41,541 nt of DNA from Methylomonas koyamae (GTDB lineage: Bacteria > Pseudomonadota > Gammaproteobacteria > Methylococcales > Methylomonadaceae). The DNA is taken from assembly GCF_001644025.1 (NCBI RefSeq), contig NZ_LUUK01000176.1:1-41541 (forward strand). Direction: 5' to 3'. The translations under genes were made by a program, and so were the position numbers. The notes under the pieces were generated by a model. The model saw nothing but the letters and a program-made list of their open reading frames with translations, was not told the DNA's origin and did not search any database. This document shows positions 1 to 41,541 of the stretch, piece after piece. How positions within the stretch are numbered: the stretch's first letter is position 1; each line of letters starts with the position of its first letter.

Positions 1-1263
1 GCGCCGGCGGCGGCCAAGGCCGACGACCTGCAATCGTTGCCGTTCGACGAGTTGAGAACCTTTACCGAGATTTTCGGGCGGATTAAACAGGATTACGTCG
101 AACCGGTATCCGATAAAAAGTTACTGGAGGATGCGATTCGCGGCATGTTGTCCGGCCTCGATCCGCATTCGGCTTATCTGGCCAGCGAGGAATATAAAGA
201 GCTGCAAGAGGGTACGACCGGTCAATTCGGTGGGCTGGGCATCGAAGTCGGGATGGAGAACGGATTCGTGAAAGTGGTTTCGCCGATCGACGATACGCCG
301 GCTCAAAAGGCCGGCATCAAGGCTGGCGATTTGATCGTTCGCTTGGATGACAAGCCGGTCAAGGGAATGACGTTGGCGGATGCCGTGAAAGTGATGCGCG
401 GCGAACCGGGCACCGACATCGTGCTAACGGTCATCCGTGAAGGAGAGGAAGCGCCGTTGAAATTTACGCTGACCCGCGACATTATCAAGGTTAAAAGCGT
501 CAAAAACCGTTTGCTGGAGAAAAACTACGGCTACTTGCGGATCAGCAGTTTTCAATCGGGCACCGGCCAAGGCTTGCTGGACGCACTGGACGAATTGAAG
601 AAAGAAAACGAAGGCCCGCTGAAAGGCTTGGTGTTGGATTTGCGCAATAACCCCGGCGGTGTATTGAACGCGGCGGTCGATGTCAGCGATGCCTTTATCG
701 AGTCCGGTCTGATCGTCTATACCGAAGGCCGAATCAAGAATTCGGAAATGCGTTTTAATGCGACGCCGGATGACGTTATTAACGGCGCGCCCATCGTCGT
801 GCTAATTAACGGCGGCTCGGCTTCGGCATCCGAAATTGTTGCAGGAGCGCTGCAAGACCATAAGCGCGCGATCATCATGGGCGAAAAATCGTTCGGCAAG
901 GGTTCCGTGCAAACCATATTGCCTACCAGCAATGGCGCGGCGGTGAAGCTGACAACGGCCCGTTACTTCACGCCTTCGGGTCGGTCCATCCAGGCGGAAG
1001 GTATCGAACCCGACGTCACGCTGGCCCGCTTCAAGCTGGAGGCGTTGGATAAGGCCAAATTGGAGTCGATCAAGGAGGCTGATTTGACCCACCATTTGAC
1101 CAACGGGAATGCGAAACCGGATAAAAAAGCGGATGAGGACGATAAAGAAGACGCCAAGGACGTATTGCAAAAAGACGGTAGCGACACTGAAACCGAAGTG
1201 CGTGACTATCCGTTGCATGAGGCGCTGAATTTGCTGAAAGGCATCGCCATCATCAAGAAGTAG
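1..1263 (+). CDS. ctpA: C-terminal processing peptidase, S41 family (5' end outside window)
   Basis: The reading frame is open from base 1, so the N-terminus (signal peptide and start) lies upstream of the window. The visible 420 codons hold, in order, an N-terminal helical segment, a PDZ domain (GIKAGDLIVRLDDKPV) and the S41 catalytic core. The core has LDLRNNPGG, the nucleophile serine in GGSASASE (about base 820) and the general-base lysine in GEKSFGKGSVQ. The Ser-Lys pair is intact. The C-terminal tail, about 60 residues, is charged and Lys/Asp/Glu-rich. Proteases of this family act in the periplasm and trim or degrade proteins from their C-termini, typically lipoproteins and peptidoglycan enzymes. 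The size fits the short CtpA type rather than the long E. coli Prc. A strong terminator follows the stop codon. Confidence 0.93.
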   Translation, partial: APAAAKADDLQSLPFDELRTFTEIFGRIKQDYVEPVSDKKLLEDAIRGMLSGLDPHSAYLASEEYKELQEGTTGQFGGLGIEVGMENGFVKVVSPIDDTPAQKAGIKAGDLIVRLDDKPVKGMTLADAVKVMRGEPGTDIVLTVIREGEEAPLKFTLTRDIIKVKSVKNRLLEKNYGYLRISSFQSGTGQGLLDALDELKKENEGPLKGLVLDLRNNPGGVLNAAVDVSDAFIESGLIVYTEGRIKNSEMRFNATPDDVINGAPIVVLINGGSASASEIVAGALQDHKRAIIMGEKSFGKGSVQTILPTSNGAAVKLTTARYFTPSGRSIQAEGIEPDVTLARFKLEALDKAKLESIKEADLTHHLTNGNAKPDKKADEDDKEDAKDVLQKDGSDTETEVRDYPLHEALNLLKGIAIIKK

Positions 1264-1282
1264 GCGGCTGCGTAGTCGCATA

Positions 1283-1318
1283 AAAAACCCGGCTGGCCGA
1301 GAGGTCGCCGGGTTTTTG
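1283..1318 (+). terminator. Rho-independent terminator after ctpA
   Basis: An inverted repeat (AACCCGGC / GCCGGGTT with a short loop) is followed by a T-run, 20 bases after the ctpA stop. An A-run lies on the other side, so it may also end transcription of the converging DUF934 gene. Confidence 0.8.
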
Positions 1319-1372
1319 TTTGTTTACGGCGCGGCGTTTAAACGTCCGCCCCGAGTAGTGGTGTGGGTGGCT

Positions 1373-1828
1373 TCAACGAGCCGAGGGTTGATAGGTAACG
1401 CTAAAATCGTTAAACGCTGCCAAGGCGACTTGGGCTTGCGCTTCATCCGCTAGCGCGAAAGTGTCAACGCCCACGCGGGAAAGGTAAAAAACCTGATCCG
1501 CCGAAAATTGGCCGACAGCCCTGATTTCGCTCCTGTACCCGTATTTATCGCGCAACAACCGGACCAGGGAAAAGCCTCGGCCGTCCGTGAAGGTTGGGAA
1601 ATCCACCTCGATCAGCGACAAATTGGGTAGGTCGCCGGCGAGGTCGCCGATATTGTCATCAGGCTCGATGCGCACGCCGGTTTGACCTGTCCGGCCGGAA
1701 AGGACGGCTTTGTCGTTCAGCCAGCGTTGAAGAGTCACGGTGACGTCGCTATCGCCGGGGATCTCGGCATCGTCAGCGAGAAACCGCCAGGCGTCCGTGG
1801 TTAATGTACGGTCTTTAATGATTTGCAT
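1373..1828 (-). CDS. DUF934 family protein, sulfite-reduction associated
   Basis: This 151-residue protein starts at the ATG at 1828, which overlaps the end of the sulfite reductase gene by 14 bases, so the two are very likely translationally coupled. A longer frame continues upstream but only by running antisense-like through the reductase gene; its N-terminus is Arg/Ser-rich and not protein-like. The body contains SLIEVDFPTFTDGRGFSLVRLLRD and the tail NDFSVTYQPSAR, typical of DUF934 proteins. These small proteins almost always sit directly downstream of CysI-type reductases in proteobacteria and are annotated as probably involved in sulfite reduction. No catalytic residues are established for the family, so the role (assembly or electron delivery) is inference from context. 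Confidence 0.85.
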   Translation of the reverse strand: MQIIKDRTLTTDAWRFLADDAEIPGDSDVTVTLQRWLNDKAVLSGRTGQTGVRIEPDDNIGDLAGDLPNLSLIEVDFPTFTDGRGFSLVRLLRDKYGYRSEIRAVGQFSADQVFYLSRVGVDTFALADEAQAQVALAAFNDFSVTYQPSAR

Positions 1829-3467
1829 AAACTTTTGCTTTGAATGGTTCCAGGCCAACGCGGTAGACGGTTTGCAGAAAAGCTTCGTTTTCCTGACGCA
1901 GTTGCAAGTAGACATCGAGTATCGTTGTGATCGCGGCCGTGATTTGGGCTTTGGCGATTGCCGGACCCAGGCGTTCGCCGATCGCCGCGTCATTTTCCGA
2001 CGAGCCGCCGAGCGTGATTTGGTACCACTCTTCGCCATGCTTGTCGACGCCTAGAATGCCGATGTGGCCGACGCTTTGATGGGCGCAGCCGTTCATGCAG
2101 CCTGACATGTTGATCTTCAGGTCGCCGACGTCATGGATATAATCGATATCGTCCAGGGCTTCGTTGATTTCCTTGGCCACGCCGATCGATCCGGCGTTGG
2201 CCAGCGAGCAAAAGTCCAGTCCGGGGCAGCAGATCATGTCGGTGACGGTGCCGATATTCGGCGTGGCTAGCTTAAGCGCGTCCAATTGCCGCCAGAGTTG
2301 GTACAGACTGGCTTGCTCGACATCGGCCAGCACCAGATTTTGCCGGTGCGTGCTTCTGATTTCGCCGAAGCTGAAGCGATCGGCAAGCTCTGCCAATGCG
2401 TCTAGTTGTTCCGAGGTAATGTCGCCGGGTGGCGAATCCGGCGCTTTCAACGACACGTAAACCCCGCGATAGCCCGGGATTTTGTGCTCGACGGTATTGT
2501 GCTTCACCCACTTCGCAAAACGGCCGTCCTCGGCTTGTTTCGCCGAAAAGCCGGTATCGTCGCCGGTAAAGTCGCGGTAGGGTGGTGGCGCGAATTGGGC
2601 CTTGATTTCCTCGATACGCTCGTCGCCGAGCACCAAGGAATCGCGGATTCTGAGCCATTCCTCCTCGACCATCGCCGTAAATTTTTCCAATCCGGTTTCC
2701 TTGACCAGGATCTTGATGCGGGCCTTGTATTTGTTGTCGCGCCGACCAAACAAGTTGTAAATCCGCACAATGGCTTCCAGGTAGGACAGCAAATGCTTTT
2801 TCTCCAGAAAGCCTTTGACGGTTTGACCGATAATCGGCGTTCTGCCCAAGCCGCCACCCGCCAAAATTCTAAAGCCGGTTTCACCCTGCTCATTTTTTAT
2901 CAGGTAGACCCCGATATCGTGGAATTGCACGGCGGCGCGATCATGACCGGCGCCGCTGACCGCGATCTTGAATTTACGTGGCAAATACGCGAACTCCGGG
3001 TGCAAGGTTGTCCATTGCCGAATAAGTTCGCAATAAGGGCGCGGATCTTCTATCTCGTCCCGGCATATGCCTGCCAAATGATCCGAGGTGGTGTTGCGCA
3101 GGCAGTTGCCGCTGGTTTGAATCGCATGCATTTGCACGGTCGCGAGCTCTGCGAGTAAATCGGGTACTCGGGAAAGTTCCGGCCAGTTGTATTGAACGTT
3201 TTGGCGTGTCGTAAAATGGCAATAGCCGCGATCATAGTCGCGTGCCACCGACGCAAGTTTGCGTAATTGTCGAGACGACAGTAATCCGTAAGGCACCGCG
3301 ACACGCAACATTGGCGCGTGCGTTTGGATATAAAGGCCGTTCATTAGGCGTAGCGCGCGGAACTGATCGGGGTCCAATTCTCCGTTCAAAAATCGCTCGG
3401 TCTGCCCGCGGAACTGCCGGACTCGCTCTTCGATAAGTGTTTGATCTCTTTGATTGTATTGATACAT
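1815..3467 (-). CDS. cysI: Sulfite/nitrite reductase, siroheme and 4Fe-4S hemoprotein
   Basis: This 550-residue protein has the repeated ferredoxin-like/siroheme architecture of the sulfite and nitrite reductase family. The cluster ligands are visible as C414-x5-C420 (CCPGLDFC) and C457-x3-C461 (SGCMNGC), the shared 4Fe-4S/siroheme motif. Arg/Lys-rich siroheme-binding segments (HFTTRQNVQYNW, IRSTHRQNLVLADV) are also present. It catalyses six-electron reduction of sulfite to sulfide in assimilatory sulfur metabolism, or nitrite to ammonia in some members. The DUF934 partner favours the sulfite role. The length matches the pseudomonad-type CysI. It is the first gene of a two-gene unit whose promoter probably lies in the gap shared with the divergent nhaD. 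Confidence 0.92.
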   Translation of the reverse strand: MYQYNQRDQTLIEERVRQFRGQTERFLNGELDPDQFRALRLMNGLYIQTHAPMLRVAVPYGLLSSRQLRKLASVARDYDRGYCHFTTRQNVQYNWPELSRVPDLLAELATVQMHAIQTSGNCLRNTTSDHLAGICRDEIEDPRPYCELIRQWTTLHPEFAYLPRKFKIAVSGAGHDRAAVQFHDIGVYLIKNEQGETGFRILAGGGLGRTPIIGQTVKGFLEKKHLLSYLEAIVRIYNLFGRRDNKYKARIKILVKETGLEKFTAMVEEEWLRIRDSLVLGDERIEEIKAQFAPPPYRDFTGDDTGFSAKQAEDGRFAKWVKHNTVEHKIPGYRGVYVSLKAPDSPPGDITSEQLDALAELADRFSFGEIRSTHRQNLVLADVEQASLYQLWRQLDALKLATPNIGTVTDMICCPGLDFCSLANAGSIGVAKEINEALDDIDYIHDVGDLKINMSGCMNGCAHQSVGHIGILGVDKHGEEWYQITLGGSSENDAAIGERLGPAIAKAQITAAITTILDVYLQLRQENEAFLQTVYRVGLEPFKAKVYANH

Positions 3468-3514
3468 TTAGGTGGGCGGATCGCTTTACTGACTAATTTG
3501 ATAGGTAATTGAAT

Positions 3515-3543
3515 ATTATACTCGCTGGGATTAAATGACAAAG
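3515..3543 (-). promoter_or_regulatory. Putative promoter for cysI-DUF934
   Basis: On the minus strand a perfect TATAAT (3515-3520) lies about 45 bases upstream of the cysI start. A loose TTGT-type -35 sits 16-17 bases further up. This is assigned by consensus only; no activator site could be identified. Confidence 0.4.
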
Positions 3544-3626
3544 AATATTGTATGGTGGTACCATGCCCGGTTAGATTTTTCCGCTTTTGATAACGACTAG
3601 AACATATAGAGGATAAGGGGGCTATC

Positions 3627-4988
3627 TTGTTGCGCGCACTGTTGATTTTGGCCGGTTTGTTGTTCCTACCGGAACTCGCCATGGCCGAAGAATTTAAGAA
3701 TCTGGGGCTGACCGGAACCGAGCGGGGCGTCTATACCGTTCTGATTTTCCTGGTTGCATACGGTTTCGTGATGGCCGAGGAATTTACTCATTTGCGCAAA
3801 TCGAAACCGGTCATATTCGCGGCGGCGGTCATTTGGGCGCACGTGGCGATTTTGGCTCACGACGCCGGCGTATCCGGCGAAGAGCTGCACAGCGCATTCG
3901 AGCACGACCTCAAGGAATATGCCGAATTGATGCTGTTCCTGCTGGTGGCGATGACGTATATCAATACCATGGCCGAGCGCAACGTCTTCGAAGCGTTACG
4001 ATCCTGGTTGATCAGAAAGCAGTTCGGCTACAAACAGCTGTTCTGGATCACCGGCATCATCACCTTTTTCCTGTCCTCGGTAGCCGACAACCTGACGTCT
4101 GCCTTGCTGGTCGGCGCCGTGGTCATGGCGGTCGGCGCGGATAACGAAAAATTCGTCTCTGTCGGTTTCGTCAATTTGGTGATTGCCGCGAATGCCGGCG
4201 GCGCGTTTTGCCCATTCGGCGACATTACGACCCTGATGGTTTGGCAAGCCGGTTATGCCGAATTTTTCGACTTCTTCAAGTTGTTCATTCCTTCGGTCGT
4301 GAATTTCGTGGTGCCGGCGTTTTTCATGGCGCAAGCGGTTCCAAGCGGGCAGCCTGAAGCAACCAACGAGGCCGCTGTTGAATTGAAGCCCGGTGGTTGG
4401 GTGGTGTGCGGTTTGTTTGGCGTTACCATCGGTTTGGCGGTTAGCTTCAAACAGTTTCTGCATTTGCCGCCGTTCATGGGCATGATGGCGGGTTTGTCCA
4501 TCCTGATGCTATTCATTTATTACGTAAAGGTTCGTTTCTCCGCGGCTGATGAAGTGCGTCTCGATGTCTTTGATCGGGTAAAAGAAGCTGAGTGGGATAC
4601 GTTGCTGTTTTTCTTCGGCGTGGTTTTCGCTGTCGGCGGTCTGGGTTACATCGGTTATCTGGAGTTGCTGTCTGCCGCGATGTACGACGGCTTGGGCCAA
4701 ACCACCGCCAACATCCTGGTCGGTGTGATATCCGCCGTCGTCGATAACATTCCGGTGATGTTCGCGGTGCTGAACATGAATCTGGACATGGACTTGTACC
4801 AATGGTTGTTGGTGACATTGACGGCTGGCGTCGGCGGTTCGCTGTTTTCGGTCGGATCGGCCGCGGGTGTGGCGCTGATGGGGCAGTCCAATCATAAGTA
4901 CACCTTCTTCAGTCACTTGAAATGGACGCCGGTTATCGCCGCCGGCTATGCGGCTAGTATTTTGACCCATTATCTGATCAACGGCTAA
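3627..4988 (+). CDS. nhaD: Na+/H+ antiporter, NhaD type
   Basis: This 453-residue polytopic inner-membrane protein has about 12 hydrophobic segments. The N-terminus reads like a cleavable signal sequence (LLILAGLLFLPELAMAEE), as is usual for NhaD. The membrane core includes the conserved polar stretches SVADNLTSALLVGAVV and SAVVDNIPVMFAVL, where buried Asp and Asn residues are expected to bind the exchanged ion, and GGAFCPFGDITTLMVW. The protein should export Na+ or Li+ in exchange for protons. I chose the TTG at 3627 because a GGGGG purine tract sits 6 bases before it; a second TTG follows immediately. The gene is divergent from cysI, with a 159-base shared upstream region. Confidence 0.9.
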   Translation: MLRALLILAGLLFLPELAMAEEFKNLGLTGTERGVYTVLIFLVAYGFVMAEEFTHLRKSKPVIFAAAVIWAHVAILAHDAGVSGEELHSAFEHDLKEYAELMLFLLVAMTYINTMAERNVFEALRSWLIRKQFGYKQLFWITGIITFFLSSVADNLTSALLVGAVVMAVGADNEKFVSVGFVNLVIAANAGGAFCPFGDITTLMVWQAGYAEFFDFFKLFIPSVVNFVVPAFFMAQAVPSGQPEATNEAAVELKPGGWVVCGLFGVTIGLAVSFKQFLHLPPFMGMMAGLSILMLFIYYVKVRFSAADEVRLDVFDRVKEAEWDTLLFFFGVVFAVGGLGYIGYLELLSAAMYDGLGQTTANILVGVISAVVDNIPVMFAVLNMNLDMDLYQWLLVTLTAGVGGSLFSVGSAAGVALMGQSNHKYTFFSHLKWTPVIAAGYAASILTHYLING

Positions 4989-5029
4989 GCGCCGTCGGTC
5001 GGATTGTCGTTGTAAACCAAGGAAAGCGC

Positions 5030-6373
5030 GTGTCAAATACTTCTGGTAGTTGGCACAGCGCTTTTTTTGTTTATACCCGGCCGAGGGTCGCGGCGATGAT
5101 CTTTCTGGGTTTTTCGGCCGGCCTGCCTTTTTCGTTGATTTCGACCACGCTCTCCGCTTGGCTGGCCGACGAACACGTCGATTTGTCGGTCATCGGCTAC
5201 TTCAGCTTGGTCGGCGTCGCTTATTCCGTCAAAGTGTTGTGGGCGCCGGTGGTCGATCGTTTGCCGCTACCACTTTTGGATTCCTGGCTAGGGCGGCGGC
5301 GTAGTTGGATGCTGAGCGCGCAACTCGGCATCGCGGTTGGCCTGTGGGCGATCAGCGGTGCGGATGTGGTAGGTCACTTGGCGGATGTCGCATTGCTGGC
5401 CGTATTGGTGGCTTTTTGCTCGGCGACCCAGGATATCGCCATCGATGCCTATCGAATCGAGGCGGCCGCTGTCCGCTTTCAAGGCGCGATGGCCGCCATG
5501 TATGTATTTGGATATCGCTTGTCGTTATTGGCCGCCGGAGCCGGTGTTTTTTATATCGCCGAATTCGCCAGTTGGCGATTGGCTTACCAAGTCATGGCCG
5601 CGTCGATGTTGTTGGGCATCATCACGACGCTGTTGGTCAAAGAGCCGTCTCACAAGCAAGCGGCTGAAGAACGGCAGCTGGAAGCATCGCTTGAATCGGC
5701 GCTGGGTATTGCCGATTTGTCTTCGCCCCTCAAGCGCTTGACGGGTTGGCTGTCGGACGCGGTGCTTAGTCCGTTTGTCGAGTTTTTCCAGCGAAACGGC
5801 AGAACCGGGTTGCTGATATTGCTGCTGATCGCGGTTTACAAGATGAGCGACATCGCGATGGGCGTGATGGCAAACCCCTTTTATCTGGAACTGGGTTTCA
5901 GTAAAAAGGATATTGCCGACGTCAGCAAAATTTTCGGTTTTTTCATGACCATCCTCGGTACTTCGCTGGGTGGGGTTCTGGTGATGAAGTTCGGCATCAT
6001 GCGACCGCTGTTGCTCGGGGCCGTGATTGTAGCCGCCACCAATTTGCTGTTCGCCGCATTGGCGGTCGTCGAGCCGGATACCCGCTTATTGGCCGGCGTA
6101 ATCAGTGCCGACAACCTTAGCGGCGGCATTGCCTCGGCGGCTTTCATCGCCTATCTGTCCAGTCTGACCAATACGGCTTACACCGCCACCCAATACGCTT
6201 TGTTCAGCTCGTTGATGACCTTGCCGGCCAAATTGATCGGCAGTATATCCGGCGAAGTGGTCGCGCAGTTCGGTTACCATGCTTTTTTCGTGTATTCAGC
6301 CGTGATCGGCCTGCCTGGGGTAGTGTTGGTGCTTGTGCTGATGCGCTTGCCGACGGCCAGCCCGGACAAATAA
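5030..6373 (+). CDS. ampG: AmpG-like muropeptide/MFS permease
   Basis: This 447-residue major facilitator protein has about 12 to 14 hydrophobic segments. The N-terminal signature GFSAGLPFSLISTTLSAWL, the first-loop VDRLPLP, and the stretch FCSATQDIAIDAYRIE are typical of AmpG. AmpG imports anhydromuropeptides released by cell-wall turnover for recycling. The GTG at 5030 follows an AAGGAAA ribosome-binding site at the right distance. The gene begins 41 bases after nhaD and could be co-transcribed with it. The next gene, on the other strand, encodes a lytic transglycosylase, which would generate AmpG substrates. The functional link is inference. Confidence 0.85.
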   Translation: MSNTSGSWHSAFFVYTRPRVAAMIFLGFSAGLPFSLISTTLSAWLADEHVDLSVIGYFSLVGVAYSVKVLWAPVVDRLPLPLLDSWLGRRRSWMLSAQLGIAVGLWAISGADVVGHLADVALLAVLVAFCSATQDIAIDAYRIEAAAVRFQGAMAAMYVFGYRLSLLAAGAGVFYIAEFASWRLAYQVMAASMLLGIITTLLVKEPSHKQAAEERQLEASLESALGIADLSSPLKRLTGWLSDAVLSPFVEFFQRNGRTGLLILLLIAVYKMSDIAMGVMANPFYLELGFSKKDIADVSKIFGFFMTILGTSLGGVLVMKFGIMRPLLLGAVIVAATNLLFAALAVVEPDTRLLAGVISADNLSGGIASAAFIAYLSSLTNTAYTATQYALFSSLMTLPAKLIGSISGEVVAQFGYHAFFVYSAVIGLPGVVLVLVLMRLPTASPDK

Positions 6374-6548
6374 CAGCGGATATGGCGACATGCGATACAA
6401 GCTAACTTGCCTAACCCAGGTCCAAGATCGGCCAATGAGCGGTTATTGGCAACCCGAGAAATTCGAATATCGTAGATCTTCAAATCCGCGGAGTTTCCGC
6501 TGACCCATTTCAGCCGACTTCGCGCGGCTCGCGTTTAAGCCCTCGCGA

Positions 6549-7646
6549 TCAAAACCCCGGTATGCCAAGCTGCTGGATTTTGACGGCATTATCGCCTTCT
6601 TCGTAGGCCAACAATTTGCCGTCCCGCTGCCACAGTTTGAAAGCCAGGGCGTAGGACAAAACCCGGATCGGATAATCGCGCGGCAAGGTTTGCAGATAGG
6701 GTTGCATCGTCACGAAATCGGTCGCGCCGTATTGCTGCATGATGAAGCGCAAACCACCGTTGCGCGGGCCGATGTTGTAAGCCAGCAAACCCAGAAACAA
6801 ATCGCCGCGCATTTCCTCAAGATAGTGCTTTAACGTGGCGGCCGCCAGATAAGCGTTATGGCGCGGATCGTTCACTTGCGGCTCCGTCACATCGAGCAAA
6901 TCGGCGGTTCGACGGGTGATGAACTGGGGGACGGCGGTAATCTGAAACAAGCCTTTACCGCCGTCATGACTGTCGCGCGGTAAAAACGACGATTCGGTGG
7001 CGGCTACCCCCAGCAACAGGTACTCGTCGACGCCGATGGCGTCGGCGGCTTCGCGGATCGCCGAACGGTAGGCGTCGGCGCGTTGCAGCAGTTTTTGCAG
7101 GCCGCCGATTTCGTGGCGACGGTAAGCGGCGTAAACCTGGTGAGCCAGCGTCACTCGCTCAGCCTCGGACTTGCCGCCAACCAACGTGCGAAAGTGGCCG
7201 AATACCGGGGTATAGCCGTCGTGAAACACAAACCACAGCATCCCCAGCGCCAGGCTCAGCGCCAGGCCGGCCGGCAGCTGCGCCAACCGCCGCGCCAATG
7301 GCACGCGCAATTGATACCAGCCGACCAACAACAAGGCCGCTGTCACGATCAACGCCACGACGCCGCCGGCAAACGGTAGCAAGCTGCTAAAAAATCCCGA
7401 GCCGGATAACCAGCTCGCTGAATAGCCCAGCACCACCATCGTCGCCAACACGGCGGCCAAGCCCAATCCGACGGCTTCGGCCGCCAGCAAACGCCAGTCG
7501 GATGGCGGGGCCGGCGGCGGTTTACGCCGAGGTTTGCGAGCGGATGGCCCCGCAGGCTTCGGTTTGCGAGCCGGCGCGGCGAGTTTCTTGGGCTTAACGG
7601 CAACGGGTCTGGACATCGTGAGCGAATCGGGTGCGGGTTCTGGCAT
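6549..7646 (-). CDS. Membrane-anchored lytic transglycosylase (SLT domain)
   Basis: This 365-residue protein begins with a Lys/Arg/Pro-rich cytoplasmic tail (residues 1-50). Three transmembrane segments follow at about 57-75, 88-109 and 122-141, then a periplasmic transglycosylase domain. The catalytic glutamate is E218 in GVAATESSFLPRDS, followed by the family motifs GKGLFQIT, AYLAAATLKHYL and LLAYNIGP. Enzymes of this family cleave the MurNAc-GlcNAc bond to give 1,6-anhydro muropeptides. The three-helix anchor is unusual for soluble or lipoprotein Slt/Mlt enzymes. A second ATG at residue 11 is an alternative start. The gene converges on ampG with 175 bases between, in which I see no feature. 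Confidence 0.85.
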   Translation of the reverse strand: MPEPAPDSLTMSRPVAVKPKKLAAPARKPKPAGPSARKPRRKPPPAPPSDWRLLAAEAVGLGLAAVLATMVVLGYSASWLSGSGFFSSLLPFAGGVVALIVTAALLLVGWYQLRVPLARRLAQLPAGLALSLALGMLWFVFHDGYTPVFGHFRTLVGGKSEAERVTLAHQVYAAYRRHEIGGLQKLLQRADAYRSAIREAADAIGVDEYLLLGVAATESSFLPRDSHDGGKGLFQITAVPQFITRRTADLLDVTEPQVNDPRHNAYLAAATLKHYLEEMRGDLFLGLLAYNIGPRNGGLRFIMQQYGATDFVTMQPYLQTLPRDYPIRVLSYALAFKLWQRDGKLLAYEEGDNAVKIQQLGIPGF

Positions 7647-7895
7647 TGTGGCCGGTAAATCGTCTATGCTCGTCGGTCAACGCAACCAGCTTGAGATGAG
7701 ATCATGGTAACACCAGGCCGACCGGGCGGCGAATCGGCCGATTACCGAACGAATGTTTCAATGATGTCCTTACATTCCAAACTGACGGCCTCGGTTGAGC
7801 GGCTTGGTCCCGATTGGGTTCTTGGCCGCTCGGTTGGCGATTCTCGGGACGCCTCCGAACCGTTTCGCGGTTCGCCTGAAATGCCGCGGTAGTCA

Positions 7896-8906
7896 ATGTC
7901 CAACGAATTCCGCCCAGCTTGGTGGCTGAACAACCGCCATTTGCAAACTATCTATCCAGCCTTGCTGCGCCGCGTCGAAGCACCGATCGACTTGCGGCGC
8001 GAGCGATTGGAGACGTCGGACGGCGATTTCGTCGATTTGGATTGGCTCTACGACCGGCAACCCACACTGGCGATCTTGCTGCACGGCCTAGCCGGCAGCA
8101 GCCGTTCGGGTTATATCGCCGGCGTGCAGCGGCGACTCCGTCAACTCGGCATCGGCAGCGTAGCCCTGAATTTTCGCGGTTGCGGCGGCGAGATGAATCG
8201 GCTGGCGCGCTGCTATCATTCCGGCGACACCGAGGATGTGGATTTTCTCTACCGCACGTTGCGTCGGCGCCTGCCGGATACCGCGCTGGCGGCCGTCGGA
8301 TTTTCGCTGGGTGGCAACGTGTTGCTGAAGTGGTTGGGTGAACGGCACGATTCGATTGAGTTGCGCGGTGCCGTCGCGGTGTCCGTGCCGTTGATGCTGA
8401 ATTTGTGCGCCGACCGCTTGGATAGCGGCCTATCCAGAATCTATCGAGATTATCTATTGCGCGAGCTAAAACAATACATCGTCGCCAAGCGCCGCCATCT
8501 GCACCGCCTGGGCCGTATCGAACAAGCCGGCTTGCTCGACGACTTGGGCGATCTGGCGCCGATCCGTTCGTTTTGGGAATACGACGACCGGGTGGTGGCG
8601 CGGCTGCACGGTTTCAGCGACGCGCACGATTACTACCGACGCTCCAGTTCGCGCCAATTTCTGGGACGAATCGAGGTTCCAACCTTGATTCTGCAGGCCG
8701 AGGACGACCCGTTCATGACGCCGGCGGTGCTACCGGCCGCCGCCGAGTTGGCGTCCGGCGTGACGTTGCAGGTTTGTGGCGGCGGCGGCCACGTCGGCTT
8801 CGTAGGCGGCCGTTTGCCGTGGCGGCCGGCATTTTGGCTGGAGCAACGAATCGGCGATTTTCTGCTCGCGCACTTACCGGAAAGTCGCCGCGAAACCGGT
8901 GGATAA
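7896..8906 (+). CDS. YheT-like alpha/beta hydrolase
   Basis: This 336-residue protein matches the YheT/AB-hydrolase-4 family. The N-terminal RPAWWLNNRHLQTIYPAL is the family hallmark. LHGLAGSS forms the oxyanion region. The nucleophile elbow is GFSLGG, and the acid and base of the triad are expected in LQAEDDPFM and GGGGHVGFV. Family members are cytosolic esterases or hydrolases without a firmly known substrate in bacteria. The 249-base gap upstream holds only a low-quality open frame. A spacing of 118 bases to moaA, with a likely promoter in between, suggests separate transcription. Confidence 0.85.
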   Translation: MSNEFRPAWWLNNRHLQTIYPALLRRVEAPIDLRRERLETSDGDFVDLDWLYDRQPTLAILLHGLAGSSRSGYIAGVQRRLRQLGIGSVALNFRGCGGEMNRLARCYHSGDTEDVDFLYRTLRRRLPDTALAAVGFSLGGNVLLKWLGERHDSIELRGAVAVSVPLMLNLCADRLDSGLSRIYRDYLLRELKQYIVAKRRHLHRLGRIEQAGLLDDLGDLAPIRSFWEYDDRVVARLHGFSDAHDYYRRSSSRQFLGRIEVPTLILQAEDDPFMTPAVLPAAAELASGVTLQVCGGGGHVGFVGGRLPWRPAFWLEQRIGDFLLAHLPESRRETGG

Positions 8907-8991
8907 CTGAACCCATCCCGTCCACCAAGGTCTATCGCCGCACTTTCAGCCGAGCTTGGCCGCCGTAACTGGCCGCCGCGCGACTCTGTGG

Positions 8992-8997
8992 TAGAAT
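8992..8997 (+). promoter_or_regulatory. Putative -10 element for moaA
   Basis: TAGAAT lies 28 bases before the moaA ATG, in a locally AT-rich stretch inside otherwise GC-rich DNA. No good -35 was found, so this is tentative. No molybdenum-cofactor riboswitch could be recognised in the short leader. Confidence 0.3.
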
Positions 8998-9024
8998 TTT
9001 TGCCTCTTTTCCCGGACGATTTCG

Positions 9025-10038
9025 ATGGGCTCCGTACAAGCGATTAGACCCTTCCAACTGACAGACCGCTTCGGGCGGGTCGTCAATTACCTTCGGGTAT
9101 CGATTACCGACCGTTGCGACTTTCGTTGCGTGTACTGCATGGCCGAAGACATGACGTTTCTGCCGCGCAAGCAAATTCTCAGTCTGGAAGAAATCCAGTT
9201 CATTTGCGAAGCCTTCGTCGGCCTTGGCGTGAACAAGATTAGGGTCACCGGCGGCGAGCCGCTGGTGCGTAACGGCGCGTTGGATTTATTACGCAACATC
9301 GGCGCCATACCAGGCCTCAACGAATTGGTCTTGACCAGCAATGGCTCGCATCTGGCCGATATGGCCGGCGACTTGCGTGCCGCCGGCGTGAAACGCATCA
9401 ACATCAGCCTGGACACCCTGGACCCGGTCAAATTCAAAGCCTTGACCCGTACCGGCGAACTTGGCCAAGTGCTGGCCGGCATCGAGGCCGCCCGCTCGGC
9501 GGGTTTCGAGCGCATCAAGCTGAATGCGGTCGTCATGAAGGATCGCAACCACGCGGAAGTCGGCGATCTGGTGCAATTCGCGGCCGATCGCGGTTTGGAC
9601 ATCAGTTTTATCGAGGAAATGCCGTTGGGCAAAGTCGATCAACACCGGCGCGGCGACAGTTATTATCCGAGCGAGGCGATCCGCGCCGACTTACGGCCGC
9701 GCTTCAAACTCGAAGCCATCGCCGACTCGACCGGCGGCCCGTCGGCGTATTTTCGGGTGGCCGGCAGTACCAGTCGGGTGGGCTTTATCTCGCCGCTTAG
9801 CGCCAATTTCTGCGCCGCTTGCAATCGGGTGCGCCTGACCGCCGAAGGCAGGCTATTGCTGTGTCTGGGCAACGAACATTCGGTCGATTTGAAGGCGGTG
9901 GTCCGCGAGCATCCGGGCGATTTGGCGGTCTTGCAACAGGCTATCGTCGCGGCGATGCGCATCAAGCCGGAAAAGCACGAATTCAACATCCATGAACAGC
10001 CGGTCATTCTGCGGCACATGAGCGCGACCGGCGGCTGA
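9025..10038 (+). CDS. moaA: GTP 3',8-cyclase, molybdenum cofactor biosynthesis
   Basis: This 337-residue radical SAM enzyme has all the diagnostic residues: the SAM-binding cluster C31-x3-C35-x2-C38, the second substrate-binding 4Fe-4S cluster C263-x2-C266-x13-C280, the VTGGEPLVR loop and the conserved C-terminal GG. It converts GTP to 3',8-cyclo-GTP, the first step to molybdopterin. The ATG at 9025 gives the normal family length. The other moa genes are not next to it, although a moaB lies at the far right of this window. Downstream genes follow closely (16 bases, then overlaps), so moaA may head a four-gene unit. Confidence 0.97.
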   Translation: MGSVQAIRPFQLTDRFGRVVNYLRVSITDRCDFRCVYCMAEDMTFLPRKQILSLEEIQFICEAFVGLGVNKIRVTGGEPLVRNGALDLLRNIGAIPGLNELVLTSNGSHLADMAGDLRAAGVKRINISLDTLDPVKFKALTRTGELGQVLAGIEAARSAGFERIKLNAVVMKDRNHAEVGDLVQFAADRGLDISFIEEMPLGKVDQHRRGDSYYPSEAIRADLRPRFKLEAIADSTGGPSAYFRVAGSTSRVGFISPLSANFCAACNRVRLTAEGRLLLCLGNEHSVDLKAVVREHPGDLAVLQQAIVAAMRIKPEKHEFNIHEQPVILRHMSATGG

Positions 10039-10053
10039 CCCAGGAGTATCGAC

Positions 10054-10413
10054 ATGTCGGACAACAAAGCCTATCACATTATCGCCGAGGCTCGGCGTTA
10101 CAAGGAAGAGCGCGAAAAAGGCTACCGCGAGCAAGCGCTGAAATTGTTTCCGTGGATTTGCGGCCGCTGCGCCCGCGAATTCGACCACAAGAACTTGCGC
10201 GAGTTGACGGTGCATCACGTCAACCACGATCACGACCACAATCCGCCGGACGGCAGCAACTGGGAATTGCTGTGCTTGTATTGCCACGACAACGAGCATC
10301 AACGCTATGAGGAGCAAGTGCGCTACGGTAGCAAGGGCAGCTCGGACGGCAAGTCGCCGACCGCTACCTTCAACCCCTTCGCGGATCTGAAAAAGCTGAT
10401 GAACAAAGACTGA
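10054..10413 (+). CDS. yajD: YajD-like HNH nuclease family protein
   Basis: This 119-residue protein has an HNH/zinc-finger arrangement: CGRC near residue 37, ELTVHHVNHDHDHNPPDG carrying the HH pair, and LLCLYCHDNEH with the second CxxC and the terminal His. This matches E. coli YajD in both order and length. YajD has no firmly established role; the fold predicts metal-dependent nucleic-acid cleavage. It begins 15 bases after moaA, and its stop codon overlaps the tag start (TGATGG junction), so it is probably co-transcribed with a DNA-repair gene. Confidence 0.88.
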   Translation: MSDNKAYHIIAEARRYKEEREKGYREQALKLFPWICGRCAREFDHKNLRELTVHHVNHDHDHNPPDGSNWELLCLYCHDNEHQRYEEQVRYGSKGSSDGKSPTATFNPFADLKKLMNKD

Positions 10414-10988
10414 TGGCCGGCAAATGCGTCTGGGCGCTGGCCAGCGCCAACGAAGAGCATTACCACGACCACGAATGGGGCGTGCCGCTACACGACGACC
10501 GGCGGCTGTTCGAGTTTTTGATTCTGGAAGGCGCCCAGGCCGGCTTGAGCTGGCGAACGATACTGGACAAGCGGCCGGCTTATCGTAGCGCCTTCGACGA
10601 CTTCGATCCGCTGAAAATCGCCGCCTACGATCAGGGCAAAATCGACAGCCTGTTGCAAAATCCCGGCATCGTCCGCAACCGCCTGAAAATCCAGGCCGCC
10701 GTCGCCAACGCCAACACCTTCTTGGAGGTTAAGCAAGCCTATGGCAGTTTCGACCGCTATATTTGGGGTTTTGTCGATGGCCGGACCGTACAAAATCGCT
10801 GGCGCGCTCACGCCGAGATTCCGGCCTACACTGAAGCATCGGCGCGAATGAGCAAGGATCTGCAAAAGCGCGGCTTTAAATTCGTCGGCAAAACCATCTG
10901 CTATGCTTATATGCAGGCGGTCGGCATGGTCAACGACCACACCGTCGATTGCTTTCGCCACCCGCAACTTTCGCCCGCCCTTCAATGA
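10413..10988 (+). CDS. tag: DNA-3-methyladenine glycosylase I
   Basis: This 191-residue protein carries the Tag signature: CVWA with the zinc cysteine, YHDHEWGVP with the zinc histidine, LEGAQAGLSWRTIL with the active-site glutamate region, and MVNDHTVDCFRH with the second His-Cys zinc pair. Tag removes 3-methyladenine from alkylated DNA in base-excision repair. Its ATG overlaps the stop of the upstream HNH gene and its own stop overlaps the next ATG, so translation of the three genes is coupled. The length is the usual one for Tag. Confidence 0.95.
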   Translation: MAGKCVWALASANEEHYHDHEWGVPLHDDRRLFEFLILEGAQAGLSWRTILDKRPAYRSAFDDFDPLKIAAYDQGKIDSLLQNPGIVRNRLKIQAAVANANTFLEVKQAYGSFDRYIWGFVDGRTVQNRWRAHAEIPAYTEASARMSKDLQKRGFKFVGKTICYAYMQAVGMVNDHTVDCFRHPQLSPALQ

Positions 10989-11458
10989 ATTCACCGCAAC
11001 CGGACGCCGAATGCCTGGCCTTAATCGCGCGTCTGGATAGCTTGATGCTGGCGACCCGCTCCGAACAACATCACGCTGAAGCCAGTTACGCGCCGTTTCT
11101 GTTCGATCGCGGCGCGTTCCACATTTTCGTTAGCGCCTTGGCCAGTCATACCGGTAACCTGCTGACGCATCGTCGGGCCGGCGTTCTGCTGATCGAACCG
11201 GAAGCAGACGCCGCGAATCCCTTCGCCCGGCGCCGGGCCAGTTTCGAGTGTCGGGTCGCGGAAGTCGAGGCCGATAGTGGTGAATACGGCAGCGTGCTGG
11301 ATTCGATGCAGCAACGCTTGGGCGCGACCGTGGCATTGCTGCGAAGCTTGCCCGATTTTCGGTTGCTGGCGCTGACCCCTATCCACGGCCGGTATATCGC
11401 CGGCTTTGGCCAGGCTTACGATTTGGATACCCGCCGTTTCGGCGAATCCGCTGATTAG
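10985..11458 (+). CDS. HugZ-like pyridoxamine 5'-phosphate oxidase family protein
   Basis: This 157-residue split-barrel flavin-binding family protein starts at the ATG at 10985, four bases inside the end of tag. The visible elements are the N-terminal YAPFLFDRGAFHIFVS strand pair, the HTGNLL segment and the C-terminal GRYIAGFGQAYDLD, typical of HugZ/HutZ heme-utilisation proteins. Known relatives bind or degrade heme. The C-terminal heme-binding extension of full HugZ is absent, so the substrate is uncertain. It is the last gene of the moaA-HNH-tag unit and ends 29 bases before the diguanylate cyclase gene. Confidence 0.75.
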   Translation: MNSPQPDAECLALIARLDSLMLATRSEQHHAEASYAPFLFDRGAFHIFVSALASHTGNLLTHRRAGVLLIEPEADAANPFARRRASFECRVAEVEADSGEYGSVLDSMQQRLGATVALLRSLPDFRLLALTPIHGRYIAGFGQAYDLDTRRFGESAD

Positions 11459-11487
11459 AGGCTTTCGACCTAAACAGCGCCTCTATC

Positions 11488-14400
11488 ATGCCTGCCGCAC
11501 TGAAACTTATATTGGCGAATTTGACGGTGGCGCTGGCGTATTTCGTTGGCGGTTACCTGGGTGGCCTGCTAACGACGCCGCCCAACTACGCCAGCCCGGT
11601 GTGGCCGCCGGCCGGCATCGCCCTGGCCGTGACGCTGGTTTACGGCAAAACCATCCTGCCCGGATTGTTCCTCGGCGCTTTGGCCGCGCAGGTCCACGCC
11701 TTTTTAAACCCAACGCTATTCGAAGATAATCTGGCGCCATTGTGGTTGGGCGCTACCGCCGCGCTCGGCGCCTGTGGACAAGCCCTGCTGGGCGCTTTTT
11801 CGATCCGGCGCTGGCTAGGGCAATTCAATCCCTTGATGGATAGCCGGCACATCGTCAGTTTTTTTGCATTGGCCATCCTCAGTTGCCTGGTTTCCGCGAC
11901 GGTCGGCTGTACCTACTTGTTCAGCAGGGGATTGGTCGCGCCGGCCGATCTGGCCTTCAATTGGGGCGTTTGGTGGGTCGGCGATTCGATAGGCACGGTG
12001 ATTTTCACGCCGCTGTTGTTACCCTTCATTGCCGCGCCGCGCCACGTTTGGCGGCGTCGGCGGGTGTCGGTGGTGATGCCGCTCCTGGTATGCGTCGGTT
12101 TGGTCGCCGCCGCCTTCGAGTTTAACCGGCACCAAGAGATTCAACGTCTCCGGGATGGCTTCGGCAAGCAAACCGCATTGCTGAGCGCGACGCTGCGCCA
12201 ACACATCGCCGATCACCTGTCAGTCAACCGCACGTTGCGGGCGCTATTCGACAGCAACAAATTCATCGGCCGCGAGCAATTCAATGTGTTCGGCAAAGCG
12301 CTGCTCGAGGCGCATCCCGAGTTTTTAGCGCTGGAATGGTTGCCGCTGGTGCGCGCCGAAGATCGACTGGGTTTCGAAGGCCAGTATCGCCTAGATGTAC
12401 TCGAGTATTCCGCCGGCGGCTGGTTGGCCGCCGAACACCGCCCTTACTATTTTCCCCAACTCTATCGGGTCGGCGCCAGCCAGCCCGATGGCTTCGACGC
12501 CGCGAGCGAACCCGAGGCCGCCGCCGCGATTCTGGCGGCGGCGGGCAGCGGCGAATCGACATTGGCCCGCCGCGGAGATCGCGCTTGGGCGCTGTATACG
12601 CCGGTATACGCCAGCGGCGTCGGTCGGTCCGCGTCCGAACGCCGAGCCGGATTAATCGGTATGCTCGCCAGCGTGTTCACGTTGAGCGACGAAATCGCCC
12701 ATCCGCGCGCGCTACTACCGGACAGTCGGCTGGTTCTGGCGATCAAGGAGGGCGAGACTCCGCTATTCGACAATCAAACCCAGAACCGCTTCGACAGTCT
12801 GCATTTGCCTGCTTTCGAAAAACGAGAAACCATCGCTTTTGCGGACCGTCTTTGGACCTTGATTTATCGGCCGGCGCCAGAGTTCTATGCGCTTCAGCAC
12901 ACCTGGGACGCGCGTTGGCTGCTGCTTGGCGGCTTCGTGTTCTCGGCGTTGACCGCGTTCGGTCTGATGCTGATCACCGGCCGTACCGCCAGGGTAGAGG
13001 AACTGGTGGCGCTGAAGACCCGCGACCTGCTACGCAGCAATCAAGCCCTGAACATCGAGATCGAGCGGCGCAAGCAGCAGGAGAACGAACTGCGCGTCGC
13101 CGCGACGACGTTTCAGTCCCACGAGGCCATCCTGATTGCCGATCCCCACGGCGCCGTCGTTCGGGTAAACGACGCCTTTACGGATATTACCGGTTATCCG
13201 GCCGAGGAAATCGTCGGTCGCCATGCCAGGCTGTTATTGAGCGGCACGCCGGCGCGCAAGATTGGCCGCGGGATTGTTCGCGCCCTGACGGACAAGAACC
13301 AATGGCAAGGCGAGTTTTGGAGCCGACATAAGGACGGCAAGCCCTTCCCCGGCTGGCTGACTGTGACCGGCGTCCGCGACGACCAAAACCGCTTGTTGAA
13401 CTATGTGGCCATATTTTCGGACATCAGCGAACAAAAAGCCGCGGAACGGGAAATTCACGAGCTGGCGTTTTACGACCCGTTAACCGGCTTACCTAACCGC
13501 CGTTTGCTACTGGACAGGCTGAAACAAGAAATCGCCGCCGCCAAACGTCAGCAGACCTATGGCGCGCTATTTTTTCTGGATTTGGATCATTTCAAGCATT
13601 TGAACGATTCGCTCGGCCATAATGTCGGCGACGACTTGCTGACCCAGGTAGCTCGGCGCTTACGGAACATTATCCGCGAAGAAGATACCGCCTGCCGGCT
13701 GGGCGGGGACGAGTTCATCGTGATGGTGCCCGGCCGTTATCACTTGATGGAACAGGTCAGCGACCACGCCGCGATGCTGGCGGAAAAAATTCTGCAGACC
13801 ATCAATCAACCGTTTCAAGTCTTTGGGGGCGAGCACCATTTTTCGACCAGCATCGGCGTCACGCTATTTCCGGAAGCGACCGACCAACCCGAGGCGGTTA
13901 TCCAGCAAGCCGACACCGCGATGTACCGCGCCAAGGCCAACGGCCGCAACAGTATTAGCTTTTACCGGCCGTCGATGCAGCAGTCGGCCGATCGGCGCCT
14001 GACCTTGGAAAAGGAGTTGCGCCAAGCGTTGAAGTCCCACCAGTTTCTGTTGCATTACCAGCCCCAGGTCGATCACCTGGGCCGGGTGTTGAGCGTCGAG
14101 GCGTTGATTCGCTGGCAACATCCGGAAAAAGGCATGATTTCGCCGGCCGAATTCATACCGATCGCCGAGGAAACCCAGCTGATTCTGCCGATCGGCGAAT
14201 GGGTCATCGAAGAGGCTTGCCGGCAAATCCGCCGCTGGGATCAACAAGCCGTGCCGGTACGCCATATCGCGGTCAATGTCAGCTCCCGGCAATTCCGCCA
14301 TGCCGGCTTCGTCGCGCGCATTCGCCACATTCTGGCCGAAACCGGCATAGATGCCAGCCGCTTGGTCCTCGAATTGACCGAAGGTTGCGTCATCAGCGAC

Positions 14401-14769
14401 ATCGACGATACCGTCGAGAAAATGCGCGACCTGCAAGGCATGGGCATCCTGACCTCGATCGACGATTTCGGGGTAGGCTACTCATCGCTGTACTACCTGA
14501 AGAAGTTGCCGATTTCCCAATTGAAAATCGACCAAAGCTTTGTCCGCGACATCGCCGTCGATCCCAACGGCGCGGTGATTGTCGAAACCATCATCAACAT
14601 GGCCAAGAATCTGGGCTTGAACGTGATTGCCGAAGGCGTCGAAACCCAGGAGCAAATCGAGTTTCTACAGGCCAAGGGCTGCTTGTCCTACCAAGGGTTT
14701 TATACCGGAAGACCGGCGTCCGCCGACAGCTTCGGCCGGCGAACGCATCCGGCCGCGCCGCTTACCTGA
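11488..14769 (+). CDS. MASE1-CHASE-PAS-GGDEF-EAL cyclic-di-GMP signalling protein
   Basis: This 1093-residue inner-membrane protein has several sensory and output domains. Residues 1 to about 230 hold eight or so hydrophobic helices of MASE1 type (YASPVWPPAGIALAVTLVYG). A periplasmic CHASE-like domain follows (FLALEWLPLV), then a transmembrane helix near 480, a coiled segment and a PAS domain (ITGYPAEEIVGR). The diguanylate cyclase domain has an intact active site G739-G740-D741-E742-F743 and an RxxD inhibitory site (REED) five residues before it. The phosphodiesterase domain has E871-A872-L873 and IDDFGVGYSS. Both outputs look catalytically competent. Its end overlaps the convergent gene by 8 bases. 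Confidence 0.93.
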   Translation: MPAALKLILANLTVALAYFVGGYLGGLLTTPPNYASPVWPPAGIALAVTLVYGKTILPGLFLGALAAQVHAFLNPTLFEDNLAPLWLGATAALGACGQALLGAFSIRRWLGQFNPLMDSRHIVSFFALAILSCLVSATVGCTYLFSRGLVAPADLAFNWGVWWVGDSIGTVIFTPLLLPFIAAPRHVWRRRRVSVVMPLLVCVGLVAAAFEFNRHQEIQRLRDGFGKQTALLSATLRQHIADHLSVNRTLRALFDSNKFIGREQFNVFGKALLEAHPEFLALEWLPLVRAEDRLGFEGQYRLDVLEYSAGGWLAAEHRPYYFPQLYRVGASQPDGFDAASEPEAAAAILAAAGSGESTLARRGDRAWALYTPVYASGVGRSASERRAGLIGMLASVFTLSDEIAHPRALLPDSRLVLAIKEGETPLFDNQTQNRFDSLHLPAFEKRETIAFADRLWTLIYRPAPEFYALQHTWDARWLLLGGFVFSALTAFGLMLITGRTARVEELVALKTRDLLRSNQALNIEIERRKQQENELRVAATTFQSHEAILIADPHGAVVRVNDAFTDITGYPAEEIVGRHARLLLSGTPARKIGRGIVRALTDKNQWQGEFWSRHKDGKPFPGWLTVTGVRDDQNRLLNYVAIFSDISEQKAAEREIHELAFYDPLTGLPNRRLLLDRLKQEIAAAKRQQTYGALFFLDLDHFKHLNDSLGHNVGDDLLTQVARRLRNIIREEDTACRLGGDEFIVMVPGRYHLMEQVSDHAAMLAEKILQTINQPFQVFGGEHHFSTSIGVTLFPEATDQPEAVIQQADTAMYRAKANGRNSISFYRPSMQQSADRRLTLEKELRQALKSHQFLLHYQPQVDHLGRVLSVEALIRWQHPEKGMISPAEFIPIAEETQLILPIGEWVIEEACRQIRRWDQQAVPVRHIAVNVSSRQFRHAGFVARIRHILAETGIDASRLVLELTEGCVISDIDDTVEKMRDLQGMGILTSIDDFGVGYSSLYYLKKLPISQLKIDQSFVRDIAVDPNGAVIVETIINMAKNLGLNVIAEGVETQEQIEFLQAKGCLSYQGFYTGRPASADSFGRRTHPAAPLT

Positions 14770-15904
14770 CGCAAGTCGTGGTCGGCTTGGTCCGCAACCA
14801 ATTGGCCAGGCGATTGGCGGCGCTTTGCATGGCGTCGTCCTTGAAACGCATGCCGCTATAGGCCAAGGCCCGCCAGACTTCGCGGGCATCCACCAATTTG
14901 TCGCCGCCCAAAATAGTTTCGCCGCTCCAGCACGTGCGGGTATTGCCGTCCGAGTGCAGCACGCCGTCGTCGCCGACTCGGGCGGCCAGCCACTGTGCGG
15001 CCAGCTTCAAGTCGGCTTGCAGGGTCTCAGTATGAACGCCGTCATAGCCCGCCATCAGCAGCTCATTGATCTGATTGATCGCTACGGCTTGATAGTGGGT
15101 ATCCCAACCGGATTTCTCGATGAAATAGCCGGCGGTACCGTCGAATTTTTCCAAAGCGGTTTCCAAGTAACCTTCAACTAAATTCAGCGCGAATTCGTCT
15201 TCGAACAGGGAGCCGCAGGCTTGATAAGCCACGGCATCGAACAGCAAGCGATTTGCCGCGTAAAGGTCGGCGTTGTACAAGGATTCGTCTTGAGACTCCA
15301 ACCAGGCCAGTGCCCTGGCCAGGGCGGCGCTGACCGCCTTGCGCTCGGCATCGCTTCCGACTTGGACCGCTGTTTCGCTCGGATATTGATTCAGCGCCTT
15401 AACCGCCAAACAGGACTCGCCGAGAAAAAAACTGGCCGCTTGAGCAACGATACCCGGCGTGATCGTGTAGCCTCGCATCGATTCGGGCAACTGGAACGGC
15501 ACGCTGCCGTCGACGCCTATCGAATCGGCTCCCACTTTCATTGCCATGAAAGCCTTGCGGGCGTCGGCCAAGCGTCCGGCCGCCAACAAGGCCCGCGTGG
15601 CCTTGCCGCTATACAGTTGCCAACGCGGGCTGAACATGCCGTTCCATTGATAGTTCCGTCCCAGGAAGTAGTTGCCGGTCGGTGGAATACCCGGTGTAAT
15701 GAAGGAAAGACTGTCTTTTAGGAATTTGCCGTAAACCGCTCCGTCCGAGGTTTTAGGTTCGATCGTCGCGCCGGCTGAAGGCGGCGAAGCTTGATTGAGT
15801 TGTTCGACCGATATATCCCATTCCGGTGGCACTAGCAGCCAGGCGATGGCTATCGTTAGAATCGCCAACAAGCCGCTCGCCCAAAGTATCCTAGTTTTAT
15901 TCAT
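14762..15904 (-). CDS. Unknown membrane-anchored periplasmic protein
   Basis: I do not recognise this 380-residue protein. The ATG at 15904 is supported by an AGGAGA ribosome-binding site; a longer frame upstream of it looks spurious. One N-terminal hydrophobic helix (about residues 5-24) should anchor it, with the rest in the periplasm. The body is largely helical with many aromatic residues (YFLGRNYQWNGMF, YFIEKSGWDTHYQAVA), which is the look of an alpha/alpha-barrel fold, but no catalytic motif can be assigned. Four cysteines may form disulfides. It converges on the GGDEF-EAL gene and diverges from the ABC importer operon. A link to either is speculation. Confidence 0.7.
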   Translation of the reverse strand: MNKTRILWASGLLAILTIAIAWLLVPPEWDISVEQLNQASPPSAGATIEPKTSDGAVYGKFLKDSLSFITPGIPPTGNYFLGRNYQWNGMFSPRWQLYSGKATRALLAAGRLADARKAFMAMKVGADSIGVDGSVPFQLPESMRGYTITPGIVAQAASFFLGESCLAVKALNQYPSETAVQVGSDAERKAVSAALARALAWLESQDESLYNADLYAANRLLFDAVAYQACGSLFEDEFALNLVEGYLETALEKFDGTAGYFIEKSGWDTHYQAVAINQINELLMAGYDGVHTETLQADLKLAAQWLAARVGDDGVLHSDGNTRTCWSGETILGGDKLVDAREVWRALAYSGMRFKDDAMQSAANRLANWLRTKPTTTCVR

Positions 15905-16097
15905 ACGTTCTCCTGATGTTTCGTTGTAATTGCATTTGGCTGCCGGGCTACTCCGGCGACGGCTGTCCCGAAACAGCGCGAAATTTAATGTTAGGCGCTC
16001 CAAATTCGCGTTTGTTGCATGCCCGCGCAACAAACCTTCTCCAATCGGCGGCGGCTGAGCTAAAATCCGCGCGACACAAAACTTACGACTTAAACCG

Positions 16098-17063
16098 ATG
16101 AACGTCAAAAATTGTTTACTCAGCGTAGTGTTTTTATGCATTGGCAATGCGGCGTATGCCGATAAGACGCCCATTCGCCTGGGTACCATGGCGGCCGGTA
16201 CCCTGAACTGGGAATTGGCGGCGATGCGCGACCAGGGCTTGCTGGAAAAAGCCGGCTTCAGCCTGGAAGCGGTGGCGATCGCCAATCAGCAGGCCGGCAA
16301 GGTGGCATTGCAAGCCGGCGCGGTCGACGTCATCGTCTCGGACTGGATTTGGACTTCCGCAATGCGCGCGGAAGGCCACGCCTACAGTTTTTATCCCTAT
16401 GCCGATACCTCCGGCGTGTTGTTGGTCCCGGCGGATAGCCCGATCAAAACCCTAGCCGATTTGCCCGGTAAAAAACTCGGCGTGGCCGGCGGCGAGCTCG
16501 ATAAGAACTGGCTGTTACTCCAAGCCTTGGGCAAGCAACAGCAACTCGACTTGAACGCCAGCGTCGAGAAAGTCTACGCCGCTCCGCCGTTGCTCGGCCA
16601 GCAATTGCAGAGCAAACGGCTGGACGCCTTGCTGACCTATTGGCAGTTCGCCGCGCATCTGGAGAGCCTCGGTTACCGAGCCTTGCTTAGCGGCGAAGAC
16701 ATCATCGCCAAACTCGGCATTACCGAAACCGTTCCCAGCCTGGGTTACGTGTTCAAACAGGACTGGGCTGATTCGCATAAGACCGATTTCTTGCAGTTTC
16801 TGACCTTGAGCCGGCAAGCTCGCGATACTTTGTGCAGCTCCGATGTCGCCTGGCAAAAAATACTACCGCTCACCGACGCCGCGACGCCGACCGAGCAAGA
16901 CCGCTTGCGTCAGCGCTATTGCCAAGGCCGGGTGGAAGCCTGGGGCGCTCCGCAACAAGACGCTGCTCGGGCCATTTTCACGCTATTGCACGGCTTAAGC
17001 GGCAATAAGTTGACCGGCGGCGCCGATCGTCTCCAAGCCGGGACATTCTGGTCGACCGACTGA
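16098..17063 (+). CDS. ABC transporter substrate-binding protein (SsuA/TauA/NMT1-like)
   Basis: This 321-residue protein has a signal peptide (cleavage after AYA, near residue 21) and the two-lobe binding-protein fold of the nitrate/sulfonate/taurine family. The family hallmarks are IRLGTMAAGTLNWELAAM, AGAVDVIVSDWIW and DLPGKKLGVAGGELDKNW. No lipobox is present, so it is probably free in the periplasm. It is the first gene of a three-gene importer; the permease starts two bases after its stop. The ligand cannot be read from the sequence: relatives bind sulfonates, taurine, thiamine precursors and other small molecules. Confidence 0.88.
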   Translation: MNVKNCLLSVVFLCIGNAAYADKTPIRLGTMAAGTLNWELAAMRDQGLLEKAGFSLEAVAIANQQAGKVALQAGAVDVIVSDWIWTSAMRAEGHAYSFYPYADTSGVLLVPADSPIKTLADLPGKKLGVAGGELDKNWLLLQALGKQQQLDLNASVEKVYAAPPLLGQQLQSKRLDALLTYWQFAAHLESLGYRALLSGEDIIAKLGITETVPSLGYVFKQDWADSHKTDFLQFLTLSRQARDTLCSSDVAWQKILPLTDAATPTEQDRLRQRYCQGRVEAWGAPQQDAARAIFTLLHGLSGNKLTGGADRLQAGTFWSTD

Positions 17064-17065
17064 CC

Positions 17066-17824
17066 GTGGCGGTACCATTTTGCTTGCCCCGCGTTGCGGT
17101 GCCTCTGGCCTCGCTGGCGCTCCTGATCGCGCTGTGGAGTCTGGTCGCCACGGCGGCGGCCAATCCCAGCCTACCGCCGCCCAGCCGTGTCGCTGTCACC
17201 CTTTACCGGGCAGTAGCTTCCGGCGAATTGCCTTATCACTTAGGCGTCACGCTACTACGCCTTTCGATCAGTTTTACGATCGCGATGTTGTTGGGCTGCG
17301 GACTGGGCTTGGTACTCGGTCGGCATAAAAAGCTGGATGCCTTTTTCGACAACTGGTTGGTGTTATTTTTGAACATCCCAGCCCTGGTCACCATCATCCT
17401 ATGTTACGTCTGGTTCGGTCTGTCCGAATCCGCGGCGATCCTGGCGGTCGTCATCAACAAATTGCCCAACGTGGCGGTGACGATACGCGAGGGCACCCGC
17501 GCGCTGGACCGGGATTTATTGGACATGGCCCGCAGCTACGGTTTCAGTCCCGCCAAAACCCTGCGGCACGTCGTCTGGCCGCAACTGCATCCGTTCGTGA
17601 TGAGCGCGACCCGCTCCGGTCTGGCGCTGATCTGGAAGATCATCCTGGTCGTCGAGTTGCTTGGCCGCGGCAACGGCATGGGCTATCAATTGCATCTGTT
17701 TTTCCAGTTGTTCGACGTCGCCAGCTTGTTGGCTTATACGATTGCGTTCGTCGCGGTGATTCAACTCTTGGAATGGCTGGTGCTCAGACCGCTGGATGCC
17801 AAGGCGCGACGGTGGCGGCGATGA
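17066..17824 (+). CDS. ABC transporter permease (SsuC/TauC-like)
   Basis: This 252-residue inner-membrane protein has about six hydrophobic helices. The coupling helix EAA-type motif reads DLLDMARSYGFSPAKTLRHV, near residues 155-175, and contacts the ATPase. The start is a GTG immediately after the binding-protein stop; its last bases overlap the ATPase ATG (ATGA). It forms the translocation channel of the importer, expected as a homodimer. The length and topology match the family. Confidence 0.9.
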   Translation: MAVPFCLPRVAVPLASLALLIALWSLVATAAANPSLPPPSRVAVTLYRAVASGELPYHLGVTLLRLSISFTIAMLLGCGLGLVLGRHKKLDAFFDNWLVLFLNIPALVTIILCYVWFGLSESAAILAVVINKLPNVAVTIREGTRALDRDLLDMARSYGFSPAKTLRHVVWPQLHPFVMSATRSGLALIWKIILVVELLGRGNGMGYQLHLFFQLFDVASLLAYTIAFVAVIQLLEWLVLRPLDAKARRWRR

Positions 17825-18564
17825 CCGATATAGAAATCAGCGTCCTCGACAAAACTTACCGACCCGAGCATGCCGCCGACCGCCAGCATAAGGCCATCGC
17901 CGATTTGCAGCTTCGGGTGGCGCGCGACCAGTTCGTCTGCCTGCTGGGACCGTCCGGCTGCGGCAAAACCACGCTGCTGAACATGATTGCCGGCCTGGAC
18001 AGCCAGTACCAGGGCCAGATTCGCATCGGCCGCCTCGCGAGCCGGCCGAAAATCGGCTACGTATTTCAGAGTCCCAGATTGCTGCCGTGGTACGACGTGC
18101 GCCGCAACATCGAACTGGTCTTTCCCGCCAAACCGCCGACCGAATTGATCGACGCCTTGCTGGACGCGATGCAGCTCGGCGATGTTCAGCACGAATTTCC
18201 CGAGCGCCTGTCGCTCGGCATGCAACGTCGGGTGGCGATCATACGCGCCTTCGCGATCGATCCGGACTTGCTGTTGATGGACGAACCCTTCGTGTCGCTG
18301 GACGCGCCGAGTGCCCGTCAGGTCCGTAACCTGTTATACACGCTGTGGCAACAGCGCCCGCACACCGTGTTGTTCGTCAGCCACGATTTGCGCGAGGCCA
18401 TCGCATTGGCCGACAGGCTGATTTTTTTATCCCCATCGCCGATGCGCATCGTCGCCGACATCGTGGTCGACATTCCCCGGCCGCTCCGAAATGACGAAGT
18501 TCAAATCGAAACCTTCCGGGGCACTTTGTATAGTCGGCATCCCCAGATCGCCGACCTGCTGTAA
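17821..18564 (+). CDS. ABC transporter ATP-binding protein (SsuB/TauB-like)
   Basis: This 247-residue nucleotide-binding subunit has Walker A GPSGCGKTT, a Q-loop in VFQSPRLLPW, Walker B LLLMDEPF, a D-loop SLDA and the switch histidine in FVSHDL. The signature motif is unusual: LSLGMQRR instead of the common LSGGQ, so the second glycine is replaced by leucine and glutamine is shifted by a methionine. Close SsuB-type proteins do vary here, so activity is likely retained. The ATG overlaps the permease stop. It powers uptake by the two upstream gene products. Confidence 0.92.
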   Translation: MTDIEISVLDKTYRPEHAADRQHKAIADLQLRVARDQFVCLLGPSGCGKTTLLNMIAGLDSQYQGQIRIGRLASRPKIGYVFQSPRLLPWYDVRRNIELVFPAKPPTELIDALLDAMQLGDVQHEFPERLSLGMQRRVAIIRAFAIDPDLLLMDEPFVSLDAPSARQVRNLLYTLWQQRPHTVLFVSHDLREAIALADRLIFLSPSPMRIVADIVVDIPRPLRNDEVQIETFRGTLYSRHPQIADLL

Positions 18565-18565
18565 C

Positions 18566-19130
18566 GTGAAAACCGTAGCCGCCGAATGGGCGGTCGAAGA
18601 ACTCATCAAAAAATCGCGTTTCATCGGCGTCGTTTGCCCCTGCTCCCGGGAACGCGATGCGCTGCTGTTTATAGAGCGTTTGCGCGTCCAACATTCCGGC
18701 GCCAGTCACGTCGCGTTTGCCTACCGAGTTCTCGGAGCGGACGGACTGATCGGCCGCTGCAACGATGCCGGCGAACCCAGCGGGCACGGCCGGCAAGCCG
18801 ATTTTTCAACACTTGGACGGCAAGCAATTAATCAACCTGTGCGTCGCGGTGGTGCGTTATTACGGGGGCGTCAAGCTTGGGGCCGGCGGTTTGACCCGCG
18901 CCTATGGCAGTCTCGCCAAGCAGGTCATCGACGCCGCGCAAATCGTTGAACATATCGAATTCGCCGAGTGCGAACTATCCCTGGATTACTCGCGTCTCCA
19001 AATGCTGGACTACCATTTGAAAAAGCTGGACGGCGTTATTGTCCACCAAGATTTCGCCGATTCGGTGACGTTGCGCGTCAAGCTACCCAAACACCAACTC
19101 GCCGCGCTTCAGGCGCTGATTCGGATTTAG
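18566..19130 (+). pseudogene. yigZ: YigZ/IMPACT family protein, broken by a one-base insertion
   Basis: The first frame runs from GTG 18566 (KTVAAEWAVEELIKKSRFIGVV) to NDAGEPSG, where the family motif should continue TAGKP. That continuation is present in the next frame, from about 18785 on (TAGKPIFQHLDGKQLINLCVAVVRYYGGVKLGAGG). One extra G in the run at 18782-18784 causes the shift; removing it restores a normal protein of about 188 residues. The rest of both halves is intact. YigZ proteins resemble the translation regulator IMPACT and have an N-terminal RNase PH/EF-G-like fold. The start lies two bases after the ABC ATPase stop. Recent mutation, sequencing error and programmed shift are all possible; I favour the first two. 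Confidence 0.85.
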
Positions 19131-19366
19131 CCCGTCAATCAAATGGCCACGCGTGGACGCCGGAATCATACCGGTCGCAACCTAACTTATTCTGTTGCGA
19201 ATCATCAACATTCAATTTATATCTGGCACAGATGACAACTTGATGGCAACATTGTATCCAAATTTGAAACAAAGCATCTACGGATTGCTGTATTGTAAAT
19301 AAAACGCTTGGGCCTTATAGTGAAGTCGTGTTCATTGCATTCGACTGTTTCAGTCTAGGAGTCCAA

Positions 19367-19528
19367 ATGAAATCATCCAAAAACCTTTACCGTGACATTC
19401 TGACCGGCCTGTTTTTCACGACCGGCGTGTTTGGCTTTATGTCCGGCGAATTCGTGATTTCCACGATGCTGTTTGGAGCCGCCACGATCTCGAGCAACCT
19501 CGATTTCAACGGCTCGTTTCGCGCCTAG
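19367..19528 (+). CDS. Small membrane protein of unknown function
   Basis: This 53-residue protein starts at an ATG preceded by AGGAG at a good distance, which supports real translation. A charged N-terminus (KSSKNLYRD) is followed by two hydrophobic stretches (ILTGLFFTTGVFGFM and VISTMLFGAATI), so it is probably a two-pass or hairpin inner-membrane peptide. I do not recognise a family. It stands alone between yigZ and purC, with a 200-base AT-richer leader and a terminator downstream, consistent with a monocistronic transcript. Confidence 0.6.
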   Translation: MKSSKNLYRDILTGLFFTTGVFGFMSGEFVISTMLFGAATISSNLDFNGSFRA

Positions 19529-19587
19529 TTTTTAGTTGTACCTCCTCGTTGTTTTTTAAGCCGTTCGTTCCATAGCTCTGTGCTTGT

Positions 19588-19624
19588 CCGCTGCCCCTCA
19601 CTCCGGGGCGGCGGGTCTTTTTCG
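19588..19624 (+). terminator. Rho-independent terminator after the small membrane protein gene
   Basis: A GC-rich hairpin (CCGCTGCCCC / GGGGCGGCGG) is followed by a T-run. It lies 60 bases after the stop at 19528 and isolates purC from upstream transcription. Confidence 0.75.
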
Positions 19625-19692
19625 TTACTCTCCCCACTGGTTTCTCTATTCGCCGCTCCAAGCCGGCGCTGCCTAGCTCCGTCGCTTGATGG

Positions 19693-19698
19693 TAAAAT
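19693..19698 (+). promoter_or_regulatory. Putative -10 element for purC
   Basis: TAAAAT lies 34 bases before the purC ATG, just after a terminator. No convincing -35 or PurR operator was found. Confidence 0.3.
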
Positions 19699-19731
19699 CT
19701 TCGAATATTCACTGCAGACCACGCCAAACCG

Positions 19732-20631
19732 ATGACGACCGCCCCCGCCGCACTTTACGAATCTTACCTGCCTCATCTTAAACTGCTGGGTCGCGGCAAG
19801 GTCCGCGATATGTACGAAATCGACGCAGAACATTTGCTAATCGTCACGACCGATCGGATGTCGGCCTTCGATGTGATCATGCCCGACCCGATTCCGGGCA
19901 AGGGACAAGTCCTAACTCGGGTGTCCAACTTCTGGTTCGCCCGGATGCGCGACATCATTCCCAACCATTTGAGCGACGATTTGTCACTGGCCGACGTGAT
20001 TCCGGACCCGGCCTTGCGGGTACCCGTCGAAGGCCGGGCGATCATCGTCAAACGGCTCAAACCATTGCCTATCGAGGCCATCGTCCGAGGCTATCTGATC
20101 GGCTCCGGCTGGAAAGACTACCAGCGCACCGGCCAGGTTTGCGGCATCGCGCTCCCTGCCGGCTTGCAACAAGCGCAGCAACTGCCCGAACCGATCTACA
20201 CGCCCTCGAGCAAGGCCGAGGTCGGCGTTCACGACGAAAACATCAGCTTTGCCGATACCGTTAACCTGGTCGGCCGCGAAGTCGCCGACCAGATTCGCGA
20301 TGTCAGTATCCGGCTTTACAGCAGCGCCGCCGAATACGCGCTGGCGCGCGGTATTATCATCGCCGACACCAAATTCGAATTTGGCCAGGACGACAGCGGC
20401 AAGGTCTATTTGATCGACGAAGCGCTGACGCCAGACTCGTCGCGCTTCTGGCCGGTCGAGCAATACCAAGTCGGTATTAGCCCTCCCAGCTTCGATAAGC
20501 AATATTTGCGCGATTACTTGGAAACCCTCGATTGGAACAAAACCGCCCCCGGCCCAAAACTCCCCGAGGAAGTCAGCCGCAAATGCGCCGAAAAGTACCG
20601 GGAAGCCGAGTTGAAGTTGGTCGGAATCTAG
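19732..20631 (+). CDS. purC: Phosphoribosylaminoimidazole-succinocarboxamide synthase
   Basis: This 299-residue SAICAR synthetase joins aspartate to CAIR in purine biosynthesis, using ATP. Motifs include [12 protein letters not shown] at the N-terminus, [16 protein letters not shown], the substrate-binding [18 protein letters not shown], and [15 protein letters not shown]. The length is that of the longer bacterial/fungal-type enzyme rather than the 237-residue E. coli type. It has its own short leader between a terminator and a possible -10. Downstream lies the tRNA-derived left end of the integrated element. Confidence 0.96.
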
Positions 20632-21094
20632 CAGGCCAATACTGCGGTCGGCGCGGCATATCGACGGGCCGACCGAGGTTTCAGGATTCGAATAGTTTGA
20701 GCTAGGGCGCGTATCATACGGATAGTCGAAAAACTACGATACTTCGCCGAAATAGCGCTTACACAACAGGTTACGGGTAAGCCAAGATGCAGCGCGGATT
20801 GTAAACCGGTTTTGACGCGGGCAAAAGCTGCCAGAAAGTTGACTGTTCCCATGCAAAAATGCTGGCTGATAACTGTCGATTACAACATTTGGAACTGGAT
20901 ATGTTCTGAAAGCGTTGAAGCAGTGGGGATGCGATGGCGGTCTCCTAATCAATGACGAGCCATTCGTGTGGGGAGTCATAGCCGGGCGGCACGATGGCAT
21001 TTATTGTCTGTTATTGGGGTGTTTTATTCTGAACTGTCCCGACAATGTCCCAGGACTGATTCTAGCGGGCTCAAAGGCCTTATAACTTATTGAC
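20632..21094 (+). other. Intergenic region between purC and the element; possible gene remnant
   Basis: No complete gene is seen. In one plus-strand frame, 20873-21085, there are 70 open codons with protein-like composition (GTGYVLKALKQWGCDGG, NDEPFVWGVIAGRHDG) but no start codon and no ribosome-binding site, so it may be the tail of a decayed gene. A GC-rich inverted repeat just after purC (CGGTCGGC / GCCGACCG, 20644-20672) could act as its terminator, although no clear T-run follows. Before integration this DNA would have flanked the 3' end of the tRNA-Thr gene. Confidence 0.4.
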
Positions 21095-21148
21095 TTAAAT
21101 GGTGCCGGCAATAGGAATCGAACCTACGACCTTCGCGTTACGAGTGCG
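21095..21148 (-). repeat. Left attachment repeat (attL), orphan tRNA-Thr 3' fragment
   Basis: This is a 54-base exact copy of 31086-31139. It holds the last 49 bases of the tRNA, from the anticodon stem through the CCA, plus 5 to 6 bases beyond, and then diverges, so no full tRNA can be formed here. It is the duplicated core left by site-specific integration. Confidence 0.92.
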
Positions 21149-21260
21149 ATTGTTATAATAGTCGTCGGCAATCTACGGCAAGTATAAGTAATAAAAATCA
21201 ATACCTTATGCTCTAATTGCTGTCGAGTCTTGCCGAGAAAAAACGACATCTTTTACCGGC

Positions 21261-21281
21261 TAGTGGATCATCAGTGGATCA
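21261..21281 (+). repeat. Left arm-type repeat, tandem AGTGGATCA
   Basis: Two copies of AGTGGATCA separated by two bases. The same 21-base block recurs exactly at 31023-31043 near the other end and is absent elsewhere in the parts I inspected. Position (113 bases inside the left core) and symmetry suggest an integrase arm-binding site. It also overlaps the expected -35 of the int promoter. Confidence 0.6.
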
Positions 21282-21287
21282 TTGAAA

Positions 21288-21293
21288 TATAAT
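21288..21293 (+). promoter_or_regulatory. Putative -10 of the integrase promoter
   Basis: A perfect TATAAT 138 bases before the int ATG. A -35 at normal spacing would fall within the AGTGGATCA repeats (around 21265-21270), so integrase bound to its arm sites could repress its own gene. Confidence 0.45.
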
Positions 21294-21378
21294 CAAAGCC
21301 CACAAACAAAACGGGCCCGGCGGTGCTACCAACACCAACCAAGCCCTGACCGATTCACTTAACGCGACAGGTTAAGCA

Positions 21379-21447
21379 ATGGCTGAAAGTATCATACCAA
21401 AACGCCGGTTGCTATCCCACGAGGGCAGCTATGGCAAGCATCACTAA
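21379..21447 (+). CDS. Possible 22-residue leader ORF overlapping the integrase start
   Basis: ATG GCT GAA at 21379 opens a 22-codon frame (ESIIPKRRLLSHEGSYGKHH as its last residues) ending at TAA 21445-21447, seventeen bases inside the int gene in another frame. An inverted repeat CTTAAC/GTTAAG (21358-21376) sits immediately before it. Translation through this frame would carry ribosomes over the int start region, so it may tune integrase translation. It may equally be a chance frame; the ribosome-binding site (AGG at -10) is weak. Confidence 0.3.
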   Translation: MAESIIPKRRLLSHEGSYGKHH

Positions 21448-22546
21448 ACGCACCAGTGACGACGGCGACGTTTCCTATTTCGTCCGTGTTCGGCTTAAAG
21501 GTTACCCGTTACAAACTGCCACTTTCAAGCGCCTGACCGATGCCAAAAAATGGGCGGCATCCACCGAAAGCGCGATCAGGGAAGGCCGGCACTTCAAAAC
21601 CAACGAAGCCAAACGGCACACCTTGGCGGAAGCCATCGAACGCTATACCCGCGAAATCCTGCCGACCGAATTTACCAACGTCGAACAAAGCAACCGCCGG
21701 CCTATTTTGGAATGGTGGGCTTCACAGATCGGCCATTGTGTTATGGCGGACCTATCCACCGCCACCTTTGCCGACTGCCGCAACACCTTAGCAACCAGCG
21801 GCGGACGGAAGGGGCGGCCATTGGCGGCGGCCACCATCAAAAAGCATTTTGTGGTAGCCACCGACGTTTTAAAGCGGTGTGTTAATGAGTGGCATTGGCT
21901 GGAGCAATCCCCGTTAAAGGACGGCGGTATAAAGTTGCCCGAGCTGCCGCGCGGAATCGTTCGCTTTTTGGACGATGACGAACTTAACCGGCTGACAGCC
22001 GCTTGTAAGGAATCGCCAAACCCTTTGCTGTATCCGGCCTTTGTACTGGCTATCTCAACCGGGATGAGGCAAAGCGAAACCATGAACCTGTATTGGCGGG
22101 AACCGGAAACGCCACCCAGCGAAACCGCGTGGGGTGTGGTCAATCTGGCGGAATCCTGCATCATCTTACACGAAACGAAGAACGGCGACCGGCGGCGGGT
22201 GCCGTTGGCAAGCCAAGCCCTAGCCGAACTGCAAAAGCTCAACAAGATTAGGCGGCTTGATTCTGCGCTAGTCTTTCCCAGCCCCACCCACCCAAGCCAG
22301 CCGATTGAGCTTAAAAAAGCCTGGCTGAACGCCTTGAAACGGGCCGAGGTCAATAACTTTCGCTGGCATGATTTGAGGCATTGCACCGCGTCTTATCTGG
22401 CGATGGGCGGCGCTTCAATGGTCGAAATCGCGGCGGTACTGGGCCACAAAACCTTAGACATGGTGAAGCGATATAGCCACCTATCGGACGTTCACATAGC
22501 CAACGTGGTCGAACGGATGAATAGCAAACTGTTTGGGGGCGGATAA
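21431..22546 (+). CDS. int: Tyrosine recombinase/integrase
   Basis: This 371-residue site-specific recombinase mediates integration into and excision from the tRNA-Thr gene. The catalytic residues are all visible: R213 in STGMRQSE, the lysine in ETKNGDRRRVPL, H313-x-x-R316 in HDLRH, H339 in LGHKT and the nucleophile Y348 in VKRYSHL. The N-terminal 60 residues form the arm-binding region, and residues 65-165 are the SAM-like core-binding domain. The start follows GAGGGC. The stop overlaps the ATG of the next gene (TAATG), so the two are coupled. The gene points into the element from the end opposite the intact tRNA. Confidence 0.95.
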   Translation: MASITKRTSDDGDVSYFVRVRLKGYPLQTATFKRLTDAKKWAASTESAIREGRHFKTNEAKRHTLAEAIERYTREILPTEFTNVEQSNRRPILEWWASQIGHCVMADLSTATFADCRNTLATSGGRKGRPLAAATIKKHFVVATDVLKRCVNEWHWLEQSPLKDGGIKLPELPRGIVRFLDDDELNRLTAACKESPNPLLYPAFVLAISTGMRQSETMNLYWREPETPPSETAWGVVNLAESCIILHETKNGDRRRVPLASQALAELQKLNKIRRLDSALVFPSPTHPSQPIELKKAWLNALKRAEVNNFRWHDLRHCTASYLAMGGASMVEIAAVLGHKTLDMVKRYSHLSDVHIANVVERMNSKLFGGG

Positions 22547-23226
22547 TGGGCATAAATGACAAGTATTTGTCGTTTGAAGAGAGAGTTGAACGAGGCGAAA
22601 AACTCGATGAACATTTAAATCTGGTTCAAATTGCAACACTTTGGAGCGGCGACCATAAAGAACGAAAGAAGCTGATGAATATTATGCGTTGGGAATTTAT
22701 GGACGGGGCTTTAAAAGGCGTAGATATAACCGAACCAACTATCAAAATTGATGAAACATCAGACATGGCCACAAAAGCTTTTTGGGCGTTCGAAAAGCAA
22801 AAACTTGACCTACGTTTTTCCTGCTATAAGTTCGATCCTGATTACAGTTATTTAATTATTGAGGTTTCGAAAAACGACTTTTTATCTTGGCTTGAATCTA
22901 GCAATGAACCAAAACCTACCGGGTGTTTGTTGGAAAGATGGTGGAACGAAAACCGACCAAGCCACAAAACTATAAATACCTACGACAATGCAACAGATCA
23001 AGGCAGGCGGGATCGGCAAATAAAGGCTATCTGCGATAAGGCTAAACTTTTCGGCTATGACGTACTTAATATTCCAGAAGGCGGAAAGAAAGCAATAAGA
23101 ACAGAATGCTTAAAAATTGAAAATGGACTGTTCACGCCAGACGGATTTAAGAAGGCATGGTCACAAGCCAGCACTAGCGGAAAAATCAGCATGGCAAACA
23201 AAGAAAAATATCTTTCAAAACAATAG
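22546..23226 (+). CDS. Unknown element protein, translationally coupled to int
   Basis: I do not recognise this 226-residue soluble protein. Its start overlaps the int stop and has a GGGGGCGGA ribosome-binding tract. The sequence is charged (Lys and Glu rich), with WSGDHKERKKLMNIMRWEF near the N-terminus and a C-terminal part beginning DQGRRDRQIKAICDKAK that could be a short helical DNA-binding-like region, though that is weak. There are no transmembrane helices or signal. Base composition is clearly more AT-rich than the int and primase genes around it, which points to separate acquisition. It may be element cargo or a directionality accessory. A hairpin follows the stop. Confidence 0.7.
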   Translation: MGINDKYLSFEERVERGEKLDEHLNLVQIATLWSGDHKERKKLMNIMRWEFMDGALKGVDITEPTIKIDETSDMATKAFWAFEKQKLDLRFSCYKFDPDYSYLIIEVSKNDFLSWLESSNEPKPTGCLLERWWNENRPSHKTINTYDNATDQGRRDRQIKAICDKAKLFGYDVLNIPEGGKKAIRTECLKIENGLFTPDGFKKAWSQASTSGKISMANKEKYLSKQ

Positions 23227-23257
23227 TGGGCACAGTGGGCAGTAAAAAAAGCCCACA
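23226..23257 (+). terminator. Hairpin after the int-coupled gene
   Basis: GTGGGC and GCCCAC flank an A-rich loop (about 23235-23256) right after the stop at 23226. The T-run is missing on the plus strand, so it may be a weak or Rho-assisted terminator, or a structural element. Confidence 0.35.
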
Positions 23258-23261
23258 TGCC

Positions 23262-23280
23262 CTGTATTTACTGCATACAG
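23262..23280 (+). promoter_or_regulatory. Inverted repeat, possible operator of the replication operon
   Basis: CTGTAT and ATACAG are separated by 7 bases, about 80 bases before the first gene of the replication operon. A repressor-binding site is plausible. The spacing does not fit a LexA box (CTG-N10-CAG). Confidence 0.35.
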
Positions 23281-23361
23281 TCTAGGCATTTTCTAATTCA
23301 CCCCGAGCCACGCCGAAAGAGCGCGGCAAACCTTGTTTAATCACAACAAATAGGGGTGAAT

Positions 23362-23634
23362 ATGACGCCAAACAACCAAACCAACACAGCCACGGCAGCC
23401 GCTGCGACAACTCAAGGCGAAGCCGTACAATCCGCCCGGCTCTATCTGACCGTTCAGCAATTCAACCAAAAGCACCCAGCCTTTCCGGTTGGCACATTAC
23501 GCCACCAGATATTCAACGAGGAAACCAACGGCCTGAAAAAGTCCGGGGCCATTGTCCGCAATGGCCGACGGGTTTTAATCAATGAGCCTAAATACTTTGC
23601 GTGGCTGGAATCCCAAAACGAGAGGGCCGCGTAA
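23362..23634 (+). CDS. Small DNA-binding protein, excisionase/helix-turn-helix-like
   Basis: This 90-residue protein has the pattern YLTVQQFNQKHPAFPVGTLR followed by NGRRVLINEPKYFAWLESQ, resembling the short winged-helix proteins that precede primase genes in plasmid-like and P4-like elements. The first 25 residues are a Thr/Ala/Gln-rich tail. I chose the ATG at 23362 because AGGGG lies 5 bases before it; the in-frame GTG at 23356 has no such site. It opens an overlapping four-gene operon (TAATG junction to the next gene). It may act as excisionase, repressor or replication accessory. Confidence 0.65.
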   Translation: MTPNNQTNTATAAAATTQGEAVQSARLYLTVQQFNQKHPAFPVGTLRHQIFNEETNGLKKSGAIVRNGRRVLINEPKYFAWLESQNERAA

Positions 23635-23954
23635 TGAATCAGATCATCCCCGCCAACCCCGGATTCAACGCGCTAACGTTCTTCATTAACGAGGCCGGAA
23701 AGCCCAGCTATTACCGTGAGGCGGTCATTGCTTGGCAGTTGCGGATTGCTGCCGCCGCGTCTGGCGTTACCGATGCCGATCGAGCAGGCGAAAGGCTTTG
23801 CCATTGGGCGACGCCGATTTTGCCGGGTGGAATCGGTAGCTTTGACGAATGGGACGCTATCGAAGACCCTAACGGCACGATTAGCACCAGCGACAATACC
23901 TTTCGTAGTATCGGCGACTGTCTGGAGCATTGGGCCAAAGCGAGGCGCCAATGA
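23634..23954 (+). CDS. Unknown small protein of the replication operon
   Basis: This 106-residue protein starts at the ATG overlapping the upstream stop and ends overlapping the primase ATG, so it is firmly embedded in the operon. The sequence has YYREAVIAWQLRIAAAA and GGIGSFDEWDAI, acidic and Trp-rich, with no membrane segment or known motif. Genetic position between a DNA-binding protein and a primase suggests an accessory in replication or its control, but this is inferred from position alone. Confidence 0.65.
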   Translation: MNQIIPANPGFNALTFFINEAGKPSYYREAVIAWQLRIAAAASGVTDADRAGERLCHWATPILPGGIGSFDEWDAIEDPNGTISTSDNTFRSIGDCLEHWAKARRQ

Positions 23955-24892
23955 GTTTTCAGCACATCGAAGACGCCGCCCGCGCGGCGTTGGCCGACTG
24001 CGGCTTGGCTCCGCCCAAGCATTTTGCTTACGGCAAGTTTCTTGTTGTCGGCGAAATTGACGGCAAACCAGGCGACAACGCCGGCCGGGTAAAAGTCTTC
24101 ACCGATGGCCTTGGCGGGTTTGTGCAGAACTGGCGCACCGGCGAAAAGCGGTCGTTTTTTCTGAATGCTGCCGGCGCCGATAGTCAGTTGTCGGAGGCCG
24201 AGCGCCAGCGTATCGACCGCGAGCGCAAACGCCGCCAGGCCGAGGAAATGGCGCGGATGGACCGGGCCGCCAAGCGTGCCGTGTCCATCTGGCAAGTGGC
24301 CGCACCGGCGCCGGCCGAGCATCCTTATCTGGTCGCCAAGCACATCCAGCCGCATTGCGCCCGTGTAGCAACCTGGCGGCGGGTTATCGATAACGAAGGC
24401 GCTAAGCAAACGGTATCGATCGAGAACGCGCTACTGGTGTCCATGATCGACGCAGCCGGCACCATTCGCAGTTTGCAGGCCATATTCCCCACCAATCATC
24501 CGTTGTTCGGCAATCGCAACAAAGACTTTTTGCCGGGCGGCGGCTTGGCCGGTCTGTTCGGTTTCATTGGGCGACGCACTGATAAGGTGCTGATTGCCGA
24601 GGGTTTCGCTACCGGCGCCACCCTGCACGAAGAAACCGGCTTGCGTGTTTACCTGGCGTTTACGGCCAACAATCTGTTGGCGGTCGGCCGGATCGTGCGA
24701 GACAAGCTACCGAATGTCGAGATTGTGTTTGCCGCCGACAACGATACCGAAACCGTCGGCAATCCTGGTCTGACCAAAGCCACCGAGGCGGCGACAGCCG
24801 TCGGCGGTTCGGTCATGGTGCCGCCGATTCCGGATAGCGACTTCAATGACTACGCCGCTTATCTGCGACAAGGCGGCGGCCATGTCGGATAA
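23951..24892 (+). CDS. Toprim-domain primase
   Basis: This 313-residue protein has an N-terminal DUF/primase-like region (GRVKVFTDGLGGFVQNWRTGE), a charged helical linker (about residues 75-110) and a C-terminal Toprim domain. The catalytic glutamate is E217 in VLIAEGFATGA, and the metal-binding pair is D263-x-D265 in FAADNDTE; the domain ends PDSDFNDYAAYL. No N-terminal zinc finger is visible. Such proteins make RNA primers for phage, plasmid and satellite replication. The start overlaps the previous stop (ATGA) and the stop lies 11 bases inside the helicase gene, so both proteins should be made in coupled fashion. Confidence 0.88.
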   Translation: MSFQHIEDAARAALADCGLAPPKHFAYGKFLVVGEIDGKPGDNAGRVKVFTDGLGGFVQNWRTGEKRSFFLNAAGADSQLSEAERQRIDRERKRRQAEEMARMDRAAKRAVSIWQVAAPAPAEHPYLVAKHIQPHCARVATWRRVIDNEGAKQTVSIENALLVSMIDAAGTIRSLQAIFPTNHPLFGNRNKDFLPGGGLAGLFGFIGRRTDKVLIAEGFATGATLHEETGLRVYLAFTANNLLAVGRIVRDKLPNVEIVFAADNDTETVGNPGLTKATEAATAVGGSVMVPPIPDSDFNDYAAYLRQGGGHVG

Positions 24893-26855
24893 GTCAAAAA
24901 CGCCGCCCATTCTGGAAGTTGTTGACGGCGCCAAAAAGCCCAAGCCTACAGCCAAAAAGCCGACCGGCAACGGTGGCGGCGGTCATGGTAGCGGCAGCGG
25001 CAAAGATGGCCGCTTTGGCGCCTATCGGGTCAATAACGGTGCGTTTTATCAAACCAAGACCAAAGATGACGGCTTCGACGAATGGCCGTTGTGCGACTTC
25101 ACGTGCAAGATCGTCGAGGAAGTCACCGCCGAAGACGGCTTGAACGACGCCAGTTTCATCCGGATCGAGGGCCGGCGCCGCGACGGTTTGCCGTTGCCGT
25201 TGGTCGATGTACCGGCCAAGTCGTTTTTCAGCAATCAAGGCAACTGGATCAACGAAGCGTGGGGCAGCCGCGCGTTTGTCTATCCTGGCCAGTCGAAAAA
25301 AGACAATCTGCGTGCCTGCGTTCACCTGTATTCGACCTTGAACGGCGACATTCCGCGCCGCGTGGTTTACAAGTTCATCGGCTGGAAGTGTCTGGACGGC
25401 GCCTGGCATTACCTGCACGGCGGCGGCGCGATTGGTTCTGCCGGGCCGGTCGATGGGATTCAAGTCGATTTAGGGCCGGGCCACATGTCGCGCTATCAAT
25501 TGCCGGCGCCGTTGGCCGGCGATGCCTTAAAGCACGCGGCAGCAGACGCCTTGCAATTGCTGGACGTGGCGCCGTCGCGGCCGCAAGTCGGCGCGGCCTT
25601 ACTGGCCGCCGTGGCGCGGGCGCCGCTGGGCGAAACTCATTGCACCGACTTTGCGTTGTGGCTGCACGGCTTAACCGGCTCTCGCAAATCGGCGGTTGCC
25701 GCCATTGCCTTGGCGTTCTTCGGCGACTTCACCGCCCGCAACTTTCCGGCGAATTGGGCGGATTCGGTCAACGACGTGGAAGCCAAGGCCCACCAAGCCA
25801 AGGATGGCGTGTTTGTGGTCGATGACTTCAAACCGTCGGTCAATCGCGTGGAGGCCGAGAAACAGCACGCAATGGCCGAAAGGCTGGTACGCGGCACCGG
25901 CAACCAAAGCGGCCGGGGACGGCGTACCGCCAACATGCAGGCGCAAGCGGCGCCGTTTAACCGCTCCATGATGATCGTCACCGCCGAGGATTTGCCGCGC
26001 GGTGCGTCGTTGCTGGGCCGGTTGCTGGTTCTGGAAATCGGCCGGGATGACGTGAACAACGCGACCTTGACCAGACTACAGGAAGCCGCCCGCGCCGGCC
26101 GCTTCGCCGGCTTGATGGCCGCCTACCTGCAATGGCTGGCGCCGCGAATCGATCAATTCAAGGCGGAGCTACCGGCCGCCGTCGAACAATTCCGCAACGC
26201 CGCCCAGCGCGACGGCTTCGCCAGCAGCCACCCAAGGGCCGGCGACATTTACGGCAATCTGTTGGCCGGCGCCGAAACCTTTTTGGAATTTTTGCAGGAC
26301 GCCGGCGCCGTCAGCAGCGAACAAAGCGACCTGTTGTTGATCGACCTGGAAACCAACCTGCAAGCCGCATTCAAAGAGCAAGGCGCTTACCAATCGGAAC
26401 AGGACGAAGTGGAGCGTTTCCTTAATCTACTGCGGGCGGCGTTCATTGCCGGCGATTGCCACATAGCCAACCGCCTGGATCAAGGGCCGCCGAAGTCTAG
26501 GCCGCATGCTTGGGGCTGGCGCGAGAACGGTACCGATATTAGCGGGGAAAGACTCTACAACCCGCAAGGCGATTGTTGTGGCTGGCATGTAGACGGCAGC
26601 ACCAACCCGCCGGCCGAAGTGTGGCTGGAACCCAATACCGCGTTCAAGATCGTGCAGGAATTCTCCCGGCGCCAGGGCGATGCCTTCTTATTGTCCGCTG
26701 CATCGTTGTGGCGTCGCATGGTCGAACGTGGCTTATTCCTCAAGGTCGAGCCAGATAGCAAGACCGGGCGAGTCAAGACGACAGTTAAGCGTACGGTCGC
26801 CGGGCGTTCGGTGCGGGTGTTGGTTTTGTCGGCTGAATTAGTGGAGTCCGGTTAA
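24882..26855 (+). CDS. DUF927-domain replicative helicase
   Basis: This 657-residue protein starts at the ATG at 24882 inside the primase end. After a Lys/Pro/Gly-rich linker (residues 1-50) comes a domain of the DUF927 type, with an ATPase core: Walker A GLTGSRKS at 263-270 and Walker B VFVVDD at 310-315. A basic stretch (GNQSGRGRRTANMQAQ) follows. The C-terminal 100 residues look like a winged-helix region (AASLWRRMVERGLFLK). Related proteins act as hexameric helicases on satellite and phage origins. Pairing with a separate Toprim primase reproduces in two chains what the P4 alpha protein does in one. The origin-like repeats start 100 bases downstream. Confidence 0.85.
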   Translation: MSDKSKTPPILEVVDGAKKPKPTAKKPTGNGGGGHGSGSGKDGRFGAYRVNNGAFYQTKTKDDGFDEWPLCDFTCKIVEEVTAEDGLNDASFIRIEGRRRDGLPLPLVDVPAKSFFSNQGNWINEAWGSRAFVYPGQSKKDNLRACVHLYSTLNGDIPRRVVYKFIGWKCLDGAWHYLHGGGAIGSAGPVDGIQVDLGPGHMSRYQLPAPLAGDALKHAAADALQLLDVAPSRPQVGAALLAAVARAPLGETHCTDFALWLHGLTGSRKSAVAAIALAFFGDFTARNFPANWADSVNDVEAKAHQAKDGVFVVDDFKPSVNRVEAEKQHAMAERLVRGTGNQSGRGRRTANMQAQAAPFNRSMMIVTAEDLPRGASLLGRLLVLEIGRDDVNNATLTRLQEAARAGRFAGLMAAYLQWLAPRIDQFKAELPAAVEQFRNAAQRDGFASSHPRAGDIYGNLLAGAETFLEFLQDAGAVSSEQSDLLLIDLETNLQAAFKEQGAYQSEQDEVERFLNLLRAAFIAGDCHIANRLDQGPPKSRPHAWGWRENGTDISGERLYNPQGDCCGWHVDGSTNPPAEVWLEPNTAFKIVQEFSRRQGDAFLLSAASLWRRMVERGLFLKVEPDSKTGRVKTTVKRTVAGRSVRVLVLSAELVESG

Positions 26856-26954
26856 TCCCCCTTCCCCTAGTCGATGACGCCATAGGGTGGCTGGTGGCCG
26901 TGTCGTATGGTCGATCAACAAGCCAAGCCGGCAAAACCGACTAAGGGGGTATAG

Positions 26955-27246
26955 GTAAAAAACTGGGGGAATTGGGGGAGATATAGCTATAAGCCTTATG
27001 TACCAAGGCTTTCAGGCTCCCCCAATTTTTTGAACGTTGGGGGAGATTCCCCCAAAATTGGGGGAGCAACGCCGAGTTGCATGGTTTGGTATCGGTCGCC
27101 GCCAGCGCGTCAAATCGACCAAACTCCCCCAGACTCCCCCGATAAATTGGGGGAGTTCCCCCGTTTTTCGAAGGTGTGGGGGAGCTTGCAAGCCGCGCCG
27201 GCCGTGGCCTGGAGGGCTATCTCCCCCAATTCCCCCAATTTTTTAC
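26955..27246. repeat. GGGGGA repeat cluster bounded by a 29-bp inverted repeat
   Basis: Thirteen perfect GGGGGA motifs occur in 272 bases: six on the plus strand (starting at 26965, 26974, 27039, 27060, 27149 and 27178) and seven on the minus strand (C-runs starting at 27019, 27049, 27126, 27136, 27158, 27223 and 27232). All have exactly five G. The outer boundaries, 26955-26983 and 27218-27246, are inverted copies differing at one base. An internal palindromic group lies at 27018-27065. There is no credible gene across this stretch. Spacing and density suggest initiator or primase binding sites (iterons), possibly foldable as single strands. Confidence 0.85.
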
Positions 27247-27302
27247 ATAAGGTATAGGGCAGTTATATTTTTATCGAGTTGCCCGGTCGACGTACCACCG
27301 CC

Positions 27303-27352
27303 GGGGGGGGCGGGTTAAAAGTCCACTGACTCTAGCCCCTTTGCGTCGCCCC
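27303..27352 (+). repeat. Direct repeat, copy 1
   Basis: An eight-G run, then CGGGTTAAAAGTC, a variable part, and CTTTGCGTCGCCCC. It matches copy 2 at 27452-27502 in both conserved blocks, 149 bases further on. Confidence 0.7.
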
Positions 27353-27442
27353 TTTCTTGTTCATGCGGATCGGAAAATAGATAGGAAAAGCCCCTTGGCT
27401 TGAATGGTCAACGATTGCCAGGACCATGCACAGCATTGGGTA

Positions 27443-27643
27443 TTATCCACAGGGGGGGGCGGGTAAAAAGTCTAGCAAGTGGGCCGGCCTTTGCGTCGCC
27501 CCAGCTAAATTTTCGCTGGAAGCATTTTTGCAGATCCAAAAAGCCACATAATTTGTTGATAAGTAACGTAAAACTACCCAATCCTGTGGATAACTTGCAT
27601 CGTTCGAGCGTCCCGCGTTGCCAACCTTCGCGGGTTATCCACC
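27443..27643. promoter_or_regulatory. Cluster of DnaA-box-like sites
   Basis: TTATCCACA on the plus strand at 27443-27451 and on the minus strand at 27585-27593 both match the consensus TTATNCACA exactly. One-mismatch sites are TTATCAACA on the minus strand at 27554-27562 and TTATCCACC on the plus strand at 27635-27643. Four sites in 200 bases suggest recruitment of host DnaA. Confidence 0.65.
27452..27502 (+). repeat. Direct repeat, copy 2
   Basis: Second copy of the block at 27303-27352 (eight-G run, CGGGTAAAAAGTC, then CTTTGCGTCGCCCC). It abuts a DnaA-box-like site at 27443-27451. Confidence 0.7.
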
Positions 27644-27947
27644 CGCCCGGAACCACGCCCGAAACCGCCGCCCACCCCGTGGCGTATATGATCGGGGCCA
27701 GGGGAGGTTGTGTTGTATTCAGGATCGGCACCAGCCCCACCAGCGCCGCTCTGGCCGACGGATCGGCACCAGAAAGCCCCCGGCCTTCGCCGCCACCCAC
27801 ATGGCGTAACCGTTGCGGGCACGGGGGAGCATAAAACAGCTATTGACACCGCCAGCCGATCACGCCCACAATGGCCGCGCCAGTCCGCAGACTGGCCGGG
27901 CGTGGAAACCCGTTTGATTGCATCGGCGAGAATCGCCACTTTAGCCA

Positions 27948-28352
27948 GTGGCTTTTTTATGCCCAAAATTCAGCGCGGCATTGCCGCGTCTTCATTATGG
28001 CGGGCTTGTTTGGGCGGTCTTTGGACCGGCCGCACCGATGCGCGGTATTTCCACCCCTTGCAAGCCCGTCGCCAATGCCGTGGAAAGCATGGCGACGGTT
28101 TATCTATTCAGTATCGGAGAAACCACCATGCCCAGCGCATCCAATCCCGCTCGAATCGAGCAACAACAAACCCTTACTCGCCCCTTACACTTGGCCTTTG
28201 CCAATCTGGCGTTCAGCTACGGCAACACCATCAAGGAAGCCGAACGCGGCGACCTGACCGGCTCGGCGTTGGTCGGCCTACAAAGTGACTGCGAAGAGCT
28301 GCTGGCGCTGTCCTTATCGCTACGCGGCCAATTGCGGGAGGTGCAGCCATGA
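27948..28352 (+). CDS. Phage P4 Ash-like region ending in a small unknown protein
   Basis: The frame opens at GTG 27948 right after a stop. Its first half ([17 protein letters not shown], then [13 protein letters not shown] and [10 protein letters not shown]) looks to me like the Ash protein family of phage P4 and related elements, recalled from memory and not checked. A second, better start inside it is the ATG at 28128, preceded by GGAGA, which gives a 74-residue protein ([16 protein letters not shown], then helical, Leu and Glu rich). This could be an independent gene, with the upstream part being a leader or an RNA. Its stop overlaps the radC ATG. Several other frames are open across 27710-28290, so conservation may be at the nucleic acid level. 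Confidence 0.45.
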
Positions 28353-28873
28353 GACCATCAACCAACAAGCCGGCACCGTTAAAACTGCCGTATTTCGTCG
28401 CCGACGCGGCCGGCAAATACCGCACCCGCCGAGCACTGACCGAAGAGCAAATCATCAAGGCGGCTTCGGTACTGCTAAACAAGGCTGTTTTTAGGGAATC
28501 AGCCATAACTAGCCCGGACATTACCCGCGCCTATCTCAAAGCCCGATTGCGTGGCCTGGAGCATGAAGTATTCGTTTGCTTGTACCTGGACAACCAAAAC
28601 CGGGCGATTGAGTGCGAAGAGCTTTTTAGAGGCACGATAGACGGCGCGGCGGTCTATCCGCGCGAAGTGGCGAAGCGATGCCTACAGCTTAACGCGGCGG
28701 CGGTCATATTCGCCCACAACCACCCGAGCGGCATTAAAGAACCAAGCTCGGCGGATCGAGCAATAACCAAAAAACTTAAAGAATGTTTGGACCTGTTCGA
28801 TATTCGCACCCTTGACCACTTCATCATTGGCGACGGGGAGCCGCTATCGTTTGCCGAGTGCGGCTGGATTTGA
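28349..28873 (+). CDS. radC: RadC-like JAB/MPN-domain protein
   Basis: This 174-residue protein contains only the metalloprotease-like MPN+ core of the RadC family. The JAMM motif is complete: H123-N-H125-P-S-G followed by S133 and D136, in [18 protein letters not shown]. The N-terminal helix-hairpin-helix domain of chromosomal RadC is missing, as is usual for the many short RadC copies on mobile elements. The start overlaps the previous stop and has a GGGAGGTG ribosome-binding site. The function is uncertain; a DNA-repair role for the family is not well supported. Confidence 0.85.
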
Positions 28874-28885
28874 TCGAACCCAGGC

Positions 28886-28927
28886 GCAAAAAAGCCGGCT
28901 GGCCTTCGCAGGCCGCCGGCTTCTGTT
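28886..28927. terminator. Bidirectional terminator between radC and the serine recombinase
   Basis: A hairpin with GCCGGC and GCCGGC arms (about 28892-28921) has an A-run on the left and a T-run on the right, so it can serve both converging genes. Confidence 0.7.
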
Positions 28928-28942
28928 TTGCCCGATGGTCGT

Positions 28943-29500
28943 CTATGCCGCCAACAGCTTGTACAACGTCGGCCGGCTAATACCGTAAGCCTTAGCCACC
29001 GCGCTTTTCTCTTCGCCGGCTTCGATCCTGGCTTTAATCTCTGCGGCCTGGTCAGCGGTCATTTTGGCCGGCGCCCCAAGCTTCCGGCCTTGGGCTTTGG
29101 CGGCTTCGATGCCCTCCCGTTGGCGTTCTTTAATCAAGGTCCGCTCGAATTCGGCGAACGCGCCCAGCATTTGCAACATCAGCGTTTGCATCGGCGACGC
29201 GGCGGACGCTTCGAAGGTTAGATGTTCTTTGTAAAACTTCACCGATACGCCTTTGCCGGTCAGTTGCTCGATGATGTTTTGCAGGTCTTTCAGGTTGCGC
29301 GCCATGCGATCGATGGAATGCACGTGCAGCACGTCGCCGTCGCGCACGTGGTTAAGGCAGTTTGCCAACTCGGGGCGGTTGGTATCCTTGCCGCTGACTT
29401 TCTCAGTGAAGACCCGATCAAGCGCCACGTCCGCCAATTGGCGTTCGGTGTTTTGAGAGACCGAGCTAACCCGAATGTATCCGACGTTTTGACCTTTCAT
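28943..29500 (-). CDS. Serine recombinase (resolvase/invertase family)
   Basis: This 185-residue Pin/Hin-type recombinase has the nucleophile S12 in GYIRVSS, the IDRMARNLKDL motif with the catalytic arginines, the dimer helix and helix E (FAEFERTLIKERQREGI), and a C-terminal helix-turn-helix (SAVAKAYGISRPTLYKLL). I start it at the ATG at 29500, which is preceded by GGGTGG; an in-frame GTG three codons upstream is the alternative. On a replicating circular element it could resolve multimers or invert DNA; no invertible segment was found. The upstream repeat region would be its probable target. Confidence 0.92.
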   Translation of the reverse strand: MKGQNVGYIRVSSVSQNTERQLADVALDRVFTEKVSGKDTNRPELANCLNHVRDGDVLHVHSIDRMARNLKDLQNIIEQLTGKGVSVKFYKEHLTFEASAASPMQTLMLQMLGAFAEFERTLIKERQREGIEAAKAQGRKLGAPAKMTADQAAEIKARIEAGEEKSAVAKAYGISRPTLYKLLAA

Positions 29501-29512
29501 AGCTGCCACCCT

Positions 29513-29620
29513 GTGTAAATAAATTATTTAGGGATAGCTTAACACTTGTAAATAAAATGTCAAATCAAGATTACTTTACACGGTGGAATGCAGGTTCGCG
29601 GGCATGGTCGAGAGTGTAAA
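29513..29620. repeat. Repeat-rich region, possible recombinase (res) site
   Basis: A perfect palindrome TAAATAA-A-TTATTTA occupies 29516-29530. GTGTAAA-type heptamers lie at 29513, 29546 (TTGTAAA), 29574-29581 (reverse strand) and 29614. Position directly upstream of the recombinase gene is where resolvases normally bind. The remainder of the 29510-29856 gap is AT-rich and holds no gene. Confidence 0.4.
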
Positions 29621-29790
29621 AGAATGTATACTTTATTTGCATTGTTGCCGGCCACCGATCCAACACCGTTATCGGTTCTACTTGAAATCAGGAGCGCATA
29701 TCTAATATAAGCGCTTCATATCCAATTGATTTTATGGTAAAAAATCTTCCAAAAATACAATAAAAAACATAAAAACACAATATGTAGTGT

Positions 29791-29818
29791 TTGCCAATCA
29801 GTTATCACCATATATTTA
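29791..29818 (+). promoter_or_regulatory. Putative promoter for the two-gene cargo
   Basis: TTGCCA (29791-29796) and TATTTA (29813-29818) are separated by 16 bases, with about 38 bases to the first ATG. The surrounding DNA is strongly AT-rich. Confidence 0.45.
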
Positions 29819-29856
29819 GTTTTGGAAAAATCAGGCTTTAGTATCAGGAGGCTAAC

Positions 29857-30066
29857 ATGACTAATTTCGCGGAACAGTTCCAAATTTTCAATCTGCCAAC
29901 AACCGCGCCGCATGACTATAAAAGCGCAGAGCAATACGCAGCATCATTTAAGCGCTGTTCAATTCAGAGAAATGAGAGGGTTACCTATTCGTCTGATACA
30001 ACATGCTTAACTAACAAAGAAACATCAACTATCAACACATCATTTCAGAACGTAGAGCGCAATTAA
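29857..30066 (+). CDS. Unknown 69-residue protein upstream of the SDH-type protease
   Basis: A perfect AGGAGG lies before the ATG, so this small gene is almost certainly translated. The protein (AEQFQIFNLPTTAP near the start, then Ser/Thr/Asn-rich) has no membrane segment and no motif I know. It ends 12 bases before the protease gene, which lacks a good ribosome-binding site of its own, so the second gene probably depends on translation of this one. A small partner, inhibitor or substrate of the protease is one possibility, from position only. The composition is AT-rich, unlike the rest of the element. Confidence 0.65.
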   Translation: MTNFAEQFQIFNLPTTAPHDYKSAEQYAASFKRCSIQRNERVTYSSDTTCLTNKETSTINTSFQNVERN

Positions 30067-30078
30067 AAAATTCTATCT

Positions 30079-30960
30079 ATGCCCAATTGGAATCAGGTAT
30101 TGAGGGAGGTATCAGCCAGCCCTCTAGACAACGCCCGCCGCAAATACTTGCAAGAGCTAAGTGACAGAACATCTAGAAACATCATTTGCTACTACTCCGG
30201 ATGGCTCCAAAAACCAAACTCTTACAATGCATCGATTCATGACGACGATAAGAATGGGCTAATGGCTGCGGTTCATGGACTGGATAGAAGCAAGGGCCTT
30301 GACCTAGTTCTCCATACACCCGGGGGCGATCTAGCTGCCACCGAATCGATCGTGAACTATTTACGAAGCATGTTCGGTACAAACATTAGAGCAATCATTC
30401 CGCAAATTGCAATGTCGGCAGGCACGATGATCGCATGTAGCGCGAAAGAAATTTTAATGGGCAAACAATCAAACATTGGCCCGATTGACCCCCAATTTGG
30501 CGGCATTCCAGCTCATGGAGTTATTGAGGAATTCAATAAAGCTGTCGAGGAAGTCAAGAAAGACCCAGGATCGATACCAATTTGGCAAACAGTGGTGCAA
30601 AAATACCATCCAACGTTTTTAGGTGAATGCGAAAAAGCAATAAAACTTTCATCTGAAATGGTTACAAATTGGTTGGTTACGGGTATGTTCGAAAACGACT
30701 CAGCAGCCCAGCAGAAGGCTGGTGCTATCGTCGATGCCTTAAACAATCACGAAGACACAAAGACACATGCGAGGCATATCCATATCGAGCAAGCAATTAG
30801 GCTTGGGTTAAAAATAGTTCCCTTAGAAGAAGATCAGGATCTCCAAGACTTAACCCTGACAGTTCATCACGCTTATATGCACACCTTGGCGAACTCAGCC
30901 GCGATAAAGATTATTGAAAACCATAAAGGCAACGCCATCATCCAAAATCTAGCAAATTAA
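30079..30960 (+). CDS. SDH-type Clp-fold serine protease
   Basis: This 293-residue protein belongs to the serine dehydrogenase proteinase (SDH_sah) group of the ClpP/crotonase superfamily. It has an HTPGGDL oxyanion loop (H79-T80-P81-G82-G83), the likely nucleophile S113 in QIAMSAGTMIA, and the family segment GKQSNIGPIDPQFGG. There is no signal peptide or transmembrane helix, so it should act in the cytosol. The substrate is unknown. Relatives turn up next to mobile genes and are suspected in some cases of roles in defence, which is conjecture here. It is the last gene before the tRNA end, the usual cargo position. The DNA is AT-rich compared with the replication genes. Confidence 0.8.
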   Translation: MPNWNQVLREVSASPLDNARRKYLQELSDRTSRNIICYYSGWLQKPNSYNASIHDDDKNGLMAAVHGLDRSKGLDLVLHTPGGDLAATESIVNYLRSMFGTNIRAIIPQIAMSAGTMIACSAKEILMGKQSNIGPIDPQFGGIPAHGVIEEFNKAVEEVKKDPGSIPIWQTVVQKYHPTFLGECEKAIKLSSEMVTNWLVTGMFENDSAAQQKAGAIVDALNNHEDTKTHARHIHIEQAIRLGLKIVPLEEDQDLQDLTLTVHHAYMHTLANSAAIKIIENHKGNAIIQNLAN

Positions 30961-30980
30961 ATCTCTTTATTCGGGGTATT

Positions 30981-31019
30981 AAAAGCCGGTGCCGGCAAGC
31001 GGTAGCCGGCTTTTTTTGT
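30981..31019 (+). terminator. Rho-independent terminator after the protease gene
   Basis: AAAGCCGG and CCGGCTTT arms are followed by a run of T. It lies 20 bases after the stop and just before the right arm-type repeat. Confidence 0.8.
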
Positions 31020-31022
31020 TTT

Positions 31023-31043
31023 TAGTGGATCATCAGTGGATCA
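31023..31043 (+). repeat. Right arm-type repeat, tandem AGTGGATCA
   Basis: Exact 21-base copy of 21261-21281, in the same orientation, 42 bases inside the right attachment core. After excision the two copies would flank the joined core in attP, as expected for integrase arm sites. Confidence 0.6.
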
Positions 31044-31085
31044 CTGGCTTGGGTATAATACCAAGAATTGTTGTAACCACTTGAT

Positions 31086-31139
31086 TTAAATGGTGCCGGC
31101 AATAGGAATCGAACCTACGACCTTCGCGTTACGAGTGCG
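31086..31139 (-). repeat. Right attachment repeat (attR)
   Basis: Copy of 21095-21148. Here it forms the 3' part of the intact tRNA-Thr gene, so integration leaves the tRNA functional. Confidence 0.92.
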
Positions 31140-31166
31140 CTGCTCTACCTGCTGAGCTATGCCGGC
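31091..31166 (-). tRNA. thrW: tRNA-Thr (CGT anticodon), integration target
   Basis: Read on the minus strand, a complete 76-base cloverleaf starts GCCGGCA and ends TGCCGGC-A-CCA, with CCA encoded. The seven-pair acceptor stem is perfect, the T-loop is TTCGATT and the anticodon loop is CTCGTAA, giving anticodon CGT for ACG codons. The same tRNA type (thrW) is a known integration site for enterobacterial elements. It lies 10 bases downstream of hisI. Confidence 0.95.
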
Positions 31167-31176
31167 GTGTGATGGG

Positions 31177-31563
31177 TTATTTGTAGATAGTTTTCGGGTC
31201 TTTCAGGATCGGATCGACGGTTTGCCATTCGCCGTGTTTCAGGCTTCGGTAAAAGCAGCTCTCCCGGCCGGTGTGGCAGGCGATGCCGCCTTCCTGCTCG
31301 ATTTTAATCAGGATCACATCCGCATCGCAATCGAGTTGGATATCGAGGACTTTCTGCCGGTGACCCGATTCTTCGCCCTTGCGCCACAAGCGCTGACGAG
31401 AACGCGACCAGTATACCGCAAATCCTTCTTGTTCGGTAAGCGCCAGCGATTCCCGATTCATCCAGGCGAACATCAAAATTCGGCCGCTAAGATGGTCTTG
31501 GGCAATGACCGGTACCAAGCCGTCCTCGGTCCAGGCGATTTCGTCCAGCCAGGAGCCGCTCAC
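31177..31563 (-). CDS. hisI: Phosphoribosyl-AMP cyclohydrolase
   Basis: This 128-residue enzyme opens the purine ring of phosphoribosyl-AMP in histidine biosynthesis. The metal-binding DCDAD and the CHTGRESCF cysteine/histidine motif are present. No HisE (pyrophosphohydrolase) domain is fused to it, so hisE must be elsewhere. I start it at the GTG at 31563, whose last bases overlap the hisF stop; a longer frame reading back through hisF is a shadow. It is the last gene of the his cluster and abuts the tRNA. Confidence 0.93.
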
Positions 31564-32333
31564 AGTCTGACCTCGATACCGCGCGATTGCATGTGGCGCT
31601 TGGCTTGCTCTATCGTGTATTCGGCGAAGTGGAAGATACTGGCGGCCAGCACCGCGTCGGCCTTGCCTTCGATAATGCCGTCGGCCAGATGGTCGAGGTT
31701 GCCGACGCCGCCGGAGGCGATCACCGGAATCGGTACCGCTTCGCTGATCGCGCGGGTCAGCGGTAAATCGAAGCCGGACTTGGTGCCGTCGCGGTCCATG
31801 CTGGTCAGCAGGATTTCGCCGGCGCCGTAGGTTTGCATTTTGACGGCCCATTCGACCGCGTCGATGCCGGTCGGTTTGCGGCCGCCGTGGGTGAAGATTT
31901 CCCAGCGGTCCGCTGCGCCGTCCTGACTGACTTTTTTGGCGTCGATGGCCACAACGATGCATTGCGAGCCGAATTTGTCCGCCGCTTCCTTGACGAATTC
32001 CGGCCGGAATACCGCCGCGCTGTTAATGCCGACTTTGTCGGCGCCGGCATTCAACATGCGGCGAATGTCGTCCAGGACGCGAATGCCGCCGCCGACAGTC
32101 AGCGGGATGAAGACCTCGCCGGCCACTTTCTCGACGACGTGTACCATCGTCGCCCGGTCGTCGTGGGTGGCGGTGATGTCCAGAAACGTGATTTCGTCGG
32201 CGCCCTCGCGGTCGTAGCGGCGGGCGATTTCCACCGGATCGCCGGCGTCGCGGATGTCGACGAATTTGACGCCCTTGACGACACGGCCGTTATCGACGTC
32301 CAGGCAAGGAATGATGCGTTTGGCTAGGCTCAT
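31560..32333 (-). CDS. hisF: Imidazole glycerol phosphate synthase, cyclase subunit
   Basis: This 257-residue beta/alpha barrel protein starts at ATG 32333 ([20 protein letters not shown]). It has the conserved aspartate in PCLDVDNG, and the phosphate-binding loops GGGI and ASGGVGN are seen. With HisH it makes imidazole glycerol phosphate and AICAR. The start follows hisA by 10 bases, and the hisI start overlaps its stop. The translated frame extends upstream to 32435 but lacks protein character. Confidence 0.96.
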
Positions 32334-32343
32334 GCTGCTTCGA

Positions 32344-33090
32344 TTAAAGATCGGCGCCACTGAAGGATTCGGCCAGTTTCTCGCCTTCGGCGAAATCCAA
32401 CGTGCCTTCGTAAATCGCTCGACCGGTGATCGCACCCATGATGCCTTCGTGAGCCACCTCGCCGAGCGCGCGAATATCGTCCAGATTGGTAATGCCGCCG
32501 GAGGCGATGATCGGGATATTCACGGCGCGAGCTAGTTTCGCGGTGGCTTCGACATTAACGCCTTGCATCATGCCGTCGCGGGAAATATCGGTATAAATGA
32601 TCGCCGAGACACCGTTGGCTTCGAATTTTTGCGCCAGGTCGATAACATCGTGCCGCGACAGCTTCGACCAGCCGTCGATCGCGACCCGGCCGTCCTTGGC
32701 GTCGAGGCCTATGATGATATGTCCCGGAAACTCGATCGCGACGTCGCGGACGAAGTGCGGCTCGCTGACCGCCTTGGTGCCGATGATGACATATTGCACG
32801 CCGGCTTCCAGATAGGCTTGAATCGTGTCTTCGTCGCGGATGCCGCCGCCGATTTGCACCGGCACCTCCGGATAGGCTTCGACGATGGCGTGGATGATTT
32901 CGGCATTTTTCGGTCGGCCGGCGAAGGCGCCGTCCAGATCCACCAAATGCAAGCGTTTGGCGCCGGCTTCTACCCAGCGTCCGGCCACCGCGACCGGGTC
33001 TTCCGAAAATACGGTGTCGTCTTCCATACGACCTTGACGCAAACGCACACACTTCCCTTCTTTCAAGTCAATTGCGGGTATCAGCAACAT
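32344..33090 (-). CDS. hisA: ProFAR isomerase
   Basis: This 248-residue beta/alpha barrel isomerase shares ancestry with HisF. It begins [19 protein letters not shown], with the catalytic Asp in AIDL, and carries the phosphate-binding loops QIGGGIRDE and [10 protein letters not shown]. It catalyses the Amadori-type isomerisation that yields the substrate for HisF/HisH. It sits 54 bases after hisH on the same strand. The length is the usual one. Confidence 0.96.
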
Positions 33091-33144
33091 AGTTCAATCT
33101 CGGAGGTTAAATCACTGGGTCTGTAGTTACATCGAGGCTGGAAA

Positions 33145-33786
33145 TTAGGCGGTTCCGTCCCAATGCAAAAAGTTTTGCAACAATTGCAGGCCGACGGTCT
33201 GGCTTTTTTCCGGGTGAAATTGCACGGCGAATATCCGGTCCTGGGCCAACGCGCAGGCGAACGGAGTCGGGTAATCGGCCGTTGCCGCCGTCCGCTCGGA
33301 GACGTCGGGTACGGCAAAGTAGCTGTGAACGAAATAAAACCGGCTGTCTTGCGGGATGCTTTCCCAAAGTGGATGCGGCTGCTGGCGGACTCGGTTCCAG
33401 CCCATATGCGGAATTTTCAGCACTTGGCCGGCGCCGTCGGTTAAATGGTCGGCAAAACGGCGAACACGACCCTGAATCACATCCAAGCAGGCCACGCCAT
33501 CATTTTCCTCGCTATCGGTCAGCAAGGCTTGCATACCCAGGCAAATACCCAGCAGAGGCTTCTCGGCCGCCGCGCTGGCTATCACATCGGCCAGACCGCT
33601 GGTTTTCAAGGCTTGCATGCAATCGCGAATGGCTCCAACGCCTGGAAATACGACGCGGTCGGCATCGGTAATGATCGCCGGGTCGGCGGTCACCCGAATC
33701 TCGGTCGCCGGTTCGGCATGCTGAAGCGCTTTGGCGATGGAATGCAGATTACCCATTCCGTAGTCGATAACGGCAACTGTCGACAT
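33145..33786 (-). CDS. hisH: Imidazole glycerol phosphate synthase, glutamine amidotransferase subunit
   Basis: This 213-residue class I glutamine amidotransferase has its nucleophile at C82 in LLGICLGMQ and the His/Glu pair at H191 and E193 in QFHPEKSQ. It supplies ammonia to HisF. The ATG at 33786 begins STVAVIDYGMGNL. The translated frame extends upstream to 34032 through the end of hisB, which is a shadow. It lies 46 bases after hisB. Confidence 0.96.
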   Translation of the reverse strand: MSTVAVIDYGMGNLHSIAKALQHAEPATEIRVTADPAIITDADRVVFPGVGAIRDCMQALKTSGLADVIASAAAEKPLLGICLGMQALLTDSEENDGVACLDVIQGRVRRFADHLTDGAGQVLKIPHMGWNRVRQQPHPLWESIPQDSRFYFVHSYFAVPDVSERTAATADYPTPFACALAQDRIFAVQFHPEKSQTVGLQLLQNFLHWDGTA

Positions 33787-33832
33787 AATGTGATACAGGT
33801 TTTGGGGTCGGGTTGGACTGAGAAAGCCGGAA

Positions 33833-34426
33833 TTATAGACTGCCTTTGGTGGAGGGCATGATGCCGGCCATGCGCTCGTCGTGGCTGATCGCCATTCTGA
33901 TCGCGCGGCCGAATGCCTTGAACACGGTCTCGGCAATATGGTGGGCGTTGCCGCCTTTAAGGTTGTCGATGTGCAACGTGACACCGGCATGATTGACGAA
34001 TCCCTGGAAAAACTCCTTGAGCAAATCGACATCGAAGCTGCCGATCAGCGCCCGTTTGAACTCGACTTCGTAAAACAGGCCGGGCCGGCCGGAAAAGTCG
34101 ACGACGACGCGCGATAGCGATTCGTCCAACGGGCAGTACGCGTGGCCATAGCGGAAAATGCCTTTCTTGTCGCCCAGGGCCTGGGCGAAGGCTTGGCCCA
34201 AGGTGATACCGATATCTTCGACGCTGTGATGGGCGTCAATGTGCAAGTCGCCGTGAGATGCGATGTCGAGGTCTATCAAGCCGTGTCTGGCTACCTGATC
34301 CAGCATGTGATCCAAAAACGGCAATCCGGTCCGGAATGAGGTCTTGCCGTTTCCGTCGAGATTGACGGCGACTGTGATCTGGGTTTCGAGCGTGTTGCGC
34401 TCGACCTGGGCGGTGCGTGGGTTCAT
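33833..34426 (-). CDS. hisB: Imidazoleglycerol-phosphate dehydratase
   Basis: This 197-residue monofunctional dehydratase lacks the N-terminal histidinol-phosphatase domain that is fused to HisB in enterobacteria. The metal-binding motifs [23 protein letters not shown] and [19 protein letters not shown] are present. It heads a his block in the order hisB-hisH-hisA-hisF-hisI. The hisG, hisD and hisC genes are not here, so the pathway is split over at least two loci. A 48-base gap separates it from pepN upstream. Confidence 0.96.
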
Positions 34427-34474
34427 GCCTGAAAACCGTGAGTAATTGCCGATTAGTTTACGTGAATAAGACCG

Positions 34475-37111
34475 CTACGCCAAACTCTTGCTGGCAATTT
34501 CGTAAACGTCCTTGGACAGATGCTCGGTTTCGACGATGCGCCGTAATTCGCGTGTCATCAATGCCTGTCTGTCGGTATCGTAACGCCGCCATTGGGCGAA
34601 GCCGCCGACCATCCGCGCGGCGATTTGCGGATTCAAGGTATTCAACTCAATGACGCGATCCGCCAAAAACCGGTAGCCGTCGCCGTTTCTGGCATGGAAG
34701 TGCAGCGGATTGGATTGGCTGAACGCGCCGACCAGCGAGCGCACCCGGTTGGGCGTTTTCATATCGAAGGCCGGATGTTGCATCAAGCTTTGCACGGTGG
34801 CGAAGGTCTCGGGCATATGACAGGTGGCTTGCAAGGTAAACCATTTATCGACGACCAGCGCCTCGCGTTGCCATTGCCGGTAAAAACTATCCAGACAATC
34901 GGCCTTGGTCGGATTGCGGCTGTTGACGACCGCCGACAGCGCCGCAATCTGGTCGGTCATGTTGCGGGCGCTACGGAACTGGGTTTCGGCCAGAGCGTAA
35001 CTATCCGGCTTTTCCAGCGCGGTCAGATAGCTCAGGCAGGCGTTTTTCAGGCGACGCCGTCCGACTGCCGATGCATCGAAACAGCCCGACTCGTCCTGAT
35101 GGTGTTCGGCGTACACGCGTTGGAATTCGGCGGATAGCGCGGTGGCCAGCGACAGACGCACGAATTCGCGGGCTTGGTGGATGGCTTCGACATCGACCAC
35201 GGCCATCTGGCCGCCCAAATAACCTTCGTCAGGCAGACTCAGCAACAGGGCGCGGTAGGACAGATCGGCGCCGGCGTCGGCCAGAATCGCTCGGAATGCC
35301 TCGGTCAACACCGGGTTGGCCGTCAGCGTCCGGCCGGCCTGAATATCGGCGATCAATCCGAAAATAATCCGCGAAACCAACTGCTGGCCGGCTTCCCAGC
35401 GGTTGAAGGTGTCGCTGTCGTAACTGAGCAAAAACGCCAGTTCTTCCGGGTCTCGGTCGATCTTCAAGGTGACCGGCGCGGAGAAGCCGCGCAGCAGCGA
35501 GACGATCGGCTTTTCGGTCAAGCTCTCGAACACAAAGCGTTGTTCGGCTTCGGTCAGGCTCACGGTCGCTTCTTCGCAAAATTCGCCTCGGTACTGGAAG
35601 CGCGCCGGGCTACCGTCCGCCGCCAAGAAGCCCAGCTTGATCGGCACGTGCAGCGGCAATTTTTCCGGTTGATTAGGCGTCGGCGGACAGCTTTGCTTGA
35701 CGGTCAACGTCAACCGACCGGCGTCGAACGCTTGCTCGACCTCCAACACCGGCGTGCCTGCTTGCGAATACCAGCGGCGGAATTGGGTCAGCTCGACGCC
35801 GTTGGCGTCTTCCATCGCCTTGACGAAATCCTCGCAAGTCACCGCTTGGCCGTCGTGGCGCTTGAAATACAGGTCGCAGCCCTGGCGAAATCCGGCCGCG
35901 CCCAGCAGGGTGTGCAGCATCCGCACCACTTCCGCGCCTTTTTCGTAAACGGTCAGCGTGTAGAAATTGTTGATTTCGATATAGGCTTCCGGCCGGATCG
36001 GGTGGGCCAGCGGGCCGGCGTCCTCGGCGAACTGGCGGGTACGCAGCATGTTGACGTCTTCGATGCGCTTGACCGCCGGCGACGAACGATCGCCGCTGAA
36101 TTGCTGGTCGCGGAACACCGTGAAGCCTTCCTTCAGGCTCAACTGAAACCAATCGCGGCAGGTCACCCGGTTCCCGGACCAATTGTGGAAATACTCGTGG
36201 CCGATCACGCCCTCGATGTGTTCGTAGTCGCTATCGGTCGCGGTATCCGGCCGGGCCAGCACGAACTTGGTGTTGAATACGTTCAAGCCCTTGTTTTCCA
36301 TCGCCCCCATATTGAAATGGTCGACGGCGACGATCATGTACAAATCCAGATCGTATTCCAGGCCGTAGGTCTCCTCGTCCCAGCGCATCGCGTTTTTCAG
36401 CGATTGCATCGCATGGCCGCATTTGTCGACGTTATGAGCTTCGACGAAGATTTCCAGCGCGATGCGCCGGCCGCTCACCGTCGTAAATTCGTCGGCCACG
36501 TATTCCAGTTGTCCGGCGACCAGCGCGAACAAATAGCAGGGTTTGGCGAAGGGGTCTTGCCAAGCCACCCAATGCCGGCCGCCATCCAGATTGCCGGCGC
36601 CGATTTTGTTGCCGTTGGACAGCAGCACCGGATACTGGGTCTTGTCGGCGATCAGCTTGGTGGTAAAACGGCTCATCACGTCCGGTCGGTCCAGAAACCA
36701 GGTGATCTTGCGGAATCCCTGCGCTTCGCATTGGGTACACAACATGCTGCTGGATAAATACAGGCCTTCCAGCGCGGTGTTGGCTTGCGGATCGATGATG
36801 TTTTCGATGTCGATTCGAAACGGCCGATCGCCGGGCACCCGGTGTATCGTCAGCGCTTCGTCGCTCAGCGTGTAGTCGCCGGCGGCCAGCGCTTGGCCGT
36901 CCAGCGAGATACCGACCAATAGCAGCTCTTCGCCGAACAGCGTCAGCGCCTCGCTCGCGCTCCGGCTGTCTGGGTTGCGCCGAACGTCGAGGCCGGCGCG
37001 AACCAGGGTGCGTTGTTCGTCCAGCTCGAAAACCAATTCGACCTGATCGATCAAATAGTCCGGCGGGGTGTAGTCTTTCAGGTAAACGGTTTGCGGGGTG
37101 GCGTCGCGCAT
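34475..37111 (-). CDS. pepN: Aminopeptidase N
   Basis: This 878-residue M1-family metallopeptidase removes N-terminal residues from peptides in the cytosol. The zinc site is H305-E306-x-x-H309 with E328 eighteen residues on (GHEYFHNWSGN ... LKEGF). The exopeptidase motif GAMEN is intact. The length is close to the E. coli enzyme (870). It begins 2 bases after the PsiE-like gene, so the two are probably co-transcribed, and it lies directly before hisB. A long opposite-strand frame (35174-36757) across it is a shadow. Confidence 0.95.
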   Translation of the reverse strand: MRDATPQTVYLKDYTPPDYLIDQVELVFELDEQRTLVRAGLDVRRNPDSRSASEALTLFGEELLLVGISLDGQALAAGDYTLSDEALTIHRVPGDRPFRIDIENIIDPQANTALEGLYLSSSMLCTQCEAQGFRKITWFLDRPDVMSRFTTKLIADKTQYPVLLSNGNKIGAGNLDGGRHWVAWQDPFAKPCYLFALVAGQLEYVADEFTTVSGRRIALEIFVEAHNVDKCGHAMQSLKNAMRWDEETYGLEYDLDLYMIVAVDHFNMGAMENKGLNVFNTKFVLARPDTATDSDYEHIEGVIGHEYFHNWSGNRVTCRDWFQLSLKEGFTVFRDQQFSGDRSSPAVKRIEDVNMLRTRQFAEDAGPLAHPIRPEAYIEINNFYTLTVYEKGAEVVRMLHTLLGAAGFRQGCDLYFKRHDGQAVTCEDFVKAMEDANGVELTQFRRWYSQAGTPVLEVEQAFDAGRLTLTVKQSCPPTPNQPEKLPLHVPIKLGFLAADGSPARFQYRGEFCEEATVSLTEAEQRFVFESLTEKPIVSLLRGFSAPVTLKIDRDPEELAFLLSYDSDTFNRWEAGQQLVSRIIFGLIADIQAGRTLTANPVLTEAFRAILADAGADLSYRALLLSLPDEGYLGGQMAVVDVEAIHQAREFVRLSLATALSAEFQRVYAEHHQDESGCFDASAVGRRRLKNACLSYLTALEKPDSYALAETQFRSARNMTDQIAALSAVVNSRNPTKADCLDSFYRQWQREALVVDKWFTLQATCHMPETFATVQSLMQHPAFDMKTPNRVRSLVGAFSQSNPLHFHARNGDGYRFLADRVIELNTLNPQIAARMVGGFAQWRRYDTDRQALMTRELRRIVETEHLSKDVYEIASKSLA

Positions 37112-37113
37112 GC

Positions 37114-37653
37114 TTATCGGTCGTCGGTTTTCACCGGTTGGGGTTTAGGAGAAATCAGCCAATAGGTCAAGCCCAGGGCCAGGATCACCGTCGCGATCGC
37201 GACGATGTAATGCCATTCGAGTTCCTTGAAGTCCAGCATGATGACCTTCCTGGCCACGGCCATCAACGCGGTAGCGATCACCATTTTGATCGGCAATGCG
37301 TCGTGTTTGATGTAAACGGTGATGTTGACGAAGATTTCAATCGCGATCAGCACAGCCATGAACGAGCCGAAAATCACCAGAATGTCGGAGACGGTCAGCA
37401 TCATGAACGGCGCTTCGACCAGTTTTTGAAACATTACGTAGGCGACGTCGGCGACGCCCCAAAGTATTACCAAAACCATCAACACCGCGAGGATGCGCAC
37501 CGCGAAATGGATCACCGCGTGCAAGATTTTGATCATCGCGTCCTCTACCGGCGGCGGCAATTTGACTTCGCCGTCGCTATCTCGGGAATTTCGGCCGCCG
37601 CTGGTGCGGGGCGCGGGCGCCGGCGCGCTGGGGCGAACGGGCGGTTTATCCAT
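37114..37653 (-). CDS. psiE: PsiE family phosphate-starvation-inducible protein
   Basis: This 179-residue inner-membrane protein has a Pro-rich cytoplasmic N-terminus (about 40 residues) and four hydrophobic helices. The body, VADVAYVMFQKLVEAP and IFVNITVYIKHDALP, matches the PsiE family, whose E. coli member is induced by phosphate starvation. The function is unknown. A GGAGGTT ribosome-binding site lies before the ATG. It overlaps the end of the DUF423 gene by 8 bases. Confidence 0.85.
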   Translation of the reverse strand: MDKPPVRPSAPAPAPRTSGGRNSRDSDGEVKLPPPVEDAMIKILHAVIHFAVRILAVLMVLVILWGVADVAYVMFQKLVEAPFMMLTVSDILVIFGSFMAVLIAIEIFVNITVYIKHDALPIKMVIATALMAVARKVIMLDFKELEWHYIVAIATVILALGLTYWLISPKPQPVKTDDR

Positions 37654-38026
37654 CGGAACCTCCAGAGTATTGTAGTGCTGCTTTGGCGATGGCCGCCCAA
37701 GCCAGTAAAAACGCGACGCCGCCGAACGGCGTAATCATGCCCAACCAGCTTAGATTAAAAATCGCCAACAGATACAAACTGCCGGAAAACAAAACGATGC
37801 CGATCAATAAGCTCCAGCCCGCCCAGCGCAAATAGCGGTGTTCCGGCATCACACCGACCAGCGCCAAGGCCAGCGTATGCCACATTTGATAGCTTACCGC
37901 CGTCTTGTAGATGTCCAAGCCGTGTTCGGACAAAACGTTTTTCAGCCCGTGCGCGCCGAACGCGCCCAGGCCGACGCCGAGGAAACCGCAAATCGCCGCG
38001 TAAAACAAAAACCGGCGTTGGTTCAT
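37646..38026 (-). CDS. DUF423 family small membrane protein
   Basis: This 126-residue protein starts at ATG 38026, which overlaps the moaB stop (ATGA). Four hydrophobic helices are predicted. The family signature LGAFGAHGLK and the segment YQMWHTLALALVGV are typical of DUF423 (YgdD-like) proteins, whose role is unknown. Its end overlaps the psiE start. A longer frame through moaB is a shadow. Confidence 0.88.
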   Translation of the reverse strand: MNQRRFLFYAAICGFLGVGLGAFGAHGLKNVLSEHGLDIYKTAVSYQMWHTLALALVGVMPEHRYLRWAGWSLLIGIVLFSGSLYLLAIFNLSWLGMITPFGGVAFLLAWAAIAKAALQYSGGSDG

Positions 38027-38544
38027 TTCTCCAACAGCCTTGGCATCAATTGCACCAGATTGCAGGGTTTGGTGCGGTAATCCAGTTGGTCTTTGATCAG
38101 TGCGTCCCAAGCGGTACGGCAGGCGCCGGACGAGCCGGGCACGCAAAAAATGTAAGTGGCGTTGGCAACGCCGGCCAGTGCCCGCGATTGTACCGTCGAG
38201 CTTTTGATGTCCTGATAGGAAATCATTCGGAACACTTCGCCGAAACCGTCCAAGACCTTGTCCAGCAGCGGCTTGACCGCTTCCGGCGTACCGTCGCGGC
38301 CGGTGATGCCGGTACCGCCGGTGGTAATCACGGCGTTGACGTCGGCATCCGCGATCCAGTGGCTGATCGCCGCGCGGATTTGATAAATGTCGTCGGGGAC
38401 GATGCGTTTCTCGTGAAGTTTGTGGCCGGCGGCCAGCAAGCCGTCGACCAAGGTTTTGCCGGACAGGTCGTCCGCTTCGGTGCGGGTGTCGGACACGGTC
38501 AATATCGCGATATTGATTGGAATGAATGCTCTGCTGTCGGTCAC
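38023..38544 (-). CDS. moaB: Molybdenum cofactor biosynthesis protein B
   Basis: This 173-residue MogA/MoaB-fold protein has INIAILTVSDTRTEADDLSG at the N-terminus, the molybdopterin-binding VITTGGTGITGRDGTPEAV and the FCVPGSSGACRTAWDAL motif near the end. Family members adenylate molybdopterin or are accessory to it. The GTG at 38544 is preferred over an ATG at 38577 because a GGAG lies before it and the length then matches E. coli MoaB. It is the first gene of a minus-strand series (moaB, DUF423, psiE, pepN) and diverges from the permease gene. Confidence 0.92.
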   Translation of the reverse strand: MTDSRAFIPINIAILTVSDTRTEADDLSGKTLVDGLLAAGHKLHEKRIVPDDIYQIRAAISHWIADADVNAVITTGGTGITGRDGTPEAVKPLLDKVLDGFGEVFRMISYQDIKSSTVQSRALAGVANATYIFCVPGSSGACRTAWDALIKDQLDYRTKPCNLVQLMPRLLEK

Positions 38545-38712
38545 GGCGCCTGCTCCGGATTGGCAATGGTCCCGCATTCTAAGAAACCCGCGCCGGCACT
38601 GCAAGCGACGTTCCCGTGTGCATTTGGCGAATGCCCGGACCTCAAAATCGGCTATGCTGTCGATTCCGCCGATTGACGGCCCTTCCATGCCCTCGCCGCA
38701 TCCGAGTCCGCC

Positions 38713-39810
38713 ATGCTTCCGCCCAATTCCCGCTACGAAAAACTGGCCAGTCTGGCCGCGTTCTGTCTGTTGTTGTTCGCCTGCTATCAAGTGTTGCGGC
38801 CGTTTTTCTTCGACCTGTTGTGGGCGGCTATCCTCTGTTACGTGACCTGGCCGCTGTACAGCCGTTTGCGGGCTTGGAATTTGAGCGCCAACCGCGCCGC
38901 GATGGCGATGGTGTTGCCGATAGGGGCGCTGCTGCTGACGCCGTTTGCCGCCGCGGGTTTTACATTTACCGACGACATCAATCGGATGCTGCAATGGCTT
39001 AATCAAAGCCCTCACGAATGGCCGGCGCCGCCGGTCTGGCTGCGCGGCTTGCCGTTGATCGGCGACAGTGCGGCCGATAGCTGGCTGGCTTTTGGGGAAG
39101 ACTCCAGTCGTCTCGTCAATTTTGCCCGCCAATACGCCCTTGGGGCCGGCGGCTGGCTGTTGCAACAGAGCATCGGTCTGGCCGGCGAGTTGATGCATCT
39201 GGGTCTGAGCATCCTGGTGTTGTTTTTCTTCTACCGCGACGGCGAGCATGTCGCCGGCCACGTGGTGATCGCGGTCGAGCGTTTGGCCGGCGAGCGCACC
39301 CAACGGATTCTGCACATCGTCAGGACCAGTTTGCTGGCCGTGGTCTACGGCATACTCGGCACCGCGCTGGTACAAGCGCTGGCTTCGATGCTCGGCTTTG
39401 TCATCGCCGGCGTGCCTTATGCCTTCGTGTTGGGCGTGTTCGCGTTTTTTTTGATGATCATCCCGGCCGCCGGCACCGTGGTTTGGCTGCCGATCTCGTT
39501 ATGGCTATTGGCGGAAGGCGAAACCGGCTGGGCGGTCTTTATCGCGGTCTGGTTTTTGGCCTTCGTCGGTACCATCGATAACTGGTTGCGGCCGCTACTG
39601 ATCAGTCGAGATGTCGAACTGCCGTTTGTTTTGATCGTGTTCGGCATCTTCGGCGGTTTGTTGGCATTCGGCTTTATCGGCGTTTTTCTGGGGCCGACGC
39701 TATTGGCCACCAGTTATGCTTTGTTGCTGGATTGGTTGATCCGCACGGAACAGGAAACGCTTGCCGAATCCGACAAGCCGCCTTGCGAGGCTGGAGACGA
39801 CCAGGCTTAA
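38713..39810 (+). CDS. AI-2E family permease
   Basis: This 365-residue inner-membrane protein has about eight hydrophobic helices. The family marks are the N-terminal double helix (FFFDLLWAAILCYVTWPLY), the central amphipathic region and PYAFVLGVFAFFLMIIPAAG, with the C-terminal GPTLLATSYALL. The family includes TqsA, proposed to export autoinducer-2, and other members acting as ion/H+ antiporters, so the substrate cannot be named. The gene is divergent from moaB. Confidence 0.88.
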   Translation: MLPPNSRYEKLASLAAFCLLLFACYQVLRPFFFDLLWAAILCYVTWPLYSRLRAWNLSANRAAMAMVLPIGALLLTPFAAAGFTFTDDINRMLQWLNQSPHEWPAPPVWLRGLPLIGDSAADSWLAFGEDSSRLVNFARQYALGAGGWLLQQSIGLAGELMHLGLSILVLFFFYRDGEHVAGHVVIAVERLAGERTQRILHIVRTSLLAVVYGILGTALVQALASMLGFVIAGVPYAFVLGVFAFFLMIIPAAGTVVWLPISLWLLAEGETGWAVFIAVWFLAFVGTIDNWLRPLLISRDVELPFVLIVFGIFGGLLAFGFIGVFLGPTLLATSYALLLDWLIRTEQETLAESDKPPCEAGDDQA

Positions 39811-39892
39811 GCCGCGACTGTTCAGATCGGCGTCGGCCCTCTACAATCGCGCTTGCATATCCATTCGACCTGTTTGCCAAAAGACGACGCCC

Positions 39893-40216
39893 ATGGCCTG
39901 TCGCGACGATCCGACCGAACCGAAAAAACTCGACCGCCGCGAGCTGATCCGCGTGCAGGAACAATACGGCGAATTGGTCCGCGACCTGATGACCGAAGAT
40001 CCCGAACGGGTGATTTTAAAACTGGTGGGCCGCGGCAACGCCTATCTGACCGAGCTGGCCGCGTTGCGGGCGCATCACGCCTCGGTCAGGTTAAGAGCGA
40101 TTGCCTTGTTGGAAAACCCGAGTCGCACCGTGCTGCAACGAATTGCCGTCGATGAAGCGGACAGCGAGTTCGGTAAAGCGGCGCGAGTCAGACTAGAGAA
40201 GTTAAGTCTGGACTAG
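39893..40216 (+). CDS. Unknown small cytosolic protein
   Basis: I do not recognise this 107-residue protein. The ATG at 39893 (ACRDDPTEPKKLDRREL) removes a Cys/Arg-rich extension read from 39761 that lacks protein character. The rest is predicted helical with regular Leu and Arg spacing (YLTELAALRAHHASVRLRAI, then ALLENPSRTVLQRIAVDE), suggestive of a short HEAT-like or two-helix repeat. It has no membrane segment and lies 82 bases after the permease. Confidence 0.55.
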   Translation: MACRDDPTEPKKLDRRELIRVQEQYGELVRDLMTEDPERVILKLVGRGNAYLTELAALRAHHASVRLRAIALLENPSRTVLQRIAVDEADSEFGKAARVRLEKLSLD

Positions 40217-40360
40217 TCTGCGAGTCGAGCATGTCTTTGAGCATTGAGGCAGATTTCCATAGTAAAAGCCACTGCCAAATCGGATAATTACCGCCGCTAA
40301 TTTTACTTTCCACACATCACCTAGCCCGTGATCGACGCGGCTGACTTTGGTTTTTGACTG

Positions 40361-41050
40361 ATGACCGTTCTCCAAAAAATCGACCCCGCCCACATCAAAA
40401 GTTTTATTCGTCGCCAAGGCCGAGCTACCGCCGGCCAAAAGTTGGCCTTGGAAAGCCATTGGGATAAATACTGTCTGTCACCCGATGCGGAATTCAACGC
40501 CGAGCAGATCTTTGGCCGGTCCGCGCCGCTGATTGTCGAAATCGGGTTTGGTAATGGCGACAGTTTGGCGGCGATGGCCGAAGCCAATCCCGATTTGAAT
40601 TATCTTGGTATCGAAGTGCACCGGCCCGGCGTCGGCCATTTGATGATGTTGCTGGAGCAGCGGAGCATCGCGAATGTGCGGATTTATCATCACGATGCGA
40701 TCGAGATTTTGGAACGGAAGATTCCGGACCGTTGCGTGGCGGGCGTACATCTGTTTTTTCCCGACCCTTGGCATAAACGTCGCCACCATAAGCGGCGTAT
40801 CGTTCGGCCGAGTTTTTTAGCGTTGCTGAACCGGAAATTGGCGACCGGCGCTTACTTTCACGCCGCGACCGATTGGCGGGAATACGCAAAAGACATGTTG
40901 GCGACGCTATCGGCCGATGCCGGATTGAACAATGCCAGCCCGACCGGTGATTATTGTCCGCGCCCGGACTATCGGCCGCTCACCAAGTTCGAGAATCGCG
41001 GCCTTCGACTGGGTCACGGGGTTTGGGACTTAATCTTCACCAAAATTTGA
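40361..41050 (+). CDS. trmB: tRNA (guanine-N7-)-methyltransferase
   Basis: This 229-residue SAM-dependent enzyme makes m7G46 in tRNA. It has the SAM-binding VEIGFGNGDSL, the YLGIEVHRPGVG segment, the HHDAIEIL acid motif and the family-specific HLFFPDPWHKRRHHKRR. The length is typical. It has its own 144-base upstream region, in which I could not identify a clear promoter. It is 2 bases from the end of the convergent amidohydrolase gene. Confidence 0.95.
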   Translation: MTVLQKIDPAHIKSFIRRQGRATAGQKLALESHWDKYCLSPDAEFNAEQIFGRSAPLIVEIGFGNGDSLAAMAEANPDLNYLGIEVHRPGVGHLMMLLEQRSIANVRIYHHDAIEILERKIPDRCVAGVHLFFPDPWHKRRHHKRRIVRPSFLALLNRKLATGAYFHAATDWREYAKDMLATLSADAGLNNASPTGDYCPRPDYRPLTKFENRGLRLGHGVWDLIFTKI

Positions 41051-41052
41051 GT

Positions 41053-41541
41053 TTAGTGGGTGTCGCTAAACCGGTCGACCACGAGCTTGCCGCCGGAAAT
41101 CACCAAATCCGGATATTCCAGCAATTTCAGATTCTCGGTGGGATCGCCGCGCACCGCGATCAAATCGGCCGGTGCCCCCGGCATTAAACTGCCGAGCAAG
41201 GCTTGGTTTACATGTAAACCCGCCTTGGAGGTGGCGGTGCGCAGGACTTCCAGTGCATCCATGCCGGCAAGGTGCCGTAAGTACAGCAATTCCTGAGCGT
41301 CTATGCCCCAAGGAATGTCGGGATGGGCGATTTCCGCCCCGTACAAAAATTCGCCGCCCAGCGCCGCGAAGCGGCTGGCATTTTTTGCGACACCGGCGCA
41401 CTGCGCCAAGGTATCTATCGTTGAAACCATCTTGACGCCCTGAGCGACGGCGCGCCTTAGTTGGGCCTCGGGCAGTTCTTCGCAAGGTGTGTGCGCCCAT
41501 TCGTCGACGCCGGCCTCCAACGCAATTTGCGCGCCGCGCGG
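41053..41541 (-). CDS. Amidohydrolase family protein (C-terminal part; start outside window)
   Basis: The frame is open to the window edge, so the N-terminal part is missing. The visible 162 residues begin ALEAGVDEWAHTPCEELP, continue through GAEIAHPDIPWGIDAQELLY and the conserved C-terminal barrel and small-domain segment GSLMPGAPADLIAVRGDPTE, and end VVDRF. This is the usual end of metal-dependent imidazolonepropionase/dipeptidase-like amidohydrolases. The first metal-binding HxH would lie upstream. Substrate unknown. Confidence 0.85.
   Translation of the reverse strand, partial: PRGAQIALEAGVDEWAHTPCEELPEAQLRRAVAQGVKMVSTIDTLAQCAGVAKNASRFAALGGEFLYGAEIAHPDIPWGIDAQELLYLRHLAGMDALEVLRTATSKAGLHVNQALLGSLMPGAPADLIAVRGDPTENLKLLEYPDLVISGGKLVVDRFSDTH

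Follow-up and report, generated by a model that had tools for sequence, protein, structure and literature searches.

A very probable cos-type phage satellite integrated in tRNA-Thr(CGT) of the methanotroph Methylomonas koyamae

We report the analysis of a 10,045-bp element of Methylomonas, bounded by 54-bp exact repeats of the 3' part of a tRNA-Thr(CGT) gene, which is very probably a methanotroph's phage satellite of cos type, with that tRNA as its integration site. The element lies in a stretch of 41,541 nucleotides from Methylomonas koyamae, here called the window, and a sequence-only reading of this DNA had left the choice between a phage satellite and a plasmid-like element. The satellite is the better supported of the two, because of packaging-type sites, a C4 antisense RNA, a helicase with the predicted fold of SCCmec Cch and SaPI Rep, and the presence of head or tail genes in relatives; plasmid-like character extends at most to replication. 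As read from the sequence, the element combines attachment and end repeats, an integrase, a primase, the helicase of predicted Cch/Rep fold, a C4 RNA with its complementary words and two copies of a candidate packaging site. The genes listed earlier (integrase, an unknown, a possible DNA-binding protein, primase, helicase, repeats, RadC, recombinase and an AT-rich pair) are all present in that form, and we too found no satellite family that matches this layout gene for gene.

Boundaries, integrase and replication genes

The left attachment repeat (21095..21148) is identical to the right one (31086..31139), as had been claimed, and the latter lies within the tRNA-Thr(CGT) gene that is the integration target (31091..31166, minus strand). 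Of the repeat, 49 bp belong to the 3' part of the tRNA and the other 5 bp are beyond it, so that the gene is intact at the right end; we infer that an exact match of 54 bp in a tRNA is very improbably due to chance. Further inward, two copies of AGTGGATCA at the left end (21261..21284, plus strand) match 31023..31046 (plus strand) at the right end at 96%, and these end repeats are putative arm sites of the integrase. Short direct repeats at both ends, at a near-constant offset from the att cores, were present in 11 of the 12 elements tested, L049 having none. Relatives with the same ends, which the sequence-only reading had proposed to look for, exist in the form of four other Thr-site elements (L028, L030, L044 and L051), all satellite-type, and each of ten other tRNA-Thr loci (L059-L068, 4-5 kb each) holds a single copy of the core; beside the tRNA of L060 there is a distant integrase-like match, so that this site is not necessarily empty. 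Given four two-ended elements against ten single-core loci, the flanking repeats are not the ordinary tRNA duplication that had been considered as an alternative.

The tyrosine integrase, of tRNA-Thr type (21431..22546, plus strand; PF00589, 5.6e-24), has homologues at 89-93% in L028, L030 and L044, all of which are seated at the same tRNA. An ORF to which no function is assigned, common to some relatives, follows (22546..23226, plus strand; 43% over residues 107-226 in L040); Pfam, PHROGs and NCBIfam assign it to no family at E<=0.1, and PADLOC gives only AriB, at 0.018, the one other PADLOC match in the element, likewise weak, being to an HTH (0.0089). The next small ORF (23362..23634, plus strand) may be AlpA/excisionase-like, a weak assignment that draws on phrog_9668 (excisionase, E 0.033); within its alignment AlpA is matched in 1 of 11 members (0.0027) and DUF6462 in 3 of 11, the window protein matching neither. 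Another small ORF (23634..23954, plus strand) gave no family in Pfam, PHROGs, NCBIfam or PADLOC when the same frame was scanned from 23601.

The replication block consists of a Toprim primase (23951..24892, plus strand; PF13362, 4.6e-8; phrog_2249, 1e-56, scanned from 23930) and a replicative helicase (24882..26855, plus strand). Searching the PDB by sequence gave no credible match to the helicase (the best, at E 0.013, was to choline-binding-type repeats), and the fold was therefore used instead: the AF2 model, with a mean pLDDT of 84.0, finds 5dgk (3.8e-14) and 8tch (5.3e-13) in Foldseek, and the predicted fold is like that of SCCmec Cch and SaPIbov1 Rep. For the earlier label, DUF927 (PF06048), Pfam gives no support, with no match in the window protein at E<=0.1 or even at E<=1, although the predicted fold is like that of Cch, itself a relative of DUF927. 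Among the homologues 2 of 17 match PF06048, at best at 0.014. Beyond the helicase lies a G-rich inverted-repeat region (26945..27255, unstranded; DNA fold z -10.39; 32-nt arms 94% complementary), the putative replication origin. The integrase is followed by the small ORFs, the primase, the helicase and then this region, these genes being all on one strand. A DnaA-box-like TTATCCACA is found at 27443..27451 (plus strand), with a second one, reversed, at 27585-27593.

The candidate cos site and the C4 RNA

Two copies of a site of ~100 bp lie 3' of the helicase, at 27302..27396 (plus strand; model R1, 67.6 bits, E 3.9e-18) and 27451..27548 (plus strand; 85.1 bits, E 1.3e-23). Model R1 was built from 11 sites, among them both window sites and that of phage locus L188, and the R1 scores of these therefore hold by construction; blastn matches 27454-27505 to L188 at 1.6e-5. 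The same site, common to the window and other elements, occurs at the HNH-TerS junction of phage locus G030:C325, which carries HNH, TerS, TerL, portal, protease, MCP and tape measure genes, where it extends over the final 23 bp of HNH. This junction is where a cos would be expected, which suggests that the site is a cos. The element had been described as without transfer or capsid genes, and our scans of this copy agree, no capsid, terminase or relaxase gene being found; what that description overlooked is the presence of a cis-acting site of packaging type.

A strict pattern of the site occurs at 16 places in 9 of the 37 genomes of the genus, the reversed control giving 0, and model R1 finds 24 sites in 15 of these 37 genomes and 44 sites in 26 of 311 genomes of the order. 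According to gene maps from a simple home-made gene caller, read by eye, from which all satellite, remnant and phage-locus labels derive, 3 of the 44 lie in phage loci with TerS and TerL, directly upstream of TerS, and the remaining 41 in satellite-type elements or remnants; G242:C50 is here equated with L089, which has the same coordinates, and G005:C96, whose contig stops near its site, is labelled a remnant from its synteny with G035. At the HNH-TerS junction R1 matches (E<=5e-4) in four of six order-level TerL loci, which are called phage loci rather than complete prophages, some being on short contigs. Three of the four stand outside the model (L205, L208 and L210), the L210 site being absent from the filtered order search and recovered only with filters off. 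Of the other two loci, L212 gives only 6.7 bits (E 0.56) and L211, whose contig stops near TerS, gives no match. One IMG/VR scan with the site pattern returned no match, the phage collection searched with the L188 site gave only a 33-bp match at chance level (E 4), and neither this genome nor its same-species neighbour yielded a helper that carries this TerL or site.

A C4 antisense RNA, the type of RNA that acts in P1/P7 immunity, is encoded at 27993..28076 (plus strand), where the covariance model RF01695 scores 61.1 bits, above its gathering cut-off of 45 (E 3.7e-10; MFE -41.2, z -3.63). An isrK-like leader RNA (27879..27958, plus strand; RF01394, 32.7 bits against 50) and a c4-a1b1 match both fall under their gathering scores. 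By complementarity, the C4 targets (plus strand) would be b1 (27902-27908) and a1 (27919-27926) on one side, spanning 27902..27926, and b2 (28080-28086) and a2 (28111-28117, one wobble) on the other, spanning 28080..28117. Word a2 overlaps the Shine-Dalgarno-like GGAG (28116-28119) of the next ORF, a 74-aa frame of cluster C11 with homologues in relatives (28128..28352, plus strand), which is the putative target of C4 control. Seven-nt words complementary to C4 were found on both sides of it in all 38 loci covered, the window included, these being the 38 of 42 C4 places that lie inside fetched loci, with word pairs counted by hand; 50 mononucleotide shuffles of the flanks, which keep base composition only, gave a mean of 0.12 and a maximum of 1. 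Of the 19 helicases of the genus, 16 have a C4 at a distance of at most 5 kb (hand count).

Accessory genes and relatives

Downstream of the 74-aa ORF are a RadC-like JAB protein (28349..28873, plus strand; PF04002, 1.6e-44) and a small serine recombinase of resolvase/invertase type (28943..29509, minus strand; PF00239, 2.2e-38); the DNA at 28947-29633, whole or mostly, is kept at 72-91% in relatives. In IMG/VR, the resolvase finds one contig, L182, bearing ORFs that by eye are portal- and capsid-like. The AT-rich pair consists of a 69-aa cargo ORF (29857..30066, plus strand; unmatched at E<=0.1 in Pfam, PHROGs, NCBIfam and PADLOC) and an SDH-type ClpP-like serine protease (30079..30960, plus strand; PF01972, 3.5e-22), an identification that adds to the earlier description. 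Its match to its own family (phrog_11747, 6.7e-108) is far stronger than that to head proteases (phrog_53, 3.4e-10). Homologues occur in seven phage records, in a Mu-like Shewanella phage between the late regulator and lysozyme and in a Porphyromonas phage between portal/adaptor and neck genes, near HicAB; the small ORFs 5' of these two are dissimilar to that of the window. This genome is the only one of the 37 of the genus with the protease (E<=1e-20). The pair is probably cargo; a role as a morphogenesis module is conceivable but not supported, the best PHROG being a family without assigned function.

Profile searches of genome contigs with the helicase yielded 78 loci with an alignment as the query and no match with a single protein; the helicase alignment, run once against IMG/VR, also gave none. 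In the ten main window proteins no portal or major-head family was found (Pfam, PHROGs, NCBIfam, E<=0.1), the recombinase HTH giving one chance-level match to a terminase small subunit (phrog_2538, 0.086). Phage head or tail genes are carried by 6 of 25 family elements, in a survey that reduced 172 accessory proteins (>=60 aa; core clusters and IS genes removed) to 103 representatives, of which ten were picked by eye and those alone scanned against PHROGs, L026 being counted as a carrier through a 69% TipI homologue. L039 and L183-L187 have a protease and an MCP, some with a tape measure; in their gene maps we saw neither terminase nor portal. Within the same species, the Thr site is also seen occupied by another element, and the replication block, at 94-98% protein identity, adjoins two other tRNAs, which speaks for mobility.

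Proposed cycle, alternatives and known systems

In the resident state, the C4 RNA, cut out of its own leader, would pair with a2/b2, where the operon of the 74-aa ORF and radC begins, and silence that operon. Upon helper infection or induction, the integrase and a putative small excisionase would excise the element at the 54-bp core, the primase and helicase would replicate it, starting in the G-rich hairpin region, and the small serine recombinase would resolve multimers. Recognising the cos-like sites, helper HNH, TerS and TerL would then load the element DNA into helper particles, which, as no head or tail gene is recognised in this copy, would be used unaltered.

The element might instead be a plasmid-like IME with plasmid-type replication, moved in conjugation by a helper relaxase acting on an unseen oriT. 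Its Toprim primase is distantly related to conjugative-plasmid proteins (3,515 plasmid records, 3,101 of them typed conjugative, all at <60% identity) and a small serine recombinase and DnaA-box-like sites are present, but the ten main window proteins hold no relaxase or coupling-protein family (Pfam, PHROGs, NCBIfam), the C4 RNA is a phage-type regulator and the shared non-coding site occurs at a phage HNH-TerS junction; we regard this origin as very improbable. The phage-type traits, namely the C4 RNA, the cos-like site and an SDH gene also known in phages, would equally suit a prophage that decayed after losing its structural genes. Against this, which we think the least likely of the alternatives, the frames of integrase, primase, helicase, RadC and recombinase are open, bounded relatives of ~8-13 kb with matching att ends exist in several genomes, and the helicase is kept with C4 (16/19) and with the site (8/19, at E<=0.01, also counted by hand), which would be unexpected of independent remnants.

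The remaining 11 of the 19 helicase elements of the genus may lack the site or use another. They are one argument, together with the DnaA-box-like TTATCCACA that adjoins copy 2, for a site that serves replication or regulation and is not a cos, in an element that moves rarely or by generalised transduction. This too is very unlikely, as the site accompanies different replicases, and is thus improbable as the origin of any one of them, and lies, in phage loci, at the short junction of HNH and TerS.

In its working we liken the candidate satellite to the Gram-negative PICIs and to P4. P4 uses a short immunity RNA, CI, and its primase and helicase are one alpha protein, whereas here the RNA is C4 and the two enzymes are separate, and the P4 hallmark families psu, sid and delta are absent at E<=0.1 from the Pfam and PHROGs scans. 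With P1/P7 the element shares the covariance-model match and the pairing of words with targets on both sides, but C4 would here control the small ORF-radC operon and not icd-ant, the target layout of P1; the c4 RNA and Ant are among the subjects of PMC8546580. P4 is described as a small integrated replicon with the cos of a helper (PMC6092414), to which the element, with its candidate cos sites, is comparable. The same source describes Gram-negative PICIs (EcCICFT073, PmCI172) with the integrase first, then primase and Rep, then the origin region, of a size of the same order (~15 kb), and EcCICFT073 with two phage-type cos sites, comparable to the two candidate sites here, its DNA being packed into helper particles (PMC6092414). 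As in these PICIs, no structural genes are recognised in this copy; in contrast to them, some relatives have isolated head or tail genes, although PmCI172 is described with an MCP homologue (PMC6092414); the C4 RNA, RadC, resolvase and a Cch/Rep-fold helicase without a Pfam match are the element's own. Integrase through helicase stand on one strand here, in contrast to the divergent regulator pair described for Gram-positive PICIs. Gram-negative PICIs are further marked by an AlpA or MerR regulator, placed with xis between integrase and primase, and by attachment sites that prophages do not use; here AlpA is matched weakly and only outside the window protein, and the other Thr-site elements with both ends are the satellite-type ones named above. 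SaPIbov5 is described as a cos-packaged island, with a Ccm that is a distant homologue of the helper MCP (PMC5052747), to be compared with the MCP of L039 and L183-L187, and the helicase fold matches SaPIbov1 Rep, but the present host is Gram-negative and scans of this copy recognise neither an Stl-type repressor nor a capsid gene. The capsid and packaging gene set of cfPICIs was not recognised in the window element either. PICMI, whose packaging apparently depends on a DNA motif alone (PMC11389934), would be similar in that respect and, as described there, is set apart by the element's own primase and helicase and its C4 RNA.

Our search of the open-access literature, its whole scope, found nothing that names Methylomonas satellites or a satellite with a C4 RNA. 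Taken jointly, and tentatively, the observations may be read as an undescribed, modular satellite superfamily in the Methylococcaceae that is silenced through a two-word C4 RNA code. Its members would exchange integrases and replicases, the latter numbering at least four, along with a common cos site and isolated genes for heads or tails (tape measure, TipI, head protease and major head protein). The two 7-nt words would differ between most satellites and prophages that share a host and would set immunity groups by RNA pairing alone.

What is known of phage satellites comes mostly from enterics, staphylococci and vibrios. The present element points to likely helper-dependent satellites in methane oxidisers, with a traceable cos-type site that could serve as a tag by which satellites are matched to helpers in silico, and to a natural set of elements that have apparently acquired single head or tail genes of different kinds. 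The C4 loci, furthermore, suggest a testable RNA immunity code, in which two 7-nt words might tell if two elements are able to coexist in one cell.

A candidate packaging site shared with phages

The window element (21095-31139) is very probably a cos-type phage satellite of methanotrophs that would work like PICIs and P4. When the phage loci of the genus were set against the elements with blastn, positions 12082-12179 of the phage locus G030:C325 (also L188) matched non-coding DNA of the window and of several elements. The matched segment spans the junction between an HNH gene ending at 12103 and TerS starting at 12199, in a locus where PHROGs identifies HNH, TerS, TerL (3e-178), portal, protease, major head protein, tape measure and tail assembly protein. 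The alignment of 11 copies has 113 columns, 39 of them invariant, and the window element holds two copies (27302-27396 and 27451-27548). A strict pattern of the site occurs at 16 places in 9 of the 37 genus genomes and its reversed control at none; R1, a sequence-only model of the site, finds 24 places in 15 of the 37 and, with stricter filters across the order, 44 places in 26 of 311 genomes. By their gene maps three of these 44 lie within phage loci, just upstream of TerS, and we judge the other 41 to lie within satellite-type elements or remnants.

In the reverse test, R1 was run unfiltered on the six TerL loci found in the 311 order genomes, and it lies at the HNH-TerS junction in four of them at E ≤ 5e-4: L188 (9e-25), which contributed to the model, and L205 (2.9e-7), L208 (7.7e-6) and L210 (5e-4), which did not. 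L212 gave a match of just 6.7 bits (E 0.56) and L211 none in this unfiltered search. Among 78 named helicase-derived loci, seven have R1 at E ≤ 0.05; all seven belong to Methylococcaceae and bear the site on the 3' side of the helicase. Of the 19 genus elements with this helicase, 11 are without the site at E ≤ 0.01. The site is unlikely to be the origin of one replicase, because the elements that bear it have different ones: the primase-helicase of the window, a 742-744-aa primase-polymerase-like protein (L184-L187), a pair of 138 and 512 aa (L196) and a 732-aa protein (L056). We read it instead as a putative cos site. EcCICFT073, a Gram-negative PICI, likewise carries two cos sites, both reported functional (PMC6092414). 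Gene content separates the window element from P4; we call it only a possible PICI, given its weak AlpA assignment and a strand layout unlike that of the Gram-positive scheme.

Recognised head or tail genes occur in 6 of 25 mapped family elements: a tape measure in L027 and L085, a head protease in L036, a head protease with a major head protein in L039, and tail assembly protein I (TipI) in L025 and L026. L183 and also L184-L187, which have another replicase, encode proteins homologous to the protease and the major head protein of L039; a tape-measure homologue is added in L183, L184 and L186, and a TipI homologue in L185. We regard L183-L187 as satellites carrying part of a capsid module, and SaPIbov5 Ccm offers a precedent for an island with a helper capsid homologue (PMC5052747). 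L183-L187 also have an integrase, toxin-antitoxin-like genes (by eye) and a 165-aa ORF, and the 742-744-aa protein of the group is split in L185.

Termini, replication genes and probable cargo

ARAGORN finds a single tRNA, tRNA-Thr(CGT), at 31091-31166 on the minus strand. The exact 54-bp duplication of its 3' part, placed at both ends by the sequence-only reading, is confirmed (21095-21148 = 31086-31139); 49 of its bp belong to the 3' part of the tRNA and 5 lie outside the gene, and a 69-bp match at 93% encloses it. Relatives with the same ends, which that reading had proposed to seek, do exist: L028, L030, L044 and L051 combine the same integrase type with both 54-bp-like ends at tRNA-Thr, and 10 other tRNA-Thr loci fetched have one core copy each. 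Paired AGTGGATCA repeats lie just inside each att end (21261-21284 and 31023-31046). Short direct repeats common to both ends are present in 11 of 12 elements at tRNA-Thr or tRNA-Arg, L049 being without. Measured from the left att start they lie about 164-187 bp away, and from the right att end 102-118 bp; their words differ from element to element, and they look like integrase arm sites.

The primase (23951-24892) is Toprim_3 / phrog_2249. The helicase (24882-26855) has no match in Pfam or NCBIfam, and its earlier naming as DUF927 finds no backing in Pfam, where DUF927 turns up in just two of 17 homologues, at E 0.014 at best. Its AlphaFold2 model (mean pLDDT 84.0) is closest in fold to SCCmec Cch (5dgk, E 3.8e-14) and SaPIbov1 Rep (8tch, 5.3e-13), followed by RavA and NrS-1 (1.6e-5 to 5e-4) and, more weakly, by the SaPI5 primase-helicase (7ola, 2.3e-3) and D5-type helicases. 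Directly 3' of the helicase lies a 300-bp G-rich inverted-repeat region (26945-27255; DNA fold z -10.39), which is the likely origin; in PICIs, too, the ori comes after rep (PMC6092414). Its motifs are not general: among 15 elements there are 6-8 of each in the window, L049, L050 and L030, and 0-2 in the rest.

The two-gene cargo described as AT-rich does lie in AT-rich DNA, and comprises a 69-aa ORF and an SDH-type protease (30079-30960), both presumably cargo. The protease is present in the window genome alone among the 37 of the genus and has homologues in seven phage records, including a Mu-like Shewanella phage and Porphyromonas phages.

A C4 RNA, probably silencing, with variable pairing words

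Rfam places a C4 antisense RNA (RF01695) at 27993-28076 (+) with 61.1 bits against a cut-off of 45; isrK and c4-a1b1 match upstream of it, below their cut-offs. Of 42 C4 places, found in 21 of the 37 genus genomes, 41 exceed the cut-off; 14 control genomes have none. At least one 7-nt C4 word has its complement in the upstream as well as the downstream flank in all 38 loci examined (shuffled flanks: mean 0.12, maximum 1 of 38), and at least two such words, of 6 nt or longer, do so in 29; typical target positions are about -90/-76 and +3/+35, and word sequences vary from locus to locus. In the window b' alone passes the exact 7-nt test, UUUCCAC facing GTGGAAA at 27902 and 28080; for a' (CCGAUGC) the partners are GCATCGG at 27920 and GTATCGG at 28111, the second pairing with one wobble and overlapping the GGAG of the 74-aa ORF at 28128-28352. 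We take this layout to be the P1-type arrangement, with the difference that here C4 precedes a small ORF and radC (28349-28873).

By a hand count without a chance control, the word pairs are all different in 10 of 11 genomes with at least two examined loci; in G021, two near-identical elements have the same pair. In G034, the satellite L039 shares the genome with a tailed prophage region (L165 and L191; G034:C1, about 2,306-2,343 kb) whose own C4 has different words. Where several satellites or prophages reside in one genome, the words vary from one to the next in the manner of a two-word code.

Relatives and apparent exchange of modules

The window genome comprises 5.4 Mb in 235 contigs. Close relatives beyond genus-mates are Methylococcaceae; the helicase has a match in 20 of 61 genomes, and more distant members of its family, with about 26-41% identity, are present in Planctomycetota, Chloroflexi and Actinobacteria. 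Weak relatives of the helicase (about 25-31%) are annotated 'telomere-binding protein' on Rhodococcus plasmids. A second radC stretch on a 7-kb contig (L002, G000:C215:3725-4221), 92% identical in DNA to the window radC, is possibly another satellite piece. The serine recombinase (28943-29509, minus strand) with its upstream DNA (28943-29633) is 72-91% conserved in many elements and lies next to the variable cargo, whose exchange it might drive by acting at a res site.

L050 and L049, both in the same-species genome G061, have near-identical replication blocks at different tRNAs with different integrases, and in both the radC match ends after 39 residues. The Thr site of G061 is occupied by a different element (L051), and the primase-helicase block of the window element (94-98% protein identity) there adjoins tRNA-Arg(CCT) and tRNA-Leu(CAA), from which it appears that integrase, replicase and cargo are exchanged among these elements.
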